Shown here in pieces: positions 1 to 64,000 of a DNA stretch of 64,000 nt. Origin of the DNA: Bacillus sp. ISL-37 (GTDB lineage Bacteria; Bacillota; Bacilli; Bacillales; Cytobacillaceae). Position 1 is the first letter of the stretch; each line of letters starts with the position of its first letter. Below the pieces are notes generated by a model. The model was not told where the DNA came from, searched no databases, and worked only from the letters and a program-made list of their open reading frames with translations. The DNA lies in contig NZ_JAGGQL010000004.1 of assembly GCF_018613315.1 (NCBI RefSeq), positions 85,897 to 149,896 of the forward strand, given 5' to 3'. The position numbers and the translations under genes were made by a program.

Positions 1-1
1 A

Positions 2-52
2 AAAGCCCGGAATCGTGACAGCTTTGAAGGCGAAAAGGGAAAAGCTGTCTAA
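2..52 (+). CDS. 3' end of an unidentified CDS (partial)
   Basis: From base 2 one frame reads about 16 residues rich in Lys, Glu and Arg before a TAA stop at 50-52. This could be the C-terminus of a gene whose body lies outside the window. In B. subtilis the gene before yutE is yutD, which also has a charged tail, but 16 residues cannot prove the identity. The remaining bases to 200 are AT-rich and hold no other gene. Confidence 0.3.
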   Translation, partial: KARNRDSFEGEKGKAV

Positions 53-215
53 ATCCATATACACCCCACATCAATGCAACCCTTATCCACATTATCACTA
101 TAAATAAGAAGTAAAAATATTTCGAAATAACTATCTAGGAAAAAAGGTCTATTTTAGCTAAATATGGTACAATTAATAAAAAGTTCCTAGTCATCTTCTG
201 AGAGGATTGAAACCT

Positions 216-1505
216 ATGGCCCGCCGTGTTACTAGCATATTAGACAACCTGCTTGGTTGGGGAAAAATAATTTTGCCGCATTCTACAATATGTTATTACC
301 CTCCACAGTTCATTTTGCGGAACCCTGTCGTTTCTGGGGTAAAGAAAGCTTTTAACAGTGGCTTTGAAGTTGCTGTTATTGCATACACGATCAAAAATCA
401 CCAGGAGCTTGCTTCGCAGCTTGGTGAGGAGAGCTGGAAGTTTCAGAAGGCTTTGAAACGGCATTTCAAAAGCGTTATTGAAAAAGAAATCGACAAAGAG
501 GACATGGTTGTCCTGCACGATTACTATAGCGACAGCCTGAGCCTGTTCATGAGGATTGACCATAACAGGTACTGTATCTCTGAAATTGATGTGAAAATGA
601 AGAAAATCCTCAGGGAAGCGGAGAGCAGGATTTTTCAAGAGTATCCTACTGTCCAGCCTATCTTTGATACTGGGTTTATTTTTATCGATAAATCGGTGGA
701 TTCCGTTCACGGAGCGGTCTTAAAGGCACATCAGCAAGCGTTTGCGATGGCTGAGAAACGAATCCAAACTGAATTCAATGAAATGGTTTATGAAATGAAA
801 AGAATTATAGCGCAACAGAATATCAAGCTTTTAGCACAGCCGATCATAGACGTCGCGACTAAGGAAATCCGGGCGTGGGAGATGCTGACGAGGGGACCTG
901 AGGGCACTGCGCTTGAGAGTCCATTGCAGCTTTTCTCAGTTGCGAGGCAGACGAATACGCTCTATGACTTGGAAATGATCGTGTTGAGAAAAACGCTTGA
1001 TCAAATCACTTCGACTGGTTGTCGGGATGATATCTTTATCAATTTCACGCCGATTACCCTCGGAAATTCCCGATTCGTCCGGGACCTGAAAAACATGATG
1101 CAATCATATGACACTATCCAGCCAAATCAGATCACTTTAGAAATTACTGAGAGGGACTCGATTGAGGGAATAGAGAATTTTATCTATAATATAAAGGTGT
1201 TAAGAGGAATGGGAATCAAAATAGCGGTTGATGATACTGGGGCAGGTTATGCCAGCTTGAATACCATCAGTGAAATCATGCCGGATGTCATTAAGATCGA
1301 CCGTTCCGTCATCGAAAATATTGATAAGAACTCAGTTAAGGAGTCCATGCTGAAAGGGCTGCTGCTTGTTGCGCGGGAAGCGGGGTCCATCGTCATTGCG
1401 GAAGGGATCGAGAATGAGCATGAAGCATCGGTTCTCTCACGGAACAAGGTTGAACTGGCACAAGGTTATTTTTATGCCCGTCCTGGATTACTGAAAACCG
1501 TCTAG
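216..1505 (+). CDS. EAL-domain c-di-GMP phosphodiesterase with degenerate N-terminal GGDEF-like region
   Basis: Predicted cytoplasmic enzyme hydrolysing cyclic di-GMP. The C-terminal half (about residues 190-430) has the landmarks of an EAL domain: QPI followed by EML in place of EAL, NFTP, the LEITE glutamate, DDTGAGYASL with paired aspartates, IKID with the catalytic lysine, AEGIEN and GYFYARP. Most metal and general-base residues are present, so activity is plausible despite the EML variant. The N-terminal 180 residues resemble a GGDEF fold without a GGDEF motif and may be sensory. ATG at 216 is preferred over TTG at 207 because AGAGG at 201-205 is well spaced for it. The gene sits between chromosomal neighbours of the yut cluster and is not part of that cluster in B. 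subtilis as far as I know. Confidence 0.88.
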   Translation: MARRVTSILDNLLGWGKIILPHSTICYYPPQFILRNPVVSGVKKAFNSGFEVAVIAYTIKNHQELASQLGEESWKFQKALKRHFKSVIEKEIDKEDMVVLHDYYSDSLSLFMRIDHNRYCISEIDVKMKKILREAESRIFQEYPTVQPIFDTGFIFIDKSVDSVHGAVLKAHQQAFAMAEKRIQTEFNEMVYEMKRIIAQQNIKLLAQPIIDVATKEIRAWEMLTRGPEGTALESPLQLFSVARQTNTLYDLEMIVLRKTLDQITSTGCRDDIFINFTPITLGNSRFVRDLKNMMQSYDTIQPNQITLEITERDSIEGIENFIYNIKVLRGMGIKIAVDDTGAGYASLNTISEIMPDVIKIDRSVIENIDKNSVKESMLKGLLLVAREAGSIVIAEGIENEHEASVLSRNKVELAQGYFYARPGLLKTV

Positions 1506-1527
1506 CATCTTTATGAGGTGATAATGA

Positions 1528-1965
1528 ATGTACTTTGTCGACAGAGATCAAATCGAAGAAACATTGCAGTTTTTAGAGAGACAAATCGATTTTTTTGAAA
1601 GCAATGGGCCATGGGAATCGCCAATGGAAAAATCAGCACTCGAGCGTGCGGCGCATACAATGGTAGAAGCCGTACTTGATGTGGGCAACGCGATGATCGA
1701 TGGTTTCATCATGCGTGACCCGGGAAGCTATGAAGACATCATTGATATTCTGGATGATGAAAAAGTGGTTACTCAGGATATGAGCGCAGGGTTGAAAAAA
1801 ATCGTCCTCTTCAGAAAGATGCTTGTCCAGCAGTATACTGCCGTGGACCATGCCGGCCTGATCGAAACCTTTAAGGCCGAGCTTCCTCATCTCAAGCTTT
1901 TTTCAGTAAAAGTGAGAGAGTACTTAACGAATGAATTAGGGCCAGTATCCGCTTTTAAAAAGTAA
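1528..1965 (+). CDS. yutE: YutE, HepT-like DUF86 protein
   Basis: A 145-residue all-alpha protein of the DUF86/HepT-like family (UPF0331). HepT proteins elsewhere are the RNase-like partners of MNT nucleotidyltransferase antitoxins. No MNT partner is adjacent here, as is also the case for B. subtilis YutE, so a toxin role is not supported. The middle of the protein has the family pattern VGNAMIDGF followed by a conserved RDPGSYEDIIDIL stretch; the usual RxxxxH signature is not evident. The following gene yutF matches B. subtilis order. GAGGTGATA provides the ribosome binding site. Confidence 0.85.
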   Translation: MYFVDRDQIEETLQFLERQIDFFESNGPWESPMEKSALERAAHTMVEAVLDVGNAMIDGFIMRDPGSYEDIIDILDDEKVVTQDMSAGLKKIVLFRKMLVQQYTAVDHAGLIETFKAELPHLKLFSVKVREYLTNELGPVSAFKK

Positions 1966-1977
1966 ACCATCACAGAG

Positions 1978-2004
1978 GAGACCGTTAAACTGCGGTCTCT
2001 TTTC
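1978..2004 (+). terminator. Intrinsic terminator after yutE
   Basis: GAGACCG (1978-1984) pairs with CGGTCTC (1993-1999) across a 8-nt loop and is followed by TTTTC. It separates yutE from yutF. Confidence 0.7.
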
Positions 2005-2167
2005 TGTTCTTGTCTAGAAAATGATAAAATAAGCTTTCGGGGGCTGGATGAGTCCGTTGGGCGTTCAAATTGTGAGCTTTGTCCTTTGCACTCATTGCCT
2101 GGCTTATATAAAATGGGAGTATTCGTTTTTGAACGACATGGGAACGATATAGTTAGGAGTGATCAAT

Positions 2168-2932
2168 ATGAAAAAATATAAAGGGTATTTAATTGATTTG
2201 GATGGGACGATGTACCGGGGATCAGAACGAATCGAAGCGGCTTCTGATTTTATTAAAAGGCTGATTGAAGCGGAAATTCCATATTTATTCGTTACGAATA
2301 ATTCATCGCGCACACCTGCGCAGGTGGCAGAAAAACTCCGCGGCTTTGATATTCCAACGACTGAGGAGCAGGTTTTTACAACGAGCCAGGCAACAGCCAA
2401 CTATATTTATGAGCAAAAACAGGATGCGACTGTATATGTGATTGGCGAAGAGGGAATCCAGACGGCGATCCAGGAAAAAGGACTGAAATTTGCCGGGGAA
2501 GACGCTGATTTCGTTATTTCAGGAATTGATCGCGGAATTACATATGAAAAGCTGGCTGTCGGCTGCCTTGCGGTCAGGAATGGAGCGACCTTCATATCGA
2601 CAAATGGGGATATCGCAATCCCAACTGAACGGGGCCTGCTGCCTGGCAACGGTTCGTTGACATCCGTGATTGCTGTATCTACACAAACAGATCCGATTTT
2701 TATCGGGAAGCCGGAATCTGTGATCATGGAACAGGCTTTAAAGGTACTTGGGACCGAAAAAGAGGAAACCCTTATGGTCGGGGATTATTACGATACCGAC
2801 ATCCTTGCAGGCATGAGAGCGGGGATGGACACGCTCCTCGTCCACACTGGTGTAACAACCAGGGAACTGCTGAAAGGGTATGAAGAAATGCCAACGTATA
2901 CAGTGGATTCGCTGGACGATTGGGAAGTTTAA
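2168..2932 (+). CDS. yutF: YutF, HAD-family phosphatase (NagD/araL-like, TIGR01457 type)
   Basis: Haloacid-dehalogenase phosphatase, probably acting on small sugar or nucleotide phosphates in the cytoplasm. Motif I is DLDGTMYRG near the N-terminus (nucleophile Asp and acid Asp), motif II is VTNNSS, the lysine motif is GKPE, and motif IV is MVGDYYDTDI. Length of 254 residues matches the YutF group. ATG at 2168 is chosen over GTG at 2159 because AGGAGTGAT lies directly upstream. It is followed by a strong terminator, so it is probably monocistronic. Confidence 0.9.
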   Translation: MKKYKGYLIDLDGTMYRGSERIEAASDFIKRLIEAEIPYLFVTNNSSRTPAQVAEKLRGFDIPTTEEQVFTTSQATANYIYEQKQDATVYVIGEEGIQTAIQEKGLKFAGEDADFVISGIDRGITYEKLAVGCLAVRNGATFISTNGDIAIPTERGLLPGNGSLTSVIAVSTQTDPIFIGKPESVIMEQALKVLGTEKEETLMVGDYYDTDILAGMRAGMDTLLVHTGVTTRELLKGYEEMPTYTVDSLDDWEV

Positions 2933-2945
2933 GTAAATAAGCTAA

Positions 2946-2983
2946 AAAGGGACTTGAGCCGTTGAAGGCATCAAGTCCCTTTT
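2946..2983 (+). terminator. Terminator between convergent yutF and yutG
   Basis: A 12-bp stem, AAAGGGACTTGA (2946-2957) with TCAAGTCCCTTT (2971-2982), followed by T. A-rich on the left and T-rich on the right, so it may work in both directions. Confidence 0.8.
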
Positions 2984-3031
2984 GTCTAATTCACCGCTTG
3001 TCAGGTCTGACCAGGCGCTTGCGCTTTGCTC

Positions 3032-3541
3032 TTAGTCTTCTATATTTGCTGCTCTGTGGGCAAGGCGGCTGGATGCTGCGGCAGCGACTGCTCCCACGAT
3101 GTCATCAAGGAAAGTGTGGCATTTGCCGGTTGCTTCTTTATCATTAAGCCTCTCCAGAATGCCTGGTTTCGCTTTATCGATGTATCCATAATTGGTAAAA
3201 CCGATCGAGCCATATATATTCACGATGGAAAATGCGAGGATTTCATCGACGCCGTATAAACTTTCGTCTGTGTCGATAATGGATTGAAGTGGTTCGCCAA
3301 GCTTCTTTTGTTCAGCGAGGATATCCAGCTGGATTCCAGTCAGGATCGCATTCTGAACCTCACGCTTGGATAGAACTCGTTCAACGTTTTCGATACAATC
3401 TTCCATCTGCAGGTTTGGGTGGTACTTTTCCTGCAGGAAATAGACGAGGTCGGCGATATCTTCTATTTCAACTCCGCGTTCATGGAGCCATTTTCGGGCA
3501 GTTTCCTCTGTCATATGGATGGCGCGTTTCTTTTCTAACAT
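3032..3541 (-). CDS. yutG: YutG, phosphatidylglycerophosphatase A family protein
   Basis: Soluble-length member of the PgpA family (PF04608), which in other bacteria dephosphorylates phosphatidylglycerophosphate. The conserved core is in the C-terminal half: DEILAF, a glycine-rich stretch with YGYIDKAKPG, then CHTFLDDIVGAVAAA. The N-terminal 60 residues (TEETARKWLHERGV onward) are typical of the Bacillus YutG subgroup. The start at 3541 is chosen because AGGTG lies 6 nt upstream; in-frame GTG and ATG codons just upstream overlap that site. Transcribed against its neighbours, convergent with yutF. Confidence 0.85.
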   Translation of the reverse strand: MLEKKRAIHMTEETARKWLHERGVEIEDIADLVYFLQEKYHPNLQMEDCIENVERVLSKREVQNAILTGIQLDILAEQKKLGEPLQSIIDTDESLYGVDEILAFSIVNIYGSIGFTNYGYIDKAKPGILERLNDKEATGKCHTFLDDIVGAVAAAASSRLAHRAANIED

Positions 3542-3756
3542 CTGCATCACCTTTCTGTTTTTGATTGCAGCATAATCATACTCATACTCTTTATCCTATT
3601 TAACCTAAAATATTCCGCTTAATCCGTTTTAGTGAAAGAATTCATTCCTTTAAATCATTTCCCTAATGAAGCCGCTTATTCATTGTAATGTTCATTCAAG
3701 TTTTACAATCCAATACATATATTTGTAAAAGAGTGGCTTGGAAATGAGGTGCTAAT

Positions 3757-4764
3757 ATGTTTCAAAAGATGTTAAAAGAAGTATATGGGATTTCGGCAGA
3801 TTCAGAAGTATCTCTTGGAAGATATCATGGATATAAGCATAATGAAGGGCTTTATTTGATTATGGACGCTAATGGTGTAAAAGAGCAAGAGATTAGCGAG
3901 CTGGCGAGGATTGCAGACCATATGCAAACAGCTGGGGATCGGAATGTCTCGAGGCTGTTAGCTGATAAGGAAGGAAAACAGATTTGCGAATGGGAGGGGA
4001 GAAAATACTGTGTGTTGATGAACCGCGCAGCCCCTATGCCTGAAAAAATAAGAACAGGCAGGAAGCTGGCCAAATTCCACGCAAGGGGCAGGCAAATCCC
4101 CTTTAAAGTTGAAAGCATGAACAGGGTTGGACAGTGGAAACAGCTCTGGGAAAAGCGGCTTGACCAGATGGAAAAGGTATGGAGCGGCAAGCTTTATACT
4201 GAGCCGGAAAATGATTTTGAGAAGATGTTCATGGAATCTTTTCCGTATTACATGGGGCTTTCTGAAAATGCGATTCAATACCTCGCTGATACTGAGATTG
4301 ATGATAAGCCGACAAAGATTGACCATGGCACTGTTTGCCATGAGCGCTTTACAAATACGGTCTGGAGAGGAACGTATTTTGTCAAAAATCCTTTCGAATG
4401 GGTATTTGATCACAGTAGCCGGGATCTCGCTGAATGGGTCAGGGATCGCTATTTTGCCAACATCCAGACGAGCCAGCCGGAAATAAAGAACTTCCTGGCA
4501 GAATACCAATCAATGACCGTGTTGTCGCCATTTTCGTGGAGGCTGCTTTACGCGAGACTGCTGTTCCCGCTCCACTACTATGAGACAGTCGAAAATTACT
4601 ATATAACTCAATCAGAACAGACGAAGCGCCAGCTTGAAGACCGCTTACGGAAGTATTTGAATCAAAGCAGTGATCATGAGCGGTTCCTGAGCCATTTTTA
4701 CCATCTTAGCGAAGCACCGGTAAAAGCAGCAAAACTGCCGGCAGTTGATTGGTTATTGCGATAG
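3757..4764 (+). CDS. yutH: YutH, spore coat protein with kinase-like (CotS family) fold
   Basis: A 335-residue protein of the YutH/CotS family, found in the spore coat in B. subtilis and expected to be made in the mother cell. The sequence shows remnants of an aminoglycoside-phosphotransferase-like fold: an N-terminal lobe ending near RKYCVLMNR, then KIDHGTVCHERFTNT, which resembles a degraded catalytic loop, and WVFDHSSRDLAEWVRD in the metal-site position. GAGGTGCTAAT is the ribosome binding site. The 215-bp region upstream of it is shared with divergent yutG and must hold both promoters. It is followed by the dehydrogenase gene, then hom. Confidence 0.85.
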   Translation: MFQKMLKEVYGISADSEVSLGRYHGYKHNEGLYLIMDANGVKEQEISELARIADHMQTAGDRNVSRLLADKEGKQICEWEGRKYCVLMNRAAPMPEKIRTGRKLAKFHARGRQIPFKVESMNRVGQWKQLWEKRLDQMEKVWSGKLYTEPENDFEKMFMESFPYYMGLSENAIQYLADTEIDDKPTKIDHGTVCHERFTNTVWRGTYFVKNPFEWVFDHSSRDLAEWVRDRYFANIQTSQPEIKNFLAEYQSMTVLSPFSWRLLYARLLFPLHYYETVENYYITQSEQTKRQLEDRLRKYLNQSSDHERFLSHFYHLSEAPVKAAKLPAVDWLLR

Positions 4765-4851
4765 TCGAAGCTTTTTTGCCAATGGAAGTGTGCTGATGTG
4801 GTAGAATGAAATTATTCTACTATATTAAACGCTTTCAAAAGGAGTTAGACT

Positions 4852-5829
4852 ATGAAACCGTATGTTTATATCACCAGGAAGTTACCTGAAGAAACAATTG
4901 TGGATCTCACCGAGCTTTTTGAAGTGAAAATGTGGGATCATGAAGATATCCCTGCACCTAGGGAAGTTATTTTAAAAGAAGCCCAAAAAGCCAGCGCTTT
5001 AATCACAATGCTTTCTGACAAAGTCGACGAGGAAGTGTTGTCAGCAGGTGAAAGTCTCAAAGTCGTTGCAAATCTGGCAGTCGGCTTTGACAATATTGAC
5101 CTTGAGGCAGCAACAAAGCGTGGCATTATCGTTACGAACACACCTGATGTACTGACAGAGACAACAGCAGACCTTACCTTTTCTTTGCTGATGGCATCCG
5201 CAAGACGTATTGTCGAAGCGGCGGAATATATAAAGGCTGGCAAGTGGGGAGGCTGGAGTCCGTACCTGCTTGCTGGGCATGATGTTTATGGGAAGACAAT
5301 TGGAATTGTCGGCATGGGTAAAATCGGTGAAGCGGTCGCACGCAGGGCCAAAGGCTTCGGGATGGAGATCCTTTACCATAACCGCTCTCAAAAACATGAG
5401 GCTGAAAAAGAACTGGGCGCTGTCTACAGCTCTTTCGAGGATCTTGTGGCGAAATCTGATTTTGTGGTGTCACTAGCACCGCTAACACCGGAAACGAGAA
5501 ATCTTTTTACCGCCGATGTCTTTGTGAAAATGAAAAAAAACGCGATTTTCATCAATGCAGGCCGCGGCCCAGTTGTGGACGAGCAGGCTTTATACGATGC
5601 GCTTAAAAATGGTGAGATTGCGGCAGCAGGACTCGACGTCTTTGAAAAAGAGCCAATTTCCGCTGACCATCCGCTGCTGGAACTGCCAAACGTAACTGCG
5701 ATCCCGCACATTGGCAGTGCAAGCACCGAAACCAGGACAACCATGATCAAGCTGTGCAGTACTAATGTTAAAGCTGTCCTGACAGGTGACAGCCCCAAGA
5801 CAATCGTTAACAAAGAAGTGCTTCAATAA
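4852..5829 (+). CDS. D-isomer-specific 2-hydroxyacid dehydrogenase (glyoxylate/hydroxypyruvate reductase type)
   Basis: NAD(P)H-dependent oxidoreductase of the GyaR/YvcT type that reduces glyoxylate, hydroxypyruvate or other 2-keto acids. Visible features: the nucleotide-binding motif GIVGMGKIGEAVARRA near residue 150, substrate-site VANLAVGFDNID, catalytic Arg in INAGRGPVVDE, the Glu in DVFEKEP, and the catalytic His in AIPHIGSA. Length of 325 residues is typical. It lacks the ACT domain of SerA. AGGAG lies 6 nt before the ATG. It has its own terminator, so it is separate from the threonine operon. Confidence 0.88.
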   Translation: MKPYVYITRKLPEETIVDLTELFEVKMWDHEDIPAPREVILKEAQKASALITMLSDKVDEEVLSAGESLKVVANLAVGFDNIDLEAATKRGIIVTNTPDVLTETTADLTFSLLMASARRIVEAAEYIKAGKWGGWSPYLLAGHDVYGKTIGIVGMGKIGEAVARRAKGFGMEILYHNRSQKHEAEKELGAVYSSFEDLVAKSDFVVSLAPLTPETRNLFTADVFVKMKKNAIFINAGRGPVVDEQALYDALKNGEIAAAGLDVFEKEPISADHPLLELPNVTAIPHIGSASTETRTTMIKLCSTNVKAVLTGDSPKTIVNKEVLQ

Positions 5830-5838
5830 TCTACAAAT

Positions 5839-5868
5839 CCTTCCCTTATGAACGGGAAGGGTTTTTTT
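5839..5868 (+). terminator. Terminator after the 2-hydroxyacid dehydrogenase gene
   Basis: CCTTCCC (5839-5845) pairs with GGGAAGG (5854-5860), followed by seven T. Confidence 0.85.
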
Positions 5869-5970
5869 AATATGGAAAAACATTTATTATAATCAAAATT
5901 TTTAATTTTTTTACACTTAGAGCCACATATGATTAAGCGTTTACACAGGAAAGGCTCCCTAAATATTTCC

Positions 5971-5999
5971 TTGTAAAAGCTGTTTCTGGTATTTATAAT
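5971..5999 (+). promoter_or_regulatory. Predicted sigma-A promoter of hom-thrC-thrB
   Basis: TTGTAA (5971-5976), a 17-bp spacer and a perfect TATAAT (5994-5999) lie 60 bp before the hom start codon. The short leader holds no obvious attenuator or T-box. Confidence 0.7.
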
Positions 6000-6058
6000 G
6001 TCTACTATACAAAAACAAATGTACATTTGAAATAGACACAAAGAGAGGGGAAAAGAAA

Positions 6059-7357
6059 ATGCAGGCAATCTCGGTTGGACTTCTAGGTTTGGGAACAGTA
6101 GGGTCAGGTGTGGTGAGGATAATTGAGAACCACCAGGATAAATTGATGCACCAGGTTGGGTGCCCGATTAAAGTGAAAAAAATCCTCGTTCAGGATGTTG
6201 AAAAAGAAAGGTCGGTAAAAGTGGACCCTTCTCTCCTGACGGTGAATCCAGCTGATATTATGGAAGACCCGGAGATTGAAGTGGTAATCGAGGTTATGGG
6301 CGGGATTGAAGATACTCGAGAACACTTGCTTCAGGCATTAAGGAGCAAAAAGAATATTGTGACGGCAAACAAGGATTTGATGGCCGTCCATGGTTCTGAG
6401 CTTTTAACAGTTGCCAATGAAAATGGCTGCGACCTCTTTTTTGAAGCGAGTGTCGCAGGAGGAATCCCGATCCTGCGCAGTCTGGTGGATGGTCTTGCGT
6501 CTGACAGAATCACAAAGATGATGGGGATTGTGAATGGCACAACAAACTACATTTTAACGAAAATGAGCCAGGAGGGACTGGCATATGATAGCGTGTTAAA
6601 GGAAGCGCAGCAGCTCGGGTACGCGGAGGCAAACCCAGCATCTGATGTAGAAGGACTGGATGCTGCTCGGAAAATGGCGATCATGGCCACTTTAGGGTTT
6701 TCGATGAAGATTGATCTAGATGATGTCAAAGTGAAAGGAATAACTTCTGTAACCGAAGAAGACCTGCAGTATGCGAAACAGCTGGGCTATACGATGAAAC
6801 TGCTCGGCATCGCCGTCCGTGAAGGCGATAAAGTCGAGGTGTGCGTTGAGCCGGCATTGCTGCCATCAACTCATCCGCTTGCGTCTGTCAATAATGAGTA
6901 CAATGCGGTGTACGTGTATGGTGAAGCTGTCGGGGAGACAATGTTTTACGGTCCTGGTGCCGGAAGCTTGCCAACCGCAACAGCAGTGGTCTCAGACCTG
7001 GTTGGCGTCGTCAAGAACATGCGCCTTGGGGTAAACGGTAGTTCTTTTATAACTCCGCAGTATGAGAAACAGCTTAAGAATGATGGAGAAGTAAATTCAA
7101 AGCATTTCCTGCGTCTTCACGTCCATGACGAAGTCGGAGTATTTTCGAAAATCACCTCTCTTTTCGCAAGCCATAACGTCAGCTTTGAGAAAATCCTCCA
7201 GATGCCTTTGAAGGAAAAGGAACTTGCTGAGATTGTGGTCGTTACGCATCAAGCCTCCCTGAAGGATTACCAGGATATTTTAATGGAGCTGCGTGACCTA
7301 AAGTTTGTGAAGGATGTCAAAAGCTCATACAGGGTCGAAGGAAGTGTCGGAGCATGA
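6059..7357 (+). CDS. hom: Homoserine dehydrogenase
   Basis: Converts aspartate semialdehyde to homoserine, the branch point to threonine and methionine. N-terminal NAD(P) motif [12 protein letters not shown], the TANKDLM segment, the catalytic core GGIPILRSL and [15 protein letters not shown], then [18 protein letters not shown], and a C-terminal ACT domain (about residues 350-425, [17 protein letters not shown]) for feedback by threonine. The 432-residue length is usual for Bacillus. First gene of the threonine operon; its stop overlaps the thrC start. Confidence 0.96.
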
Positions 7358-8415
7358 GATGGCGGGGGCTGTTAAGTGAATACCATGAATACTTGCCAGT
7401 CAATGCCGAGACACCATTGCTCACCCTCCATGAGGGCAATACTCCGCTGATCAGGCTTGACCAGCTGTCAGCGGAGTGGGGAATCGATTTATATGTAAAA
7501 GTAGAAGGAGTAAATCCTACCGGTTCTTTTAAAGACAGAGGGATGGTCATGGCGGTTGCCAAAGCTAAGGAGGCAGGAAGTGACACTGTAATCTGCGCCT
7601 CAACAGGCAATACTTCCGCCTCGGCGGCAGCTTATGCAGCAAGAGCAGGATTAAGATGCATCGTCGTCATCCCTGAAGGGAAAATCGCGATGGGCAAACT
7701 TGCACAGGCCGTGATGTATGGTGCAAGCATCGTTTCGATTGAAGGAAACTTTGATGAAGCATTAAAAATGGTAAGGGCAATCAGTGAAACAGAACCGGTG
7801 ACCCTCGTGAATTCAGTCAATCCTTATCGACTTGAAGGACAAAAAACCGCCGCGTTTGAAATTTGTGACCAGCTGGGCGGCTCACCTGACATCCTCGCGA
7901 TCCCGGTGGGGAATGCCGGCAATATCAGCGCATATTGGAAAGGATTCAAAGAATACGATTCCAGTAAGCGCACTGGTTTGCCGCGGATGTTCGGTTTTGA
8001 GGCAGAAGGAGCGGCCGCGATTGTCAAGGGGCAGCCGATTGAGCAGCCGGAAACAATCGCAACGGCGATCCGCATTGGCAATCCGGCGAGCTGGGATCTT
8101 GCCGTTTCAGCCCGTGACGAATCTGAAGGAAAAATCGATTTCGTCTCAGATGACGAAATTTTACAAGCCTACAGCAAACTGGCGAGCACGGAAGGGATTT
8201 TCGCTGAACCAGGATCCTGCGCATCGCTTGCGGGGATTCATAAACTTTTACAGCGAGGAGAAATTCCTGCTGGATCCAGAATAGTTGCCGTACTGACCGG
8301 AAATGGATTGAAAGATCCTTCAACTGCGATTGACATCAGCTCGATTTCACCAGTGCTGCTTCCAAATGACGAGAGAATCGTCAGCGACTATATCAGGGGA
8401 GTTGTCCGGCAATGA
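7354..8415 (+). CDS. thrC: Threonine synthase
   Basis: PLP enzyme converting O-phosphohomoserine to threonine. The lysine motif is [11 protein letters not shown]; the phosphate-binding glycine loop is [29 protein letters not shown] is the substrate-side loop. The 353-residue length is that of the short Bacillus form. The start ATG overlaps the hom stop as ATGA (7354-7357), which predicts translational coupling. Confidence 0.96.
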
Positions 8416-9347
8416 AGGGGGTCCAGGAATCATTAGCTGCAGGGATAGCCGGAGGGAAAGTTTTATCGATAAAAGTTCCTGCCAGCTCAGCGAACCTGGG
8501 CCCAGGTTTTGACTCGCTAGGCGTCGCTTTGAATCTCTACATGGAAGTCCAGGCTGAACAAAGCGATAAATGGAAGGTTACGCCTTTATCTCATTCATTA
8601 ACAGGTTTTCCTGGTGATGAAAAAAATTTCATTTGCCAGATTGCGATGAAAACAGCTGAAATGTACAAGCAGGAAATGCCTTCGCTCCATGTCTATGTAA
8701 AAAGCGAGATCCCGCTTGCGAGAGGACTTGGTTCCAGTGCAGCAGCGATTGTCGCAGGAGTGGAACTGGCCAATGAATTCTGTGGCTTACAATTGACACG
8801 TACTGAAAAACTGGCAGCCGCCACCCTGTTCGAAGGCCATCCTGATAATGCCGGTGCGAGCCTGTTTGGAGGCGTCGTAGTTGGCAGCCAAATCGGCGAT
8901 GAGGTCGATTTAACCGTTCTTGAACAGATTCAGTTTGACCCGATTCTAGTAGTACCTAATCAGGAGTTGCTGACAGAAGCTTCACGTGACGTCCTCCCGA
9001 ATGTGATGGATTTTCAGCGAAGTGTCCAGGCAAGTGCAGTAGCTAATCAGCTGCTTGCCGCCATGATGACACAGAATTGGCCCCTCGCAGGGAAGATGAT
9101 GAGCGCTGATTTGTTCCATCAGCCGTATAGGAAAGCACTTGTACCATTTTTTGAAAACGTGGAGGAAAAGGCAATTCAATCAGGGGCATTCGGAGTTGCA
9201 TTGAGCGGAGCTGGACCATCTATTATGTGCCTTGCTGAACCCGGTAAAGGGGAAACAGTAGCGGAAAAATTGAGGCAGCATTTAGTGGGGTTAGAGGTCT
9301 TCAGTTTGCAGATTGATAAGGAAGGGTGCAGGTCATCAGTTAGGTGA
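8412..9347 (+). CDS. thrB: Homoserine kinase
   Basis: GHMP-family kinase that makes O-phosphohomoserine for ThrC. Motif 1 is [19 protein letters not shown], the ATP loop is [14 protein letters not shown], and motif 3 is [15 protein letters not shown]. The 311-residue length is usual. Coupled to thrC by ATGA (8412-8415). The N-terminus is about 15 residues longer than the shortest family members, so a downstream start is possible, but the coupling favours this one. Confidence 0.95.
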
Positions 9348-9370
9348 TGAAGCAGTTTCCGCATAAAAAA

Positions 9371-9403
9371 AGCGGTTTTGCCTTAATTGGCAAAACCGCT
9401 TTA
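9371..9403 (+). terminator. Bidirectional terminator between thrB and yutI
   Basis: A perfect 12-bp stem, AGCGGTTTTGCC (9371-9382) with GGCAAAACCGCT (9389-9400). It is flanked by six or more A on the left and TTTATTATT on the right, so it serves both converging genes. Confidence 0.9.
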
Positions 9404-9414
9404 TTATTGGTTAA

Positions 9415-9651
9415 TTAGAATACCTGTTCAACCTCAACAACACCAGGTACTTCCTCTAAAAGTGCGCGTTCAATTCCAGCCTTAAGCGTAATTGTCGAGC
9501 TCGGGCAGCTTCCGCATGCACCTAGCAGGCGAAGTTTAACAATGCCATCCTCAATATCAACTAGTTCACAGTCTCCACCATCGCGAAGAAGGAATGGACG
9601 CAATTTATCTAATACTTCCTGTACTTGCTCAAACATTTGCTGTTCAGTCAT
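9415..9651 (-). CDS. yutI: YutI, NifU C-terminal domain (NfuA-like) Fe-S scaffold
   Basis: A 78-residue stand-alone Nfu domain that assembles or carries a [4Fe-4S] cluster. The ligand motif GACGSCPSS (CxxC) is intact in the C-terminal half, preceded by [16 protein letters not shown]. It is one of several Fe-S/redox genes in this stretch (yuzD, yutJ, yutM). In B. subtilis the equivalent gene follows the threonine operon in the same orientation as here. Confidence 0.92.
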
Positions 9652-9803
9652 GCAAATCGACTCCTTTCATAATACTTATTATAATCTTATCGGCCGGAAA
9701 AATCTATCCAATAAAACTGAAAAACCAGTGAACACAGTTTTTTCCTTATGCATCTTTTTCATCGTATAGTAAAATAAAAGAAAATAACAGGGGGTAATTG
9801 ATA

Positions 9804-10130
9804 ATGGAACATAAAGAGGTAGAAATCGTCGTTTACGGTGCAGAAGTATTATGCCCAAGCTGTGTGAACCTGCCATCCTCAAAAGAAACGTATGAATGGC
9901 TCGAAGCCGCGATCAGCCGCAAATATGCAGACCAGCCATTCAAAATTGTTTATGTTGATATCCATAATCCTCCATCAGAGGAAGATAAACAGGAATTCGC
10001 TGAAAAAGTAATCGAAGAAGACATGTTTTACCCTGTCGTCCTGCTCGAAGGCAAGATCGTCGGCGAAGGTAACCCAAAATTGAAAACAATTTACGCAGAA
10101 TTAGAGAAATATGGGTACGTTCCAGCTTAA
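9804..10130 (+). CDS. yuzD: YuzD, DUF1462 thioredoxin-like protein
   Basis: A 108-residue member of DUF1462, a family with a thioredoxin-like fold. A CxxC-type pair, CPSC, lies near the N-terminus after YGAEVL, in the position of a thioredoxin active site, and FYPVVLLEGKIVGEG resembles the cis-Pro strand. The function is not established. ATG at 9804 is chosen because GGGGGT sits 8 nt upstream; the TTG at 9798 is too close to it. Divergent from yutI. Confidence 0.85.
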   Translation: MEHKEVEIVVYGAEVLCPSCVNLPSSKETYEWLEAAISRKYADQPFKIVYVDIHNPPSEEDKQEFAEKVIEEDMFYPVVLLEGKIVGEGNPKLKTIYAELEKYGYVPA

Positions 10131-10157
10131 AGCATTCCAATTTGGAGTGCTTTTTCT
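10130..10157 (+). terminator. Terminator after yuzD
   Basis: AGCATTCCAA (10131-10140) pairs with TTGGAGTGCT with one G-U pair, followed by TTTTCT. The stem begins at the stop codon. Confidence 0.75.
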
Positions 10158-10158
10158 A

Positions 10159-10350
10159 TTTTGTTGGCGATTAATTGATGAATTAGTGGAGAGTTCTACG
10201 TATTACGTTAGTAATGAATGGCGAAGAATTGCTTTATTAGCGGAGTTCACAACTTTATTGGCGATTTTTTTATTTTATTGGCGATTTTGAAAATATTTTG
10301 GCGAAAATCAAATTTTATTGGCGGAGTTCACAATTTTATTGGCGAACTGG
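10159..10350. repeat. Cluster of short TTTATTGGCGA repeats
   Basis: About seven imperfect copies of a core ATTTTATTGGCGA lie between yuzD and yutJ (near 10159, 10230, 10253, 10273, 10292, 10310 and 10334). Two of them carry the same extension GCGGAGTTCACAA (near 10238 and 10321). Spacing is irregular (about 10-70 bp). The DNA is very AT-rich and any reading frame through it is low-complexity, so I do not call a gene here. Confidence 0.75.
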
Positions 10351-10430
10351 AAATTTTCATTGATTTTTACCAGTTTGAGACTCGAGAAATAACCACGATT
10401 CCAAATTTTCGAAGTTCTAAAATAAACAAT

Positions 10431-10460
10431 TAAAAAAACCGGGCAGACCATCGCCCGGTT
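10431..10460 (-). terminator. Terminator after yutJ
   Basis: On the reverse strand AACCGGGC (10460-10453) pairs with GCCCGGTT (10444-10437), followed by a run of T. Confidence 0.8.
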
Positions 10461-10469
10461 TTCAACACA

Positions 10470-11537
10470 TCATCCATTATGATACTTGTACATCCACAAA
10501 ATCCCTGACTTTAGCAGGCGTGCGACGCGGCCGGTAATCGGGCGTTCGGCGACTAGTCCGAAGCCGTGCTTTTTGCCGAGTGAGCCGATGACACCTTTAA
10601 GCTTGATCGGTGGGAATGATTCAGGCGGTTCTTCGCCTTTCCAGCGTTTTTGTAAAACCTGGACGATTTGTTCTGCCTGGCCTTCTGCAAGCTGTGCACT
10701 TGGTGCGTGCGGAAGACTAGCACAATCTCCGACTATATAAACCTTTTCATAGCCTGGCAGATTATGTTGTGGAGTTACCACTGCGCGGCCCATGCTGTCT
10801 TTCTCAACGTCCATCTCGCGGACAAGTCGATTCGCCTGGATGCCGGCTGTCCAAACGATTGCGTCACATACAATCGGCTCATCGTGGTTATAGAGAACAT
10901 TATTCTGGACTTCCGTGATATTCGCATTGTTTATGATTTCAACATTGTGATTATCGAACCAATTCTCCACATACGTGCTCAGGCGTTCAGAGAAGGCTGA
11001 GAGGATATGGTTGCCACGGTCAAAAAGCTTTATTTTCAAATCTTTGCGGCTTTCAGCCAATTCACTCGCAAGCTCAACACCGCTTAACCCTGCACCAACG
11101 ATTGCCACGGTTGAACCGGCTGGCAAATTATTAAGTGCCTGATAGGTCGCGCGGGACTTTTCAATTGATTGGATGCTGTATGTGAACTTGTCAGCTCCTG
11201 GGACATTGTGATATTTATCTTCACAGCCGAGACCGATAATAAGGTCATCATATTGAACAAACTCATCACCCTGGAGCTCAACCTTCTGATCCTCAAGATT
11301 GATGGCTGTTACTTCCGCATATTTTACCTGAAGGCGGGGATGCTCAGGAAATGCCACCCGGATATGCTGGTCAGAAATCGTGCCTGCAGCCAGGGCATAG
11401 TATTCTGTTTTTAAACAGTGGTATGGAACACGGTCAATCAGCGTAATTGATACATCTTCAGGCAGGTCATTCGGCAGCAATTTATTAAGGACGCGCATGC
11501 CGCCATAGCCGCCGCCAAGGATAACGAGATTCTTCAT
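10470..11537 (-). CDS. yutJ: YutJ, type II NADH dehydrogenase-like flavoprotein
   Basis: A 355-residue FAD/NAD pyridine nucleotide-disulfide oxidoreductase family protein, similar to NDH-2 enzymes that pass electrons from NADH to menaquinone at the inner face of the membrane. FAD motif LVILGGGYGGMRVL at the N-terminus; NAD motif VAIVGAGLSGVELASELAE near residue 145; second FAD motif EKVYIVGDCA near residue 265. It is shorter than YumB in this window, and the C-terminal membrane-binding part is reduced, so its acceptor is uncertain. Confidence 0.88.
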   Translation of the reverse strand: MKNLVILGGGYGGMRVLNKLLPNDLPEDVSITLIDRVPYHCLKTEYYALAAGTISDQHIRVAFPEHPRLQVKYAEVTAINLEDQKVELQGDEFVQYDDLIIGLGCEDKYHNVPGADKFTYSIQSIEKSRATYQALNNLPAGSTVAIVGAGLSGVELASELAESRKDLKIKLFDRGNHILSAFSERLSTYVENWFDNHNVEIINNANITEVQNNVLYNHDEPIVCDAIVWTAGIQANRLVREMDVEKDSMGRAVVTPQHNLPGYEKVYIVGDCASLPHAPSAQLAEGQAEQIVQVLQKRWKGEEPPESFPPIKLKGVIGSLGKKHGFGLVAERPITGRVARLLKSGILWMYKYHNG

Positions 11538-11782
11538 GTGAATTTCCCCTTTTTAACTCTTCAGAGACAGTTAATGATGTTTTTCCAGCTCGCTCTTTAA
11601 ACTCGTAAACGGATACATTTTTCGGAATTATTTTGCAATATTTTTATGCTCAATAAATCACCATAAAAAGTATAACGAAATTGTGACAAAATAACAACAA
11701 TTTTATGGATGCCGTAAGCCCGGGAAATTGACGATTTTCTAGAAAAAGGTTACGATTAAAAATTAGTAGAGAGGTGAAACAA

Positions 11783-12022
11783 ATGATTAAGCCAATCATT
11801 GAATTTTGTATCAGCAATCTAGCGAGCGGTGCCCAAAAAGCAAGGGCAGAGCTGGAGCGTGACCCTGATCTTGATGTGATTGAATACGGCTGCCTTGGTT
11901 ACTGCGGGAAATGCGCACAGTCCATGTTTGCCCTTGTAAACGGTGACCCAGTAGTGGGAGATACACCCGAAGAACTAGTAGAAAATATTTATCAATATTT
12001 GGACGAGAATCCGATGTTTTAA
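11783..12022 (+). CDS. yuzB: YuzB, DUF1450 protein
   Basis: A 79-residue DUF1450 protein with four cysteines: one in EFCISN and three in [11 protein letters not shown]. Cys-rich members of this family are thought to be ferredoxin-like or metal-binding, but the role is unknown. ATG at 11783 is chosen because GAGAGGTG lies 6 nt upstream. It is followed by a strong terminator. Confidence 0.88.
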
Positions 12023-12027
12023 TATAC

Positions 12028-12064
12028 AAAAGGGCTGGCAGGGAATTCCGTTGCCAGCCCTTTT
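12028..12064 (+). terminator. Terminator after yuzB
   Basis: A 13-bp stem, AAAAGGGCTGGCA (12028-12040) with TGCCAGCCCTTTT (12052-12064). Confidence 0.85.
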
Positions 12065-12078
12065 AACTGCATGAAAAA

Positions 12079-12101
12079 GAAGGACTCAGATGAGCCCTTC
12101 T
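12079..12101 (-). terminator. Terminator after the DUF2225 gene
   Basis: Read on the reverse strand, AGAAGGGCTC pairs with GAGTCCTTCT (one mismatch) and is followed by TTTTTC. It abuts the stop codon. Confidence 0.7.
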
Positions 12102-12793
12102 CACTTTCCAACAGTTTGTTCTTCACGCATCTCCTGCCAGCGATCTTTTGCCAGCTGGATGATTTGTGGTTCAACTGACTGCCTCTGCTTTTCGATTACT
12201 TTTGAGAAAAAGCGGACCGCGTCCTGCGTTCTGCCAATCCTTCTTGAGAGATCACCAATCAGATACATCAGCCGCAGCTCTGAGACTTGAGTTCCTTTAT
12301 AGTCTCCGGTGCTGTACGACTCAGTATATTCTTTAAGGGCGAGTTTTAAAAAACGCATTTCCTGTTCGTGGTTATCTATTGATCGGTACAGCCAGGCAAG
12401 TCTTATGTACAGCCCGGCTGAAACGATATGTTTCTCTTTTTTTAGAGTCGAGCAATAAGCTGCGAGTTTGAAAGTGTTCATAGCTTCCTGGATTGTTCGC
12501 TTATCTCCATAGTTATGATGAGCCCATTGACTGCATATTTTATCCTGGATGAGCTGTTTACCGCCCGGCGGGAAATAGTTGCTGAAATCATCGGTAAACG
12601 AGTAGCCGCAATTCGGGCAGACATTCACATAATAAAAATTAGGGTTTTCGAAACCATCGGCATAAATAGGGGCGAAATCAGTATCAAAACGGAGGACTTT
12701 CACAAAGCGGGATCGCACTTTTTTGGTGGTAAAAGATTGTTCGCACATTTCACAGTGATATTTTTTATCATAGAGCGGTTCTATTTGAGTCAT
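12101..12793 (-). CDS. DUF2225 protein with zinc-ribbon-like N-terminus
   Basis: A 230-residue cytoplasmic protein of DUF2225. The N-terminus has two CxxC pairs (CEMCEQSF and CPNCGYSF) that look like a metal-binding ribbon. The remainder is helical and TPR-like (AGLYIRLAWLYRSIDNHEQEMRFLKLAL and a second similar block). Function unknown. ATG at 12793 is preferred because AGGTG lies 6 nt upstream; the GTG at 12802 is part of that site. Its position near yutM agrees with Bacillus synteny. Confidence 0.8.
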   Translation of the reverse strand: MTQIEPLYDKKYHCEMCEQSFTTKKVRSRFVKVLRFDTDFAPIYADGFENPNFYYVNVCPNCGYSFTDDFSNYFPPGGKQLIQDKICSQWAHHNYGDKRTIQEAMNTFKLAAYCSTLKKEKHIVSAGLYIRLAWLYRSIDNHEQEMRFLKLALKEYTESYSTGDYKGTQVSELRLMYLIGDLSRRIGRTQDAVRFFSKVIEKQRQSVEPQIIQLAKDRWQEMREEQTVGK

Positions 12794-12898
12794 TTTCGTC
12801 ACCTGCCTGTTTCCCTATTATAGTATGGGTATATTATACCAAGTTAAATGGCTGTTCGGTGGGAAAATATGAATATAATTCTTTTTCGGCTTGATTGG

Positions 12899-12927
12899 TT
12901 GAGGATTGGAAAAATGCTGTATATACT
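12899..12927 (+). promoter_or_regulatory. Predicted sigma-A promoter of yutM
   Basis: TTGAGG (12899-12904), a 17-bp spacer and TATACT (12922-12927), 29 bp before the start codon. A strong AAGGAGG ribosome binding site lies between. Confidence 0.6.
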
Positions 12928-12955
12928 ATAAGAAAGGGATCAAGGAGGTTTTATA

Positions 12956-13318
12956 ATGGATAACATTGTGATTCTAACAGAAGAAGCTGCATTGCAGGTT
13001 AAAGATATGATGAAACAAAACGAAACGGAAGACGCTTACCTTCGCGTTTCTGTAAAAGGCGGCGGCTGCAGCGGCCTGTCTTACGGCATGGGTTTTGCCC
13101 ATGAGGTGGAAGAAGGCGACACTCAACTGGAGCAGCACGGCATAAAAATCCTTGTTGATAAGGACAGCGCTCCAGTGCTGAATGGCACAACAATCAGCTA
13201 TAAGCAGTCTTTAATGGGCGGCGGATTCACAATCGAAAACCCGAACGCGATCGCATCATGCGGATGCGGTTCTAGTTTCAAGACAGTTAGTAACGCAGGT
13301 GCTCCCGAGGAGTGTTAG
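12956..13318 (+). CDS. yutM: YutM, A-type Fe-S cluster carrier (HesB/ErpA family), 3' end supplied by the prophage
   Basis: A 120-residue A-type carrier that delivers Fe-S clusters to apoproteins. The three ligand cysteines are present: one in GGGCSGLSYG and two in CGCG. The last residues, from about 111, are encoded by prophage DNA to the right of attL: the gene ends KTVSNAGAPEEC, whereas the displaced chromosomal end beyond attR (50036-50038 stop) would give KTATREGTPEEC. The protein is therefore full length and keeps the terminal PEEC. Integration also separates the gene from its original terminator at 50051. Confidence 0.95.
   Translation: MDNIVILTEEAALQVKDMMKQNETEDAYLRVSVKGGGCSGLSYGMGFAHEVEEGDTQLEQHGIKILVDKDSAPVLNGTTISYKQSLMGGGFTIENPNAIASCGCGSSFKTVSNAGAPEEC
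13218..13286 (+). repeat. attL, 69-bp core
   Basis: Identical base for base to 49938-50006. It lies within yutM codons 88-111, covering the CGCG cluster-ligand motif. Confidence 0.95.
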
Positions 13319-13355
13319 GCGGTATATCAACGTTTTGAAGCGATTTGGCTAACGG

Positions 13356-13375
13356 GATATTACTCCGCTAAGCTA
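13356..13375 (+). repeat. Candidate integrase arm-type site, left
   Basis: GATATTACTCCGCTAAGCTA here matches 49905-49925 (GATATTACTGCGTTTAAGCTA) with one substitution region and one inserted base. In the excised circle the two would flank the att core in direct orientation, as arm-type sites of tyrosine integrases do. Confidence 0.45.
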
Positions 13376-13539
13376 ATCGGAAACATTGACGCAGGGTTGC
13401 GGTTTGCAGCGGAAAATAGGCGCAAAACAACACCCGGACGGTATGAAAACAACCCTTAAATGGGCGGATATGGATTGATAATAACGACCTTTCTTAGCGA
13501 TGGACTACAAACCATTCGTTAGGGGAGGTCGTTTTTGTT

Positions 13540-14562
13540 TTGTCGTTAAAGAAACGAAATCGCGTCAATAAACTCGTTAATTCATCGAAAACTTATCCGC
13601 AGCTAACATTCGAGCAAGCAATCGATTTAGTCGTTTCGGGAAAAAGGGCGGAAGGTGTCCGCGACAGAACGTTAAGGGATTACGTTAAAATGTGGGGATA
13701 TTTCACCGGCTGGCTCTTCGCTAATTATGAGCTCGAAACGGTGGACGAGTTATCGGTGGAACACTTTCGAAATTACATCAATTACATGAAGTACGACAAG
13801 CGCAAATATGACGGCCACAAATTTATCGATGCTGATAGGCAGAGCATTGGATTAGCAGACACGACGATCAACATCAATCTGCGCAGCTTGCGGTCGCTAT
13901 TCAACTATTTGCAACGCGAGGAACTACTCGAAGTAAATCCGATGGAGCGGATTAAACTGATTCGCCAGGACGTCGACTTGACGAATTGCCTGACCGAAGA
14001 GGATGTCAAAGCGATATTAGCGCAGCCGAACATGCGCGACTTTGTGGGCTACCGTGATTTCGTGGCGATTAACTTGCTGCTGGATTCCGGCTTGCGCATC
14101 CAAGAGCTTATCGGACTCAGGGCGGCCGACATCGACTTTCAAACGCGATTCATTACGTTGCCAGGTGAACGCAACAAAAACCGCAAGCCTCGCCTGGTAC
14201 CAATATCAACGCATGTTATGAAGTTATTGCTTCAGCTTATTAACGAGAACCGGGCGCATTTTAAGACTGACCGCGTTTTCCTATCATGCTACGGCGAACC
14301 ACTTGGCGCCAATCAATTCAATAAACGGCTGAAATATTACGCTGAGAAGGCTGGCATAGAAGGCAAGAAAGTAACCGCACACGTCTATCGCCATACATGG
14401 GCGAAAAATATGATACTCAACGGCTGCGATCCGTTCACATTACAGAAAATTGGCGGATGGGCCGACATTCGGACAATGCGGCGCTATATACAGATGGACA
14501 CGGAGGAAATGCGGAGAAGTCACGATGATTTCTCGCCTATTAATCGCTTTAAACGCAAATAA
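13540..14562 (+). CDS. int: Tyrosine recombinase (prophage integrase)
   Basis: A 340-residue XerC/D-like integrase that would insert and, with an excisionase, remove the element. N-terminal SAM-like core-binding domain (about residues 15-130) and catalytic domain with Arg in SGLRIQEL (near 186), Lys in the NKNRKPRLVPI hairpin, HxxR in HVYRHTW (near 282-285), Trp replacing the second His in GGWADIR, and the Tyr in RRYIQM (near 315). TTG start with GGGGAGGT upstream. It lies next to attL, as expected. No separate excisionase was recognised. Confidence 0.93.
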   Translation: MSLKKRNRVNKLVNSSKTYPQLTFEQAIDLVVSGKRAEGVRDRTLRDYVKMWGYFTGWLFANYELETVDELSVEHFRNYINYMKYDKRKYDGHKFIDADRQSIGLADTTININLRSLRSLFNYLQREELLEVNPMERIKLIRQDVDLTNCLTEEDVKAILAQPNMRDFVGYRDFVAINLLLDSGLRIQELIGLRAADIDFQTRFITLPGERNKNRKPRLVPISTHVMKLLLQLINENRAHFKTDRVFLSCYGEPLGANQFNKRLKYYAEKAGIEGKKVTAHVYRHTWAKNMILNGCDPFTLQKIGGWADIRTMRRYIQMDTEEMRRSHDDFSPINRFKRK

Positions 14563-14678
14563 AAACAAAAAAAAGAGCGCCAGCCGCGCCAACGGCTAAC
14601 ACCCACCAAATAATCTATGTATACATTTTATCGAAAAAAACCGCCCAGGTCAACGCTTGTTATCTGCGTCGTTTTAAT

Positions 14679-14692
14679 CGAACATATGTACG
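14679..14692 (+). promoter_or_regulatory. LexA (SOS)-type box
   Basis: CGAACATATGTACG differs at one position from the Bacillus LexA consensus CGAACNNNNGTTCG. It is the exact reverse complement of the box at 49390-49403. It lies 33 bp upstream of the 14726 gene. Confidence 0.6.
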
Positions 14693-14725
14693 GGTAAGGC
14701 GCTCTCTAGACGGGGAGAGTACGCG

Positions 14726-15490
14726 ATGAAAAGAATATCGATTGTCGCTTCGGAGGCTAGTTACGAAAACCTCAGAACCTTCGAAACGATCGACCAATTA
14801 AACGAAACCGTGCGCGAGTATAAGCGGTTATTTGTTGCGGAGTTGAAGCCGACCGAGGTTGCCGTGCTTAATTTGTTGCACCGTTACAGCGCCAAATATA
14901 CAGGCGTGTCTTTCTTGCGCAAAGGAAAAATCGCCGAGCTGATCGGTAAGAGCCGACGCACGGTTATTCGAGTATGCAATCGCTTGGAAGCGCTGGGCAT
15001 TATTCGCCAATATGAAATCGCAAGGCCGACCGACAAGAGGCAGACGTCTAATGCTATCGTTATCGTTCCGATTGAGCAGCCGGTCGAACAAACCGAGACA
15101 CGAGTCGCGATTTCAGCCGATGTCACACCGGAAGCAACCGGAAATGTCACACCAAATAAAACAACTTCTTCTTTAAAACAACTACATAATAATACTAAAG
15201 AACGTACAGCAAAGCCGGCATGGATTCCGCAAGCTTTTTACGACTTATTAAGCGCGCACTTCGGCGCTAAAGAGGACATCGAAGAATACTGGCGTGCTGT
15301 CTATGCGACTACATATCGAATGGATTTCGGAAGGGAACAGCGCGAGGAAATCGGGATCGTTGCGTTTATGGAAATGAAGGCACGGCGCAAACGACTTCGA
15401 AAGCCAGTTGCGTATTTTGTTGGCGTGGTTAAGCGTATGGCTAAACGTGAGTATGTTAACGGCTTATTTAACATTGTATTCAATGCATAG
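14726..15490 (+). CDS. Winged-helix DNA-binding protein, possible replication initiator or regulator
   Basis: A 254-residue protein with a clear winged HTH at about residues 40-100 (LKPTEVAVLNLLHRYSAKY, then GKIAELIGKSRRTVIRVCNRLEALGIIRQY). A polar linker with Thr/Asn/Gln follows (residues 110-160), then a helical, Arg-rich C-terminal domain (EEYWRAVYATTYRMDF, MEMKARRKRLRKPVAYFVGVVKRMAKREYV). This layout resembles plasmid and phage replication proteins of Firmicutes, but I cannot assign it firmly. The LexA-like box upstream suggests DNA-damage control. Confidence 0.6.
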   Translation: MKRISIVASEASYENLRTFETIDQLNETVREYKRLFVAELKPTEVAVLNLLHRYSAKYTGVSFLRKGKIAELIGKSRRTVIRVCNRLEALGIIRQYEIARPTDKRQTSNAIVIVPIEQPVEQTETRVAISADVTPEATGNVTPNKTTSSLKQLHNNTKERTAKPAWIPQAFYDLLSAHFGAKEDIEEYWRAVYATTYRMDFGREQREEIGIVAFMEMKARRKRLRKPVAYFVGVVKRMAKREYVNGLFNIVFNA

Positions 15491-15638
15491 ATAAAAATAT
15501 ATTTATCGCTAACTATGGTATGGCATTACTTAAGGCTTTTAACACCTCCCTACATAAATATATAAGTTATTCGTACCGCTTTTGTACACTTTTTTGCCGA
15601 GGACTGCCGACTAACGCAGAAAAATTCCGCTAGCAAAT

Positions 15639-15664
15639 TTCGAAATCCTCGGGGTTATTTCGAA
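15639..15664. promoter_or_regulatory. Inverted repeat upstream of the 15701 gene
   Basis: TTCGAAAT (15639-15646) and ATTTCGAA (15657-15664) form a perfect 8-bp inverted repeat with a 10-bp centre. This fits an operator for a dimeric regulator; nothing else supports it. Confidence 0.35.
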
Positions 15665-15700
15665 GCACCTTTCGGAAAGAATGAGCGTAGAGGTGATCGG

Positions 15701-15892
15701 ATGAAGAATAAGAAGGAATACAATTTCGAAGGTACTCGCGTTACCATCGTTTCTAAATTGGCGCATTTAACAGACGAAGAAAGAGGCGAGTATATGCGCA
15801 GACAATTAGCGGAGGGTAACCCGGTATATAAAGAGATCGAAATGGCGGTCAACGCATGTTATAACGATAAAACAAAAAGCCGCGAAGATTAG
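15701..15892 (+). CDS. Small phage protein, unknown function
   Basis: 63 residues, charged and soluble, beginning MKNKKEYNFEGTRVTIVSKLAHLTDEERGEYM. AGAGGTGATCGG is a strong ribosome binding site. The LTDEERGEYMRRQLAEGNPVYKEIEMAV segment is helical and resembles the short helical proteins common in plasmid and phage leader regions, but I do not recognise the family. A hairpin with T-rich DNA (15876-15910) lies between it and the converging gene. Confidence 0.6.
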   Translation: MKNKKEYNFEGTRVTIVSKLAHLTDEERGEYMRRQLAEGNPVYKEIEMAVNACYNDKTKSRED

Positions 15893-15933
15893 TCCGTGGC
15901 CTTTTCGTTTTAACGTCTTACCGTTCGATTGAT

Positions 15934-16149
15934 TTAATCATCTTTACTCTGTTCATTTATATAAGAAAAAACTTCTGACCAAAAAATTTTTAAACCTTCT
16001 TTGGCTTTATCTCCGTCTCCCTTTACCTTACTTAATGAGAAGTGCGCCTTGTTTTTTCTATCAGAAAGTTCCTTAAAATAAACTCTTTTATCATCTTCAG
16101 TCATCTCAAATCTTTCATTATTAAATATGACGATTTTTCCTTTCACCAT
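15934..16149 (-). CDS. Small phage protein coupled to an HTH regulator
   Basis: 71 residues, Lys-rich, with no recognised domain (MVKGKIVIFNNERFEMTEDDKRVYFKELSDRKNK at the start). It lies directly after the HTH gene 16155-16385 on the same strand, and their ends nearly overlap, so they form a two-gene unit. Such a partner could modulate the regulator, but that is inference. An upstream GTG at 16158 is an alternative start. Confidence 0.55.
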   Translation of the reverse strand: MVKGKIVIFNNERFEMTEDDKRVYFKELSDRKNKAHFSLSKVKGDGDKAKEGLKIFWSEVFSYINEQSKDD

Positions 16150-16154
16150 TACCC

Positions 16155-16385
16155 TCACGCTCCGAAATAATCATCGGGTACACTCTTTCCGATATCTTTC
16201 AACGCCTTCTTTATTCGTACGACTGTCGCCATCTTCGGGCGGTAATTCTTATCGTTACATAGCTTCGATATTGTTCCCCGGCTTAACCCTGTTAACTGCT
16301 CGATTTCTATTTGCGTAATTTCCTCACGATCCAACCAGCGGCCGAAATTGCTGCGGCTCTTTCCTAGTCCGAAAAATGAAAACAT
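16155..16385 (-). CDS. XRE-family HTH regulator
   Basis: A 76-residue DNA-binding protein. After the hydrophobic start MFSFFGLGKSRSNFGRWLDR comes a classical helix-turn-helix (ITQIEIEQLTGLSRGTISKLCNDKNYRPK). ATG at 16385 has GGAG 8 nt upstream. It faces away from the ftsK operon across the 16386-16638 interval, so it may control that operon. Confidence 0.8.
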   Translation of the reverse strand: MFSFFGLGKSRSNFGRWLDREEITQIEIEQLTGLSRGTISKLCNDKNYRPKMATVVRIKKALKDIGKSVPDDYFGA

Positions 16386-16638
16386 CGCGGTCACTCCTGC
16401 TTTTTATCCACAGTCTGTCCACAATGTCATTTTTTTAAACCGACGAAAAAAAGTGACACATTAGACAAGCGGTTCGACATACACTCTGATATACGCATTA
16501 ACAAACGGTCGAATCACGGCAGCACGAACGGCTAAATCATCGCTGAATCATAGCAGCCAGTAACCGTCCTACCATGCGCTAGTAAATGCGTAAATACTGC
16601 AACTATCTCTACGGAGATATAGAAAGGGGCGTGGCGGT

Positions 16639-17934
16639 TTGATATTCGAAGTCATTACAACGGGAAGTATGCTCGGTGTCCTGGGTGCAAGCTATTATTA
16701 TCGAACGAATGACAGTAACGACGCAGACAAGATTTTGAGAATCGCAGAGAATTGCGGCTTGTTCAAAAAAGACGACAAGATGCGGTTATATCGTCGCAGT
16801 CGTAAAGGCGCATATACCGAATACGTGTTTAAGATTCCGCTAGGTTTAGAGCTGCAAGATTTTCGTGATAAATACGGCAAGTTTAAAGACGGCCTTAATA
16901 ATCGGAGTGCCAGACGGATCAACCTGGCGGAATTCAAAACGCTTAAACTCGACCGGACGTTGCCGAAGCAGATACAGCGAATCATACAAAACCGCGTGCA
17001 GCTTAGCAAAGAAATCGAAATGGAATACGACGGCATGCTGATAATGCGCGTATACGATGAAGGACTTACGAAAGAGCTTCCGTATGACGAGGCGATGCTC
17101 GAGCGTGTGGCCGGCTGGGAAGTGCCGATCGGGGTTACGTATAAAGAATTCGTCGCGCATGATTTCGAAAAGATGCAGATGCTAGTTGTCGCGGGAATGA
17201 CTCGATATGGCAAAACGGTCTTCCTTAAAAACGCCATTACGACGCTGATTAATAACCGGCCGGATAACGTGAAATTTACGCTAATCGATTTAAAAGGAGG
17301 GCTCGCGTTCAGTCGATTCGCAACATGTAAACAGGTTAATAAGGTCGCTAAGAACGGCGCAGAAACGCTCGAGGCACTCGAAGCCATTCATGCGGAAATG
17401 GAGCAACGACAGGCGCTTTTCTTATCGAACGGCTGGGAAGACATCGGGGAAGCTGGCTGGAAGGATCGTCATTTTATTGTCGTAGATGAAGGCGCAGAGA
17501 TTGCCGGCTTTGAGGATAAAGCTGACCGTGACCGCTGCACGCATTTACTCGGCGAGATTGCCCGCATTGGTGCCGGACTTGGCTATCGCATGATTTTCGC
17601 CACGCAGTATCCCGTAGCAGACGTCTTCCCGCGCCAGGTCAAAGCGAATACAAGCGCAGCCCTTTGTTTCAAGCTGAAGAACAGCACGCAAAGCATTGTC
17701 GTTCTTGACCGGAAGGGAGCGGAAGAATTGCCGGTCGGTTTACGTGGTCGGGCAATTTATCAAACGGATTGCGACCGAATAGTGCAGACGCCGTTAATTA
17801 CGAATGAATTTATCGACATTAAAATAAAGCCGCACGTAAATATCAGGGCGAGGAAGGAGGACGCCAGTGCATCACAGCGAAGCAAAGCGGAGGAAGCGCG
17901 AGGAAAATATACTACTGAGTTTGAAGAAACTTGA
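16639..17934 (+). CDS. FtsK/SpoIIIE-type DNA translocase ATPase
   Basis: A 431-residue P-loop ATPase of the FtsK/HerA group. It begins with a short hydrophobic segment (residues 1-20), then has a Walker A VAGMTRYGKTVFL (about 185-197), FTLIDLKGG, Walker B HFIVVDEGAEI (about 278-287) and the sensor-like IFATQYP. It is far shorter than chromosomal FtsK and similar in size to coupling proteins of conjugative plasmids. Such genes also occur in some Bacillus phages and phage-plasmids beside replication-relaxation genes. TTG start; the preceding 244 bp must hold the promoter. Overlaps the next gene by 68 bp. Confidence 0.85.
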   Translation: MIFEVITTGSMLGVLGASYYYRTNDSNDADKILRIAENCGLFKKDDKMRLYRRSRKGAYTEYVFKIPLGLELQDFRDKYGKFKDGLNNRSARRINLAEFKTLKLDRTLPKQIQRIIQNRVQLSKEIEMEYDGMLIMRVYDEGLTKELPYDEAMLERVAGWEVPIGVTYKEFVAHDFEKMQMLVVAGMTRYGKTVFLKNAITTLINNRPDNVKFTLIDLKGGLAFSRFATCKQVNKVAKNGAETLEALEAIHAEMEQRQALFLSNGWEDIGEAGWKDRHFIVVDEGAEIAGFEDKADRDRCTHLLGEIARIGAGLGYRMIFATQYPVADVFPRQVKANTSAALCFKLKNSTQSIVVLDRKGAEELPVGLRGRAIYQTDCDRIVQTPLITNEFIDIKIKPHVNIRARKEDASASQRSKAEEARGKYTTEFEET

Positions 17935-18481
17935 TTACCTGACGCGTAGCCAGATTCAATCAATACACCGATTAAAAAGCGATCGAAATGCGCAGAGGGT
18001 TCTGAAGCAGATGGAGCAATATGTTAACGTCTTTCGTGACGGTGAAAACATCTATTATTTAAACGCCGAGGGTCGGGCGCTGGTTAACTGCGATAAGGTG
18101 CGCAAGAGTACCGGAAATGTCCAACACTATATCATGCGTAATTATATCTATATCGCGTTCGGATGCCCGACATCCTGGCGCAATGAAATCCGGATTAAAA
18201 GCCAGGGAGCTACGAAAAAGGATACAGTCGTTTGTGTGGCCGACGCTCTTTTCAAGCAAGGCGATGTCTATTGCGTTGTGGAAGTCGATAACACGCAAAC
18301 GATGAAAAAGAATCAAGCGAAAATCGAGCGGTATCGGATATTAAAGCAGCGAGGATCGTTCGGCATGATAGCGCCGAAGTTTATATGGATAACAACGTCA
18401 GAATACCGGCGAAATGAGTTGCTGAAGCTTAGCGACGGGTTAAACGTCCAGGTCTTTACATTAGCGGATTTTAACGCATAG
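17867..18481 (+). CDS. Replication-relaxation family protein
   Basis: 204 residues matching the Replic_Relax family (PF13814 type), first described on Bacillus plasmids as needed for replication or DNA relaxation. N-terminal winged helix (REENILLSLKKLDYLTRSQIQSIHRLKSDRNAQRVLKQM) and a C-terminal alpha/beta domain with DALFKQGDVYCVVEVDNTQTMKKNQAKIERY, which looks like a nuclease-type fold (D, E, and K/Q positions). GTG start inside the ftsK 3' end with GGAGG upstream, so the two are coupled. Confidence 0.75.
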   Translation: MHHSEAKRRKREENILLSLKKLDYLTRSQIQSIHRLKSDRNAQRVLKQMEQYVNVFRDGENIYYLNAEGRALVNCDKVRKSTGNVQHYIMRNYIYIAFGCPTSWRNEIRIKSQGATKKDTVVCVADALFKQGDVYCVVEVDNTQTMKKNQAKIERYRILKQRGSFGMIAPKFIWITTSEYRRNELLKLSDGLNVQVFTLADFNA

Positions 18482-18497
18482 GAGAGGGGATAACAAC

Positions 18498-18938
18498 ATG
18501 TTCAGACGCAAAGAAGAGGTATATACGGTTAAGCAGTTTATGAATCGGAAAAAGCGCGACGTCGCACCATTCGAATTCAAAGAGGAAATGCGAGAATCAC
18601 TCGGAGTCCTTGGCGCAATTAGTTTGCTGCCATTAGCGTCGAAACCATTCTTCGCAGCTAAGCCGGTATTTGCGCAGTCGGTCGAAGCGGTGCCAGCGAT
18701 TGCCTCCGAGGTTATGTACGATAAGATGCTTCACGCTTTCGATCCTCTTATTATGCTAACTCAAGCTTTAGCTTACCCTATTGCAATGGTTGTAGTTCTA
18801 GGAGGAGCAATAATGGTTATGATCAATCAAAAGGAAAAAGGATTCTCAATGATGCAGACTGCAGGATTAGGTTATGTTTTAGTACAGATGACGCCGCTTG
18901 TGCTGAATATCCTCGTAGAAGCAATGAAAGTTGTTTAA
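18498..18938 (+). CDS. Small membrane protein, TrbC/VirB2-like in layout
   Basis: 146 residues. A charged N-terminus (1-45) is followed by hydrophobic segments at about 33-60 and two long ones near 83-109 and 116-135, separated by the polar loop NQKEKGFSMM. The arrangement AFDPLIMLTQALAYPIAMVVVLGGAIMVMINQKEKGFSMMQTAGLGYVLVQMTP resembles small pilin-like or pore proteins of type IV secretion systems. The similarity is in architecture, not proven homology. GAGAGGGGATAA is the ribosome binding site. Confidence 0.55.
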   Translation: MFRRKEEVYTVKQFMNRKKRDVAPFEFKEEMRESLGVLGAISLLPLASKPFFAAKPVFAQSVEAVPAIASEVMYDKMLHAFDPLIMLTQALAYPIAMVVVLGGAIMVMINQKEKGFSMMQTAGLGYVLVQMTPLVLNILVEAMKVV

Positions 18939-18952
18939 GGAGCTGATGCGCC

Positions 18953-19546
18953 ATGATTGTGCGAATTACTTCTCGCTTTGGCGAAGTTAGCAGCGTTCAC
19001 TCTAAACCGCATACAGGCATCGATATAGCCTTGCCGGAAGGTACACCGCTAAAGAGTATAACGGAGGGTGTCGTGCAGAGTGTCGTCGATTATGGGAGCG
19101 AAAACATCGGTAAAGGAGTCATCGTTCAGCTTGCGGACGGTAAGACGGCTATATACGGCCATTTAAGCGACATAAAGGTAAAGGCGGGTCAAATCGTTAA
19201 GGAAGGTGACTTGCTCGGTTTAAGCGGCAATACTGGCCGCTCAACTGGCCCGCATTTACATTTCGGAATGAAAGAGAACGGTCAGTTTATTGATCCGACT
19301 AAATTTATCGAAAACGGTAAGGTCGGCCAGGTCGATTATTTCAACGTTTGGGAGTGGTTACATGCGAAAGTTTCAGAAGTTACCGTTGACGCTGCTGCTG
19401 ATTTTATCGCGGATTTTGCTTTGGCGCTACCTATCGTCTGTGTGGTTAGCGCTGGGGTGTATGCTTTTATTGCAATGCTTAGTAAGGATGCTGCTAAGTG
19501 GGGCGCAATAGGAACGTTTATATATGGAGCGTTGATGCTCAAATAA
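18953..19546 (+). CDS. Membrane-anchored M23 (LytM) peptidase
   Basis: 197 residues: an M23 endopeptidase domain (1-125) that cleaves peptidoglycan cross-bridges, then two C-terminal hydrophobic segments (about 140-167 and 172-196). Zinc ligands are visible as His20 and Asp24 in KPHTGID and the second His of HLH in GPHLHFGM (near 100-102); YGHLSD provides the catalytic His. There is no N-terminal signal peptide, so the C-terminal segments would have to insert to place the enzyme outside. This is unlike a normal phage endolysin and more like a wall-opening enzyme of a transfer apparatus. Confidence 0.8.
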   Translation: MIVRITSRFGEVSSVHSKPHTGIDIALPEGTPLKSITEGVVQSVVDYGSENIGKGVIVQLADGKTAIYGHLSDIKVKAGQIVKEGDLLGLSGNTGRSTGPHLHFGMKENGQFIDPTKFIENGKVGQVDYFNVWEWLHAKVSEVTVDAAADFIADFALALPIVCVVSAGVYAFIAMLSKDAAKWGAIGTFIYGALMLK

Positions 19547-19557
19547 AAAAGGCGTCC

Positions 19558-19851
19558 TTATTGGGCGCCCTTCTTCGTTGGTTCGTAAGTGAATACGTCC
19601 TCAACAGTGTGTCTTTTTACGATCCCCTTTTCGAAAGCCATTCGATTAAGCGCGTCGATGACGGCCTTTAATGTTTCGAAATTGATTTGCTTTGCGTTGC
19701 CGTTTACCAGGTCGTTAATCGTTGCTGGTCTTACTTTTGCTTCTACCGCTAGGGCATTGCGTGTAAGTTTTAATTCTCCCATACTTCGTTCTAATGAAGG
19801 AGAAAAGCCATTTTCAACCATAGGTGTAAGCACTTTTTTATTTCTATCCAA
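19558..19851 (-). CDS. Prophage repressor (XRE family)
   Basis: 97 residues with an HTH_3/XRE core: SMGELKLTRNALAVEAKVRPATINDLVNGNAKQINFETLKAVIDALNRM. It is transcribed leftward, back to back with the early operon across a region with two palindromic operators, which is the classic repressor position. TTG at 19851 is preferred since GAGGTG lies 6 nt before it; longer in-frame starts overlap that site. It converges on the M23 gene, with a GC-rich hairpin at 19551-19571 between. Confidence 0.85.
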   Translation of the reverse strand: MDRNKKVLTPMVENGFSPSLERSMGELKLTRNALAVEAKVRPATINDLVNGNAKQINFETLKAVIDALNRMAFEKGIVKRHTVEDVFTYEPTKKGAQ

Positions 19852-19902
19852 CGTAATCACCTCACGCCCATTATACATTAAAAAAATAATTAAGTAAATC
19901 TC

Positions 19903-19959
19903 TTGACGTATGACTCAGTGAGTATTATAGTAATACTTGTAAGGTATAACTCAGTGAGT
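19903..19959 (+). promoter_or_regulatory. Early rightward promoter with two repressor operators
   Basis: TTGACG (19903-19908), 17-bp spacer, TATAGT (19926-19931). The perfect palindrome ACTCAGTGAGT occurs twice, at 19913-19923 between the -35 and -10 elements and at 19949-19959 downstream, 36 bp apart centre to centre. Repressor bound at the first site would block RNA polymerase directly. Confidence 0.8.
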
Positions 19960-19976
19960 AAGGTGGTGACGGATTA

Positions 19977-20105
19977 GTGGGCGCTTTAGTAACTGCGGGC
20001 TTAATGGTTTACATCGGATTAGTCATCGTAGGAATTTACACAATATCACCGAAACACATTCAAGCCGAAATTATGGAACGAATTCAATCGATCGGAGGGA
20101 ATTGA
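19977..20105 (+). CDS. 42-residue membrane peptide, first gene of the early operon
   Basis: GTG start 8 nt after AAGGTGG. The peptide is a single transmembrane helix (GALVTAGLMVYIGLVIVGIYTI) followed by a polar tail ending SIGGN. Its stop overlaps the ribosome binding region of the next gene. It is the first translatable frame after the early promoter, which makes it likely to be real; no family is recognised. Confidence 0.5.
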   Translation: MGALVTAGLMVYIGLVIVGIYTISPKHIQAEIMERIQSIGGN

Positions 20106-20107
20106 AA

Positions 20108-20395
20108 ATGGTTCGTGAAATCAATGCGAAGTATATTGACGAAGATTTTATCGCTGAAGACAAAGTTCTTTTGATGGCCGAGGACTTAACGCTGGAAAAG
20201 AGCCACGAAGAGTGGACGTTTCGAGTAGTACCGCCAGTAAAAGACGGGGAGACTTCCGTCGTCATCGAAATGGACAAGAGCCCAATGTTTACGCTAGTTT
20301 TTCCGCTCGACTTAGACGGGGATATGGAATGGCTGTGTAAGGCGAATTTCTTGGAAGTCATGCGAAGAATGGCGATATTAACCGCAAAAAAGTAA
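20108..20395 (+). CDS. Early phage protein, unknown function
   Basis: 95 residues, acidic, mostly beta in prediction by eye (WTFRVVPPVKDGETSVVIEMDKSPMFTLVFPLDL), with a short C-terminal helix. ATG at 20108 lies 9 nt after GGAGG; TTG at 20102 is too close. It follows the 42-residue peptide by 2 bp and is probably translated from the same early transcript. No recognised motif. Confidence 0.6.
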   Translation: MVREINAKYIDEDFIAEDKVLLMAEDLTLEKSHEEWTFRVVPPVKDGETSVVIEMDKSPMFTLVFPLDLDGDMEWLCKANFLEVMRRMAILTAKK

Positions 20396-20462
20396 AAAGC
20401 CCGGAAGGTACTGGGAATACCAACCGAGCCGCAAAAAAATATTATCGATAGGGTGATTATAA

Positions 20463-20717
20463 ATGATTAGACGAGTTGTTGTAAAGCATTACTGGCAAGG
20501 TGAAGTTGACCACGAATTTCATGATTTAGGCGTGTATTTTGAAGAACAAGGCGTAGTAATGCAAGTCGATGAAAACGGCCTAGTGGAATTTTATTACGCT
20601 AAACCTTTGGAAGGTCACGAAGATGCGGTGGTTATTGAGCAAGGATTAAACGATTTAGGAACAGATAATCCTCAATTCATTATCGATTTAATCTTATCGG
20701 GAGGTAATGCGGAATGA
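20463..20717 (+). CDS. Early phage protein, paralogue of the next gene
   Basis: 84 residues, acidic. Its C-terminus (VIEQGLNDLGTDNPQFIIDLILSG) aligns with that of the following protein (VNLDENDTNYLTDPAMIIDLIVA), and both have a beta-rich N-terminal half with GV-x-x-x-D/E-x-G patterns. The two genes overlap by ATGA (20714-20717), so they look like a tandem duplication. Function unknown. GATAGGGTGATT precedes the start. Confidence 0.6.
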   Translation: MIRRVVVKHYWQGEVDHEFHDLGVYFEEQGVVMQVDENGLVEFYYAKPLEGHEDAVVIEQGLNDLGTDNPQFIIDLILSGGNAE

Positions 20718-20947
20718 AAAAGCTCGTAACAGTTGCGTATGTATTCGAAGGTAAGTCGTTTCCTTGTGAAAATCGAAGAGGTGTCCTGCTCGAAGATGGC
20801 AAGGTATTCATTGCGGACGAAGAAGGTGTCGGCATTTACGCAGTTCAGCCATCAGACGAGCCGGAAACTGTAATCGTTAACCTGGACGAAAACGATACGA
20901 ATTATCTGACCGATCCGGCCATGATAATCGATTTAATAGTCGCTTAA
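20714..20947 (+). CDS. Early phage protein, paralogue of the previous gene
   Basis: 77 residues; start overlaps the previous stop. It shares the end pattern DP-x-x-IIDLI with its neighbour and has a similar length. No enzymatic motif is visible. The tandem arrangement and coupling suggest the two proteins may form a complex or act on related targets. Confidence 0.6.
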   Translation: MKKLVTVAYVFEGKSFPCENRRGVLLEDGKVFIADEEGVGIYAVQPSDEPETVIVNLDENDTNYLTDPAMIIDLIVA

Positions 20948-20956
20948 TATAAAAAT

Positions 20957-21028
20957 CGCTTGCGGCAACAAGCGGAAATACCTATCTCCTCGACGTAAGG
21001 GCGGCAAACCTTATTAGGCAACGTCGAG
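20957..21028 (+). ncRNA. Two consecutive hairpins in the leader of the 21058 gene
   Basis: Hairpin 1 pairs CGCTTG (20957-20962) with CAAGCG (20969-20974). Hairpin 2 pairs CTCGACGT (20989-20996) with ACGTCGAG (21021-21028) and has an inner AAGG/CCTT stem. No T-tract follows, so this looks like a structured leader or processing site, not a terminator. Weak call. Confidence 0.3.
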
Positions 21029-21057
21029 TCACTTTAAAACGGAAGAGGAGAATCGAA

Positions 21058-21441
21058 ATGAACTTATCGGAATCATGTTTCGTAAAATTAGAGGCGTTAT
21101 GCCAGGAAGTACGCGAATCACACGAAAAGCTAAATAAGGCCCAGTCGGCTGTTGACCGGCACATCAGTGACATTTATCATTCAGTCGAACGTGCGGAAGA
21201 CTTTACCGTTGAAGAGGGCGACGCAATCGCACGCAAATTAAAAGAGGCACTGCATAAACGCCGTTTGGTAAAAGACGAACTTGCTCGCCTGTATCCGGTA
21301 TATGATATTTTCCGTAATGGTATCGGTGAAGTAGACGCAAACTACCGCCGGTCTGTCCGGAAATCATTCAATCGAGAGTTAGCGATGAAAGCAAACGTTA
21401 ATCTCGGTGATATTTTCGAAGAGTATGGAATCGAATACTAA
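21058..21441 (+). CDS. Early phage protein with coiled-coil segment
   Basis: 127 residues, strongly helical. Residues 10-50 (FVKLEALCQEVRESHEKLNKAQSAVDRHISDIYHSVERAE) and 55-80 have heptad-like spacing of hydrophobic residues. No family recognised. GGAAGAGGAG provides the ribosome binding site. Confidence 0.6.
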   Translation: MNLSESCFVKLEALCQEVRESHEKLNKAQSAVDRHISDIYHSVERAEDFTVEEGDAIARKLKEALHKRRLVKDELARLYPVYDIFRNGIGEVDANYRRSVRKSFNRELAMKANVNLGDIFEEYGIEY

Positions 21442-21448
21442 AACGACA

Positions 21449-21475
21449 AGCCGCTCCGGTTGGGGCGGTTTTTAT
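21449..21475 (+). terminator. Terminator-like hairpin
   Basis: CCGCTCC (21451-21457) pairs with GGGGCGG (21462-21468), followed by TTTTTATTTGCG. It is one of the recurrent hairpins with this T-run ending in the element. Confidence 0.6.
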
Positions 21476-21505
21476 TTGCGCACAATAAAGACAGAGGTGA
21501 GGCGA

Positions 21506-21625
21506 ATGAAAATTACCGAAATTAAGCCGTCAAAAGAGCAATGGGACAATGTTTATCCGATTATCGAAAAAGAAATATTGCGCATTATCAAGGAAAAACA
21601 AGAACGTAACGTCAGCCCGAAATAG
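21506..21625 (+). CDS. 39-residue phage peptide
   Basis: ATG preceded by AGAGGTGAGG. The product MKITEIKPSKEQWDNVYPII... is a single amphipathic, Lys/Glu-rich helix. A further hairpin with seven T follows the stop (21612-21647). Plausible but unsupported by any family. Confidence 0.45.
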   Translation: MKITEIKPSKEQWDNVYPIIEKEILRIIKEKQERNVSPK

Positions 21626-21689
21626 GTTGGCGTTATTTTTTTGCGAAAATATGCACGAAATGGAATTTTGACCGTCCAGTTTTCGGAGT

Positions 21690-21882
21690 GAGCGCGTCAA
21701 GTTATATATAAGGTATTTTTACTGCGCGACTTTACGAGGTCGTCCGTACTATTAACTAGATACATGCGCGAACTTCTATTCTCATGCGTCAAGTTAATTA
21801 GAAGGGTGCGCGACACTACATCCTAAAGTAGGTGCGCGACTTTTTCCGCTATTGCCTATTATTTTAAGTAAGGGTGCGCGAG
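21690..21882 (+). repeat. Phased TGCGCGA motif array (iteron-like) in a 370-bp non-coding interval
   Basis: The interval 21626-21997 has no gene. TGCGCGA occurs at 21723, 21765, 21807, 21833 and 21874, with the variants GCGCGTCA near 21692 and TGCGTCA at 21785. Several are followed by CTT or AAGTT. Successive distances (42, 20, 22, 26 and 41 bp) are close to multiples of 21 bp, about two helical turns. This fits an iteron or cooperative operator array. Confidence 0.6.
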
Positions 21883-21997
21883 GTTAAGTTTTCGCAGGTA
21901 TTATTATACGTCGGTATTTCCGCGGCATCGTCCGCGTTCAATATAAAGCAGCTAAAAAGTCAACGGATGTGACAAAAACAAAGAGGAGGAATTTAAA

Positions 21998-22456
21998 ATG
22001 GCAAAGTATTACGAAGTGATTGACGTAAAGGAAGATGTAGCGGTGGATTTCTTAATTTTGGAGAACGGCCAAGACCCGGAAAGAATCGAAATGTTGACGA
22101 AACCGAAAGGTGCATACAAACTGCGCCGTGTCACTAAAGAATCGGGCGAACTTACGGAAAAGATGCGCAGCTGGTACGAATATTACCGCGAGCAAGCCGA
22201 GCCGGGCGAACTGATAGGTCAAGTCGGAGTCGATAGCGGTATGTTGATGATTTCCGACCCTTGCTACGTAAAGGAGGCTACGGCTGACCAATGCGAAAGG
22301 ATCTACGAAACAACAGATAACGAGCTTACTAGCGGGCAAATTCTTAATGGGCTGGCAATAGCGCTACAGATTGGTTATGGCGACGGACTTTATGACGTAC
22401 TTGCAAAACGGGATGAGAACGGGCGTATTATCAAAATCGAAATTATTCTGGACTAG
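21998..22456 (+). CDS. Phage protein with GDGLYDV motif, unknown function
   Basis: 152 residues. The C-terminal half has QVGVDSGMLMISDPCYV and IGYGDGLYDVLAKRDENGRIIKIEIIL, a pattern seen in a family of phage and bacterial proteins with VDSG..DPxY and GDGxYxV segments. The role of that family is not known to me. Strong AGAGGAGG ribosome binding site. It directly follows the TGCGCGA array and may be controlled by it. Confidence 0.6.
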   Translation: MAKYYEVIDVKEDVAVDFLILENGQDPERIEMLTKPKGAYKLRRVTKESGELTEKMRSWYEYYREQAEPGELIGQVGVDSGMLMISDPCYVKEATADQCERIYETTDNELTSGQILNGLAIALQIGYGDGLYDVLAKRDENGRIIKIEIILD

Positions 22457-22469
22457 GAGGATTGCGGAC

Positions 22470-22688
22470 ATGAGTGGCGAGTTTATACGAGTTATCAGGA
22501 CAACACATCATTTATCTGTGCGGGATTTCGCAAAGAGAATCCAAGTGAGCCCATCGTTAGTTTCACGCCTGGAAGGAGGTGGTCGAAATGTAACTAAACG
22601 AATTGAAGGTCGGGTAATCGGTGCTTTTGGGATATGTGAAGATAAGTTAGCATCAATTAATCTGTTAATCAATGAAATTAAAAATTAG
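22470..22688 (+). CDS. Cro/XRE-type HTH protein
   Basis: 72 residues with a compact helix-turn-helix (IRTTHHLSVRDFAKRIQVSPSLVSRLEGGGRNVTKRIEGRVIGAF). AGGAGG lies 9 nt before ATG 22470. Position after the early genes and before an antirepressor suggests a second-layer regulator. Confidence 0.75.
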   Translation: MSGEFIRVIRTTHHLSVRDFAKRIQVSPSLVSRLEGGGRNVTKRIEGRVIGAFGICEDKLASINLLINEIKN

Positions 22689-22708
22689 GTTGAATGGGGG
22701 AGTTAATC

Positions 22709-23464
22709 GTGAAACAAGTTGAAAAGTTATTTAAATATAACGAAAATCTTATTCGTACAAATGTAGTTGGTGATGATATTTACTTTATTGCAAAAGATGT
22801 GTGTGATGTTTTAGGAATTGCGGATACTTCGAAAGCTGTAGGCAGGCTTGACGATGATGAAAAGGGTACGAATACTATTCCGACCCCTGGTGGATTCCAA
22901 ACTTTACTTACTATAAATGAGTCAGGACTATACTCACTTATATTGACAAGCAGAAAGCCAGAAGCAAGACAGTTTAAACGGTGGGTTACACACGAAGTGC
23001 TGCCGACGATTCGTAAACGTGGAGCCTATATGACCGAAGATGTACTACAAAACGCGATAAGCAACCCAGATTTTATGATTGGGTTACTTGAAAAGTTAAA
23101 GGAAGACACGGAGAAAATAAAGCAGCTCGAGCAACGTGTGGAAACTGATCAGCCGAAAGTGACCTACTACGATTCTATTTTGTCCTCTATTGATGCGGTT
23201 AACATTGGACAGATTGCTGAGGATTACGGATTAAGCGCAAGGAGGCTAAATCAGATTTTAAAAGAAGAGCGAGTTCAACGGAGAATAGGCGGACAATGGA
23301 TTCTTTATCAGGAGTACAAGAACATGGGATTAACCAAATCTAAAACATTTTCTATTGGAGAAAACGGTTCAAGGATTCACACTCAATGGACGCAAAAGGG
23401 GCGGTTATTTATACACGACTTACTTGATAAAAGAGGGGTTTCTCCGGTCAGTGACATTTTATGA
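22709..23464 (+). CDS. Phage antirepressor (BRO-N plus C-terminal KilA-like DNA-binding domain)
   Basis: 251 residues. The N-terminal BRO domain is clear: VVGDDIYFIAKDVCDVLGIADTSKAVGRLDDDEKG, LLTINESGLYSLILTSRKPEARQFKRWVTHEVLPTIRKRGAYM. The C-terminal half (residues 155-245) is an ANT/KilAC-like domain with AEDYGLSARRLNQILKEERVQRRIGGQWILY. Antirepressors bind and inactivate prophage repressors during induction. GTG at 22709 is preferred because GGGGGAG lies 6 nt upstream; ATG at 22694 lacks a good site. Base composition is more AT-rich than neighbours. Confidence 0.88.
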   Translation: MKQVEKLFKYNENLIRTNVVGDDIYFIAKDVCDVLGIADTSKAVGRLDDDEKGTNTIPTPGGFQTLLTINESGLYSLILTSRKPEARQFKRWVTHEVLPTIRKRGAYMTEDVLQNAISNPDFMIGLLEKLKEDTEKIKQLEQRVETDQPKVTYYDSILSSIDAVNIGQIAEDYGLSARRLNQILKEERVQRRIGGQWILYQEYKNMGLTKSKTFSIGENGSRIHTQWTQKGRLFIHDLLDKRGVSPVSDIL

Positions 23465-23472
23465 AATGAAAA

Positions 23473-23504
23473 AAGCAAGACGTCGGCAAACGTCAAGCTT
23501 CTTT
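23473..23504 (+). terminator. Weak terminator-like hairpin after the antirepressor gene
   Basis: AAGC..GACGT pairs with ACGTC..GCTT, followed by CTTTAATT. The T-tract is poor. Confidence 0.35.
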
Positions 23505-23602
23505 AATTACTCGCCAAACGGGAGCGTTTATATAAATATCCACTTTTAATATACTACGTTCCCTGGGTGTTTGCAAGATAATCACAAGGGGGGGGCTAAT
23601 AA

Positions 23603-24862
23603 TTGGACGATATTACCAGAACTAAATTGCGTGTTTTTGAGGAAGTTTTATTTGAACTTAAAGACCGAAATACTGAGAAGACATATGTTCCGAAACACCC
23701 AAAACTTAAACGAACCATCTTTGGCTTGATTTACTCGTTTGCACAGAAAGGAAGTTTTAAAGAGTTTGAGATGCTTAGTTCCGCAGTAACTATCGCCTGG
23801 GAAGCTTTGGATCGATTCCATCTAACTGATGATGCGAAATGGGAAACGGTCATCTCTGGCCAAGATAAACTAAATCTCAACCGGATTGTCAAGGCGATAA
23901 TACGGAAGGTAGAACACGAATTGCCAGAGATAGCAAACCCGAACACCAAGCGAATGTACGATCCTGAAACCGGTGGAAAGGTATTTGTTACTATTGATTT
24001 CGATTCGCTAGATCGGACGGTGTACGATAACGACGGCAATCCTAAAGGCGAGTTAGGTGAATTTGTAACGGAATCATTTTTCGCTCCGAAACCCGCTGCT
24101 TTAAGAAATCCGTTTCTCGAATGGTTCCGAAACAACCGCACCGAATTTCTGACCGCCAGGCAGAACGAATTTATCGACGGACTGTCGACTGGTTTGCTTA
24201 AAAAGGACTCCGAATATATCGGTGATAATGACTTCGACGTACTCGCGGGGATGCGCCCGAATGAAATGGACCATATGAAAAAGCGTATCAAGGAGCGAAC
24301 GATTAAAGCGTGGGATGAGCATCGAGGAAACCATCCGGAATCGTCTCGCCGAGGAGCGTACCTGCTTGGCAAAATTGCGGAATTACAAGAGGTCGTAGCA
24401 TTAACGGAATCAGACGACAAACTAGAAACCCAAAACGCTAGGCTGTCCGAATGGGTACGGAATGCCGAACGGGAGCATGGCGAGGATTGGATCGATTTTA
24501 TCTACGATACCCTTTCAGATGATGTGCATGAGGTCAAAGCGTTCGTACGCTATTTAAAGGGCGAATGCGAGTCGATACAGTCGGCAGTGCTTTATACGAT
24601 TTACGAGGCGATTATTGTGGAATTAGACCGGTTAAAGCGCGAATTAAGGAGTATCGAGACGGTCGTGCCGGTGAAGTTTGTGAATGAAGAGCGAAGGAAG
24701 CATAATGCAGCACTTAAAAAGAGATACGACGATTTTACTGAAGAGCAGCCTTGCTTTGTCTACAACCGAGAAGGAGAGCTTTTACACACCATGAAGTCGA
24801 ACGGCAAAGAGTACAAAATTAAGGGGCTTGACGCTTTTGGTTGCTTTCATGACTTAAACTAG
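23603..24862 (+). CDS. 419-residue phage protein, unknown function
   Basis: Large soluble protein, the longest unassigned gene of the element. N-terminal third is helical and Lys-rich (RTKLRVFEEVLFELKDRN, TIFGLIYSFAQKGSFKEFEMLSSAVTIAWEALDRF). The middle contains DFDSLDRTVYDNDGNPKGELGEFV and a Trp/Asn-rich stretch. The C-terminal third is coiled-coil-like (ELDRLKRELRSIETV). I could not find nuclease, helicase or polymerase motifs. Its position among replication-type genes hints at DNA metabolism, no more. TTG start after a run of seven G. Confidence 0.6.
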   Translation: MDDITRTKLRVFEEVLFELKDRNTEKTYVPKHPKLKRTIFGLIYSFAQKGSFKEFEMLSSAVTIAWEALDRFHLTDDAKWETVISGQDKLNLNRIVKAIIRKVEHELPEIANPNTKRMYDPETGGKVFVTIDFDSLDRTVYDNDGNPKGELGEFVTESFFAPKPAALRNPFLEWFRNNRTEFLTARQNEFIDGLSTGLLKKDSEYIGDNDFDVLAGMRPNEMDHMKKRIKERTIKAWDEHRGNHPESSRRGAYLLGKIAELQEVVALTESDDKLETQNARLSEWVRNAEREHGEDWIDFIYDTLSDDVHEVKAFVRYLKGECESIQSAVLYTIYEAIIVELDRLKRELRSIETVVPVKFVNEERRKHNAALKKRYDDFTEEQPCFVYNREGELLHTMKSNGKEYKIKGLDAFGCFHDLN

Positions 24863-24975
24863 CGTTAACATTTAAATATAACATAATTTCCTAAATAAAG
24901 TCAATAAAAACAACTAATGTATGGCGTATTTATAAGTGAGGGGGATACCGCTAATCACGGTAATTTCCGAAAAGA

Positions 24976-25021
24976 GGGCGCCGGCAGCGAATTTATTTGA
25001 CAGTCGCGATGGTTGGCGCCC
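24976..25021 (+). promoter_or_regulatory. GC-rich long-range hairpin upstream of the nuclease gene
   Basis: GGGCGCC (24976-24982) and GGCGCCC (25015-25021) pair, with outer AAGA/TCTT pairs possible, and TTATTTTA follows at 25027. The loop is about 32 nt. It could be an attenuator or a terminator for the preceding transcript. Confidence 0.4.
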
Positions 25022-25054
25022 GTCTCTTATTTTACGTGGAAGGGGAATGAACGA

Positions 25055-25669
25055 GTGGGAGAATGGTCGAAAGATTCACTTCGGAAACATTTATTCGAAT
25101 TACTCGCAGATGGCAAAAAGGTAAACCCGCAAAGCGTCAATCATATCGAAGGGTTTTACCGCGACGCAAAGAAGCATTTCGGTACTTACGAAAACTTCCT
25201 CGTCGATTGCGGCTTGAATCCATCGCAACATTTTCACCGCAATAGAAACTTAAGCTCAATAAAAAGTGCTGCCGGCCTTCTTTTTGAAGAGGTGCTTGGC
25301 GACATCCTAACCGATTTAAAACTCGATATTAAACGCGAAACCATAGACGGTTGCCGACCGGATTTTATCGTCAGGCATCCGATGTTTACGAAATGGATTG
25401 ACGCAAAGCTAACGGAGTACGTTGCGCTGACGTCATCAACAATAAGCAAGTATAGCGGTAAATGCGACAAGTTGGTGCTGATTTACCTGATCGGCGACAA
25501 CAAGGATTATAACGTTACGGACAATGTGCGAGTGGTTAGCGTTCATAGATTCATTGATTTACTCGATGACGAAGCGACTAAAGAATCGTACCGAAAACGG
25601 CTTAACCTAATCGTCAAGATTGCGGAGGCAGCCGACAAAGAATTGCGTGATTTCGGGGAGGTAGGTTGA
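25055..25669 (+). CDS. Predicted PD-(D/E)XK-type nuclease with N-terminal DNA-binding motif
   Basis: 204 residues. Residues 1-65 contain VNPQSVNHIEGFYRDAKKHFGTYENFLVDCGLNP, similar to the small DNA-binding repeats of phage homing-type endonucleases. The second half has GLLFEEVLGDIL (candidate E), CRPDFIV (candidate D) and KWIDAKL (candidate DxK), in the order of a PD-(D/E)XK active site. It may resolve junctions or cut DNA during phage replication. GTG at 25055 is chosen because AAGGGG lies 9 nt upstream. Motif-level assignment only. Confidence 0.6.
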   Translation: MGEWSKDSLRKHLFELLADGKKVNPQSVNHIEGFYRDAKKHFGTYENFLVDCGLNPSQHFHRNRNLSSIKSAAGLLFEEVLGDILTDLKLDIKRETIDGCRPDFIVRHPMFTKWIDAKLTEYVALTSSTISKYSGKCDKLVLIYLIGDNKDYNVTDNVRVVSVHRFIDLLDDEATKESYRKRLNLIVKIAEAADKELRDFGEVG

Positions 25670-25671
25670 AC

Positions 25672-25854
25672 ATGGAACTAACATATTATTACTGCTATTC
25701 GCCTAACTTGTATCAGTTTTTGCGTGAAAAAGGCCAGCGATTCATTTGCACGGGGCTGAACGAGAACACGCATAAGAAGTTTTGGCAATACGCCAGGACG
25801 CCGGAGCTTGATCGATTATTAGACGTGTGGCAGGCGCAGAAACCGACCCGATAA
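25672..25854 (+). CDS. DUF5659-like small phage protein
   Basis: 60 residues matching the pattern of DUF5659: YYCYSPNLYQFLREKGQRFICTGLNENTHKKFWQYARTPELDRLLDVW. Such proteins are common in Firmicute phages near replication genes; their function is unknown. It starts 2 bp after the nuclease stop, so they are co-translated. Confidence 0.7.
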   Translation: MELTYYYCYSPNLYQFLREKGQRFICTGLNENTHKKFWQYARTPELDRLLDVWQAQKPTR

Positions 25855-25883
25855 GTTGAAATTATTTATGTGGAGGCGTTTGT

Positions 25884-26306
25884 ATGGGCGAGGAGCAAAG
25901 CAAGCTGGTCAGCGAGGTCTTGCGTCAAAAGGATTACGTTCTAAATAAGAACAACGGCATAGGTTACGCGCCGATTCCGCACAATATCTATCGGAAGTTG
26001 TTGCCGCAACTAAAAGCGAAATACGACGGCCAGACAGCGCGTGATTGCCTGTTTCTATACGGATATTTCCAAGCGAATGTTAACGGTCAGAGCGAAGGCA
26101 GCGCGTATATGTGGGCGTTTCCTAACGTAGTCCAAATCGCAGAGGATACCGGCATTCATAAGGATCGCATAAAAGGGCTCGTTGATATTCTTGAAAGCGA
26201 AGGCCTGTTGGTATCGCGGAGGATTCCGTGGTATGGGCATACGAAGAAGATGTATATGCCGTTCTACATGCCAAGAAAGTTGCCCGATTCCTACGAGCGG
26301 GAATGA
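25884..26306 (+). CDS. Winged-helix replication-type protein
   Basis: 140 residues. IPHNIYRKLLPQLKAKYDGQTARDCLFLYGYFQANVN, then a winged helix NVVQIAEDTGIHKDRIKGLVDILESEGLLVSRRIPWYGHTKKMYMPFY. This resembles the N-terminal DNA-binding domain of phage and plasmid replication initiators (RepA_N/DnaD-like). The last codons overlap the first of three 24-bp iterons, and AT-rich DNA follows, which supports an origin-binding role. No helicase loader or polymerase gene is present, so host enzymes would be used. Confidence 0.6.
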   Translation: MGEEQSKLVSEVLRQKDYVLNKNNGIGYAPIPHNIYRKLLPQLKAKYDGQTARDCLFLYGYFQANVNGQSEGSAYMWAFPNVVQIAEDTGIHKDRIKGLVDILESEGLLVSRRIPWYGHTKKMYMPFYMPRKLPDSYERE

Positions 26307-26396
26307 ATCAATTCCTGTTAGCGGGAATCAATCAATTCCTATAAGCGGGAATATAATAATAACGAATTAATAACAACGAATTAATAAGAATAAACA
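26287..26396 (+). other. Candidate replication origin: three iterons plus AT-rich unwinding region
   Basis: ATTCCTNNNAGCGGGAAT occurs three times with a 24-bp period (26287, 26311 and 26335). Each copy is itself a weak inverted repeat (ATTCC/GGAAT). It is followed at 26353-26396 by almost pure A/T with AACGAATTAATAA twice. This layout, at the end of a winged-helix gene, matches theta-type plasmid and phage origins. Confidence 0.55.
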
Positions 26397-26398
26397 TT

Positions 26399-26479
26399 GT
26401 GATTAAATCGTTCGCAAGCTCACTAATTAATCACTGTGACGATAAAGAATAAAAGATATTCGATAAAGTACTTTGTCGA
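26399..26479. promoter_or_regulatory. Two inverted repeats downstream of the candidate origin
   Basis: GTGATTAA (26399-26406) pairs with TTAATCAC (26427-26434). TCGATAAAGTACTTTGTCGA (26460-26479) is a 20-bp palindrome with one mismatched pair. Both lie between the origin candidate and the packaging genes and may be operators for late or packaging genes. A short GCGCC/GGCGC hairpin with TTATTTT follows at 26520-26539. Confidence 0.45.
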
Positions 26480-26560
26480 TAAGAACTTATATAAAAGAAT
26501 AAGAGCGTAAGACTGTGGCGCCCTGAACCGGCGCTTATTTTGCGTAAAGGAGGATGAACG

Positions 26561-26950
26561 ATGGGATTAAAACGATTGGAAGCCGAACATTTATTGGCGA
26601 TTAAGTATCTCGCATTGCCTAAGCGTGGAGGCCTGACGTTTCAGCAAATAGCGGACGAATGTGGCGTACATTTAAACTCGATTGGTAACTGGCGTAAGGA
26701 CCCGTTATTCGAACGTGAGTTAAAGCGTGAGATTGTGCGAAACACACAGAATCGATTGCCAGAGCTAATGGAGGCGATGATTGACCACGCTATTAAAGAC
26801 GGTAATGCTGCCGGTGCTAAGCTTATCTTGCAAGCGAATGATATGCTCACTGATCGCGTTGAGGTTAATGCGGAAATAAAAGACGGCAGGGACATCGATG
26901 ATATAAAGGCGCGACTGGCACGCTATAAGGGCGAGCACACATCGGAGTAA
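26561..26950 (+). CDS. phBC6A51-family HTH protein, probable terminase small subunit
   Basis: 129 residues of the phBC6A51 HTH family (PF13022 type). The helix-turn-helix is GLTFQQIADECGVHLNSIGNWRKDPLFERELKREIV, followed by a helical region (LPELMEAMIDHAIKDGNAAGAKLILQAND) that fits an oligomerisation domain. Proteins of this kind precede large terminases in Bacillus phages and are likely the DNA-recognition subunit. Here terL lies 1.6 kb further on, separated by a reverse-strand recombinase. AAAGGAGG is the ribosome binding site. Confidence 0.75.
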   Translation: MGLKRLEAEHLLAIKYLALPKRGGLTFQQIADECGVHLNSIGNWRKDPLFERELKREIVRNTQNRLPELMEAMIDHAIKDGNAAGAKLILQANDMLTDRVEVNAEIKDGRDIDDIKARLARYKGEHTSE

Positions 26951-27472
26951 TAAGCGGATATATTATAGTAGGAACTGGTTTAGCGGAAGGGAATGCGAAT
27001 GTAAATCGGTGTGAATACGGATAAGGCTGCGAATAGTATTCGTACCCTTTACATCGGCTGCGGGTTCCTGGCGCGTGCCTACCCGGAACTTTTCGGAAGC
27101 GGGCAGCGCATTATGCAGTATCTTATGCAAGACGGCAGGATAATACGGAATAACTGAACGTTGATTTAACGCTATTTATCGAATGCATAAACGGAAGGTG
27201 TTTCGTTCACATTTAATGAATGCTTGTTAACGTTGATTTAATAACGTTTGTATTCTTTATCGAAAGTAACAAAAGTGAATTGTGTTTCATTCGATAATCA
27301 CTTTTTTGTATGCGATATTCACTTCGGAAGGGGTACGGAAGGGGGTCGCCCCTTCCGTCTCTCCGCATCTAGTGTCGGAAAAATCAGCGTATCAAAAATA
27401 ACTTTGGCTTTATCGCAGTAAAGCGGGCTGCCTACCGAATGCCTAACGGTAGGACACACCGCACAACGTAAA
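26951..27472. other. Non-coding interval between the TerS-like gene and the recombinase, rich in repeats and hairpins
   Basis: No gene seen. It holds two direct copies of AACGTTGATTTAA (near 27161 and 27231), each followed by a TTTATCGAA motif; a terminator-like stem AAAAGTGA (27271-27278) with TCACTTTT (27298-27305) and more T; and a perfect 10-bp stem ACGGAAGGGG (27335-27344) with CCCCTTCCGT (27349-27358) around GTCG. Its place between terS and terL makes it a candidate for the packaging site. Confidence 0.5.
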
Positions 27473-27475
27473 AAA

Positions 27476-27497
27476 AGACGCCAGCACGGCGCCTACA
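27476..27497 (-). terminator. Terminator after the reverse-strand recombinase
   Basis: On the reverse strand GGCGCC pairs with GGCGTC (one G-U) around GTGCT, followed by seven T. It overlaps the stop codon. Confidence 0.65.
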
Positions 27498-28044
27498 AGT
27501 TGATATTCGCATATACTTCGTCGATACGATCCTGGTTAATTCCGATGTACTTCAGCGTTACAGATTGCGACGAATGATTAAAAATCGACTGAAGCAACGC
27601 CAGATCGGTTCCGTTGTTATACGCATGGTAGCCGAAAGACTTGCGCATGGTGTGCGTACCAATGGCGCCAATTTTATCCGCAACGCCAGCCCGGTTAGCA
27701 GCGTCGTTCAGTATTCGATACGCAGCTACGCGACTAATCGGCTGGTTAGCGCCTTTACGTGATTTGAATACGTATTCCTCGTCGGTTGCATCAGCGGGAA
27801 TAAGCTGCTTAACGGAGGTCTTTATCGATTGGTTGAAGATAAAGCGCTTGGGCTTGCCGGTTTTGGTTTCCCGAATGACAATTGAATCCTTGGCGCGTAT
27901 GTCGCCGACTTTAAGCTTTAGTATATCGCTGATTCTTAAGCCGGAATTGATTCCGAATATAAACAGCAGTAAGTCGCGGCCGTGAAGGGCTTTTTTCATT
28001 GCGTTAATATGGTGGACGTCACGAATCGGCTGAACTTCATTCAC
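27493..28044 (-). CDS. Second tyrosine recombinase (catalytic domain only)
   Basis: 183 residues, essentially the catalytic domain of a XerC/D-like recombinase without the usual N-terminal core-binding domain. Arg in NSGLRISDIL, Lys in TKTGKPKRF, HxxR in GTHTMRKSFGYH, His in FNHSSQ and Tyr in LKYIGI are all present, so it should be active. It is transcribed against all surrounding packaging genes from its own strong promoter. GTG at 28044 has GGAG 8 nt upstream. Recombinases near terminase genes occur in other Bacillus phages, with unclear roles. Confidence 0.85.
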   Translation of the reverse strand: MNEVQPIRDVHHINAMKKALHGRDLLLFIFGINSGLRISDILKLKVGDIRAKDSIVIRETKTGKPKRFIFNQSIKTSVKQLIPADATDEEYVFKSRKGANQPISRVAAYRILNDAANRAGVADKIGAIGTHTMRKSFGYHAYNNGTDLALLQSIFNHSSQSVTLKYIGINQDRIDEVYANINL

Positions 28045-28061
28045 GAATATCACTCCGTTTT

Positions 28062-28114
28062 CGATAAGTTACATTCAGTATAACTACTAAAATATGGAAC
28101 GTCAACACTTATCG
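28062..28114 (-). promoter_or_regulatory. Promoter of the second recombinase inside an inverted repeat
   Basis: Reverse-strand TTGACG (28105-28100), 17-bp spacer and TATACT (28082-28077). The promoter is bracketed by CGATAAGT (28062-28069) and its complement ACTTATCG (28107-28114). The half-site resembles that of the palindrome at 26460-26479. Confidence 0.65.
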
Positions 28115-28203
28115 TAAGCCTAGCGGTAGAAGTTAATATTTAGGTGAACGGAAGGAGAATGTAGCTTTTTGTCGTATTTATATGACGAAAGGTGGTGTGA
28201 TTA

Positions 28204-28500
28204 ATGATTGTATATGACCTAGAGGTTCTAACGGCGGACGATAACCTTGTAACCTTTGACAGGGGATACCTTTATCATCATAACGATGAGGACTTTCAAT
28301 CGTGGGAAGTTGAGCTATTGTTAACAAATGATGATTCTCTTATCCAATCTCTAATGGACAAACAAGAACATGTAAAATTAAAAATGGGCACTACCAACGG
28401 CCAAAGTTTCATTGGAATGTCGTTAATAACAAAGTATAAATTCGGGCCATTGGGTTCGGAAGTTCTCTTAACTGGTAGCGGAGAATTAAGAGAAGTTTAA
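28204..28500 (+). CDS. Phage protein, unknown function
   Basis: 98 residues with a beta-rich pattern (MIVYDLEVLTADDNLVTFDRGYLYHH... VKLKMGTTNGQSFIGMSLITKYKF). AAAGGTGGTG precedes the start. Codon use is more AT-rich than the terminase that follows, which suggests a later insertion. A hairpin with TTTTTTATTTT follows its stop (28513-28535). Confidence 0.55.
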   Translation: MIVYDLEVLTADDNLVTFDRGYLYHHNDEDFQSWEVELLLTNDDSLIQSLMDKQEHVKLKMGTTNGQSFIGMSLITKYKFGPLGSEVLLTGSGELREV

Positions 28501-28558
28501 GTTTAATTAGTCACTCTTTGAGTGGCTTTTTTATTTTCCGGAAAAGGAGGCAGACAAC

Positions 28559-30337
28559 ATGGCGTGGGTTAATAACCGATGGCTAACGAAAAAAGAGCGG
28601 CAAGAACTAATTGCAAGCACTGGCGAATTAATCGACGCGATGCTGGCTGCCGAAACAAGGGGCGGATTATCACCGGTTGAGTACGAGGAACTTGATGATT
28701 TAATTTCAGAAAAGGAACGGCTCGAGCGCATCCATAAAGCCGAAGAGGACTTGCTGTACTTCGCGTTAGAATACTTTTCGGACTCGCGCAATCCAGGTAA
28801 TTCCGGCAACTGGGACGGCTTCGATCTCGAAAATGCTGAAGACGCACCGGAGTTTCACCAGGAAATTTGCGGAAGTATTGACGAAGTATCAAACGTTAGG
28901 CGGAACGCTAAAATAGCACGTGCAGCGCCCAGGTCACACGGTAAATCTTCGTATTTATCAAAGGCGGCGCCATTGCGCGAAGTCTGTTACAGAAAGCGCA
29001 AGTACATCATTCTAATATCGGAAACGCCTTCGGTATCCGAGCCGAACCTCGAATGGCTAGCGACGCAACTGAAGAACAATGAGAAGTTAAGAGCCGATTT
29101 TGGTCCGCTACTTTCGCCAAAACAGCAAATGAATCCGAAAGACAATACGACGTCATTTATCGCATGGGAGTCCGAAGCTAATGGCGGTCAAAAACTGCTG
29201 ACGATGGTTCAGGCGGCTTCAACCGGTCAGGCATTACGTGGCCGAAATTGGAACGGTGTGCGTCCGGATTTAATTATCGGGGATGACCTTGAAGACATCA
29301 AAACGAATGCAGCTACGAAGGAATTACGTGAAAAATTAAAGGACTGGTTCAGTCAGACGGTTATGCCACTGGGTGATGCGAAAGGTGAAAAGACAGCATT
29401 TATCGTAATGGGAACCGTCGTTCATGAATCGAGCTTACTTAACGACTTAATTAAAAACCGTCCCGACTTTCAATCGAAGAAATATCGGGCGCTAATTGAA
29501 GAACCGGATCGTATGGACTTATGGGATCAGTGTAAAGCGATTTACTTAAGCGACCAAATCCCGATAAATGAACGCGAGATAAAGGCTCGAGAGTTTTACG
29601 AAACCAACAAAACGGAAATGAACGCCGGTGCTGTCGTTTTGTGGCCGGAAGTGCAGCCGTTATGGAAGCTTCTAACGTGGAAATGGGCGAACGGGTCGAA
29701 AGCCTTTAATACGGAGTATCAGAACGAACCGAGGGACGAAGAGAGCGCTATTTTCCATCCGGAATCATTCCGGTACTTCGACGAATCCGATCTGTTTGAC
29801 GAAAGCGGCCGTCCTTTACCGTTAGATTATTACGCGTTTTGGGACGTTGCTGCCGGAAAGAGCTCGCGGGCGGACTATAACGCTATTGTAACCATAGCAA
29901 GAAACCGACGAACCGGAGTCATTTATATCGTTGATGCATGGGCGAAAAAATGCCAAGCTCACGTTGCTCTGGATACAGCAGTTGAAAAAATAAAAGAATA
30001 CGGACATACCATTTTCGCAGTTGAAACAATCGGAGTCGGACATGACATGTACCGTCAGTTACGAGAAAGGCTCTTGAAAGAGAGAATATATGGAACGAAG
30101 TTAAAGCCGGTTCCATACCACGGAACCAAGAAAGAAAAACGTATCGAGGCATTAGAACCGCTTTGTGAGAGCGGTTTTTTGCGTTTCAAGAAACACCATA
30201 GCCTGCTTCTCGAACAACTAGAACAATTCCCGAATGGACAGCATGACGACCTTCCGGATGCTTGTTCCGGAGTTGTTGACTTAATTGGGGCTCGAAAGTC
30301 GAGAAGAATTTTCAAAACAAAGCCAGAAGGATTGTAA
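28559..30337 (+). CDS. terL: Terminase large subunit
   Basis: 592-residue motor that pumps DNA into proheads and cuts the concatemer. ATPase: Walker A AAPRSHGKSSYL (about 121-132), Walker B DLIIGDDLED (about 238-246), coupling MGTVVHESS. Nuclease: FWDVAAGKS (first acidic residue near 428), AVETIGVG and HDDLPDAC near the C-terminus. The N-terminal 95 residues are helical and charged. AAAAGGAGG precedes ATG. A strong terminator-like hairpin lies inside the gene near codon 533. Confidence 0.95.
   Translation: MAWVNNRWLTKKERQELIASTGELIDAMLAAETRGGLSPVEYEELDDLISEKERLERIHKAEEDLLYFALEYFSDSRNPGNSGNWDGFDLENAEDAPEFHQEICGSIDEVSNVRRNAKIARAAPRSHGKSSYLSKAAPLREVCYRKRKYIILISETPSVSEPNLEWLATQLKNNEKLRADFGPLLSPKQQMNPKDNTTSFIAWESEANGGQKLLTMVQAASTGQALRGRNWNGVRPDLIIGDDLEDIKTNAATKELREKLKDWFSQTVMPLGDAKGEKTAFIVMGTVVHESSLLNDLIKNRPDFQSKKYRALIEEPDRMDLWDQCKAIYLSDQIPINEREIKAREFYETNKTEMNAGAVVLWPEVQPLWKLLTWKWANGSKAFNTEYQNEPRDEESAIFHPESFRYFDESDLFDESGRPLPLDYYAFWDVAAGKSSRADYNAIVTIARNRRTGVIYIVDAWAKKCQAHVALDTAVEKIKEYGHTIFAVETIGVGHDMYRQLRERLLKERIYGTKLKPVPYHGTKKEKRIEALEPLCESGFLRFKKHHSLLLEQLEQFPNGQHDDLPDACSGVVDLIGARKSRRIFKTKPEGL
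30156..30180 (+). terminator. Terminator-like hairpin inside terL
   Basis: AACCGCT (30156-30162) and AGCGGTT (30070+100 to 30176) form a 7-bp GC-rich stem with a TTGTGAG loop, directly followed by T up to 30180. It lies in the coding sequence and encodes EPLCESGF, so it may be coincidental. Confidence 0.4.
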
Positions 30338-30353
30338 ATAAGGAGGTGCGGAT

Positions 30354-31826
30354 TTGAGTTTATTTGTTAAGGGTGATTATTTTCCACCGGAAGACCATTT
30401 GGAACGCATTGAGAAATATCGAAGAAATAAACACATAATCAAGGGAAATCACGACTTGATTTTCAATAACCCGTATTTAAACGGGAATCAACAGCAGGCA
30501 GTTTTTATTGCTTCGAATTTACCAGGAACAATTGTTAAAAAGTCAGCCGATTTCCTATTCGGCGAAAACCCGGTATATAGTGCAGGCAAGGACGACTCTT
30601 CAGCAGAACAGCAAGCGATAGAGCGAATAGTTGGGGAGAATGACTTAGATATAACCAATTACGAATCTGCATTAGGAAACTCTTATCGTGGTGATTCCTT
30701 TTATAAAATCAGGTGGGGTCAAAGGTACGGAGGGAAACTTCCGGAATCCCAAGACCCATATCGAGTGTTTATTGAAGCTCAAAAGGCCGAATATGTAATA
30801 CCTGAAACATTACCGGGTGATGGAACAAGTATCTACGCTTACCATATTGCCGTTCCGGTGGTTATAGAAAACACTGCCGATCAGGAATGGATTTTGAACG
30901 TTGAGTCTCACTATCCAGGTCGTATTGAGTATTCGAAATATACGATAACTCCGTTTAATCATTCTCGATATGAGAACGCGTATACAGAGTGGAAGATTGT
31001 TGACGAATTAATCAGCGAAAGGCGAAGCGTTGATACAGGAGTTCCGTTTCCGCTAATCGTCCATATTCCGAATTACTCTACAGATGATGACTGGCAAGGT
31101 ATCGATGATATAAGCGAAAATGAATCTATATTTTCAGAGATTGATAATCGCCTTAGTAAAATCGCAGAGATTCTCGACAAACATAGTGACCCGGCGATGG
31201 CAGTTCCTGCTGGTACACTAGGTGAGGATGAAAAAGGAGAACCGATTTTCCATGCCGGACGCGATAAGATATTCGAGGTCGCAGATAAGTCAGAAGTCAT
31301 TCCACAATATATAACTTGGAATGGACAACTTGACGCAGCGTTTAAAGAATTAGAGTTGTTACTTGATCACCTGCTAATCGTTTCAGAATTGCCTCCGGTT
31401 GCGTTAGGTAAGACTGACAGCGGAACGTCGGGCGCCTCAGGATTATCGATTAAATGGAGAATGAATTCCTTATTAGCGAAGATTAATCGGAAAAGGCAGT
31501 ATTACAACAAAGGACTAAAACAAGTGATTTTGGTTGCACAGTTATTAGAACATGCTAAATCTGATAGAAAGCCAAATTACGAAATCACAGTACCTAAAAT
31601 CCAGTTTAAGGACGGCCTACCTGACGACGACATGGAGCAGGCGACAATCAAGCAGATTCGCACAGGCGGTCGCTCAACTCAATCGCAGTTATCGGCGATT
31701 ATGGAGCTTAATAACTGCACGGAAGAACAGGCGCGTATTGAACTCGACCGTATTCGCGAAGAGGAAAAAGCGGCTAGTTTCGTAGACTCTAGCGTATTCA
31801 ATTCGGAGGAAGGCGGCGATGAATAA
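30354..31826 (+). CDS. Portal protein (SPP1 gp6-like family)
   Basis: 490 residues; forms the dodecameric ring through which DNA enters the head. Features of the family: an early HIIKGNHDLIFNNPYLN, TIVKKSADFLFGENPVY, then PFPLIVHIPNYSTDDDWQGIDDI, a long central helix and SELPPVALGKTDSGTSGASGLSIKWRMNSLLAKI. TTG start with AAGGAGGTG upstream. Overlaps the next gene by one base (TAATG), so the two are coupled. Confidence 0.9.
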   Translation: MSLFVKGDYFPPEDHLERIEKYRRNKHIIKGNHDLIFNNPYLNGNQQQAVFIASNLPGTIVKKSADFLFGENPVYSAGKDDSSAEQQAIERIVGENDLDITNYESALGNSYRGDSFYKIRWGQRYGGKLPESQDPYRVFIEAQKAEYVIPETLPGDGTSIYAYHIAVPVVIENTADQEWILNVESHYPGRIEYSKYTITPFNHSRYENAYTEWKIVDELISERRSVDTGVPFPLIVHIPNYSTDDDWQGIDDISENESIFSEIDNRLSKIAEILDKHSDPAMAVPAGTLGEDEKGEPIFHAGRDKIFEVADKSEVIPQYITWNGQLDAAFKELELLLDHLLIVSELPPVALGKTDSGTSGASGLSIKWRMNSLLAKINRKRQYYNKGLKQVILVAQLLEHAKSDRKPNYEITVPKIQFKDGLPDDDMEQATIKQIRTGGRSTQSQLSAIMELNNCTEEQARIELDRIREEEKAASFVDSSVFNSEEGGDE

Positions 31827-32683
31827 TGCTTACGTCGCCCGGCCCGAATTATAACTACGACGTAGAGGAAGTCGTCAGAGCTTACGAAAAAGCAATCGAT
31901 GCTATTTTGCGAGAGTTAGAGCGTATCGACTTGACGAATTTCCAACGCGCTAACGCCCTGGCAACGCTGAAGTCCATTTCGGAAATACTCGCCGAACTGA
32001 ACGAGCAAGCCGGTAAACTGGCGCAGGAAAGAGTCGAAAAGGCAACCCGCGACGGAGTCATTCGCGCATTGATTTCGCTTGAAGTTGCAGCTTCGGTTGT
32101 TGAAGCGGAAAAGATTGTCGCGTTTAACCGGCTAAACAAAGAAATGGTCGCTGCGGCAGTCGCCGACACACAGGCGGACTTATTGGCGGTCACGCAGAAC
32201 ATCGAAAAGAAAGTACGCGCTGCTGTGCGACAGGCTACGGCGGAGGCAATGCGAAACAACTTGCCGAGAGGTATTAACGCCAGTGATCCGATTAGGCGGG
32301 CAATACTAGCCGACTTACGGAAGACGCTTGGCGATTCGGTTAATACCGGAATTATTGACGCAGCAGGCCGCCGATGGAAACCAACGACCTACGTAGACGT
32401 TTTAGTGCGCACGAAAATGATGCAAGCGCATAAGGAAGCAACGATTAACGAAGCGGTGCCACGCGGAGCAGTCTACGGAATCATCAGCAAACACGGCGCC
32501 AAAGATGCGTGCCGAAATTACGAAGGTAAAATCGTAAAGCTTGACCGAAGCGCTGAAGGTAATTATCCGTATATTTACGACTTACCAAAGCGCGAAATAT
32601 TTCATCCGTATTGCAAGCACGTCGTTTCGCCTTTTAGACGAATCGACCGTTTGCCTGCGGATATTCAACAAGCTAATACGTGA
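31826..32683 (+). CDS. Minor capsid / head morphogenesis protein
   Basis: 285 residues of the Phage_min_cap2 type. The N-terminal 150 residues are alpha-helical and Ala-rich. The C-terminal domain has TYVDVLVRTKMMQAHKEATINEA, a lone Cys in KDACRNYEGKIV, and IFHPYCKHVVSPF, typical of minor head proteins that bind the portal and may be carried into the host with the DNA. Coupled to the portal gene. Confidence 0.85.
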   Translation: MLTSPGPNYNYDVEEVVRAYEKAIDAILRELERIDLTNFQRANALATLKSISEILAELNEQAGKLAQERVEKATRDGVIRALISLEVAASVVEAEKIVAFNRLNKEMVAAAVADTQADLLAVTQNIEKKVRAAVRQATAEAMRNNLPRGINASDPIRRAILADLRKTLGDSVNTGIIDAAGRRWKPTTYVDVLVRTKMMQAHKEATINEAVPRGAVYGIISKHGAKDACRNYEGKIVKLDRSAEGNYPYIYDLPKREIFHPYCKHVVSPFRRIDRLPADIQQANT

Positions 32684-32755
32684 CCTGGCGAACGTCTTTA
32701 AAAGTCGCAAATACCGGGGCGTTGCCCGTTAAAAACGAAGGAGGAGAAATTGATT

Positions 32756-33349
32756 ATGAAAAAACTATTGCCTTTGAATTTACAGTTATTCGCTGAAGAA
32801 AATACACCGTCTGACGAGACGAAAAAACCGGAAGAGAACCATAAAGAGCATATGATTCCTAAGTCAAGATTTGATGAAGTGAATCAGCGATATAAGGAGA
32901 TTCAAGCTCAAATGGATCAATTCCTCGCTGAAAAAACAGCTGCAGAGAAAAAATCCCAAGAAGAGCAAGGTAAATTCCAAGAGCTTTACGAATCCACTTC
33001 AAAAGAATTCAGCGAAGTTAAATCACAATTCGAAAGCGCGCAGAATCGCGCAAAAGAATTGGAAGGTGTAGTCAATTCGTTGCTCACAACAAAGTTAGAA
33101 GGAATTTCGGAAGATTTTCATGATTTAATTCCTGAGAATCTTACGCCGGAAGGTAAACTCGATTGGATTAACAAAGCAGAGGCGAAAGGTTTATTCGGAA
33201 AGCAAGCTCAGCAACCTGTGGGGGAAATGACAAACGGCAATGAATACGTCGGCGGAATTACCAAAGAGCAGTTTGAAGGGATGTCCTATGGACAAAGAAA
33301 CAAACTTTATGCAACCAACCCGGAACTATACAAGAAATTAAGTAGGTAG
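32756..33349 (+). CDS. Capsid scaffolding protein (DUF4355-like)
   Basis: About 197 residues. After a short LPLNLQLFAEE start, typical of phage scaffold proteins, residues 25-115 form a long charged coiled coil (SRFDEVNQRYKEIQAQMDQFLAEKTAAEKKSQEEQGKF). The C-terminus (GGITKEQFEGMSYGQRNKLYATNPELYKKL) is the usual capsid-binding end. It directly precedes the major capsid gene. ATG is preferred over the TTG two codons upstream because of the GGAGGAG spacing. Confidence 0.88.
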   Translation: MKKLLPLNLQLFAEENTPSDETKKPEENHKEHMIPKSRFDEVNQRYKEIQAQMDQFLAEKTAAEKKSQEEQGKFQELYESTSKEFSEVKSQFESAQNRAKELEGVVNSLLTTKLEGISEDFHDLIPENLTPEGKLDWINKAEAKGLFGKQAQQPVGEMTNGNEYVGGITKEQFEGMSYGQRNKLYATNPELYKKLSR

Positions 33350-33404
33350 TTATTGACTGCCTATTTTTTATTAACAAAAAACAAAAACAAGGAGTGTTTA
33401 ACAA

Positions 33405-34226
33405 ATGGCACAAACAAAATTAGCAAACTTAGTAAACCCTCAAGTAATGGCAGACATGATTTCCGCATCTTTACCAAAGAAAATCAAGTTCTCGCCGTTG
33501 GCAAGGTTCGACGATACCCTAGTTGGTCAGGCTGGCGACACTATCACAATCCCTAAATTCGGGTATATCGGGGACGCTGACGATTTAACAGAAGGAGTAG
33601 CGATGGGAACGGTTGTACTTTCTGCCACTACTCAATCAGCAACAATTAAACAAGCAGGTAAAGCTGTTGAGATCACTGATAAAGCAGCACTTTCTGGCTA
33701 CGGCGATCCTGTCGGAGAAGCAGAGAAGCAATTGGAAATGTCTATCTCTTCGAAAGTTGATAACGATTGTGTGGCCGCGCTTAACGGAGCGACGTTAGTG
33801 CATGATGCTTCAGCTGCTGCAATCTCATACAACAGTGTTGTAGATGCAGTCGACAAATTTGAAGAAGAAGACGATGAGCAAAAAATCCTGTTCATCCACT
33901 CACTTCAAAAAGGAACTTTGCGTAAAGATCCTGATTTTATCGCTAATGTACCAAACGCTTATATGTCGGGCGTAATTGGAGAACTTGCCGGTTGCCAAGT
34001 GGTCGCAAGTAATAAAGTACCTAAAGTTTCTGACGGTGCTGGCGGCTTCAAGTACGAAAATCTGATTGTTAAACCAGGCGCCTTGGCTATCTATTTGAAG
34101 AAGGACGTCGAAGTAGAAACTGACCGTGACATCCTTGCTAAAACAACTGTTATCTCCGCAGACGAGCATTATGTAGCGGCTTTAGAAGATGAGTCTAAGG
34201 TAGTCAAACTAGTTACTAAAGCCTAA
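33405..34226 (+). CDS. Major capsid protein (N4-gp56-like family)
   Basis: 273 residues. QTKLANLVNPQVMADMISASLPKKIKFSPLARFDDTLVGQAGDTITIPKFGYIGDADDLTEG is characteristic of the N4-gp56/HK97-fold capsid group found in Bacillus siphophages. The central helix (GEAEKQLEMSISSKVDNDCVAALNGA) and C-terminal AIYLKKDVEVETDRD fit the HK97 fold. Follows the scaffold gene and has AAGGAGTG upstream. Confidence 0.92.
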   Translation: MAQTKLANLVNPQVMADMISASLPKKIKFSPLARFDDTLVGQAGDTITIPKFGYIGDADDLTEGVAMGTVVLSATTQSATIKQAGKAVEITDKAALSGYGDPVGEAEKQLEMSISSKVDNDCVAALNGATLVHDASAAAISYNSVVDAVDKFEEEDDEQKILFIHSLQKGTLRKDPDFIANVPNAYMSGVIGELAGCQVVASNKVPKVSDGAGGFKYENLIVKPGALAIYLKKDVEVETDRDILAKTTVISADEHYVAALEDESKVVKLVTKA

Positions 34227-34244
34227 TAAGTAGGAGGTGTTTTT

Positions 34245-34367
34245 GTGCTACTAAGAAGGCGTCATAATGAAACCTTTGTAGAACAACCACAGGAAACAAA
34301 ACAAAAACCGAAGCAAAAGTCGGAGGCAAAACCGAAGAAATCGGCCGCAAAAACCTCCGGTAAATAA
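34245..34367 (+). CDS. 40-residue Lys-rich phage peptide
   Basis: GTG start with AGGAGGTG 6 nt upstream. The product is RRR near the N-terminus, then a KPKQKSEAKPKKSAAKTSGK tail. Small Lys-rich proteins in the same place, between the major capsid and connector genes, are frequent in Bacillus phages. Function unknown. Confidence 0.55.
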   Translation: MLLRRRHNETFVEQPQETKQKPKQKSEAKPKKSAAKTSGK

Positions 34368-34386
34368 TAAACGGAGGTGAGCGATT

Positions 34387-34773
34387 ATGGCGATAAGTGT
34401 TTTTGACGCTGACGCATATATTGCCGAAAATTTCATTGATAACGAGGATTGGAACGATGCCGAAAGCGATAAGAAGCAGCGGATTATTAACGTTGCTGCT
34501 TCGACGCTCGGCCGCAAATTCTCGGCATATACGATTCCGGACAATGCGGTTTATGAATTCGCGGCAGCTTTGGCGATAGTTTACAACGACACAAACCGAC
34601 TGAACAATCACGGAATTGCTGGCTTTTCCATTACCGGCGTCGGATCGTTCAATTTTAAAGATACGCAGAGCAGACAAATCGACGCATTTATTCCGCAAAC
34701 TGCTTACGACTTAATAGGCGAAGCCAACGGTGTTAACTTGGTGAGCCGTCGGGTCGGAAGGAGCGTGCGCTAA
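34387..34773 (+). CDS. Head-tail connector protein (adaptor)
   Basis: 128 residues, helical, in the adaptor position directly after the capsid genes: FDADAYIAENFIDNEDWNDAESDKKQRIINVAASTLGRKFSAYTIPDNAVYEFAAALAIVYNDTNRL. The adaptor ring (SPP1 gp15 or HK97 gp6 type) extends the portal. The assignment rests on position, length and fold pattern. Overlaps the next gene by one base. Confidence 0.75.
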   Translation: MAISVFDADAYIAENFIDNEDWNDAESDKKQRIINVAASTLGRKFSAYTIPDNAVYEFAAALAIVYNDTNRLNNHGIAGFSITGVGSFNFKDTQSRQIDAFIPQTAYDLIGEANGVNLVSRRVGRSVR

Positions 34774-35126
34774 TGGCCGTCATACCTATGCGCCAACAAA
34801 TCACCGTGCAAAGAACGCAACTGGACGCGAACGGAGAGCCAGCGCTTGACGATTGGGGCAATCCGTTACCAGGCGAAGTGCTAACGCTGAAATGCCGTAT
34901 TGACGAAGGCGCGCAAGTACGCCAATATCGCAGCGCTGGCACAACAAGCAGCGAAGTGGTCGTCGCAACAGCGCGCATCCTGCTCGATAAACTCGCCGAC
35001 ATCAGCGAAAACGATACGATAACTTTTACGAACGAACTCGGTCAAATCATCGAAAGAAAGCCGAAGGAAATCAACGTAAAACGAAACGTAGCGGGCAAGC
35101 CGATGCTGACCGAGGTGATTATATGA
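34773..35126 (+). CDS. Head closure / head-tail joining protein
   Basis: 117 residues, beta-rich: MRQQITVQRTQLDANGEPALDDWGNPLPGEVLTLKCRIDEG, then VVVATARILLDKLADISENDTITF. This is the layout of phage head-tail joining stoppers (SPP1 gp16 type). Coupled on both sides by overlapping start and stop codons. Confidence 0.75.
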   Translation: MAVIPMRQQITVQRTQLDANGEPALDDWGNPLPGEVLTLKCRIDEGAQVRQYRSAGTTSSEVVVATARILLDKLADISENDTITFTNELGQIIERKPKEINVKRNVAGKPMLTEVII

Positions 35127-35560
35127 GTGGCGGCGAATTGACGCTAGACTTCAGCGACTTGTTGCGCGGCATTGATTTCACGGAAAAGGCAACGCAGGAA
35201 GCGGTCAAGCGAGGGGTGCACGATTCGATGGACGATTTAAAGCGCATTTCGGTAAACATTGCACCAATCGACGAAGGTGACTTACGACGGTCGGCATCTT
35301 ATCGCGTAACTCCGAAAGCCAATTCGGTTGTCGGCGAACTAACGTTTAACGCAACGACTGAATCGGCAGGCTACGGGCGCTTTAATTATGCGTATTGGAC
35401 ACACGAAATGGACTACAAACTCGGCCCGACATCGGCGGCATCGCCAGGCACAGACGGCTATCACGTCGGCAATAAATATCTCGAACGCCCGTTAAAAGGC
35501 GAAGCGGACAAATACGTGCGCTGGATTGCGGAAGAAATCAAAGATGCGGTAGGTGATTAA
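35123..35560 (+). CDS. HK97 gp10-like tail completion protein
   Basis: 145 residues. KATQEAVKRGVHDSMDDLKRISVNIAPIDEGDLRRSASYRV and GRFNYAYWTHEMDYKLGPTS with KYLERPLKGEADKYVRWIAEEIK near the end are typical of the gp10/neck family. Start overlaps the previous stop (ATGA). Confidence 0.8.
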   Translation: MSGGELTLDFSDLLRGIDFTEKATQEAVKRGVHDSMDDLKRISVNIAPIDEGDLRRSASYRVTPKANSVVGELTFNATTESAGYGRFNYAYWTHEMDYKLGPTSAASPGTDGYHVGNKYLERPLKGEADKYVRWIAEEIKDAVGD

Positions 35561-35562
35561 AC

Positions 35563-35943
35563 GTGAAAATACTCGAATTAATAACGTTCATTAAAGCGCG
35601 AGTCCCTGGCGTTTATTATCCGAACGCTTTTCCGGTTTCGACCACGGCAGCGGATGATTCCAGCGTCGTTAAATTAACGGGCGGATTTCCGCCGAGTCAA
35701 TGGACGGGAAAGAAGCAGCCGTCGTTTCAGATTATTGTGCGCGGCAAGGCGAACGGTCAGGCGGAAGTAGAGTCGCGGGCATATTCGATACATGAGTCGC
35801 TAATGAATTTGCGCGAGGTGACGGTCGGCGAAGAGTCAATCGTAGTTATACGCGCTGTCAACAGCGTTCCAATATACGTCGGCAACGACGAGAACAATCG
35901 ACCATTATATTCGATGAATTTTGATTGCGTAGTCAGACCGTAA
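35563..35943 (+). CDS. Minor capsid / tail terminator protein
   Basis: 126 residues. LELITFIKARVPGVYYPNAFP, then VKLTGGFPPSQWTGKKQPSFQIIVRGKANGQAEVESRAYSIHESLMNL fits the tail terminator group that caps the tail tube and joins it to the head. GTG start immediately after the previous stop. Assignment supported mainly by position and by the PSFQIIVRG strand. Confidence 0.75.
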   Translation: MKILELITFIKARVPGVYYPNAFPVSTTAADDSSVVKLTGGFPPSQWTGKKQPSFQIIVRGKANGQAEVESRAYSIHESLMNLREVTVGEESIVVIRAVNSVPIYVGNDENNRPLYSMNFDCVVRP

Positions 35944-35987
35944 AGGCGACTGCGCTTTTATTTTGCAATTAAACGGAGGGAAAACGA

Positions 35988-36521
35988 ATGGCAGGAATTA
36001 ATGTACCTATCGGGCCGGCAACGGTCGAATACGGCGAATTAGCCGATTTAGTAACGTTTGACATCACAAAAGGCGGAATTCAATTCCAGGCAACAACGAA
36101 CAAGCAAGACATCACGGTCGACCAGTACGGAGACACACCGGTTAAGTCGATTATGAAGGGGCGCACATGTCAAGTAACGGTTCCATTTGCGCTACACGAC
36201 CTCGAAAAATTAGCGAAAGTTATTCCGAACTCTACTTTCGTCAAGAGCGGAGTGGCACCGGACGAGAAGAAGAAACTAACTGTAAATTCGCAAGCAGGCT
36301 TTGATATGCTTTCGGCTGCAAAGCCGTTAGTCATCAAACCGACCGACCCGACGGCGACGGCCAACGATTGGATTACAATTCCACTTGCGGGCGCAATGGC
36401 TGATCCGGAATATACCTTCGATAGTGATAACGAGCGTATCGTAAACATTACTTTTGTCGGCTACCCTGACGTAGCTACTGGCGAACTTTATATCCTTGGC
36501 GACGAAACTGCATCAGCGTAA
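35988..36521 (+). CDS. Major tail (tube) protein
   Basis: 177 residues, mainly beta: INVPIGPATVEYGELADLVTFDITKGGIQFQATTNKQDITVDQYGDTPVKSIMKGRTCQVTVPFALHDLEKLAKVIPN. This is the tail tube monomer of a non-contractile tail. It lies after the terminator and before the tape measure chaperones, as expected. AACGGAGGG precedes ATG, after a hairpin with TTTTATTTTGC. Confidence 0.88.
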   Translation: MAGINVPIGPATVEYGELADLVTFDITKGGIQFQATTNKQDITVDQYGDTPVKSIMKGRTCQVTVPFALHDLEKLAKVIPNSTFVKSGVAPDEKKKLTVNSQAGFDMLSAAKPLVIKPTDPTATANDWITIPLAGAMADPEYTFDSDNERIVNITFVGYPDVATGELYILGDETASA

Positions 36522-36580
36522 CAATCTTGGCGGGCTTATCGGCTCGCCTTTTTATTTTGAAAACGGAGGTGGAACGCTTT

Positions 36581-36964
36581 ATGTTTGACCGCTTGAAATC
36601 GAAAATAACAGCGCTTAACGAGAACGAAATGTATCTCGGCGAAAAGCGCGTTCGAATAGAAAAATTAACGATTGCCAAATGGCGGCAGCTTTTCGAAGCA
36701 GTCGATAAATTGCCGGGCTTAGTCGTTCAAATACTTACGGCACCACAAGACGACTTTTATGCGTATGTCATATCGGCGCTAGACATTGCGTTCGAGGAAG
36801 TGGCGCAAGTCGTCGCAATACTAAGCGGACTAGACGTCGACTACATTATCGAAAATGTCGGCATCGATGAATTATTCGAATACTTGGCGCGCACGGTCAA
36901 GAAAAACCGGCTGGACAGCGTAGTAAAAAACGCAAAAAGCCTTCTGCCAACGGCGAACAAGTAA
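36581..36964 (+). CDS. Tail assembly chaperone, first frame (gpG-like)
   Basis: 127 residues; a small helical protein that binds the tape measure protein during tail assembly. ATG at 36581 has ACGGAGG upstream. Near its end lies a canonical -1 slippery heptamer (36925-36931), so a fraction of ribosomes should make a longer fusion with the following frame. Confidence 0.8.
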   Translation: MFDRLKSKITALNENEMYLGEKRVRIEKLTIAKWRQLFEAVDKLPGLVVQILTAPQDDFYAYVISALDIAFEEVAQVVAILSGLDVDYIIENVGIDELFEYLARTVKKNRLDSVVKNAKSLLPTANK

Positions 36965-37287
36965 AGGCGGAGGGCACACCGAAAACACTCGACGAATTCC
37001 TGATTGAAACGGCGGTCGTGCTAGGCGTCAGTCAGGTCGAATTGGAAACCGGCTATTACATGGTTGACCTAGCGGAACTGATGCGACAGAAGCGCAAGTA
37101 CAACGCGATTCAGCAGTTTGAGCAAGCGTATTTATTGTTAGCGACGAATAACCGCGGTCTTGAAGAGGCGGACGCGAAGAAATACATGCAGAATATCAGC
37201 CGGGCGACTGGCGTTAAGCAAGAAGCGAAGTTTGACCGTCAGAAGATGGAGCAGTTGCGCGCCTTTACGGATAGCATGGGCGGTTAG
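36581..37287 (+). CDS. Tail assembly chaperone fusion made by -1 frameshift (gpGT-like)
   Basis: The second frame is open from the slip site to 37287 and has no good ribosome binding site of its own. A -1 slip at A AAA AAC (36925-36931; zero-frame codons GTA AAA AAC) joins 116 residues of the first frame to the second. The second frame reads KRKKPSANGEQVKAEGTPKTLDEFLIETAVVLGVSQVELETGYYMVDLAELM and then a helical domain. This mirrors gpG/gpGT of lambda and many siphophages. Confidence 0.75.
36925..36931 (+). other. Slippery heptamer A AAA AAC
   Basis: In-frame X XXY YYZ heptamer, followed nine bases later by a second A AAA AGC site. It is 30 bases before the first-frame stop. Confidence 0.75.
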
Positions 37288-37302
37288 AAAGGAGGCGGAA
37301 AT

Positions 37303-40047
37303 ATGGCAGATGTAGGCGAAATTAAAGCCAAATTAGTTATGGATTCTAGCGACTTTTCAAAAAAGCTCGACGATGCAAAATCAAAAATGCAGGGCACGGG
37401 AAAGTCAGCGAAGAAGTTGAGCTCGGAAATTGGTGCGATTCAAAAGGCCAGCTTGGCGGTGGGCGCTGCGATAGTAACCGGACTTGGTGCGGCTGCGGCT
37501 GTCTCAATTGATTTTGAGGCTCAGATGTCGCGGGTCAAAGGTATAGTTGGCGCATCTGAAAGCGAGTTTGAAAAGTTGAAAGAAGCGGCGCTCGACCTCG
37601 GGGCATCAACATCCAAATCGTCTTCGGAAGTTGCGATTGCGTTTGAAGATATGGCTGCGAAAGGCTTTAACGCCACTCAAATTATCGAAGCGATGCCAGG
37701 CGTTATCGCTGCGGCTGAAGCTTCGGGAAGTGACCTGGCGCTAACTGCTGACGTTGTAGCTTCAGCATTAAATGGTTTCGGATTAGAAGCGTCTGAAGCG
37801 TCAAGGGTCGCAGATATATTAGCAAAAACTGCGAATATTTCGGCGGCAAGTATGGACGATATGGCTTACGCTTTTAAATACGTTGGCCCTGTTGCGAACT
37901 CGCTCGGAATGGATATCGAACAGGTTTCGGCTGCTATCGGGATTATGACGAATAGCGGGCTTGACGGATCATCGGCAGGCACTGCGTTACGTCAAGCGCT
38001 CCTATCGCTAAATAATCCGGCTCAAGAGCAAGAAAAACTAATGAAAAAACTCGGATTTTCAATGCGGGATAATAGCGGCAACGCGAAAAGCCTTTCGGAA
38101 ATCATTGGCGGACTAACTGAAGCGACGAAGGGTATGACCGAGGCTGAAAAAGTCGCGACTATTGCGAAATTAGTTGGCACGGAAGCTTCCTCCGGGATGA
38201 TTTCCGTGATGTCAGGCGGGGTTGGTAAGCTTGATTCGTTTACTAAATCGTTAAGAGAATCGGCCGGCGCCTCAAAAGAAGCGGCTGCCATAATGAAAGA
38301 TAACGTTAAAGCCAGTTTCGATGAATTCGTCGGAAGCCTCGAGTCACTTTCAATCGAACTTACGGACGACATGTTACCTGCCTTTCGCGAAGTCATCCAA
38401 TACGGAACAAAGATCGTTAACTCGTTATCGGAAGTGGATGGCGCATCAGTAAAGAGTGCGCTTGCGTTTGGTGGCACAACGGCAGCAATCGCTCTACTTT
38501 TATCGACCGTCGGTAAGTTGGGGCTTGCTTTCCGTGCATTAAGCGCCAGCCCTCTCGGATTGGCCGTGACAGGCATATCGATTTTGGGCGGAGTTTTAGC
38601 GGCAAGTAAGGTTCAAGCCGATAGTATGAACACTGTAACGCTAGAGAGCGCCGAGGCGATGACAAAGCAGGCCGACACATTAAAGGACAACATTCGCGAA
38701 TACGATGCGCTTAGGGATAAGTCGCAGCTAACGACAGAACAACTCGCCCGTTTCGCCGATATAAATTCGGAAATATCCAAGACCGCGGACCCGACTTTGA
38801 TTGCGAAACTAAAAGACGAGCAAGAAAAACTTCGAGTTAAAAGCGGTTTGTCGAACGATGAATTCCAACGCATGCTCGATTTGAACGGTAAAATTATCGA
38901 GGTTGTGCCGGAGTCAACAATGAAAATCACCGACCAAGGCAATGCAATCCTAGAATCTACAAACAAAGCGAAAGCGTTCAACAAAGAGCAATACGAAATG
39001 ATTCGTCTGGAACTAGAGGCGCAGAAGGCCAAAGCGGAATCGAAAATGTCGCAATACCTTACTACCGAGAAGCGGATCATAGGCGAAATGAAAACTCTTA
39101 AAGGTGATATGGTTACTCTTGACGGTGAATATGCGGATCAACTAAAGAAAATTGGCGATATTGAAGCGGATTTAATAGCAGCAAAGAAAGCAGGCGATGA
39201 GGGTGAGGCCGGTCGTTTGCAGTATGAATTTGCAGTTCAAACGAGACTACTTGAAAAAATGAAGGAAAAACGAGCGGAACAAGCCACAGCAATCCTCGAT
39301 AAGCAAAAGGAACTCGGGGAGATTCAGAAGCAACTCGGTAAACTCGACGAAGTAAAGCGCAAAATGGTCGACTTGGAATTAAAGCAAGCGGGCATCAACG
39401 CAAAGCGCGGCGAAGAAATTAAAACGATTGACACGTCGATTTCTAAGCTCGAAGCGGCGAAAAAGAAGTTGCAAGACACTACGCCAATCGCACAGCGTAA
39501 CACGGGCGAGTATCGCAATTCCATCGCGGCTATCGATTCGCAAATCACGAAGTTACAAGGCGCCAAAGATAAAATCGGCGAGATTATCGGAAAAGCTGCC
39601 GTTATGAACGCGGAGCTAGGCAAGGCGATAAATAAAAACGTCACGGTCAATACGCGTAATATCGAAACGACTATCGCAAATGTCAATCGAGGTCGTTACG
39701 GAAGCCCTCGCGAAAATTATCACGTTGGCGGAATCGTAGGCATGCCGAAACTACATGTCGGTGGTCTAGCGGCTCAGTTCGCTCAAGCGCCAAATCACAA
39801 CGAAATTGATACGCGCTTGCTTCGTGACGAAATGGTCTTAACGCAATCACAACAGGCGAATTTATTCCGAATGATTGACGCAGGGCTTGCGCAGAAACAG
39901 TCAGCGCCAGCGCAGGCGGCAAACATTACGCAAAACAATTACATCAACGTAGACGGCAACATTGACGCCGATTTATACAACGATATTATGAGGCGCCAGG
40001 GTACCGAATTAAATACGAAACTACGGGTTAACGGGGTGAAGAAATGA
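37303..40047 (+). CDS. Tail tape measure protein (TP901 family)
   Basis: 914 residues; sets tail length and is delivered on infection. N-terminal VGEIKAKLVMDSSDFSKKLDDAKSKMQ, a TP901 core (residues 60-340: SRVKGIVGASESEFEKLKEAALDLGASTSKSSSEVAIAFEDMAAKGF, GLDGSSAGTALRQALLSL), hydrophobic segments near 50-70 and 385-435, and a long coiled coil (600-750). The 2.7-kb gene predicts a tail of roughly 130-140 nm by the usual 0.15 nm per residue rule. Overlaps the next gene by ATGA. Confidence 0.93.
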   Translation: MADVGEIKAKLVMDSSDFSKKLDDAKSKMQGTGKSAKKLSSEIGAIQKASLAVGAAIVTGLGAAAAVSIDFEAQMSRVKGIVGASESEFEKLKEAALDLGASTSKSSSEVAIAFEDMAAKGFNATQIIEAMPGVIAAAEASGSDLALTADVVASALNGFGLEASEASRVADILAKTANISAASMDDMAYAFKYVGPVANSLGMDIEQVSAAIGIMTNSGLDGSSAGTALRQALLSLNNPAQEQEKLMKKLGFSMRDNSGNAKSLSEIIGGLTEATKGMTEAEKVATIAKLVGTEASSGMISVMSGGVGKLDSFTKSLRESAGASKEAAAIMKDNVKASFDEFVGSLESLSIELTDDMLPAFREVIQYGTKIVNSLSEVDGASVKSALAFGGTTAAIALLLSTVGKLGLAFRALSASPLGLAVTGISILGGVLAASKVQADSMNTVTLESAEAMTKQADTLKDNIREYDALRDKSQLTTEQLARFADINSEISKTADPTLIAKLKDEQEKLRVKSGLSNDEFQRMLDLNGKIIEVVPESTMKITDQGNAILESTNKAKAFNKEQYEMIRLELEAQKAKAESKMSQYLTTEKRIIGEMKTLKGDMVTLDGEYADQLKKIGDIEADLIAAKKAGDEGEAGRLQYEFAVQTRLLEKMKEKRAEQATAILDKQKELGEIQKQLGKLDEVKRKMVDLELKQAGINAKRGEEIKTIDTSISKLEAAKKKLQDTTPIAQRNTGEYRNSIAAIDSQITKLQGAKDKIGEIIGKAAVMNAELGKAINKNVTVNTRNIETTIANVNRGRYGSPRENYHVGGIVGMPKLHVGGLAAQFAQAPNHNEIDTRLLRDEMVLTQSQQANLFRMIDAGLAQKQSAPAQAANITQNNYINVDGNIDADLYNDIMRRQGTELNTKLRVNGVKK

Positions 40048-40874
40048 AGACGCTAGATAACTTTAGAATCGAAACGAAGGCGGGCGTATCTTACGATATG
40101 GCTGCCGATTTTAATGTATTGGTGCGAAGTTTCAGCGTTTCATCGCCTCGCCCCGACATTGAAACGGAAAAGATTAGCGGTCAGCATGGCGATGTGCGCT
40201 TCGGCAAAACGTGGGGCAATCGCAGGATAACGGCTGTATGTAGCATCTTTGCGGTCGACTCCTACGATATTTCGTTGTTACGTAGCGAGGTATTCAAGGC
40301 GCTAATGAACGTCGACGAGTTTTACGTTATATGCGACGCAGACCCAGGAAAGCGTTGGCTTGTCGAAGTCGGCAACGAATGGGCGCCGGAGCGGTCGGGC
40401 ACTTACGGAGAATTTACGCTTGAATTCGTCAGCCACAAACCGTTCGCCGAATCGATAGGAACATCGCTCGACCCTCGCACATTCGACGCCGAGTTATGGC
40501 AAGTCAGTCAGGGTCTGGCGGTCGACGCTTCGGACTACACGCAAACAACGACGGCTTTTTCGATTTACAACGCGGGCGACACAACGGTCGACCCTCGCCA
40601 AATGCCGTTGAAGATAACGTATAAAGGCGCAGCGACCAACGTTAAGATAGCGAACAACACGACCGGCGAGGCTTGGCAATATACCGGCGGCGCCACAACG
40701 GCAAGCGACACGATTTTGCTTGACGGCATACGGGCGACGAAGAACGGCTTGTCGATATTTCGGGACAGCAATCGCAAGTTAATCACGCTCGCGCCCGGCT
40801 GGAATGATTTCGTAGTCACTGGCGCAAGTGGAGCGGTGACGATTTCGTTTGATTTCCGTTTCTATACATTATAA
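40044..40874 (+). CDS. Distal tail protein (Dit)
   Basis: 276 residues. An N-terminal barrel (SFSVSSPRPDIETEKISGQHGDVRFGKTWGNRRITAVC) and a C-terminal jelly-roll-like galectin domain (AFSIYNAGDTTVDPRQMPLKITYKGAATNVKIANNTTGEAW... LAPGWNDFVVTGASGAVTISFDFRF). This is the hub that connects the tail tube to the tip and carries receptor-binding proteins. Coupled to the tape measure gene. Confidence 0.88.
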   Translation: MKTLDNFRIETKAGVSYDMAADFNVLVRSFSVSSPRPDIETEKISGQHGDVRFGKTWGNRRITAVCSIFAVDSYDISLLRSEVFKALMNVDEFYVICDADPGKRWLVEVGNEWAPERSGTYGEFTLEFVSHKPFAESIGTSLDPRTFDAELWQVSQGLAVDASDYTQTTTAFSIYNAGDTTVDPRQMPLKITYKGAATNVKIANNTTGEAWQYTGGATTASDTILLDGIRATKNGLSIFRDSNRKLITLAPGWNDFVVTGASGAVTISFDFRFYTL

Positions 40875-40889
40875 CGAGGAGGCGATACG

Positions 40890-42767
40890 ATGGGTAAATA
40901 TCGGACGCTCGGAACGTTTTTCGACCGGATATTCCGTAACGATTTGAATTCGAATTTTAACGATATTGATGCAGACGTGCAGGCGCAGAAGGCGCGCGTG
41001 GACAATTTGATAACGGCGACGCCACAGCCGAGTGAGGTCGTGGATGCGCGCGGTGGAGCGCCAGTTTTGCGTGATAGGCTTGACGGCGTTGATGAGCAGT
41101 TGGCGGAAAATGAGCAAGACTTTTTTGACAGAGGAATAAACGTTAGACGAAGCAACATTGCGGGTGACGGAGTGACTGATGTTACTGCTGATTTTAACAG
41201 TTTCTTGACCGACATCCACTACCCAACATACGTTTTTATACCAAAAACAAACGGTTCCTATATGATTTCCTCTACAATTTCTATAAACAATAAAAACATT
41301 TTAGGGATTTTAAGCAATGGGGCAACGATTGACAGAATACAAAGCGATTCATTAGGAACCAACTACAACATGATACATGCAGATAACTTGGATAAATTCA
41401 CTTTAGAAGGTGTTTTCCTTGAACAAGATGAATTTGACACTGGTGGGGATGCTAGCAATGATAACCACAGGGGGGTTTATGCTTCTAACTGTCGCAACGT
41501 AACGGTTACAGACTGTAAGTTTTCCAAGACAGGAACATATGCAACTGAATTTTATAACTGTCAGAACGTTGTGGCTGAACAAAATGAAGTGACGAGAAGC
41601 ACCCGGAAAGAGCCGAGAGTCAGAGGGGCTTACGGTTTCGCAGCGATCAAATGCAAAAACGTTAAAATCCAAAGTAACCATTTTGAAAACCTTTCCGTTG
41701 GAGCATATGCAGCAATCCGAAATGGCGACGGTGATTTTTATGAAGATTTAGTCAACTTGATTGTTACAGGCAATACCTTTGTGAATCTATCTGAAAATAA
41801 CTTCTACGGTGAAGGATACCAGCGAGCGGTTATCACGAACAATGTTCTTGAAAACGTTGTTGGAACAGGTATTAAAATCCGTGGTCGTGATGTAGTGTGC
41901 CAGGGAAATGTTATACACACTAAGTATATGGGAATCGGAATAAACGAAGCATCAGGGAATTTGATTGTTACAGGAAATAAGATTACATGCGACTATGACT
42001 CTGTTATCAGTACCCAGGTTCTAGGCATAGAGGTAACTTATGAGACACTACTAGCGCACCTTGCAAACAGGGGGCTTGACTCTGCTTATAGAGCAAAAAA
42101 TGTAAACTTAACCGACAATATTCTGGACTACGTCGGAAGTGCTGGAGAAACTTCTTATGGAATAAGAATGGGAGGAAGTCCGGATTACACGGCAAAGGAA
42201 AGCATGGCTCTGCAAAATGTTCTTGTTTCGGATAATACAATCAATAACTTTTTGGCCCATATAGTTGTGGGATATAACTTTATGGAAAAGACCAAAATTA
42301 CCGATAATATTCTAATCGGACAAGAACCGATAATTGCACCTACTAACAGTTTTATGGGTGCAGGAATTTTGGTGAATAAATACACGCCTAATTTGTTAAT
42401 CGAAAACAACTTCATACAGAAATGTTGGGACGGCATCAGGTTCGGGTCAGGAGTCACTTCTATTGCTTATTCTAATATTCGTTTTAATACAATCGTTGAT
42501 AATAATGGATTCGGTATTAAGTATAGTGCTACAAGTGGTTTCCTGAGTCATTTCTGTGAAAAGAATATATTCAGAGGAAATGTTGCAGGTAACTTCTCGA
42601 ATCCTCCACAAAGCGCAGTTTACCAAAAAAGATTAGTGGGAACGGATGCGACAGGAACGAACGTTTTTTCAACTACAGCTAATACATTAGGGAAAAATGC
42701 TGGATTCATCAATATGTATGATGCAGACGGAAATATTGTTTTTGTTCCCTATTGGACCAGTATTTAA
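40890..42767 (+). CDS. Tail spike with right-handed beta-helix domain
   Basis: 625 residues. The first 80 residues (KYRTLGTFFDRIFRNDLNSNFNDIDADVQ... LDGVDEQLAENEQDFFDRGINVR) are the conserved attachment head. From about residue 85 the chain has the repetitive N/G/V-rich pattern of pectate-lyase-like parallel beta-helices (NVTVTDCKFSKTG, NVKIQSNHFENLSVGAY, NLIVTGNTF, AVITNNVLENVVGTGIKIRG). Such spikes bind or degrade cell-surface polysaccharides. Codon use changes sharply near 41125, from GC-rich to AT-rich. Confidence 0.88.
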   Translation: MGKYRTLGTFFDRIFRNDLNSNFNDIDADVQAQKARVDNLITATPQPSEVVDARGGAPVLRDRLDGVDEQLAENEQDFFDRGINVRRSNIAGDGVTDVTADFNSFLTDIHYPTYVFIPKTNGSYMISSTISINNKNILGILSNGATIDRIQSDSLGTNYNMIHADNLDKFTLEGVFLEQDEFDTGGDASNDNHRGVYASNCRNVTVTDCKFSKTGTYATEFYNCQNVVAEQNEVTRSTRKEPRVRGAYGFAAIKCKNVKIQSNHFENLSVGAYAAIRNGDGDFYEDLVNLIVTGNTFVNLSENNFYGEGYQRAVITNNVLENVVGTGIKIRGRDVVCQGNVIHTKYMGIGINEASGNLIVTGNKITCDYDSVISTQVLGIEVTYETLLAHLANRGLDSAYRAKNVNLTDNILDYVGSAGETSYGIRMGGSPDYTAKESMALQNVLVSDNTINNFLAHIVVGYNFMEKTKITDNILIGQEPIIAPTNSFMGAGILVNKYTPNLLIENNFIQKCWDGIRFGSGVTSIAYSNIRFNTIVDNNGFGIKYSATSGFLSHFCEKNIFRGNVAGNFSNPPQSAVYQKRLVGTDATGTNVFSTTANTLGKNAGFINMYDADGNIVFVPYWTSI

Positions 42768-42800
42768 TAAACTATCGGACACAATAGCGACACAACGAAC

Positions 42801-42827
42801 GGAGAGCCATCGCTCTCTCTTTTTTTA
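42801..42827 (+). terminator. Terminator-like hairpin after the tail spike gene
   Basis: GAGAGC (42802-42807) with GCTCTC (42812-42817), followed by a T-rich run ending TTTTTTTATTT. Confidence 0.65.
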
Positions 42828-42844
42828 TTTACGGAGGTGAAAAC

Positions 42845-44647
42845 GTGCTCACCATTACGGACATTAACGGAAACACCGAAGGACTCACCGGCTACAAATC
42901 GTTAAAACGATACCGAAACGTCAGCGGCGAAAAGTCGTTGGCGTTTTTTGTTATGCCGACGCAACAAAACGATCACTCCTTCGAAATAGTTGCCGAAGAG
43001 TCAATCGTCGAATTTGACGGCGAGCCTTACCGCATCAAGCAAATCGCCGAAAAGCCGAAAGGTCAAACGTATGTCAAAGAAGTCGTCGCGCTACACACGT
43101 TCTTCGATTTAATCGACGATCATAAATACGAATTGCACAACGGTCCGCTCACGTTCACAGCGGCGCTCGACTTCGTGCTCGGCGGCACTGGCTATACGTG
43201 GAGTATTGTCGATTCCTTTTTGGCGCAAAACTGGCAAAACTTCGGCGACAACAATCGCCTGTCGCTTTTGCAAGACGTAGTAAAACGATACGGCGCGGAA
43301 TTTTCGCTGGTCGGAACGCACTTAACTTTTCGCAAACGAATCGGCAACGCGACAGACTTCCAATTTCGATATAACTACAATGTTAAAACGCTCGCTCGCG
43401 ATGTCAATACAAATAACCTTTCGACGTATATCAAGGGCTACGGCAAGCAAAACGAAGACGGTACTTACGTAGTTGAGTCGGAATATACGTCGCCTAACGC
43501 AAGCACTTTCGGAATAAGACACGCCAAGCCGGTACGCGACGAACGCTATACAACGCTTGACGGCTTAAACGAGCGCCTTGTCGCCGAGCTTCAAGACACG
43601 CCGGAAATTTCCATAACGGTCGACTTTGCCGACATGAGGCGGGCGGGCTACCCTTACGATGTGCCAAGCGAAGGCGACGACGTGTTCTTGATTTACGAGC
43701 CGATGGGCATTGACGTTGAAGCGCGCGCAATGGAAATCACGGAACTGTTTACGGAAGGCAGCGACTTGCCGATTAAGACCGAAGTAACTATCGCCAATTT
43801 GCGGAGCTCAGTTATCGACCGGTGGGCTGACACGGAAAAGCAAGTGCGCGACATGATTGGTTCGGACGGCAAGGTGAAAATCGACATCCTCGACGCAGCC
43901 GTACAGCGTGCAACCGAAGCGTTAAAGTCGGCGCAGACAGAGCTCGAATTCAATAACGGCATTATCGCGCGGGCGAAAGACAACCCGAACCACCTCGTTT
44001 TAATTACTAGCGCAGGTATTGGCGTCAGTACGGACGGAGGCAACACGTTCACCGAGGCGATTACACACATGGGCGTAAATACAAGCGTCCTAACGGCGGG
44101 GCAGATAGATGCAAACCTAATAACTGTGATGGGCGGTACCCTTGACGCTTATTCGCTGATTGACGCAAACGGTCTTTACGTTAAAGGCGGCGCGGTGTCA
44201 ATCGAACGACCGGACGGCTTCGTGCAAGTCGATAACGGCATACCGCAGAATGATTTCGCAATCGTAGGCGCCGAGCCTCCGTTTACATCGGGCGCCGTAG
44301 CCGTTCAAGGCATTTGGTGGGCGACGAGTTCGGCAACACCGTCGGACTGCCAGTTTTATACGTTTAAGCATGACGCGCGTTATTTAAAGGTAGTCGTCGG
44401 AATGTACTGCGCAAATGCTGCGGCTGGCTCTCGTATATCCGTCGTTGATATAACTGGCAACACTTTGGTGCAACGAGTTACCTACGACACAAGCAACGCG
44501 TCAGACCTGGCGAAGTTCGGCGAAACATTGACGGTCGACCTTGGTACGCCGACGGGTGAAATGCGCAGTATTTACGTTCGATTGAATACTGGTACCGGAG
44601 GCAATAACGCGTATGGGCGTGTGATTTCGATGCGAAAGGAGGGGTAG
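42845..44647 (+). CDS. Prophage tail endopeptidase (Tal)
   Basis: 600 residues. The N-terminal 340 residues match the tail-associated Prophage_tail/Tal family: DEPYRIKQIAE-like segment EFDGEPYRIKQIAEKPKGQTYVKEVVALHTFFDLIDD, LDFVLGGTGYTW, NNRLSLLQDVVKRYGAEFSLVGTHLTFRKRIG, STYIKGYGKQNEDGTYVVESEYTSPN. The C-terminal part (about 350-600) is a trimeric-fibre-like extension ending in a beta-sandwich. It forms the tail tip and may cut the wall during entry. GTG start with ACGGAGGTG upstream. Confidence 0.88.
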   Translation: MLTITDINGNTEGLTGYKSLKRYRNVSGEKSLAFFVMPTQQNDHSFEIVAEESIVEFDGEPYRIKQIAEKPKGQTYVKEVVALHTFFDLIDDHKYELHNGPLTFTAALDFVLGGTGYTWSIVDSFLAQNWQNFGDNNRLSLLQDVVKRYGAEFSLVGTHLTFRKRIGNATDFQFRYNYNVKTLARDVNTNNLSTYIKGYGKQNEDGTYVVESEYTSPNASTFGIRHAKPVRDERYTTLDGLNERLVAELQDTPEISITVDFADMRRAGYPYDVPSEGDDVFLIYEPMGIDVEARAMEITELFTEGSDLPIKTEVTIANLRSSVIDRWADTEKQVRDMIGSDGKVKIDILDAAVQRATEALKSAQTELEFNNGIIARAKDNPNHLVLITSAGIGVSTDGGNTFTEAITHMGVNTSVLTAGQIDANLITVMGGTLDAYSLIDANGLYVKGGAVSIERPDGFVQVDNGIPQNDFAIVGAEPPFTSGAVAVQGIWWATSSATPSDCQFYTFKHDARYLKVVVGMYCANAAAGSRISVVDITGNTLVQRVTYDTSNASDLAKFGETLTVDLGTPTGEMRSIYVRLNTGTGGNNAYGRVISMRKEG

Positions 44648-44649
44648 AC

Positions 44650-44835
44650 GTGAATATTCTCGTTTATTGCGACACTGATAACGACGGAAATATTATCGAC
44701 GCTTTAATAGGCGCAAATATAATTCCGTCCCGTCAGTACGATTACTTTTTCTTTTCGACCGATGCCGGAGTCTTGGAAGACATTGCGCAGTACAAAGTAA
44801 ACGCCGGCGGTAGAGTGTTGGAAAGGAGGGCGTAA
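44650..44835 (+). CDS. Small phage protein in the tail-lysis junction
   Basis: 61 residues starting MNILVYCDTDNDGNIIDALIGANIIPSRQYDYFFF. Short proteins in this place are common (XkdX-like position). No domain recognised. GTG start 3 bp after the Tal stop; the next gene starts 3 bp after its own stop. Confidence 0.55.
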   Translation: MNILVYCDTDNDGNIIDALIGANIIPSRQYDYFFFSTDAGVLEDIAQYKVNAGGRVLERRA

Positions 44836-44837
44836 GC

Positions 44838-45125
44838 ATGTCGGAACCGACAAATCGCGACTGGATGGAAATTCGCGAATGGTTAGTGCGGATTGACACG
44901 AAAGTGGATTATCTGACGGAAGTCAAAACGAAGGCGGAGCGAGCGGAAGCGAAAGCGGATAAGGCGTTGCAGAAATCCGACGACCACGCGGAAAGTTTAT
45001 CGGAAATGAAGGAAGACTTTCGGAAGGAAATCGACGGAATCAAAACGACGAGCAGATGGGCGATTGGCTTAACTGTGACTTCGATTCTAACAGCGACCGG
45101 AATCATCGTGGCAATCGTTTTTTAA
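44838..45125 (+). CDS. Hemolysin XhlA family protein
   Basis: 95 residues: WMEIREWLVRIDTKVDYLTEVKTKAERAEAKADKALQKSDDHAES, a coiled coil, then WAIGLTVTSILTATGIIVAIVF, one C-terminal transmembrane helix. XhlA of PBSX acts with the holin and amidase in lysis. First gene of the lysis cassette. Confidence 0.88.
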   Translation: MSEPTNRDWMEIREWLVRIDTKVDYLTEVKTKAERAEAKADKALQKSDDHAESLSEMKEDFRKEIDGIKTTSRWAIGLTVTSILTATGIIVAIVF

Positions 45126-45216
45126 TCCGCAGTCGGCTAACCGTGCTTACGCCTAGCAATCGAAAATACGGCGCCGACCTTACGGATAATTATAAACGAA
45201 AGGGAGCGGACATACA

Positions 45217-45933
45217 ATGAAAAAATTAGCGGTGATGATTTGCGCAGGACACGGCTACTCAACGCCCGGAAAACGCAGTCCCGATGGAATGAGAGAATAC
45301 GAATTTAATCGCCGAGTTGCCGAAGTGATGAAAGCGGAGCTTGAAAAATACGAAGGCGTGACGGTCTATTTTGCGCATGACGATTCGCGCGACGTGCCGT
45401 TGAAAGAGCGCACCGACAAGGCGAACAAACTAGGTGTCGATGTTTACGTCAGCATTCACGCCAACGCCTTTAACGGAAAGATGGGCAGTCATGGCGGTAT
45501 CGATACGTTTATCTACAAAACTTCGCCGAAGGAAGCGAAAGCGCTCGCCGACGTGATCCAGCGCAATTTGATTAGCGCAACAGGCTTGCGGAACCGAGGC
45601 GTCAAGACGGCGGACTTTCACGTGCTACGCGAAACGCATATGACGGCGGTGCTTATCGAGCATGGCTTTATGGATTCGACGACTGACTTGCCGAAACTGA
45701 AATCGGACGCTTATCGCAAGCTTTGTGGCGAAACGAATGCGAAGTCATTGGCGCAATTCTACGGTTTAAAGCGCAAGCCTGCCCCAGCGCCAGCACCGAA
45801 GAAAGACGTATTTTATCGCGTAGTCACCGGCTCATTCAACGACAAGGAAAACGCTGAACGAAGAGTCGCCGAACTGAAAAAAGCCGGCTTCGATTCGTTC
45901 TTGATGGCGTATAAAAAGGAGGATGCGAAGTAA
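45217..45933 (+). CDS. N-acetylmuramoyl-L-alanine amidase (Amidase_3) with SPOR-type C-terminus
   Basis: 238-residue endolysin. Amidase_3 catalytic domain with zinc ligands His in ICAGHGYS, Glu in MREYEFNRRV, His in SIHANAF, and catalytic Glu in LIEHGFMDS. A KRKPAPAPAPKK linker leads to a C-terminal SPOR-like domain (VFYRVVTGSFNDKENAERRVAELKKAGFDSFLMAYKKED) that would bind denuded peptidoglycan. No signal peptide, so release depends on the holin. Stop overlaps the holin start by one base (TAATG). Confidence 0.93.
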   Translation: MKKLAVMICAGHGYSTPGKRSPDGMREYEFNRRVAEVMKAELEKYEGVTVYFAHDDSRDVPLKERTDKANKLGVDVYVSIHANAFNGKMGSHGGIDTFIYKTSPKEAKALADVIQRNLISATGLRNRGVKTADFHVLRETHMTAVLIEHGFMDSTTDLPKLKSDAYRKLCGETNAKSLAQFYGLKRKPAPAPAPKKDVFYRVVTGSFNDKENAERRVAELKKAGFDSFLMAYKKEDAK

Positions 45934-46121
45934 TGGAACGATTTAGAAATTACGCATTGTGGGTAGCGCTCGCAGCTCTTGGCGGATTAATTTTAAACGA
46001 CGCGGGTTTAGTGGCGCCGGAAAAGTATCAGGAATATGTCGATATGATTTTCGCAGTGCTGATTGCGGCGGGTATCATTAACAATCCGGCAAATGGGCGC
46101 GGTTTCAAAGACGAAGAGTAA
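45933..46121 (+). CDS. Phage holin (phi LC3 family type)
   Basis: 62 residues. Two transmembrane segments (YALWVALAALGGLILNDAG and MIFAVLIAAGIINNP) and a polar C-terminus with NPANGRGFKDEE, the typical end of this holin family. It would permeabilise the membrane and release the amidase. Overlaps the amidase stop. Confidence 0.88.
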   Translation: MERFRNYALWVALAALGGLILNDAGLVAPEKYQEYVDMIFAVLIAAGIINNPANGRGFKDEE

Positions 46122-46147
46122 GCAAAATTTAACGGAGGTGTTTATCG

Positions 46148-46546
46148 ATGGCTTTAAAAATCGCTAAAAACGCAGGGCTGACGGATATTGTTTCGACAGG
46201 TGACGGCTCGAACGCAATCACAACGCAACACCCTATCGGCGGAAGTACGCAAGAAATGAAGCTTTACTTGTTCAACGACAGCGCGGCGGAACGATTCGAA
46301 AATATTACGATTGATCCGACCGACAGTGTTTCGACGGACGAATCGACGTGGATTCAAGTGGCGCCGGATAATGGCGGAGTGGCAGGCACGTATCAAACGG
46401 CTGGGGCTGCGCTGACAATGGCGAATATTTCGGACAGCAACGTAGGGAAGCCATTTTGGGTGCGCGTGACGACGCCGGCGGTGGGTAGCGTTCAGAATAA
46501 GACCGACATTAAATTAACGGTTAATTTCCGTAAATTTGCGGTGTAA
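46148..46546 (+). CDS. Phage structural protein, beta-sandwich type
   Basis: 132 residues, beta-rich: LTDIVSTGDGSNAITTQHPIGGSTQEMKLYLFNDSAAERFENITIDPTD, VGKPFWVRVTTPAVGSVQNKTDIKLTVNFRKFAV. Proteins of this type are associated with tail fibres or baseplates. It lies 26 bp after the holin gene, so fibre genes continue beyond lysis genes. AACGGAGGTG precedes ATG. Confidence 0.6.
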   Translation: MALKIAKNAGLTDIVSTGDGSNAITTQHPIGGSTQEMKLYLFNDSAAERFENITIDPTDSVSTDESTWIQVAPDNGGVAGTYQTAGAALTMANISDSNVGKPFWVRVTTPAVGSVQNKTDIKLTVNFRKFAV

Positions 46547-46548
46547 AT

Positions 46549-47733
46549 ATGGCTATCTATTTGCAGTTTGACGGTGTGGATGATTATGTCTTAACACCTT
46601 CTTCTCTAACATTTAACCGTATTGAGTTAATCCATAAACCTAGATACATCTCAAACGGAGGCGCTTCACCCACAGGGTGGGTGCCGTTTATTAGAACAGT
46701 AGCCACTGATACAAGACTTAATAAAAACGATTGGTCACAATTAGAATTTACCAACTTAACCGACTATGTTATTGATGGCGTTGTTTACAATACCCAACCG
46801 CTAATGATAGAGGGTGTTATGCCATACGATAAAAAACAATCTCTGTTTTTAAACTTGTCTACGCTAATTACGGATGCCACTTATTTCTATTCAAATAGAG
46901 GCTCTGGGAATCACATGGCGGGAGATATATATGATATTAAATTCTACAACGGTGCAATCCTAGTCGCTCACTACGATACGTCAACAGGCACAGTCCAAGA
47001 CCAAAGCGGAAACGGAAACCACGCAACGCTAACAGGAGGCACATGGCTAGACGATGGCGCAGGCGGTGGAGATACAGGCACAGACGGAACGACTGCGTTC
47101 GACCTACGCCAATCCATCTACGAATCTGCATTAACGCAAGCCGACACGAAGCAAATCGCATACGCAGACGGCACACTAGCGACCGACCTACGCCAGCTTC
47201 TCTACGCTGACCAATCGCAAGCCACCGACACACGAATCGCCATTTACCAAGACGGCGCTTCAGCGCAAGACACGGCGCAAGTCCTTTACGAAATGTCATC
47301 GGCTGCCTTCGATACGCTTCAAGAAATCTTTAACGATGGCCAAGTCGGAGCCACGCCGTTCGATATTCGCGTTCGATTATACGAAGACAACTCGGCGCAG
47401 CTCGACACGGCACAAGCGGTCTATGACGGCGGGCTATTACGTTATGACGTGGCGCAAGTAATCTACGAATCTAACACAGCGGTCGCAGACGTCAAGGCGG
47501 TCATTTACGCAGACTCGGCGCTTAGAGCCGACGCCATGCAAACGATATACGCCGACGGCACATTTGACGCCGACACACTTCAGCGCATACTTGCGGAATT
47601 TTCGGAATACAGCGAAGTCGTGCGAATTGTGCTCGAAATCACACAGCGCCGGCGCGATACGTTGGCAATAACGCAACAGCAAAGCGAAGCTCTCGAAATC
47701 GTTCAGCGGCGCACAATCGAATTAAATTTATAG
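46549..47733 (+). CDS. Tail adhesin: LamG-like domain followed by twelve 14-residue repeats
   Basis: 394 residues. Residues 1-170 resemble a concanavalin/LamG-type carbohydrate-binding jelly roll (YLQFDGVDDYVLTPSS, AGDIYDIKFYNGAILVAHYDTSTGTVQDQSGNGNHATLTGGTW). A GAGGGDTGTDG hinge follows. From residue 185 (base 47101) come about twelve tandem 14-residue repeats with consensus D-[TLV]-x-Q-x-[IL]-Y-x-D-G-x-x-x-A, then a helical end with R/Q-rich LEITQRRRDTLAITQQQSEALEIVQRRTIEL. DNA for the first domain is AT-rich, the repeats GC-rich. Starts 2 bp after the previous stop. Confidence 0.7.
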   Translation: MAIYLQFDGVDDYVLTPSSLTFNRIELIHKPRYISNGGASPTGWVPFIRTVATDTRLNKNDWSQLEFTNLTDYVIDGVVYNTQPLMIEGVMPYDKKQSLFLNLSTLITDATYFYSNRGSGNHMAGDIYDIKFYNGAILVAHYDTSTGTVQDQSGNGNHATLTGGTWLDDGAGGGDTGTDGTTAFDLRQSIYESALTQADTKQIAYADGTLATDLRQLLYADQSQATDTRIAIYQDGASAQDTAQVLYEMSSAAFDTLQEIFNDGQVGATPFDIRVRLYEDNSAQLDTAQAVYDGGLLRYDVAQVIYESNTAVADVKAVIYADSALRADAMQTIYADGTFDADTLQRILAEFSEYSEVVRIVLEITQRRRDTLAITQQQSEALEIVQRRTIELNL

Positions 47734-47747
47734 CGGGGGTGTTTTAC

Positions 47748-48044
47748 ATGGCGGATATTAAAATCGGCGACAATGGTACGGTGCTTCAGTTTCCGATCGT
47801 TGACGGCGGTGTGGAGGTTTCGCTTGCGGGCGCGAGCGTTGACATCGTCATCAAGGCGGGCGACAGGCGTTTGGTCAAACCGGCGAACATCAGCGACCCA
47901 AGCGCCGGCATTTGCGAAGTGACGCTCGGCGCCGACGATTTGGCAAGCGCTGGTCTTTACGTTGTGCAAGGCGTTGTTAAGTTGCCGAACGGAAAAGAAT
48001 TCGCAAGCGACGTCGTAAGGTTCAGCGTGAGCGGTCGGATTTAA
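47748..48044 (+). CDS. Baseplate upper protein (BppU N-terminal type)
   Basis: 98 residues: ADIKIGDNGTVLQFPIVDGGVEVSLAGASVDIVIKAGDRRLVKPANISDPSAGICEVTLGADDLASAGLYVVQGVVKLPNGKEFASDVVRFSV. This matches the Ig-like BppU N-terminal domain that anchors receptor-binding proteins in lactococcal-type baseplates. Only the domain itself is present. ATG at 47748 with GGGGGTG upstream. Confidence 0.78.
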   Translation: MADIKIGDNGTVLQFPIVDGGVEVSLAGASVDIVIKAGDRRLVKPANISDPSAGICEVTLGADDLASAGLYVVQGVVKLPNGKEFASDVVRFSVSGRI

Positions 48045-48059
48045 TATTTTCGGAAGATT

Positions 48060-48076
48060 GGCGAAACTTTTTCGCC
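48060..48076 (+). terminator. Hairpin after the late operon
   Basis: GGCGAAA (48060-48066) with TTTCGCC (48070-48076); the following T-tract is weak (TGTCTTTC). Confidence 0.4.
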
Positions 48077-48080
48077 TGTC

Positions 48081-48109
48081 TTTCGTATACATAACCGATA
48101 TGGTATAAT
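48081..48109 (+). promoter_or_regulatory. Promoter with extended -10 element
   Basis: TGGTATAAT: perfect TATAAT at 48104-48109 with the TGn extension; the -35 (TTTCGT, 48081-48086, 17-bp spacing) is poor. It lies 31 bp before the next ATG and starts the accessory region. Confidence 0.6.
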
Positions 48110-48139
48110 ACGGTAAATAAACGATTCGGAGGCGGTAAC

Positions 48140-48223
48140 ATGAACGAAGCACAAACGGTTAATTTCGCCACACTCAACGTCAAACGCAAAACAGGCTTCA
48201 CGCATGGATTCGGTCGCCGATGA
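48140..48223 (+). CDS. 27-residue peptide
   Basis: ATG 7 nt after GGAGG and just downstream of a good promoter. Product is basic and ends KRKTGFTHGFGRR. Its stop overlaps the start of the next frame (ATGA at 48220-48223). It may be a real peptide or a leader that couples translation. Confidence 0.35.
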   Translation: MNEAQTVNFATLNVKRKTGFTHGFGRR

Positions 48224-48384
48224 TCGTTAGGAAAAGAATGGCGCCGAAGATTACGCCGGGTGAGCCGAGAGTAAATGCGACTACGAAATTATACAAAAGG
48301 CGGGTTTATTACGGCTGCCTAGTTTTGTTAGCTGGTGCGAATAAGCATCGGCTTTTTTATTTGCGCAAATATGACGAAGATTAG
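48220..48384 (+). CDS. 54-residue basic peptide overlapping the previous frame
   Basis: Starts in the ATGA overlap and ends at 48384. Very basic (MIVRKRMAPKITPGEPRVNATTKLYKRRVYYG), with a short hydrophobic GCLVLLAGA. A terminator-like stem with T-run (48332-48360) falls within its 3' half, which argues that the frame could be accidental. Confidence 0.3.
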   Translation: MIVRKRMAPKITPGEPRVNATTKLYKRRVYYGCLVLLAGANKHRLFYLRKYDED

Positions 48385-48466
48385 ACGCAATAAACACGCT
48401 GGAATTTTTTTACACAAGGCGAAACTTTTGCGGTATGATAGGCGTAAGTATAGTCGAGGAGGAGAT

Positions 48467-48799
48467 ATGATGGAGGTCTTACGAGGGAAAAACGGCGTCA
48501 TTTTACTAAGCGTTTTAATGGTGTGTATTGCTGGAATTATTATTGCGATGGTATTAAAAGACAAGCGGGAAAACGATCCCGTCAGTCTGGCGAACCAGCT
48601 ACGAGATGCCTATACGGCAGAATATGGCGTGACTCCGGTTATCAGCATTTATGCGGACGAATTATCGAAGAATCAATCGGAAACTATTTCGAAAGATATT
48701 GCGAAAAGAATAGACGTTGAAATCCAGGAAGACGAGGATAGGTTATCGGTAATTGACTTAGGAAATAACATAATATTTTCGACTATACATGCGGAGTAA
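48467..48799 (+). CDS. Small membrane-anchored accessory protein
   Basis: 110 residues. One N-terminal transmembrane helix (GVILLSVLMVCIAGIIIAMVL) and an acidic soluble domain of about 75 residues. Strong GAGGAGGAG ribosome binding site. Located in the accessory end of the prophage, where exclusion or lysogenic-conversion genes are common; the function is not known. Confidence 0.6.
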   Translation: MMEVLRGKNGVILLSVLMVCIAGIIIAMVLKDKRENDPVSLANQLRDAYTAEYGVTPVISIYADELSKNQSETISKDIAKRIDVEIQEDEDRLSVIDLGNNIIFSTIHAE

Positions 48800-48905
48800 T
48801 AATTACTTGTGCACAAGAAGTCGGCGATATTAATTAGGAAATTCTTGAAACCTTTCATTATTGAATCCGTACATAGTAAGCATTAATATTGAAAGGAATG
48901 GTAGA

Positions 48906-49349
48906 ATGGTAACTTACGATCTAGGTAATATTGCTGATTGGCTTTCCGGGATCGGAACCATTGCCGCAGTTATAACAGCCTTGTATTTATCTAAGAAAGA
49001 GACTAAGCCTAGAGCACGGGTTTTCGCATCTTATAGTTATGCGGTGTTTGGGTCAGAACTATCAAGAGAACCATTTCGAATTAACGCGAAAATAGTAAAT
49101 CAAGGTTTGGTACCTATACACATAACAGAATGTACTATTAAGTTCGGAAAGGAAAGGCTCAATTACATCGACGGAAGCACAAACGTGGATAAACTCTTGG
49201 GGCCTGGCGAGTATTATGAACACTCTTTACTATTCGAGCCGTTAAAGAGGCTATTAGTAAGTAAAAATATAAGGAGTTACAAAACAAAAATTTACTTTCT
49301 AGATGCCAGTGGAAAAAGATACAACGCGAAAATAAACTTGCATTATTGA
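48906..49349 (+). CDS. Membrane-anchored accessory protein
   Basis: 147 residues. An N-terminal membrane segment (IADWLSGIGTIAAVITALYLSKKE) and a beta-rich soluble domain (RARVFASYSYAVFGSELSREPFRINAKIVNQGLVPIHITECTIKFG ... LLGPGEYYEHSLLF). The same layout occurs in many small unannotated proteins of mobile elements. DNA is AT-rich compared with the structural genes. ATG at 48906 has AAAGGA upstream; earlier in-frame starts lack a site. Confidence 0.6.
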   Translation: MVTYDLGNIADWLSGIGTIAAVITALYLSKKETKPRARVFASYSYAVFGSELSREPFRINAKIVNQGLVPIHITECTIKFGKERLNYIDGSTNVDKLLGPGEYYEHSLLFEPLKRLLVSKNIRSYKTKIYFLDASGKRYNAKINLHY

Positions 49350-49389
49350 CTTAGGCTGCCGTTCAGGTGGCTTTTTTTGTATAGATTAT

Positions 49390-49403
49390 CGTACATATGT
49401 TCG
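49390..49403 (+). promoter_or_regulatory. LexA (SOS)-type box before the YolD-like gene
   Basis: CGTACATATGTTCG, one mismatch to the consensus and the exact reverse complement of the box at 14679-14692. A perfect TATAAT (49406-49411) begins 3 bp further on, so LexA binding would cover the promoter. Confidence 0.65.
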
Positions 49404-49442
49404 TGTATAATAACAGTAAATACTTCGAAAGGATTGGCCGCA

Positions 49443-49781
49443 ATGAGAATCCGAGATCGTGGAAAGATTAAATGGCAGGGCGCCTTGTTTGCGCCAGAAC
49501 ACCGGACGATGCTGCGAGAATTAGCGCGAGATGAATTGCGCCAGGCAAAGCCGATAATTGACGAATATGAACTCGAAGAGATTGACCGGCGGATATGTTA
49601 CGCGATGGAGTATACTCTTCCGGTAGTGATTTCGATGTGGCAGGAAGGCTTTACATACGAAGAAAAAGGGTACGTACATTATTCCGACCCTTTGCTAAAG
49701 GAAATACGGATCAAGGCGGAGGACGGCAGTGTTATACGAATTAAGATAGCGGACATTGTGGCGGTGGAGGTTAACGAATAA
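49443..49781 (+). CDS. YolD-like protein
   Basis: 112 residues of the YolD-like family (PF08863 type): MRIRDRGKIKWQGALFAPEHRTMLRELARDE and a C-terminal beta domain YVHYSDPLLKEIRIKAEDGSVIRIKIADIVAVEVNE. In Bacillus, YolD proteins are usually SOS-induced and paired with UvrX/DinB-type polymerases. Here there is no polymerase gene next to it, but a LexA-like box precedes it. Last gene before attR. Confidence 0.85.
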   Translation: MRIRDRGKIKWQGALFAPEHRTMLRELARDELRQAKPIIDEYELEEIDRRICYAMEYTLPVVISMWQEGFTYEEKGYVHYSDPLLKEIRIKAEDGSVIRIKIADIVAVEVNE

Positions 49782-49904
49782 CTTTCGCTTGTACTCCGGA
49801 CTTCGTTTGGGTAATATGTAGTTAACGGAATACATCGCTTCGAAAGAGCGCTGTTAACAATCCATCCGAACAAAAACAATCGTCCAATAACGGGTCAAAC
49901 CGTT

Positions 49905-49925
49905 GATATTACTGCGTTTAAGCTA
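49905..49925 (+). repeat. Candidate integrase arm-type site, right
   Basis: Near match to 13356-13375, in the same orientation, ending 12 bp before the attR core. Confidence 0.45.
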
Positions 49926-49937
49926 CCGTAAACATTA

Positions 49938-50006
49938 GCGGCGGATTCACAATCGAAAACCCGAACGCGATCGCATCATGCGGATGCGGTTCTAGTTTCA
50001 AGACAG
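49938..50006 (+). repeat. attR, 69-bp core
   Basis: Perfect copy of 13218-13286. Confidence 0.95.
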
Positions 50007-50038
50007 CGACACGCGAAGGAACACCAGAAGAATGTTAA
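49938..50038 (+). pseudogene. yutM: Displaced native 3' end of yutM
   Basis: In frame, the attR core continues into ATREGTPEEC and a TAA stop at 50036-50038. This is the original C-terminus of the chromosomal gene, cut off from its start by the prophage. It has no start signal and would be restored on excision. Confidence 0.9.
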
Positions 50039-50050
50039 ACTAAAAACAAA

Positions 50051-50078
50051 AAGCAAGGTCCGCGGACCTTGCTTTTTT
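50051..50078 (+). terminator. Native yutM/yumC bidirectional terminator
   Basis: AAGCAAGGTCCG (50051-50062) is followed directly by its complement (50063-50074), flanked by A on the left and seven T on the right. Confidence 0.85.
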
Positions 50079-50111
50079 TGCATAAAGAGAAGCGCTTGCG
50101 CTTTTCCGTTT

Positions 50112-51107
50112 TTATTTAAACATCGATGAACTATGCAGCGGCTGTGTCTTGGCTTTTGGATCCATGTAGGATTTTGCGTTGTTGACAGCTGTTGGAGCTT
50201 CACCGAATCCTGTCGCGATCAGCTTTACTTTGCCTTCGTATGTGCAGATATCGCCTGCAGCATAAACGCCAGGGATATTCGTTTCCATTTTTGAGTTGAC
50301 GACGATTGAGTTCTTTTCGATTTCAAGGCCCCATTCCTTGATTGGTCCAAGAGATGAAACGAAACCGAAGTTGCAGATGACTGCGTCAACGTCGACGGCT
50401 ACAGAATCTTCGCCATTCGCGTCCTTAAGAACGATCTGGCTGATCTTTTCTCCATCACCAACAAGTTCAGTTGGCACATAAGGAGTCTTGATATCAACCT
50501 TTGAGTTTTGCAGGTTTTCAACACTGTGCTCATGCGCGCGGAACTTATCGCGTCGGTGGACGATTGTTACTTGTTCAGCGATTGGCTCAAGCATCAATGC
50601 CCAGTCAACAGCGGAATCGCCTCCGCCTAATACCGCGACCTTTTGGCCGGCGAACTGGTTGAGGTCATCAATGAAATAGTGCAGGTTTTTCCCTTCGTAT
50701 TGGGCAGCGCTTTCAAGTTCAAGCCTGCGCGGCTGGAATGCACCGTTTCCTGCTGTGATAATGACTGATTTTGTATAGTGAACTTCTTTATCAGTAGTCA
50801 GCTTAATTGTTCCATCTTCCAGCTTTTCAAGCTTTTCAACAGATTGCTCAAGAGCAGTAGCAGGCTCGAATTTCGCCATTTGCTCTTTCAGGTTGTTGAT
50901 CAGCTCTTGGGCACGGACTTTTGGAAAGCCGGCAACATCGTATATGTACTTTTCAGGATAAAGCGCTGATAATTGCCCGCCCAACTGTGGCAAACTTTCA
51001 ATAATCTTAACAGATGCTTGTCTCATTCCGCCGTAGAAAGCAGTGAACAGACCAGCAGGCCCCCCACCGATAATCGTGATGTCATAAACTTTTTGATCTT
51101 CTTTCAC
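50112..51107 (-). CDS. yumC: YumC, ferredoxin/flavodoxin-NADP reductase (thioredoxin reductase-like)
   Basis: 331-residue FAD enzyme that passes electrons from NADPH to ferredoxin or flavodoxin. FAD motif [24 protein letters not shown] motif [15 protein letters not shown] near residue 160; second FAD motif [14 protein letters not shown]. The CxxC of thioredoxin reductase is absent, which separates this group from TrxB. 995-bp gene with AGGGGGATATGG upstream. In B. subtilis YumC is essential and also reduces bacilliredoxin-like partners. Confidence 0.93.
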
Positions 51108-51482
51108 TCCATATCCCCCTCACTATGTAGTAAAATTGCTCCAATTTTTATAATACCATAAATCGTAAAAATAAACTCCTAATCATAATAGAACATTCCT
51201 TGTGGAACAATATAATTCATAGAAAAATACCTTTCTCATACTGAAAGATAGTGAAAGCAGCCTATTTTCTGAATATTTCCAAGTTAACTTAATCGCTTGA
51301 AAATGCGACGCAAAAAGAATAAGATGAATGGTAGGCAATAATGTTAAGATTTTGTGACATTTTTAGGACATTTTTTTGAACATTCTAGTGAATAATATCA
51401 CAAACTTATCCGGAAAAAGATGGCGGCAGATAGAGATGAGCCATTCGACCAAAAATATTTTAAAAAGGTGGAAGTGATCACT
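51108..51482. other. Intergenic region between divergent yumC and yumB
   Basis: AT-rich, no gene. It must hold both promoters. Near the yumB side lies a Rex-like palindrome (51386-51403). Nothing else clear was seen. Confidence 0.6.
51386..51403. promoter_or_regulatory. Rex-like NADH-responsive operator upstream of yumB
   Basis: TAGTGAATAATATCACAA matches the Rex consensus TTGTGAANNNNTTCACAA at all but two fixed positions. Rex represses NADH oxidation genes when NADH is low, and the next gene is an NADH dehydrogenase. Confidence 0.5.
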
Positions 51483-52700
51483 TTGAGAAAGCCAAAGATC
51501 GTAATCTTAGGAGCAGGATACGGGGGATTAATGACAGCTACCCGTTTACAAAAAGCTGTTGGAGTAAACGAGGCTGACATTGTCCTTATTAACAAAAATG
51601 ATTACCACTATGAAACTACATGGCTGCATGAAGCATCAGCAGGTACTTTGCACCATGACAAAGTCCGTTATGATGTGCGTGATGTAATCGATCGCCATAA
51701 GGTTGAATTCGTCCAGGGTTCTGTCGAAGAAATCAAAATGGATGAGAAGCGTGTAATCCTCGAGAACGGTGACATTGTCTATGATTACCTTGTCATTGCC
51801 CTTGGTGCTGAACCTGAAACTTTTGGTATTAAAGGTTTGAAAGAGTATGCTTTCTCTATCGTCAACGTCAATTCAGCCAGACAAATCCGTGAGCATATCG
51901 AATATCAATTCGCAACTTACAATACTGAAGCTGAAAAGAAAGATGAGCGCCTGACAATCGTTGTTGGCGGTGCGGGCTTCACAGGAATCGAGTTCCTTGG
52001 TGAACTGACAAATCGCGTTCCTGAACTTTGCCGTGAATATGATGTAGATTACCATAAAGTAAAAATCGTTTGTGTCGAAGCGGCACCAATGGTTCTTCCT
52101 GGCTTCGACCCTGAGCTTGTCAACTATGCGGTAGCTACACTTGAGAAAAAAGGTGTGGAATTCCGTATCGGTACGGCAATCAAAGAAGCGACTCCAGAAG
52201 GCATCATCGTTGCTAAAGGCGAAGAAGAAGTCGAAGAAATCAAAGCTGGCACAGTTGTTTGGGCAGCAGGTGTCCGCGGAAACTCTGTTATTGAAAAATC
52301 AGGAATCGAAGCAATGCGCGGCCGTGTAAAAGTCCAGCCAGACCTTCGCCTTCCGGGTTCAGAAGATGTATTCATTGTCGGCGACTGCTCATTGATTATC
52401 AACGAAGAAATCAATCGCCCATATCCTCCGACTGCACAAATCGCCATGCAGCAGGGAGAAGTATGTGCTAGGAATATTGCCGCTCTAGTCCGTGGTAAAT
52501 CCGAGATGGAGACATTCACACCAGATATCAAGGGTACAGTATGTTCACTTGGTGAAGATGACGCAATCGGTGTTGCTTTCGGCAAGAAAATGGTCGGCAC
52601 GAAAGCTTCCTTCATGAAAAAAATGATCGACAACCGTGCGCTTTACATGATTGGCGGTCCTTCATTGGTTCTTAAAAAAGGTAAATTCAACGTTCTATAA
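51483..52700 (+). CDS. yumB: YumB, type II NADH:menaquinone oxidoreductase-like
   Basis: 405 residues, NDH-2 family: FAD motif [40 protein letters not shown] motif [24 protein letters not shown] in [10 protein letters not shown], and [12 protein letters not shown] of the quinone site. The C-terminus has [16 protein letters not shown], an amphipathic membrane-binding region. TTG at 51483 is chosen because the resulting length and start match the Bacillus protein; the ATG at 51420 would add a non-conserved polar extension. Confidence 0.92.
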
Positions 52701-52711
52701 TAGATATATTG

Positions 52712-52740
52712 AAACAGGCTCCTACTGGGGTCTGTTTTTT
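52712..52740 (+). terminator. Terminator after yumB
   Basis: AAACAGGCTCC pairs with GGGGTCTGTTT (two G-U pairs), followed by T. Confidence 0.8.
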
Positions 52741-52763
52741 ATTTCGGGAATTTACTTCGAGAA

Positions 52764-52815
52764 TTGTCTAGCTCCAGTGCTTGTCGGGCAGAATAAGGCG
52801 CCTTCGCTTTTCTTT
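52764..52815 (+). repeat. Remnant of a dispersed Bacillaceae intergenic repeat
   Basis: TTGTCTAGCTCCAGTGC at one end and AAGGCGCCTTCGCTTTTC at the other are the termini of a repeat I recognise from intergenic regions of several Bacillus-group genomes. The usual middle part is missing here, so this is probably a deleted copy. Recognition is from memory. Confidence 0.5.
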
Positions 52816-52901
52816 ACAACCAGGCGGACAGATGCAAAAGACGAATCAGAATCTAATAGGGTACAATATTAGTACAAACTAGCTATTGGATGGGGAAATG
52901 A

Positions 52902-53384
52902 ATGGGGAAACGAGAAAATGTCTGGCTTGGTGTCGCTGGTGTTGTTATTTCGGAAAATGGGCGCTGGCTGGTCGTTAAAAAGCGCTATGGAGGTCTGAAA
53001 GGAAGCTGGTCGCTGCCAGCAGGCTTCGTAGATGAAGGGGAAACGGCCGATCAGGCAGTCCTCCGGGAAGTGAAAGAAGAAACAGGTGTGGTCTGTACAA
53101 TCACAGGGCTGCTGGGTTTGCGAACAGGTGTGATCCGGGAGTCCATCAGCGATAATATGCTCTTATTTCTATTGGCACCATTACCAGGACAGAGGGTGAC
53201 GTTTGAGGAAAGTGAGCTACACGATGCAAAATTCATGACATCTGACGAACTAAAAGCAGACCCCGATACCTCGCTGCTGCTGCACTACCTTTTAAGTAAT
53301 CCAATTGGTCAAGTTGTGTCTGGAGCGGAGGGATTGGATCCAGGCAAGCAGTTTCATTATAGTACATATAAATTATTTTTATAA
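52902..53384 (+). CDS. Nudix hydrolase
   Basis: 160 residues. Complete Nudix box G-x5-E-x7-REVKEETGV (GFVDEGETADQAVLREVKEETGV) near residues 48-70, preceded by GGLKGSWSLPAG. It hydrolyses a nucleoside diphosphate linked to an unknown group. A single-domain enzyme; substrate not predictable from sequence. GATGGGGAAATGA precedes the start. Between yumB and yuiA. Confidence 0.9.
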   Translation: MGKRENVWLGVAGVVISENGRWLVVKKRYGGLKGSWSLPAGFVDEGETADQAVLREVKEETGVVCTITGLLGLRTGVIRESISDNMLLFLLAPLPGQRVTFEESELHDAKFMTSDELKADPDTSLLLHYLLSNPIGQVVSGAEGLDPGKQFHYSTYKLFL

Positions 53385-53540
53385 TTTTCTGAAATTTTAA
53401 GTAAGTGACAGATAATTAAAGAAAATATATGATGTATCCGTTTTCAATGTGGTTTTTTGGTCAAATTTGAACCTTTTCAAAAACAATGAATGTCTGATAT
53501 ATTATCAGAAAATTCAATAATATAAAGGAGAGGTTTTCAA

Positions 53541-53666
53541 ATGAAAATGCATACACATGATGCAAAGGAATGTCCATACTGCTCTGGTAAAGGCTATTTC
53601 CAACTGTTGCTTGGCGGTTCAGAAACGTGCACTTGCTGCAGCGGATCAGGCAAATCAAAAAAATAA
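53541..53666 (+). CDS. yuiA: YuiA, 41-residue zinc-finger-like protein
   Basis: Two CxxCxGxG motifs, CPYCSGKG and CTCCSGSG, as in the DnaJ cysteine-rich domain, so the protein probably binds one zinc ion. It starts MKMHTHDAKE after AAAGGAGAGG. Identified as YuiA from length, motif and position before yuiB. Function unknown. A terminator follows. Confidence 0.88.
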   Translation: MKMHTHDAKECPYCSGKGYFQLLLGGSETCTCCSGSGKSKK

Positions 53667-53680
53667 GGCAATGCATCTTT

Positions 53681-53710
53681 GACCTTCGCACAATGCGGGG
53701 TTTTTCTTTT
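53681..53710 (+). terminator. Terminator after yuiA
   Basis: CCTTCGCA (53683-53690) pairs with TGCGGGG (53694-53700), with a T-rich tail TTTTTCTTTTT. Confidence 0.7.
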
Positions 53711-53798
53711 TGCCTAAAGATGAAAGTCACACCATTTCATTGACTCGAAAACAGACAAACAGTAAACTAGAAATGATGTTTAATGGGGGGATATAGAC

Positions 53799-54119
53799 AT
53801 GATGACGGTTGTCACACTGATCATTTCGATGTTATTGTTTTTTGTCCTGTTTTTCGGGATTGGCTTTTTATTGAATATGCTGCTGAGGATGTCATGGATC
53901 ATGGCGGTTGTTTATCCATTAATCGCAATTTTCATTATTGATAAATATCCGTTTATCGACTATTTCAGGAATAGCCGTGAAGCCTTCAGTGATCTTGGAC
54001 GAAGACTTTCACAATTGGCAATGGCAGACATTCTGATTTTAAGCAGCGGTCTGGCAGGCGCTATTTTAGCCGGTATAGTCATCAGGCTTTTGCGAAAAAA
54101 AGGATATCAAATGTTCTAA
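53799..54119 (+). CDS. yuiB: YuiB family membrane protein
   Basis: 106 residues with three transmembrane segments (TVVTLIISMLLFFVLFFGIGFLLNMLL, SWIMAVVYPLIAIFII and ADILILSSGLAGAILAGIVIRLL). Family conserved in Bacillaceae, function unknown. GGGGGGATATAG precedes the two adjacent ATG codons. Ends with a terminator at 54126. Confidence 0.85.
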   Translation: MMTVVTLIISMLLFFVLFFGIGFLLNMLLRMSWIMAVVYPLIAIFIIDKYPFIDYFRNSREAFSDLGRRLSQLAMADILILSSGLAGAILAGIVIRLLRKKGYQMF

Positions 54120-54125
54120 TACAAG

Positions 54126-54153
54126 AAACCTTCAATTTTTGGAGGTTTTTTTT
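54126..54153 (+). terminator. Terminator after yuiB
   Basis: AACCTTC pairs with GGAGGTT around an A/T loop and is followed by eight T. Confidence 0.75.
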
Positions 54154-54303
54154 GTGCATAAAATTGATTGTTTGTTGGATACTATAAGTAATATTTTACT
54201 TTTAATGGAAGTGTAAATAGGTCTTTAGGCACTTTTTTGCTCCTTTTGGAATATTTCTTGTTTCGTTGGGAAATTAATAGTTTTGGGAGGAGTGGAAAAT
54301 TAT

Positions 54304-55014
54304 ATGAATATTTTAAAAATGTGGGCCAGACGCTCAGCGATGGCAGTTTTATTTTTTGCTGCTATAACTTCTACGTTTCATTCTATTTCGGGAGTTGAAG
54401 CTTCTACTGTATCTACATACGTATTTGATAGCGCAGGAACTCAACAAGAGGATAACGCAAGTACTGATCATACAAAGAAATCCATAGGACTTGCTTTTAA
54501 GTTTTTGAAAAAAGTATCTGACTTCACGACTAAAATTTCTTCAAGTGAAAAGGTTGCCGGGAAGCAACCCACTCTTGAGGAGTCACTAAACTGGTCACAA
54601 TACCCGACAAAGAAGATCATAGCAACAGGGTATACAGCCGGTGTGGAATCGACTGGCAAAAACCCTGGGCATCCTGGGTATGGAATCACTTATTCTGGTG
54701 TAAAAGTTAAACGTGACTTATATTCAACTGTCGCGGCTGATTTAAACGTATTCCCGATTGGGACAATCCTGTTCATCCCGGGATATGGATTTGGTGTTGT
54801 TGCCGATAAAGGTGGCGCAATCAAAGGGAATAAAGTGGATTTGTATTATGATACGGTAAATGATGTATACGAGCAATGGGGCAAAAAGACATTGGATGTG
54901 TATGTAATTGAGATGGGCAATGGAAAGCTGACAGAAGCCGATTTAAAAGCCCTTAATGAGAACGAATCAATGCAGGTTTTCCGCCAGCAGTATATAAGCG
55001 GTAAAAAATCATAA
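54304..55014 (+). CDS. yuiC: YuiC, exported 3D-domain protein
   Basis: 236 residues. Signal peptide or anchor ([33 protein letters not shown]), a polar linker, then a C-terminal 3D domain of the MltA/Sps type: [79 protein letters not shown]. Three aspartates (DKG, KVD, YYD) are in the positions that name the domain. Related proteins are lytic transglycosylase-like and act on the wall in stationary phase or sporulation. The ATG is in frame with a TTG 21 bp upstream; the signal peptide supports the ATG. Confidence 0.85.
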
Positions 55015-55021
55015 AAGTTTA

Positions 55022-55052
55022 GGCACTTTCCTTGAATGGAAAGTGCCTTTTT
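55022..55052 (+). terminator. Terminator between yuiC and the BtuF-like gene
   Basis: GGCACTTTCC (55022-55031) pairs perfectly with GGAAAGTGCC (55038-55047), followed by TTTTT. Confidence 0.85.
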
Positions 55053-55055
55053 AGT

Positions 55056-55823
55056 TCAGTCATGGAGGAGACGATGCAATTTTTCCAGTCCATCCAGAAG
55101 CCGTGGTGACGGACGGCAGTATAGTTCTTCCTCCAGGATGAGGATCCGGTCGTTTTTGACAGCATCAAGTTCCTCCCAGCCAGGCCTATTTGTGATCAAT
55201 TCCTTCTTCACCTTTTGCTTCCTGACACCGACCCAGGCGACGCATATATAATCCGGATTTCGTGATTTCACATCATTCCAGTCCGTTTGCACGCTTGCGA
55301 GCTCAACGTCTTTAAAAACATTCTCACCACCCGCAGCCTCGGACACCTCTGTCAGCCAGTTAATGCTGCCAGGGGTAAAAACAGGCTTTGGCCACCATTC
55401 CCAGTAAAGCTTTGGGCTCCAATCGGAATTGGCGCTTTTTTGCTTGAAGTTCTCAAGCCTGCTCCTGAACTGGGAAGATGCTTGCTGGCCGCGATCCGGC
55501 ATGTTCAAGGCGTTGGCCGTTATCATCAAATCATTCTCAATATCCGCCAACGATTGCGGATTCAATACGATATGTGGAATGTTGCGTGCTGCCAAACCCT
55601 CAATATTCTTTTCCATCCCAGGAACGCTTAAAGACGCAAGGACGAGGTCTGGCTTCAATTCCTCGACGAGGTCTAGGTTTATCGATAGATCTGGACCGAG
55701 CTTGGGCAATGATTTTACCGATTCTGGCCAGTCTGAAAAATCATCGACTCCAACAAGGAGATCAGTCAGTCCTAAGTATTCCATGATTTCAGTATTGCTG
55801 GGACATAAAGAAATGACTCTCAT
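55056..55823 (-). CDS. BtuF-like periplasmic-binding-fold protein without signal peptide
   Basis: 255 residues of the cobalamin/iron-siderophore binding protein fold (PF01497 type): MRVISLCPSNTEIMEYLGLTDLLVGVDDFSDWPESV, LDLVEELKPDLVLAS, and the Trp-rich WEWWPKPVFTPGSINWL. There is no signal peptide or lipobox, and no permease or ATPase gene is nearby, so it is probably cytoplasmic and not a transporter component. Similar orphan proteins occur in other Bacillaceae. Start at ATG 55823; GTG at 55832 is an alternative. Confidence 0.8.
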   Translation of the reverse strand: MRVISLCPSNTEIMEYLGLTDLLVGVDDFSDWPESVKSLPKLGPDLSINLDLVEELKPDLVLASLSVPGMEKNIEGLAARNIPHIVLNPQSLADIENDLMITANALNMPDRGQQASSQFRSRLENFKQKSANSDWSPKLYWEWWPKPVFTPGSINWLTEVSEAAGGENVFKDVELASVQTDWNDVKSRNPDYICVAWVGVRKQKVKKELITNRPGWEELDAVKNDRILILEEELYCRPSPRLLDGLEKLHRLLHD

Positions 55824-55838
55824 GTGATTCACCCGCTT

Positions 55839-56312
55839 TTAAAGTAAATAGTGCAGCAGTAAGGTCAAGATTACACCTGTCAATCCTCCAAAGAACACTT
55901 CGATCGGTTTGTGGCCGAGCAGTTCTTTCAATTCTTTTTGTTTTTCCTTTTCAGGCTTATCCTGCCAGCCTTTTGCCTCCTGTGCGAATCGGCCGAAATC
56001 AGCTACAAGCTGGTTCAAAACGATGGCCTGCTCGCCTGCCTGCCTACGGACACCTGATGCATCAAACATCGTGATAATCGCAAAAACAGCGGCGACTGCG
56101 AAAACGGCTGAATCCGCACCGGTTTCGAGAGCCACACCGGTAGCCAATGCTGTGACCGCTGCAGAGTGGGAACTTGGCATTCCGCCTGTGCTTGTCAAAA
56201 GCGACCAATCGATTTTCCTCGTCGCGATATATTGAATAGGGACCTTTACGAACTGCGCGAAAAATATCGCAGCAAGCGAAGCCCATAATGGGAAATTCGT
56301 TAATAATTCCAT
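55839..56312 (-). CDS. yuiD: YuiD, DUF212 acid phosphatase/vanadium-dependent haloperoxidase-related membrane protein
   Basis: 157 residues. Motif TSTGGMPSSHSAAVTALATGVALETG resembles the phosphatase motif of PAP2-type enzymes, and DASGVRRQAGEQAIVLNQL is conserved. Transmembrane segments at both ends (FPLWASLAAIFFAQFVKVPIQY and FFGGLTGVILTLLLHYLL). Possible lipid phosphatase. Same strand as the BtuF-like gene, 15 bp upstream, so the two may be cotranscribed. Confidence 0.88.
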   Translation of the reverse strand: MELLTNFPLWASLAAIFFAQFVKVPIQYIATRKIDWSLLTSTGGMPSSHSAAVTALATGVALETGADSAVFAVAAVFAIITMFDASGVRRQAGEQAIVLNQLVADFGRFAQEAKGWQDKPEKEKQKELKELLGHKPIEVFFGGLTGVILTLLLHYLL

Positions 56313-56436
56313 GGCTGTTCCCCCTATGTATATAAAAGTACCTTTTTAAGTAATACCCAAGTTTAATTATAACATTACATCTGATTTATAAGGTCTGATA
56401 AAATAGTGCTAATACTTCAGGAATGAGGTGAGGGAA

Positions 56437-56814
56437 TTGACGGACTACCCTGTTGAGTATTACGAGTTCTTTATTAAATTCAACGAAGGGGATTATTATA
56501 CCTGCCATGACTTGCTTGAAGATATGTGGATGACCGATAAAGGGAATCTGTTTTTAAAAGGCCTGCTGCAAATGAGTGTTGCCATTTATCACTACAGCTA
56601 TGGGAATGTGAAGGGAGCACGGCTGATGATGCAGGCGGCGCATGACTATTTGCAATCATACCGCCCAGTTCACTGGGGACTTGATTTAGAGAAAATTTAT
56701 CCATTCATCGAAGACTGTCTGATGATATTCCCTGCGGAACTGGATCGGGTTCCATTTGAGGAAGTTGCGATGCTGCCCGAGCTTCCGGTTTTATATTTGT
56801 ACCTTGAAGATTGA
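56437..56814 (+). CDS. DUF309 protein
   Basis: 125 residues, all-alpha. YYEFFIKFNEGDYYTCHDLLEDMWM is the signature of the DUF309 family (a helical bundle with a conserved HDLLE). Function unknown. TTG at 56437 is favoured because GAGGTGA lies 5 nt before it; GTG at 56428 is inside that site. Confidence 0.8.
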   Translation: MTDYPVEYYEFFIKFNEGDYYTCHDLLEDMWMTDKGNLFLKGLLQMSVAIYHYSYGNVKGARLMMQAAHDYLQSYRPVHWGLDLEKIYPFIEDCLMIFPAELDRVPFEEVAMLPELPVLYLYLED

Positions 56815-56929
56815 CAGAGGCGAGTATTTTACAATGTGATGAAGAAAGAAATTGCCTGCAATGTTAGGAAGTCGAAATATTTTAAGAGTTTCGATATAAT
56901 GAAGTTATAAATTTGTAGGGGTGAATGAT

Positions 56930-58438
56930 TTGTTTAAAGTGAATGATCAATTTAATTTTTCAAACAGCCATGATTGCCTGGTGATTGGCTTGTTCAACAA
57001 GCCGTCTGGTCTTGAAGGCTTCTTGGGGGAAGCCGATGAACTTTTTGATGGACAGCTAACGGAACTTGTTAAAAGCGGGGACATTTCAACTAAGAAAAAA
57101 GCAATTTCCAAAATACATACTTTCAGTAAAATTGGCGCAAAAAAGGTTTATTTTGTCGGCCTTGGCCATGAAAAGGAATATAATTTCGAAACATTAAGGG
57201 ATGCATTCGGCCGCTTGTTTAAGACGGCGAAGAATGAGAAGTGGACGGAAGCAGCCGTGCTTTTAGATACTTTTACAAGCGAAAAGGTTGAGCTTAATGA
57301 TGCGGCGCATGCATTAGGTGAAGCGTTACCGATGGCTACATATGAGTTCGAAGGCTACAAGCAAAAATCAAACGAGCCTGAAAAGCGAATCGAAACCCTG
57401 ACTGTATACAGCGCAGACGAAGAGGGAGAAGTGGAAGCAGCAGTTGAAGTTGGCTTTGTTTTCGGTAAGGGAACGAATTCGGCTCGTACGCTCGTGAATA
57501 CTCCAGGAAACCTTTTGACAGCTACAGACATGGCTGAATATGCGATGAAGCTGGCAGAGAAATATGAATTTGAAGCAGAAATTTTAGAAAAAGAAGAGAT
57601 GGAAAAGCTTGGCATGGGTGCGCTTCTTGCGGTCAATCAGGGATCTTCACAGCCGCCAAAAATGATCGTCCTGAAGTATCAGGGCAAGGAAGAGTGGAAG
57701 GATGTAATTGGCCTTGTCGGCAAGGGCATCACGTTTGATACAGGCGGATACTCAATCAAAACAAAGACTGGTATCGTCGGAATGAAGTCCGATATGGGCG
57801 GGGCGGCAGCGGTTCTTGGTGCAATGGAAATCATCGGTGAGCTGAAGCCCGAGCAAAACGTCGTAGCGGTTATTCCTTCAACAGACAATATGATCTCGGG
57901 CACAGCCTTCAAACCGGATGATGTCATCACATCAATGAGCGGCAAAACGATTGAAGTATTGAATACAGATGCAGAAGGACGACTCGTGCTTGCTGATGCA
58001 ATGACTTACGCGAAGCATCATGGTGCGAACTATCTAGTGGATATCGCAACCCTGACAGGCGGTGTCATTACTGCGTTAGGTCTGCATACATCCGGAGCAT
58101 TGACGAACAACGAAGAGTTCTTTGAACAAGTGCTGGAGGCTTCATATGAATCGGGAGAGCCAATCTGGCGCCTGCCATTGTTCGAGCGCGACATTGAACG
58201 TGTACGTGGCAGCAAAATCGCAGACCTGAATAATTCTCCAGGCGCAGAAGGCCATGCGATCATGGGCGGAGCGTTTGTCGGCGAATTTGCAGAAGGCACT
58301 CCATGGGTGCACCTCGACATCGCCGGAACAGCGACAGCAAGCAAAGAATACGACCTTGGCCCATCAGGCGCAACCGGCGTCATGGCCCGCACGTTGGCAT
58401 TGCTGGTCGAAAGATTTGAAACAGGAGATAAAGAATAA
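56930..58438 (+). CDS. pepA: Leucyl (cytosol) aminopeptidase, M17 family
   Basis: 502 residues; removes N-terminal residues from peptides with two metal ions. Metal and active-site residues: [17 protein letters not shown] (Lys and Asp), [11 protein letters not shown] (Asp), [13 protein letters not shown] (Asp, Glu, Arg). N-terminal macro-like domain about 1-150. TTG at 56930 is preferred, as AGGGGTGA lies 5-6 nt upstream; the GTG at 56921 is part of that site. Equivalent to B. subtilis yuiE/pepA. Confidence 0.95.
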
Positions 58439-58451
58439 ATTGAGCTTAGTT

Positions 58452-58482
58452 ACCCCAAAGTCACAGCGACTTTGGGGTTTTT
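58452..58482 (+). terminator. Terminator after pepA
   Basis: ACCCCAAAGTC (58452-58462) and GACTTTGGGGT (58468-58478), a perfect 11-bp stem, then TTTTT. Confidence 0.9.
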
Positions 58483-58520
58483 ATGTTTTCAGGTAATGCA
58501 TTAAGTTGAAGATGGGCTAT

Positions 58521-59664
58521 GTTCGGACAAATCATACTAGGTACAAGAGCATTTTGTCCGAAGGTGCCTCGTGTTCAGACAATTCCCGGTCGGTTCTTGG
58601 GGAATTTTTCCGAAGATGTGCTTGGTTTGGACAAATCACGATAGGTTCAAGGGAAATTTGTCCGAAGATGCCTCGTGTTCAGACAATTCCCGGTCGGTTC
58701 AAGGGGAATTTGTCTGAAGGTGTGCTTGGTTCGGACAAATCCCGGTCGGTTCAAGGGAAATTTGTCCGAAGGTGTGCTTGGTTCGGACAAATCACAATCG
58801 ATTCTAGGGGAATTTGTCCGAAGATGTGCTTGGTTCGGACAAATCACAATCGATTCTAGGGGAATTTGTCCGAAGCTGCCTCCTGTTCAGACAATTCCCA
58901 GTCGGTTCAAGGGGAATTTGTCCGAAGATGTGCTTGGTTCGGACAAATCACAATCGTTTTAAGGGAAATTTGTCCGAAGCTGCCTCCTGTTCAGATAAAT
59001 CCCAGTCGGTTCAAGGGAAATTTGTCTGAAGGTGTGCTTGGTTCGGACAATTCCCGGTCGGTTCAAGGGGAATTTGTCCGAAGGTGTGCTTGGTTCGGAC
59101 AAATCACAATCGTTTCTAGGGGAATTTGTCCGAAGCTGCCTCCTGTTCAGACAATTCCCAGTTGGTTCAAGGGGAATTTGTCCGAAGGTGTGCTTGGTTC
59201 GGACAAATCACAATCGTTTCTAGGGGAATTTGTCCGAAGATGCCTTGTGTTCAGACAATTCCCGGTCGGTTCAAGGGGAATTTGTCTGAAGGTGTGCTTG
59301 GTTCGGACAATTCCCGGTCGGTTCAAGGGAAATTTGTCCGAAGGTGTGCTTGGTTCGGACAAATCACAATCGTTTTAAGGGGAATTTGTCCGAAGGTGCC
59401 TCGTGTTCAGACAATTCCCGGTCGGTTCTTGGGGAATTTGTCCGAAGATGTGCTTGGTTCGGACAAATCACAATCGTTTTAAGGGAAATATGTCCGAAGG
59501 TGCCTCGTGTTCAGACAATTCCCGGTCGGTTCTTGGGGAATTTGTCCGAAGGTGCCTCGTGTTCAGACAATTCCCAGTCGGTTCAAGGGGAATTTGTCCG
59601 AAGCTGCCTCCTGTTCAGACAATTCCCAGTCGGTTTAAGGGAAATTTGTCCGAAGGTGCGCTTG
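58521..59664. repeat. Tandem array of 22 52-bp units, each an imperfect hairpin
   Basis: From 58521 to 59664 the DNA divides exactly into 22 units of 52 bp with no indels. Each has a left arm near TTCGGACAAAT (or TTCAGACAATTCCC), a 15-20 bp centre, a right arm ATTTGTCCGAA and a linker. Two linker types occur (GTGCTTG and CCTCNT). The array begins 39 bp after the pepA terminator. Long open frames exist in it only because few stop codons occur in the repeat; the 52-bp period would change the reading frame in each unit, so these are not genes. Confidence 0.93.
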
Positions 59665-59773
59665 GTTTCGTTTTCCTGGATTACCATCCCCAACTGCCTC
59701 TAGTTACATTTGGGATTTTTCCACCATCACAACATATATCCCGACTTCATTCCAAAAACTATTAACAAACCCA

Positions 59774-59801
59774 TTGACACAAAAAACAAATCTATGATAA
59801 T
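59774..59801 (+). promoter_or_regulatory. Predicted sigma-A promoter of yuiF
   Basis: Perfect TTGACA (59774-59779), 16-bp spacer and GATAAT (59796-59801), 95 bp before the yuiF ATG and after the repeat array. Confidence 0.6.
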
Positions 59802-59895
59802 TTAATACTTGTCATTTTAATTCTCTACCAATTTACCATACTAAAGTAAAATAAGAGAAACAAAAATATTAAAATCACCGAGAGGAGCACTTATC

Positions 59896-61209
59896 ATGAA
59901 TGCAGTTGTTATTGCTGTCCTGGCGATGCTGATCCTGAGCTTGCTTCGCGTCAATGTTGTGTTGGCATTGATTGCTGGAGCGCTGATTGGCGGGCTTACT
60001 GGCGGCTTGAGTATAGAGAAGACGATCGAGGTTTTCACAGGAGGACTTGGAGGCAGTGCCGAGGTCGCGCTTAGTTACGCGCTGCTTGGAGGATTCGCTG
60101 TTGCCATTTCCAAGACTGGCTTGCCCAATCTGATGGTTGACTGGATGATCGGAATGATTGGCAAGAACGGAGAGTCGAAAGCTAAGACGTATTCTAAAGC
60201 GATTATTGTCATTTTGATTTTAATGATGGCGGTTTTCTCGCAAAATTTGATTCCGATCCACATCGCGTTTATTCCGATTTTGATTCCGCCATTGTTGATT
60301 GTCCTCAACGAACTGAAAATTGACCGTCGCTTAATTGCTTCCGTATTGACATTCGGCCTTACCGCGCCTTATATTTTGCTTCCAGTTGGATTCGGCGGGA
60401 TTTTCCACGACATCCTGGCTACGAACATGGCTGACAGCGGAATGGAAATCGATATGCGGGATATCCCGACAGCGATGCTTCTGCCTGTTGCAGGCCTTGT
60501 TGTTGGCTTGTTGATCGCGATTTTCGTATCTTACCGGAAGCCTAGAACCTACGAGGATTATCAAGTGGTCCAGGTCGAGAAAAGTGAGTACTCCAAAGTT
60601 GGTATCATTTTCTCAATCGTAGCCATTGTTGCAGCGCTTGCTGCCCAGCTTTATTTCGGTTCAATGATTATCGGTGCATTGGCAGGGATCCTGGTCGTGT
60701 ACGTGAGCGGAGCGATCAAGTGGCGTGAAGCTGATAATCTTTTAACAGAAGGAATGAAGATGATGGCATTCATCGGATTCGTCATGCTAGCTGCTTTCGG
60801 TTTCGCTGACGTTCTTAAAGAAACTGGAGACGTTGAAACGCTTGTAGCGCAGGCAGCTGATGCAATTGGCAATAATAAAGCGCTTGGCGCGTTGGCAATG
60901 CTTGTTGTAGGACTCTTGGTCACAATGGGAATCGGTTCTTCATTCTCGACGATTCCGATCATTGCTACAATCTTTGTACCGCTAAGCCTTCAACTCGGGT
61001 TCAGCCCGATGGCGACGATTGCGATTGTAGGAACAGCTGCTGCACTTGGTGACGCGGGTTCACCTGCATCTGACAGCACACTAGGACCGACAGCCGGTTT
61101 GAATGCTGATACGCAGCACAACCACATTTGGGATACGGTTGTTCCGACATTCGTTCACTATAATATTCCGTTGATCATTTTCGGCTGGATCGCCGCTATG
61201 GTATTATAA
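59896..61209 (+). CDS. yuiF: YuiF, Na+/H+ antiporter family membrane protein
   Basis: 437 residues with about 11-12 transmembrane segments, of the NhaC-like/YuiF family of putative ion-coupled antiporters or amino-acid transporters. Characteristic stretches: [75 protein letters not shown] and [35 protein letters not shown]. The substrate is uncertain. GAGAGGAGC precedes ATG. Confidence 0.88.
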
Positions 61210-61222
61210 GTTGGAAATCAGA

Positions 61223-61256
61223 ACCGTCTTGCTTTTTTGGCAGGGCGGCTTTGTTT
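61223..61256 (+). terminator. Terminator after yuiF
   Basis: CCGTCTTGC pairs with GCAGGGCGG with one or two G-U pairs; CTTTGTTT follows. Confidence 0.6.
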
Positions 61257-61302
61257 ATTTTAAAATAGAATTTCGGTAGGATAATAAAAAGGGGTGATCA
61301 AG

Positions 61303-61899
61303 ATGTATTTCGGGAAAGCGCGTAAAAAGGGTCCTTCTGACAGAGTCCCGCCGAACCAAAATGTCACGACCTCTTTTCCTGTCCTGCATTATGGCAATGT
61401 GCCGTATTATAAGAATCTCGATGATTGGACCCTGAAAATTTTTGGTCAAGTAGAAAACGAAGTGGTATTACGATATAAAGATTTAATGGCTCTGCCGCAA
61501 ACAACCTCCGGCAATGACATACACTGTGTGACGGGATGGTCAAAACTGGACAATGTCTGGGAGGGCATAGCCACTCAGGAATTAGCCCGGCTCGCCAGTC
61601 CAAAGGAAACAGCTAAGTATGTCATTCTCCATGCTGAGGAAAATTGGACGACAAATCTGCACATTGAGGATTTTCTTAAGGAGACAAGTCTGCTAGCGCA
61701 TTCCCATAACGGGGAGGAACTTACCCCGGAACATGGATATCCATTGAGAGCTGTCATTCCACACCTGTATTTCTGGAAGAGCGCGAAGTGGGTCAGAGGG
61801 ATTGAATTCTCCTCTGAAAACAGGCCTGGTTTCTGGGAAGAGAATGGCTACCATATGTATGGAGACCCATGGAAGGAACAGCGGATGACCTGGGACTAG
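61303..61899 (+). CDS. yuiH: YuiH, molybdopterin-binding sulfite oxidase-like protein
   Basis: 198 residues of the sulfite oxidase molybdenum-cofactor domain, single-domain form. The Moco-ligand cysteine is in DIHCVTGWSKLDNVWEGI; other conserved parts are LLAHSHNGEELTPEHGYPLRAVIP and WVRGIEFSSENRPGFWEENGYHMYGDPW. No signal peptide or Tat motif is visible. Substrate unknown. ATG at 61303 chosen over GTG at 61294, which overlaps the GGGGTGAT site. Confidence 0.9.
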   Translation: MYFGKARKKGPSDRVPPNQNVTTSFPVLHYGNVPYYKNLDDWTLKIFGQVENEVVLRYKDLMALPQTTSGNDIHCVTGWSKLDNVWEGIATQELARLASPKETAKYVILHAEENWTTNLHIEDFLKETSLLAHSHNGEELTPEHGYPLRAVIPHLYFWKSAKWVRGIEFSSENRPGFWEENGYHMYGDPWKEQRMTWD

Positions 61900-61993
61900 G
61901 CTTTTTTTCTAGTGTAGTGGACAAACGCCCACTCAACACCCTCCCTGTTTGCATATGAAGTAATGTAGGCAAAGATATGAGGGAGGTAGCTTG

Positions 61994-62182
61994 ATGTATA
62001 GAAGACCATTCTACGGTGGCAGACGCCCATTTGGTTTTGGCTTTGGAGGTCCGTTTGTTGGAGGAGTACTCGGAGGCCTTTTAGGCAGCGCGCTATTATA
62101 TCCACGTCCATATGGCTACGGTTACGGCGGTTTCCCGCCTTACGGCTATGGATACGGATATGGATATCCGTTTTATTATTAA
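61994..62182 (+). CDS. Small Gly/Tyr-rich protein, coat-like
   Basis: 62 residues, composed of RRPFYGGRRPFGFGFGGPF, a short hydrophobic Gly-rich centre (GGVLGGLLGSALLYP) and GYGYGG/GYGYGY repeats ending PFYY. Such composition is typical of spore coat and crust proteins and of other cross-linked surface proteins. No sigma-K promoter was confirmed. GGGAGGT is well placed for ATG 61994, better than for the TTG at 61991. Confidence 0.7.
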   Translation: MYRRPFYGGRRPFGFGFGGPFVGGVLGGLLGSALLYPRPYGYGYGGFPPYGYGYGYGYPFYY

Positions 62183-62201
62183 ATGAAAAATAAATGACAT
62201 G

Positions 62202-62230
62202 GCCGCTGTTCAGTGAACAGCGGCTTTTCT
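62202..62230 (+). terminator. Terminator between the Gly/Tyr-rich gene and the converging gene
   Basis: GCCGCTGTTCA (62202-62212) and TGAACAGCGGC (62214-62224), then TTTTCTT. Confidence 0.8.
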
Positions 62231-62589
62231 TATAACCATCTCAGCTGTGTGATGATATGGCAGCATTCTTTGTCACCTGCATAATCCACGAAGTTCATTG
62301 TGATTCCATCGGGGTTATACGTGATCTTTGGTTTCTTCTTAATCCCGGTTGATTCAATCATTCTTTCTACTTCCTTTTGGTCGGATTGTTGGGCGGCGGC
62401 CATTAATTCACTGGAAAAAGAATCGGATGAAGTTATTTTAGACATCACAAGGTTAGCGTCTTCCATTAAGGAAATTGCTTTATCAGCTGAGGTTCTGAAT
62501 AGTGTTGCATTCACTTCTGGATACGGACGATCTGGGTGAGTTCCGATCCAATCAGCCATCCTATTATTATGAAAAAATAAACAATGCAT
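62230..62589 (-). CDS. Hypothetical protein with two adjacent cysteines
   Basis: 119 residues. MADWIGTHPDRPYPEVNATLFRTSADKAISLMEDANLVMSKITSSDSFSSELMAAAQQSDQKEVERMIESTGI is helical, and the C-terminus has beta pattern NPDGITMNFVDYAGDKECCHIITQLRW. A similar spore-associated family (YuzC-like) exists in B. subtilis, but I hold that link only loosely. AAGGGG precedes the upstream ATG at 62589. Confidence 0.6.
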   Translation of the reverse strand: MHCLFFHNNRMADWIGTHPDRPYPEVNATLFRTSADKAISLMEDANLVMSKITSSDSFSSELMAAAQQSDQKEVERMIESTGIKKKPKITYNPDGITMNFVDYAGDKECCHIITQLRWL

Positions 62590-62792
62590 AAGTAGCTACC
62601 CCTTCCTTACGGGTAAGTTTTAGACCTTTTTCAATGTATGAACATAAATCCCTAAGTATGAGGGTGGGAAAAGCCAAAAGCAGTTCAATAAGGAAAAAAA
62701 GAGGGTAAATAAGGAAGAAGGGAGAATTGTTATACATATTAACTTCTATCGTGAAATAGAATCGGACCAAGGCGGATGAAGGGGGGAGAACC

Positions 62793-63425
62793 ATGGATCT
62801 GGAGATGGTCATTAATATTATTGAAGATAATGGCTATTTGGGTTTATTTTTATGGTTATGGTTCGGGGTTTTCGTCATTCCTGTTCCCAATGAGGTTATT
62901 CTGATGACTGTGGGTCTCGCTTCGTCCAAGGGAGCCTTGAACCCCATTCTTGCATTTTTGGTTACATACATGGGTATCTCTGCGGCCTTTAGCTCCAGCT
63001 ACCTGCTGGGGAGGGTGATAGGGACAAGACTGCTTCGGATGTTAGAGAAAAAGAAGCGTTTTGCAAATTCGATTGAATCTGCCATGAAGCTGATGGAGAA
63101 GTACCATGCATTTTCATTGTCGTTGAGCTGTTTTGCTCCTGGAGTCCGATACTTGGTGCCATTGCTTTACGGCTTCAGTAGACTCCCGTTTAAAACCTTT
63201 GCTCTTTTTGCCTATAGTGGTGCATTTGTATGGGTCTCAATCATTTTTGTGCTAGGCTATCTATTTGGAGATAAAATGGACGTAGTCATGAAGTACAATA
63301 AAGAATTTTGGTTGGTCGTACTCGCTTTCGTATTGATCAGCATCATATTCGTGTACCGCCGGAGAAAAATAAGGGCTGCGGCTGTTTCTGAAGAAGTAAT
63401 TCTTCAGGAAGGGCAGCAAAAATAG
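62793..63425 (+). CDS. DedA family membrane protein (VTT domain)
   Basis: 210 residues. VTT/SNARE-associated domain: FGVFVIPVPNEVILMTVGLASSKGALNPILAFLVTYMGISAAFSSSYLLGRVIGTRLL, then SLSCFAPGVRYLVPLLYGFSRLPFKTFALFAYSGAFVWVSIIFVLGYLFG. The FAPGVR arginine segment is typical. DedA proteins are linked to lipid carrier flipping and membrane homeostasis. GGGGGGAG ribosome binding site. Confidence 0.88.
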   Translation: MDLEMVINIIEDNGYLGLFLWLWFGVFVIPVPNEVILMTVGLASSKGALNPILAFLVTYMGISAAFSSSYLLGRVIGTRLLRMLEKKKRFANSIESAMKLMEKYHAFSLSLSCFAPGVRYLVPLLYGFSRLPFKTFALFAYSGAFVWVSIIFVLGYLFGDKMDVVMKYNKEFWLVVLAFVLISIIFVYRRRKIRAAAVSEEVILQEGQQK

Positions 63426-63439
63426 CCCTTCCTGAAGAA
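63400..63439 (+). terminator. Hairpin overlapping the DedA stop codon
   Basis: TTCTTCAGGAAGGGC and GCCCTTCCTGAAGAA form a long stem around 63415-63424. No clear T-tract follows on the + strand, so it may act as a convergent-gene block. Confidence 0.55.
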
Positions 63440-63478
63440 ACACTCTATTACTGTGAAATGCTAGGGTTGACTGTCGGG

Positions 63479-63661
63479 TTAAAATTCATTTCGGTGTTCG
63501 ACCAAATCGATGGCCCCAAGGACTATATGGGCCAATCCGAAACCGAATAAAGTATTTGAAACCATTTTATCGATTTTGCGATTTTGTTTCATAGCGTAAC
63601 CAGCTGCTGTAACAGCAGTTCCTAACACCGCAGGAATCATCCCTTCACGAATTCGGTTCAT
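63479..63661 (-). CDS. Small Bacillaceae membrane protein, unknown function
   Basis: 60 residues: MNRIREGMIPAVLGTAVTAAGYAMKQNRKIDKMVSNTLFGFGLAHIVLGAIDLVEHRNEF. Two hydrophobic segments (9-25 and 38-53). ATG at 63661 is chosen since GAGGTGATCC lies just before it; the frame extends upstream but without a site. Conserved-looking and similar to small asparagine-rich proteins near yuxO, not assigned. Confidence 0.7.
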   Translation of the reverse strand: MNRIREGMIPAVLGTAVTAAGYAMKQNRKIDKMVSNTLFGFGLAHIVLGAIDLVEHRNEF

Positions 63662-63763
63662 ATGGATCACCTCATTTGAATAATGCGTCCTTTTGCTAAG
63701 GACAATAATAGTTTTCCTTGATTTCACCATAATTTGTTTGCCAAATATAAGGAGGTAATAAGA

Positions 63764-64000
63764 TTGGAACTTAATAAGACACTGCTTGGCTCACTTGGAA
63801 TAGAAATAACAGAACTGGAAAAAGGAAAGGTTGTGGCTACAATGCCTGTCGATGACCGTACAAGGCAGCCATTTGGCCTGCTGCATGGGGGCGCCTCTGT
63901 AGCCCTGGCAGAAACGGTCGCCAGCGTTGGAGCATTCGAACTAGTCGACAAGGAAAACGAAGTGGTGGTCGGCCTTGAAATTAACGCCAACCATATAAGG
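63764..64000 (+). CDS. yuxO: YuxO-like hotdog thioesterase (partial, runs off the window)
   Basis: First 79 residues of a PaaI/MenI-type thioesterase: VVATMPVDDRTRQPFGLLHGGASVALAETVASVGAFELVDKENEVVVGLEINANHIR. The HGGASVALAET motif with the catalytic acidic residue is intact. In B. subtilis YuxO lies near comQXPA. TTG start with GGAGGT 7 nt upstream. Confidence 0.9.
   Translation, partial: MELNKTLLGSLGIEITELEKGKVVATMPVDDRTRQPFGLLHGGASVALAETVASVGAFELVDKENEVVVGLEINANHIR

Follow-up and report, generated by a model that had tools for sequence, protein, structure and literature searches.

Tandem arrays of 52-bp units in Bacillus sp. ISL-37 as candidate DNA sites of a NERD-domain protein

The window, the whole 64,000-nucleotide stretch of Bacillus sp. 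ISL-37 DNA under study, carries a tandem array that belongs to a dispersed family. Arrays of this family have a fixed geometry and conserved arms, are linked to NERD-domain genes, and resemble one another where the adjoining NERD genes are similar. The window array probably represents dispersed cognate DNA sites of a NERD-domain protein, a reading to which a probability of roughly 0.65 can be given. The array class is already known, since constant 52-nt and 20-21-nt tandem repeats are described in Bacillus by Subirana and Messeguer 2021 (PMC8161180); what is new is the NERD protein as the likely partner, with a like array adjacent to its gene.

The array and its surroundings comprise the following features:

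56921..58438, + strand: upstream gene, an ORF of 505 aa (ORF call), which we take to be pepA, leucyl aminopeptidase-like, from recognition of its sequence.
58452..58478, + strand: terminator-like hairpin between pepA and the array (pattern scan).
58521..59664, + strand: tandem array whose 22 units all measure exactly 52 bp (direct reading and TRF).
58555..58581, + strand: 27-bp linker dyad TGTCYGAA-N11-TTCRGACA, the first in a series of 21 and the putative site of the NERD protein (sequence).
59595-59621, + strand: last of these linker dyads, which recur every 52 bp (21 cores chained in locus L001).
59647..59654, + strand: last right arm, at the array end, where the next left arm is not intact (sequence).
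59774-59801: promoter-like site about 110 bp past the array (pattern match 11 of 12).
59896..61209, + strand: downstream gene, an ORF of 437 aa (ORF call), presumably an NhaC-like antiporter, likewise named by recognition of its sequence.

Each unit consists of a left arm TTCRGACA, a 25-bp inner spacer, a right arm TGTCYGAA and an 11-bp linker. The left arm is mostly TTCGGACA, with a TTCAG variant in 10 of the 22 units and TTTGG in one, and the right arm is mostly TGTCCGAA, with a TCTGAA variant in 3 units. Direct reading and TRF, which also gives a period of 104, bear out the 22 units of exactly 52 bp reported in the initial annotation; the observation itself is confirmed and its interpretation is supported in part. 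The sequence variation, put there at up to a third, is real and larger, with pairwise differences reaching 21 of 52 positions (mean 9.7). The linker type does predict the next left arm, in 21/21 cases, which points to two interleaved unit subtypes and not to a breakpoint of amplification in the hairpin loop, as had been suggested. A compensatory change between the arms finds weak support at best: all three TCTGAA right arms are paired with TTCAG, yet 7 of the 10 TTCAG units keep TCCGAA (hypergeometric p = 0.078), and the other arrays show no arm compensation.

The geometry of the unit is common to the family. All 119 non-identical chains have a modal linker of 11 bp, and 118 of them have a modal inner spacing of 25 bp, the remaining one having 26; of the individual gaps, 1011/1078 inner ones measure exactly 25 and 1038/1064 linker ones exactly 11. 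Indels are not common in the other arrays, and this fixed spacing contrasts with the flanks of orthologous arrays, which carry 101 indels per 1505 substitutions. The proposal that spacing is under selection gains support from these figures, although constancy of unit length could arise from strong within-array homogenisation alone. The first 42 loci were collected by BLAST, whereas loci L043-L156 were picked from among the matches listed for at least one exact TGTCCGAA-N11-TTCGGACA, so that their arm and linker figures lean toward conservation; the 25-bp inner length is free of this ascertainment. At array ends a complete A-N25-B pair is present in 98/158 cases, in a test biased by the chain definition.

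Within the unit, conservation is concentrated in the arms. In 743 units from 76 arrays the arms differ at 0.023-0.024 changes per site, or about 0.012 without position 4, against 0.13 in the linkers and 0.11 in the inner spacers; position 4 aside, the rate in the arms is roughly a tenth of that in the rest of the unit. Position 4 itself varies at 0.10-0.11 per site, almost entirely by transitions, and the positions bordering the arms change at an intermediate rate. The 52-bp period is common to arrays with unrelated spacers, the sequence between the arms being nearly free. Comparison of unit consensus sequences within seven orthologous groups of arrays gave differences at 369/1116 non-arm and 16/496 arm positions; the pairs are non-independent, and the consensus building assumed 52-bp units, a period that TRF found independently in these arrays. 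Protein binding, one of the explanations first offered for the spacing, is supported in that the arms behave as sequence-specific half-sites would.

Search of the whole genome for the unit, as the initial annotation had advised, gave 23 BLAST matches and 195 exact TGTCYGAA-N11-TTCRGACA cores in the genome of origin (G000). Across genomes the window array has BLAST matches in 18/61, the genome of origin included, and the core pattern is present in 88/193 genomes of the family (reversed control 2/193). A three-half-site pattern occurs in 27/397 genomes of the order, the control giving 0. Among the matches listed, cores are found in Mesobacillus, Neobacillus, Cytobacillus, Evansella, Texcoconibacillus, Robertmurraya, Calidifontibacillus, B. 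methanolicus and others, and single core matches in distant phyla look like chance. The exact core has no match in 2 of 21 genus genomes. In the complete genome G018 all 25 fetched loci contain half-sites, 3-36 each, strictly alternating in 23. Best BLAST positions at first seemed confined, which raised the possibility of chromosome-domain sites, but 72 oriented G018 cores span 0.50-4.57 Mb. A phage origin was likewise set aside, viral contigs having given five stretches with a single match each, judged to be chance. Outside Bacillaceae-like hosts, type-1 cores occur in Alkalibacterium gilvum (L147 1644-1820; L086 1392-1420). In genome G019 an ORF (L040 2-707) that we take to be an IS256-like transposase lies 35 bp from a 24-core array.

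Individual arrays come and go. Arrays at orthologous sites can have recognisable spacers and orientation in common, and they persist across species. The pepA-nhaC gap was surveyed in 20 genus genomes (the downstream gene being unrecognised in G011): 3 have long arrays, 2 have remnants of 1-2 units and 15 have none, and the gap is array-free even in a relative with 97% pepA identity. From this survey and the spacers in common at orthologous sites it follows that arrays are inherited, grow, shrink and vanish.

Clustering of the proteins encoded beside the arrays revealed, in three genera, a NERD-domain gene that immediately precedes arrays. Relatives of this gene are present in 50/50 genomes searched, several copies lying at the ends of contigs with their 3' side facing out. 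Among 40 chosen NERD (PF08378) genes, 39 have an array of about 52 bp no more than 217 bp past the stop codon. A 51-53-bp array lies downstream of 20/20 NERD genes in the first set, from five genomes, at 10-217 bp past the stop codon; at L218 the nearest row has a period of 104 and the 52-bp row begins at 361, and the array of L222 has only 2.4 copies. The second set was drawn from other families, in genomes with few or no TTCGGACA arrays, and again 20/20 genes have an array, 19 of them at 12-102 bp and one at 1595 bp. Within 400 bp downstream, a 50-54-bp array is found for 40/41 NERD genes compared with 32/161 other ORFs of the NERD loci, and by our own reading 26 of these 32 ORFs point, from the opposite side, at the array of the NERD gene itself. 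Four NERD genes with internal stops (L247, L235, L239 and L210) still have downstream arrays.

The linkage extends beyond the close relatives, with other periods. A NERD match was obtained in 47/250 genomes of a class-wide sample, and the best locus of each was read for 30. At 40% identity or more, 13/13 genes have a 52-53-bp array 11-119 bp downstream, two of these genes having been in the earlier sets and two (L272 and L273) having short arrays of 2.2-2.5 copies. At 29-31% identity the arrays have a 41-bp period in 3/3 cases. The other 14 genes, at 22-29% identity, include 10 with downstream arrays of period 21, 31/62, 40-42 or 103 and 4 without a downstream array. Altogether a tandem repeat lies within 700 bp downstream of 26/30 genes and on either side of 29/30; the three genes with an upstream repeat only have periods of 46/93, 16/49 and 102, not all of them whole turns. 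Around 20 more distant NERD genes the repeat is found upstream in 16 and downstream in 6, within the same 700 bp, and 15 of the 16 upstream repeats include a 20-21- or 40-42-bp row, some of them weak. The background is lower: a period of this kind is found within 700 bp of 6 of the 65 window genes, and 9 of the 65 have a tandem repeat of any kind. A third size class, with a period of 41 bp, lies 95-170 bp past the NERD genes L282, L283 and L284, which belong to family f82 and have about 30% identity.

Within the genus, abundance of the core was compared with presence of the gene in a NERD search that took in all genomes but G004, G009 and G020. Unbroken NERD genes of at least 73% identity accompany 195 cores in the genome of origin, 215 in G003, 70 in G005, 107 in G006, 119 in G008, 170 in G010, 4 in G011, 311 in G012, 262 in G015 and 135 in G019. 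A copy with one flagged stop is present in G013 (306 cores) and a broken one in G002 (154 cores). No NERD gene at 73% identity or more is listed for G001, G007, G014, G016, G017 and G018, which have 17, 0, 0, 234, 9 and 79 cores. Kinship being ignored, the trend fits with the exception of G016 and G011. In G016 the arms are well kept (0.40 mismatches per 16 positions), yet the type-1 NERD gene was not found there, and the arm decay predicted after loss of the gene is not seen in the pair compared (1.19 in G018 without the gene, 1.26 in G008 with it).

The sequences of arrays also follow those of their NERD proteins. The longest array word in common averages 9.4 bp for NERD pairs of at least 60% identity (102 pairs), 7.2 bp at 50-60% and about 6.4 bp below 50%. 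At 55% identity or more (80 pairs) the word averages 8.55, compared with a maximum of 7.71 in 200 permutations. Such likeness in close relatives is not proof of recognition, because a gene and its adjacent array are inherited together. NERD genes from several families of the order are accompanied by arrays with TTCGGAC-type arms and differing spacers. For 43 NERD-linked arrays the best common anatomy is a 27-bp dyad scoring 6.49 of 8 outer pairs; the 41-bp alternative, at 6.42 of 8, represents the arms of the same dyad viewed the other way. Single NERD-linked arrays vary, several lacking a significant dyad (11-5-11). A second array type, TTGACAG...CTGTCACAA, is linked to another NERD gene and is dispersed in 6/6 genomes, with 12 places in G018.

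All eight proteins tested pass the Pfam cut-off for NERD (PF08378). Residues E42, D74, K89 and Q117 and four cysteines are invariant in 39/39 copies without an internal stop, and residue 87 is D or E in the alignment shown. D74, K89 and residue 87 would correspond to a PD-(D/E)XK active site, and the invariant residues fit a nuclease site. The AlphaFold model of the protein is poor (mean pLDDT 50.9) and a PDB search by sequence gave no significant match. Another candidate for the array-binding protein, SpoIIID, was considered on the basis of its consensus. It was dropped because the invariant TTC misfits this consensus and an array also occurs in Alkalibacterium gilvum (L147), which is not known as a spore former.

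In the proposed mechanism each 52-bp unit would comprise a 27-bp imperfect dyad and a 25-bp spacer. A protein combining a NERD domain and a zinc ribbon would read the dyad; it may bind as a dimer and may act as a nuclease. With a 52-bp pitch, or five helical turns, each dyad would face the same side of the double helix as the one before it. One array stands directly behind the NERD gene, and like copies occupy intergenic gaps elsewhere, mostly 3' of genes. The nuclease-like NERD protein may help to make or spread the arrays, as has been proposed for RAYT proteins with REPs, and such a RAYT/REP-like role would be the first choice for the function of the NERD-array pair.

The arrays might instead serve as nucleoid-organising or insulating platforms between transcription units, with NERD a resident architectural protein that has ceased to cut or move DNA. 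The general form of this idea is put forward in PMC8161180, and the five-turn pitch and the persistence of orthologous arrays across species agree with it, as does the genomic setting. Most arrays lie in the gap that separates the end of one gene from its neighbour: the 71 arrays with both neighbours called stand between 50 co-directional, 17 convergent and 4 divergent gene pairs, orientations that come from a simple ORF script and count some sites twice (e.g., L031 and L058). Many also lie beyond a terminator, a strict terminator-like hairpin being present in 32/73 gaps with a gene pointing at the array (shuffles 0.3) and in 1/43 with a gene pointing away. Single arrays are nonetheless dispensable, as the 15 of 20 array-free pepA-nhaC gaps attest, the exact core is absent from two genus genomes, and the G018 map has no macrodomain pattern, which together make the architectural role unlikely.

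Somewhat less probable still is that the arrays are transcribed as small RNAs or sponges, with NERD acting as an RNA-processing nuclease on the array located 3' in its own mRNA. Some NERD-linked arrays begin 10-20 bp past the stop codon, too close for a terminator to fit in between, some (L211) have perfect 11-bp stems, and PMC8161180 reports transcription of the 52-nt repeats in B. coagulans. RNA pairing, also raised in the initial annotation, was examined by compensation and wobble, and both came out unsupportive of an RNA hairpin as the functional form. In the dispersed arrays, compensation at arm position 4 is absent, with 9 cases across the inner spacer against 11.3 expected and 17 across the linker against 15.8 expected. 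G-U mismatches show no clear excess over A-C when arrays are oriented by the linker (142 vs 128) or by neighbouring transcription (95 vs 77, some sites being counted twice). On the NERD sense strand more arrays favour G-U than A-C (22 vs 13), but the totals (264 vs 253) show no overall excess. The dispersed arrays are without strand bias, and mismatches without strand preference are as expected of double-stranded DNA sites. Inner-edge positions beyond the arms pair above chance (z of about 2.5-3 at three), a signal confounded by clade and mixed strand orientation. Rfam gives 0 matches at the gathering threshold within the window, the exact spacer and linker lengths would be unexpected for loops, and the terminator-like hairpins that precede the array in 32/73 gaps also speak against an RNA function. 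A neutral minisatellite formed by slippage and gene conversion, which NERD genes merely tend to adjoin, would account for the freely varying copy number, the many sites without arrays and the two interleaved subtypes of the window array, but is very improbable given conserved arms between free spacers, an equal period in arrays of unrelated spacer sequence, and NERD linkage far above the background of 6/65 window genes.

The reading of the arrays as NERD-protein sites can be widened, at about even odds, to the NERD proteins of Bacilli in general. These would form a family of array-binding and probably array-making nucleases, each group with its own dyad or word, and would set a repeat length of whole turns, the lengths of 20-21, 31, 41-42 and 52 bp corresponding to 2, 3, 4 and 5 helical turns. 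They would be the partners of both constant-size repeat classes, and dispersed members of both published classes are contained in the window, the second of them being:

10233..10362, strand not assigned: second array, 20/21-bp period, unit TTTATTGGCG (TRF).

An array of this family also lies upstream of a distant NERD gene in the genome of origin (L300), and the word CGCCAATAA recurs at 20-21-bp steps both there and in L302 of G018, likewise upstream of a distant NERD gene. A two-unit pattern of the 20/21-bp array is present in 20/21 genus genomes (control 0). The assignment of periods to NERD groups is weakened by the small number of distant NERD genes, taken without a tree, and since one genus has both 42- and 31-bp arrays (L285 and L286), the setting of the period by the NERD group is only a reading. 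Elsewhere in the window TRF finds two short tandem repeats at 26287-26387, one with a 24-bp period (2.8 copies) and one with a 14-bp period (2.7 copies), and a 21-bp tandem duplication (2.0 copies) at 62676-62716.

The arrays agree with the repeats of PMC8161180 in a constant 51-53-nt period with variable sequence, in several families per genome with patchy distribution, and in short conserved words present with their reverse in each unit, here the TTCRGACA and TGTCYGAA arms. The paper proposes nucleoid or small-RNA roles for constant-size repeats, names no partner protein and states that evidence for the action of a Cas-like protein on them is lacking; its main text contains none of the words "NERD", "nuclease" and "hairpin". 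The present account differs in that it links the arrays to NERD genes and specifies a 27-bp dyad. Searches of the NERD literature found no link to tandem repeats in titles or abstract openings, searches for the arm words or 52-bp repeat terms gave nothing relevant by title, and judged from these titles and abstract openings and the text of PMC8161180 the NERD-array link was not found in print.

Like CRISPR, the arrays combine a partly palindromic 27-bp repeat and a 25-bp spacer beside a gene for a nuclease-domain protein. Unlike CRISPR, which has unique spacers between near-identical repeats, they have spacers that are near-copies within an array (0.113 differences per site from consensus), and the "repeat" varies as well.

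The closest parallel is the RAYT/REP-BIME system, in which, according to Nunvar et al. 2010 (PMC2817692), the gene of a DNA-processing protein is flanked by cognate palindromic repeats, gene and repeat show matching likeness, and many copies are dispersed between genes. RAYTs are Y1 (HUH) transposases, to which NERD is unrelated by Pfam, and the arrays considered here are tandem with a whole-turn period. Membership by homology is ruled out, Y1_Tnp (PF01797) being absent from two array-rich genomes, that of origin (195 cores) and G015 (262 cores). Repeats do lie beside a protein gene with matching sequence, the protein being NERD, so that the system works like RAYT/REP without being a member of it. 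With one protein family adjoining the arrays, matching their sequence and perhaps setting their period, the question of their function becomes directly testable. If the reading is right, NERD proteins would be sequence-specific DNA-binding proteins with many natural specificities, and the whole-turn length of such repeats would have a reason. The NERD genes and their arrays would then constitute a protein-plus-repeat genetic system of a new kind, parallel to RAYT/REP and unrelated to it by homology.
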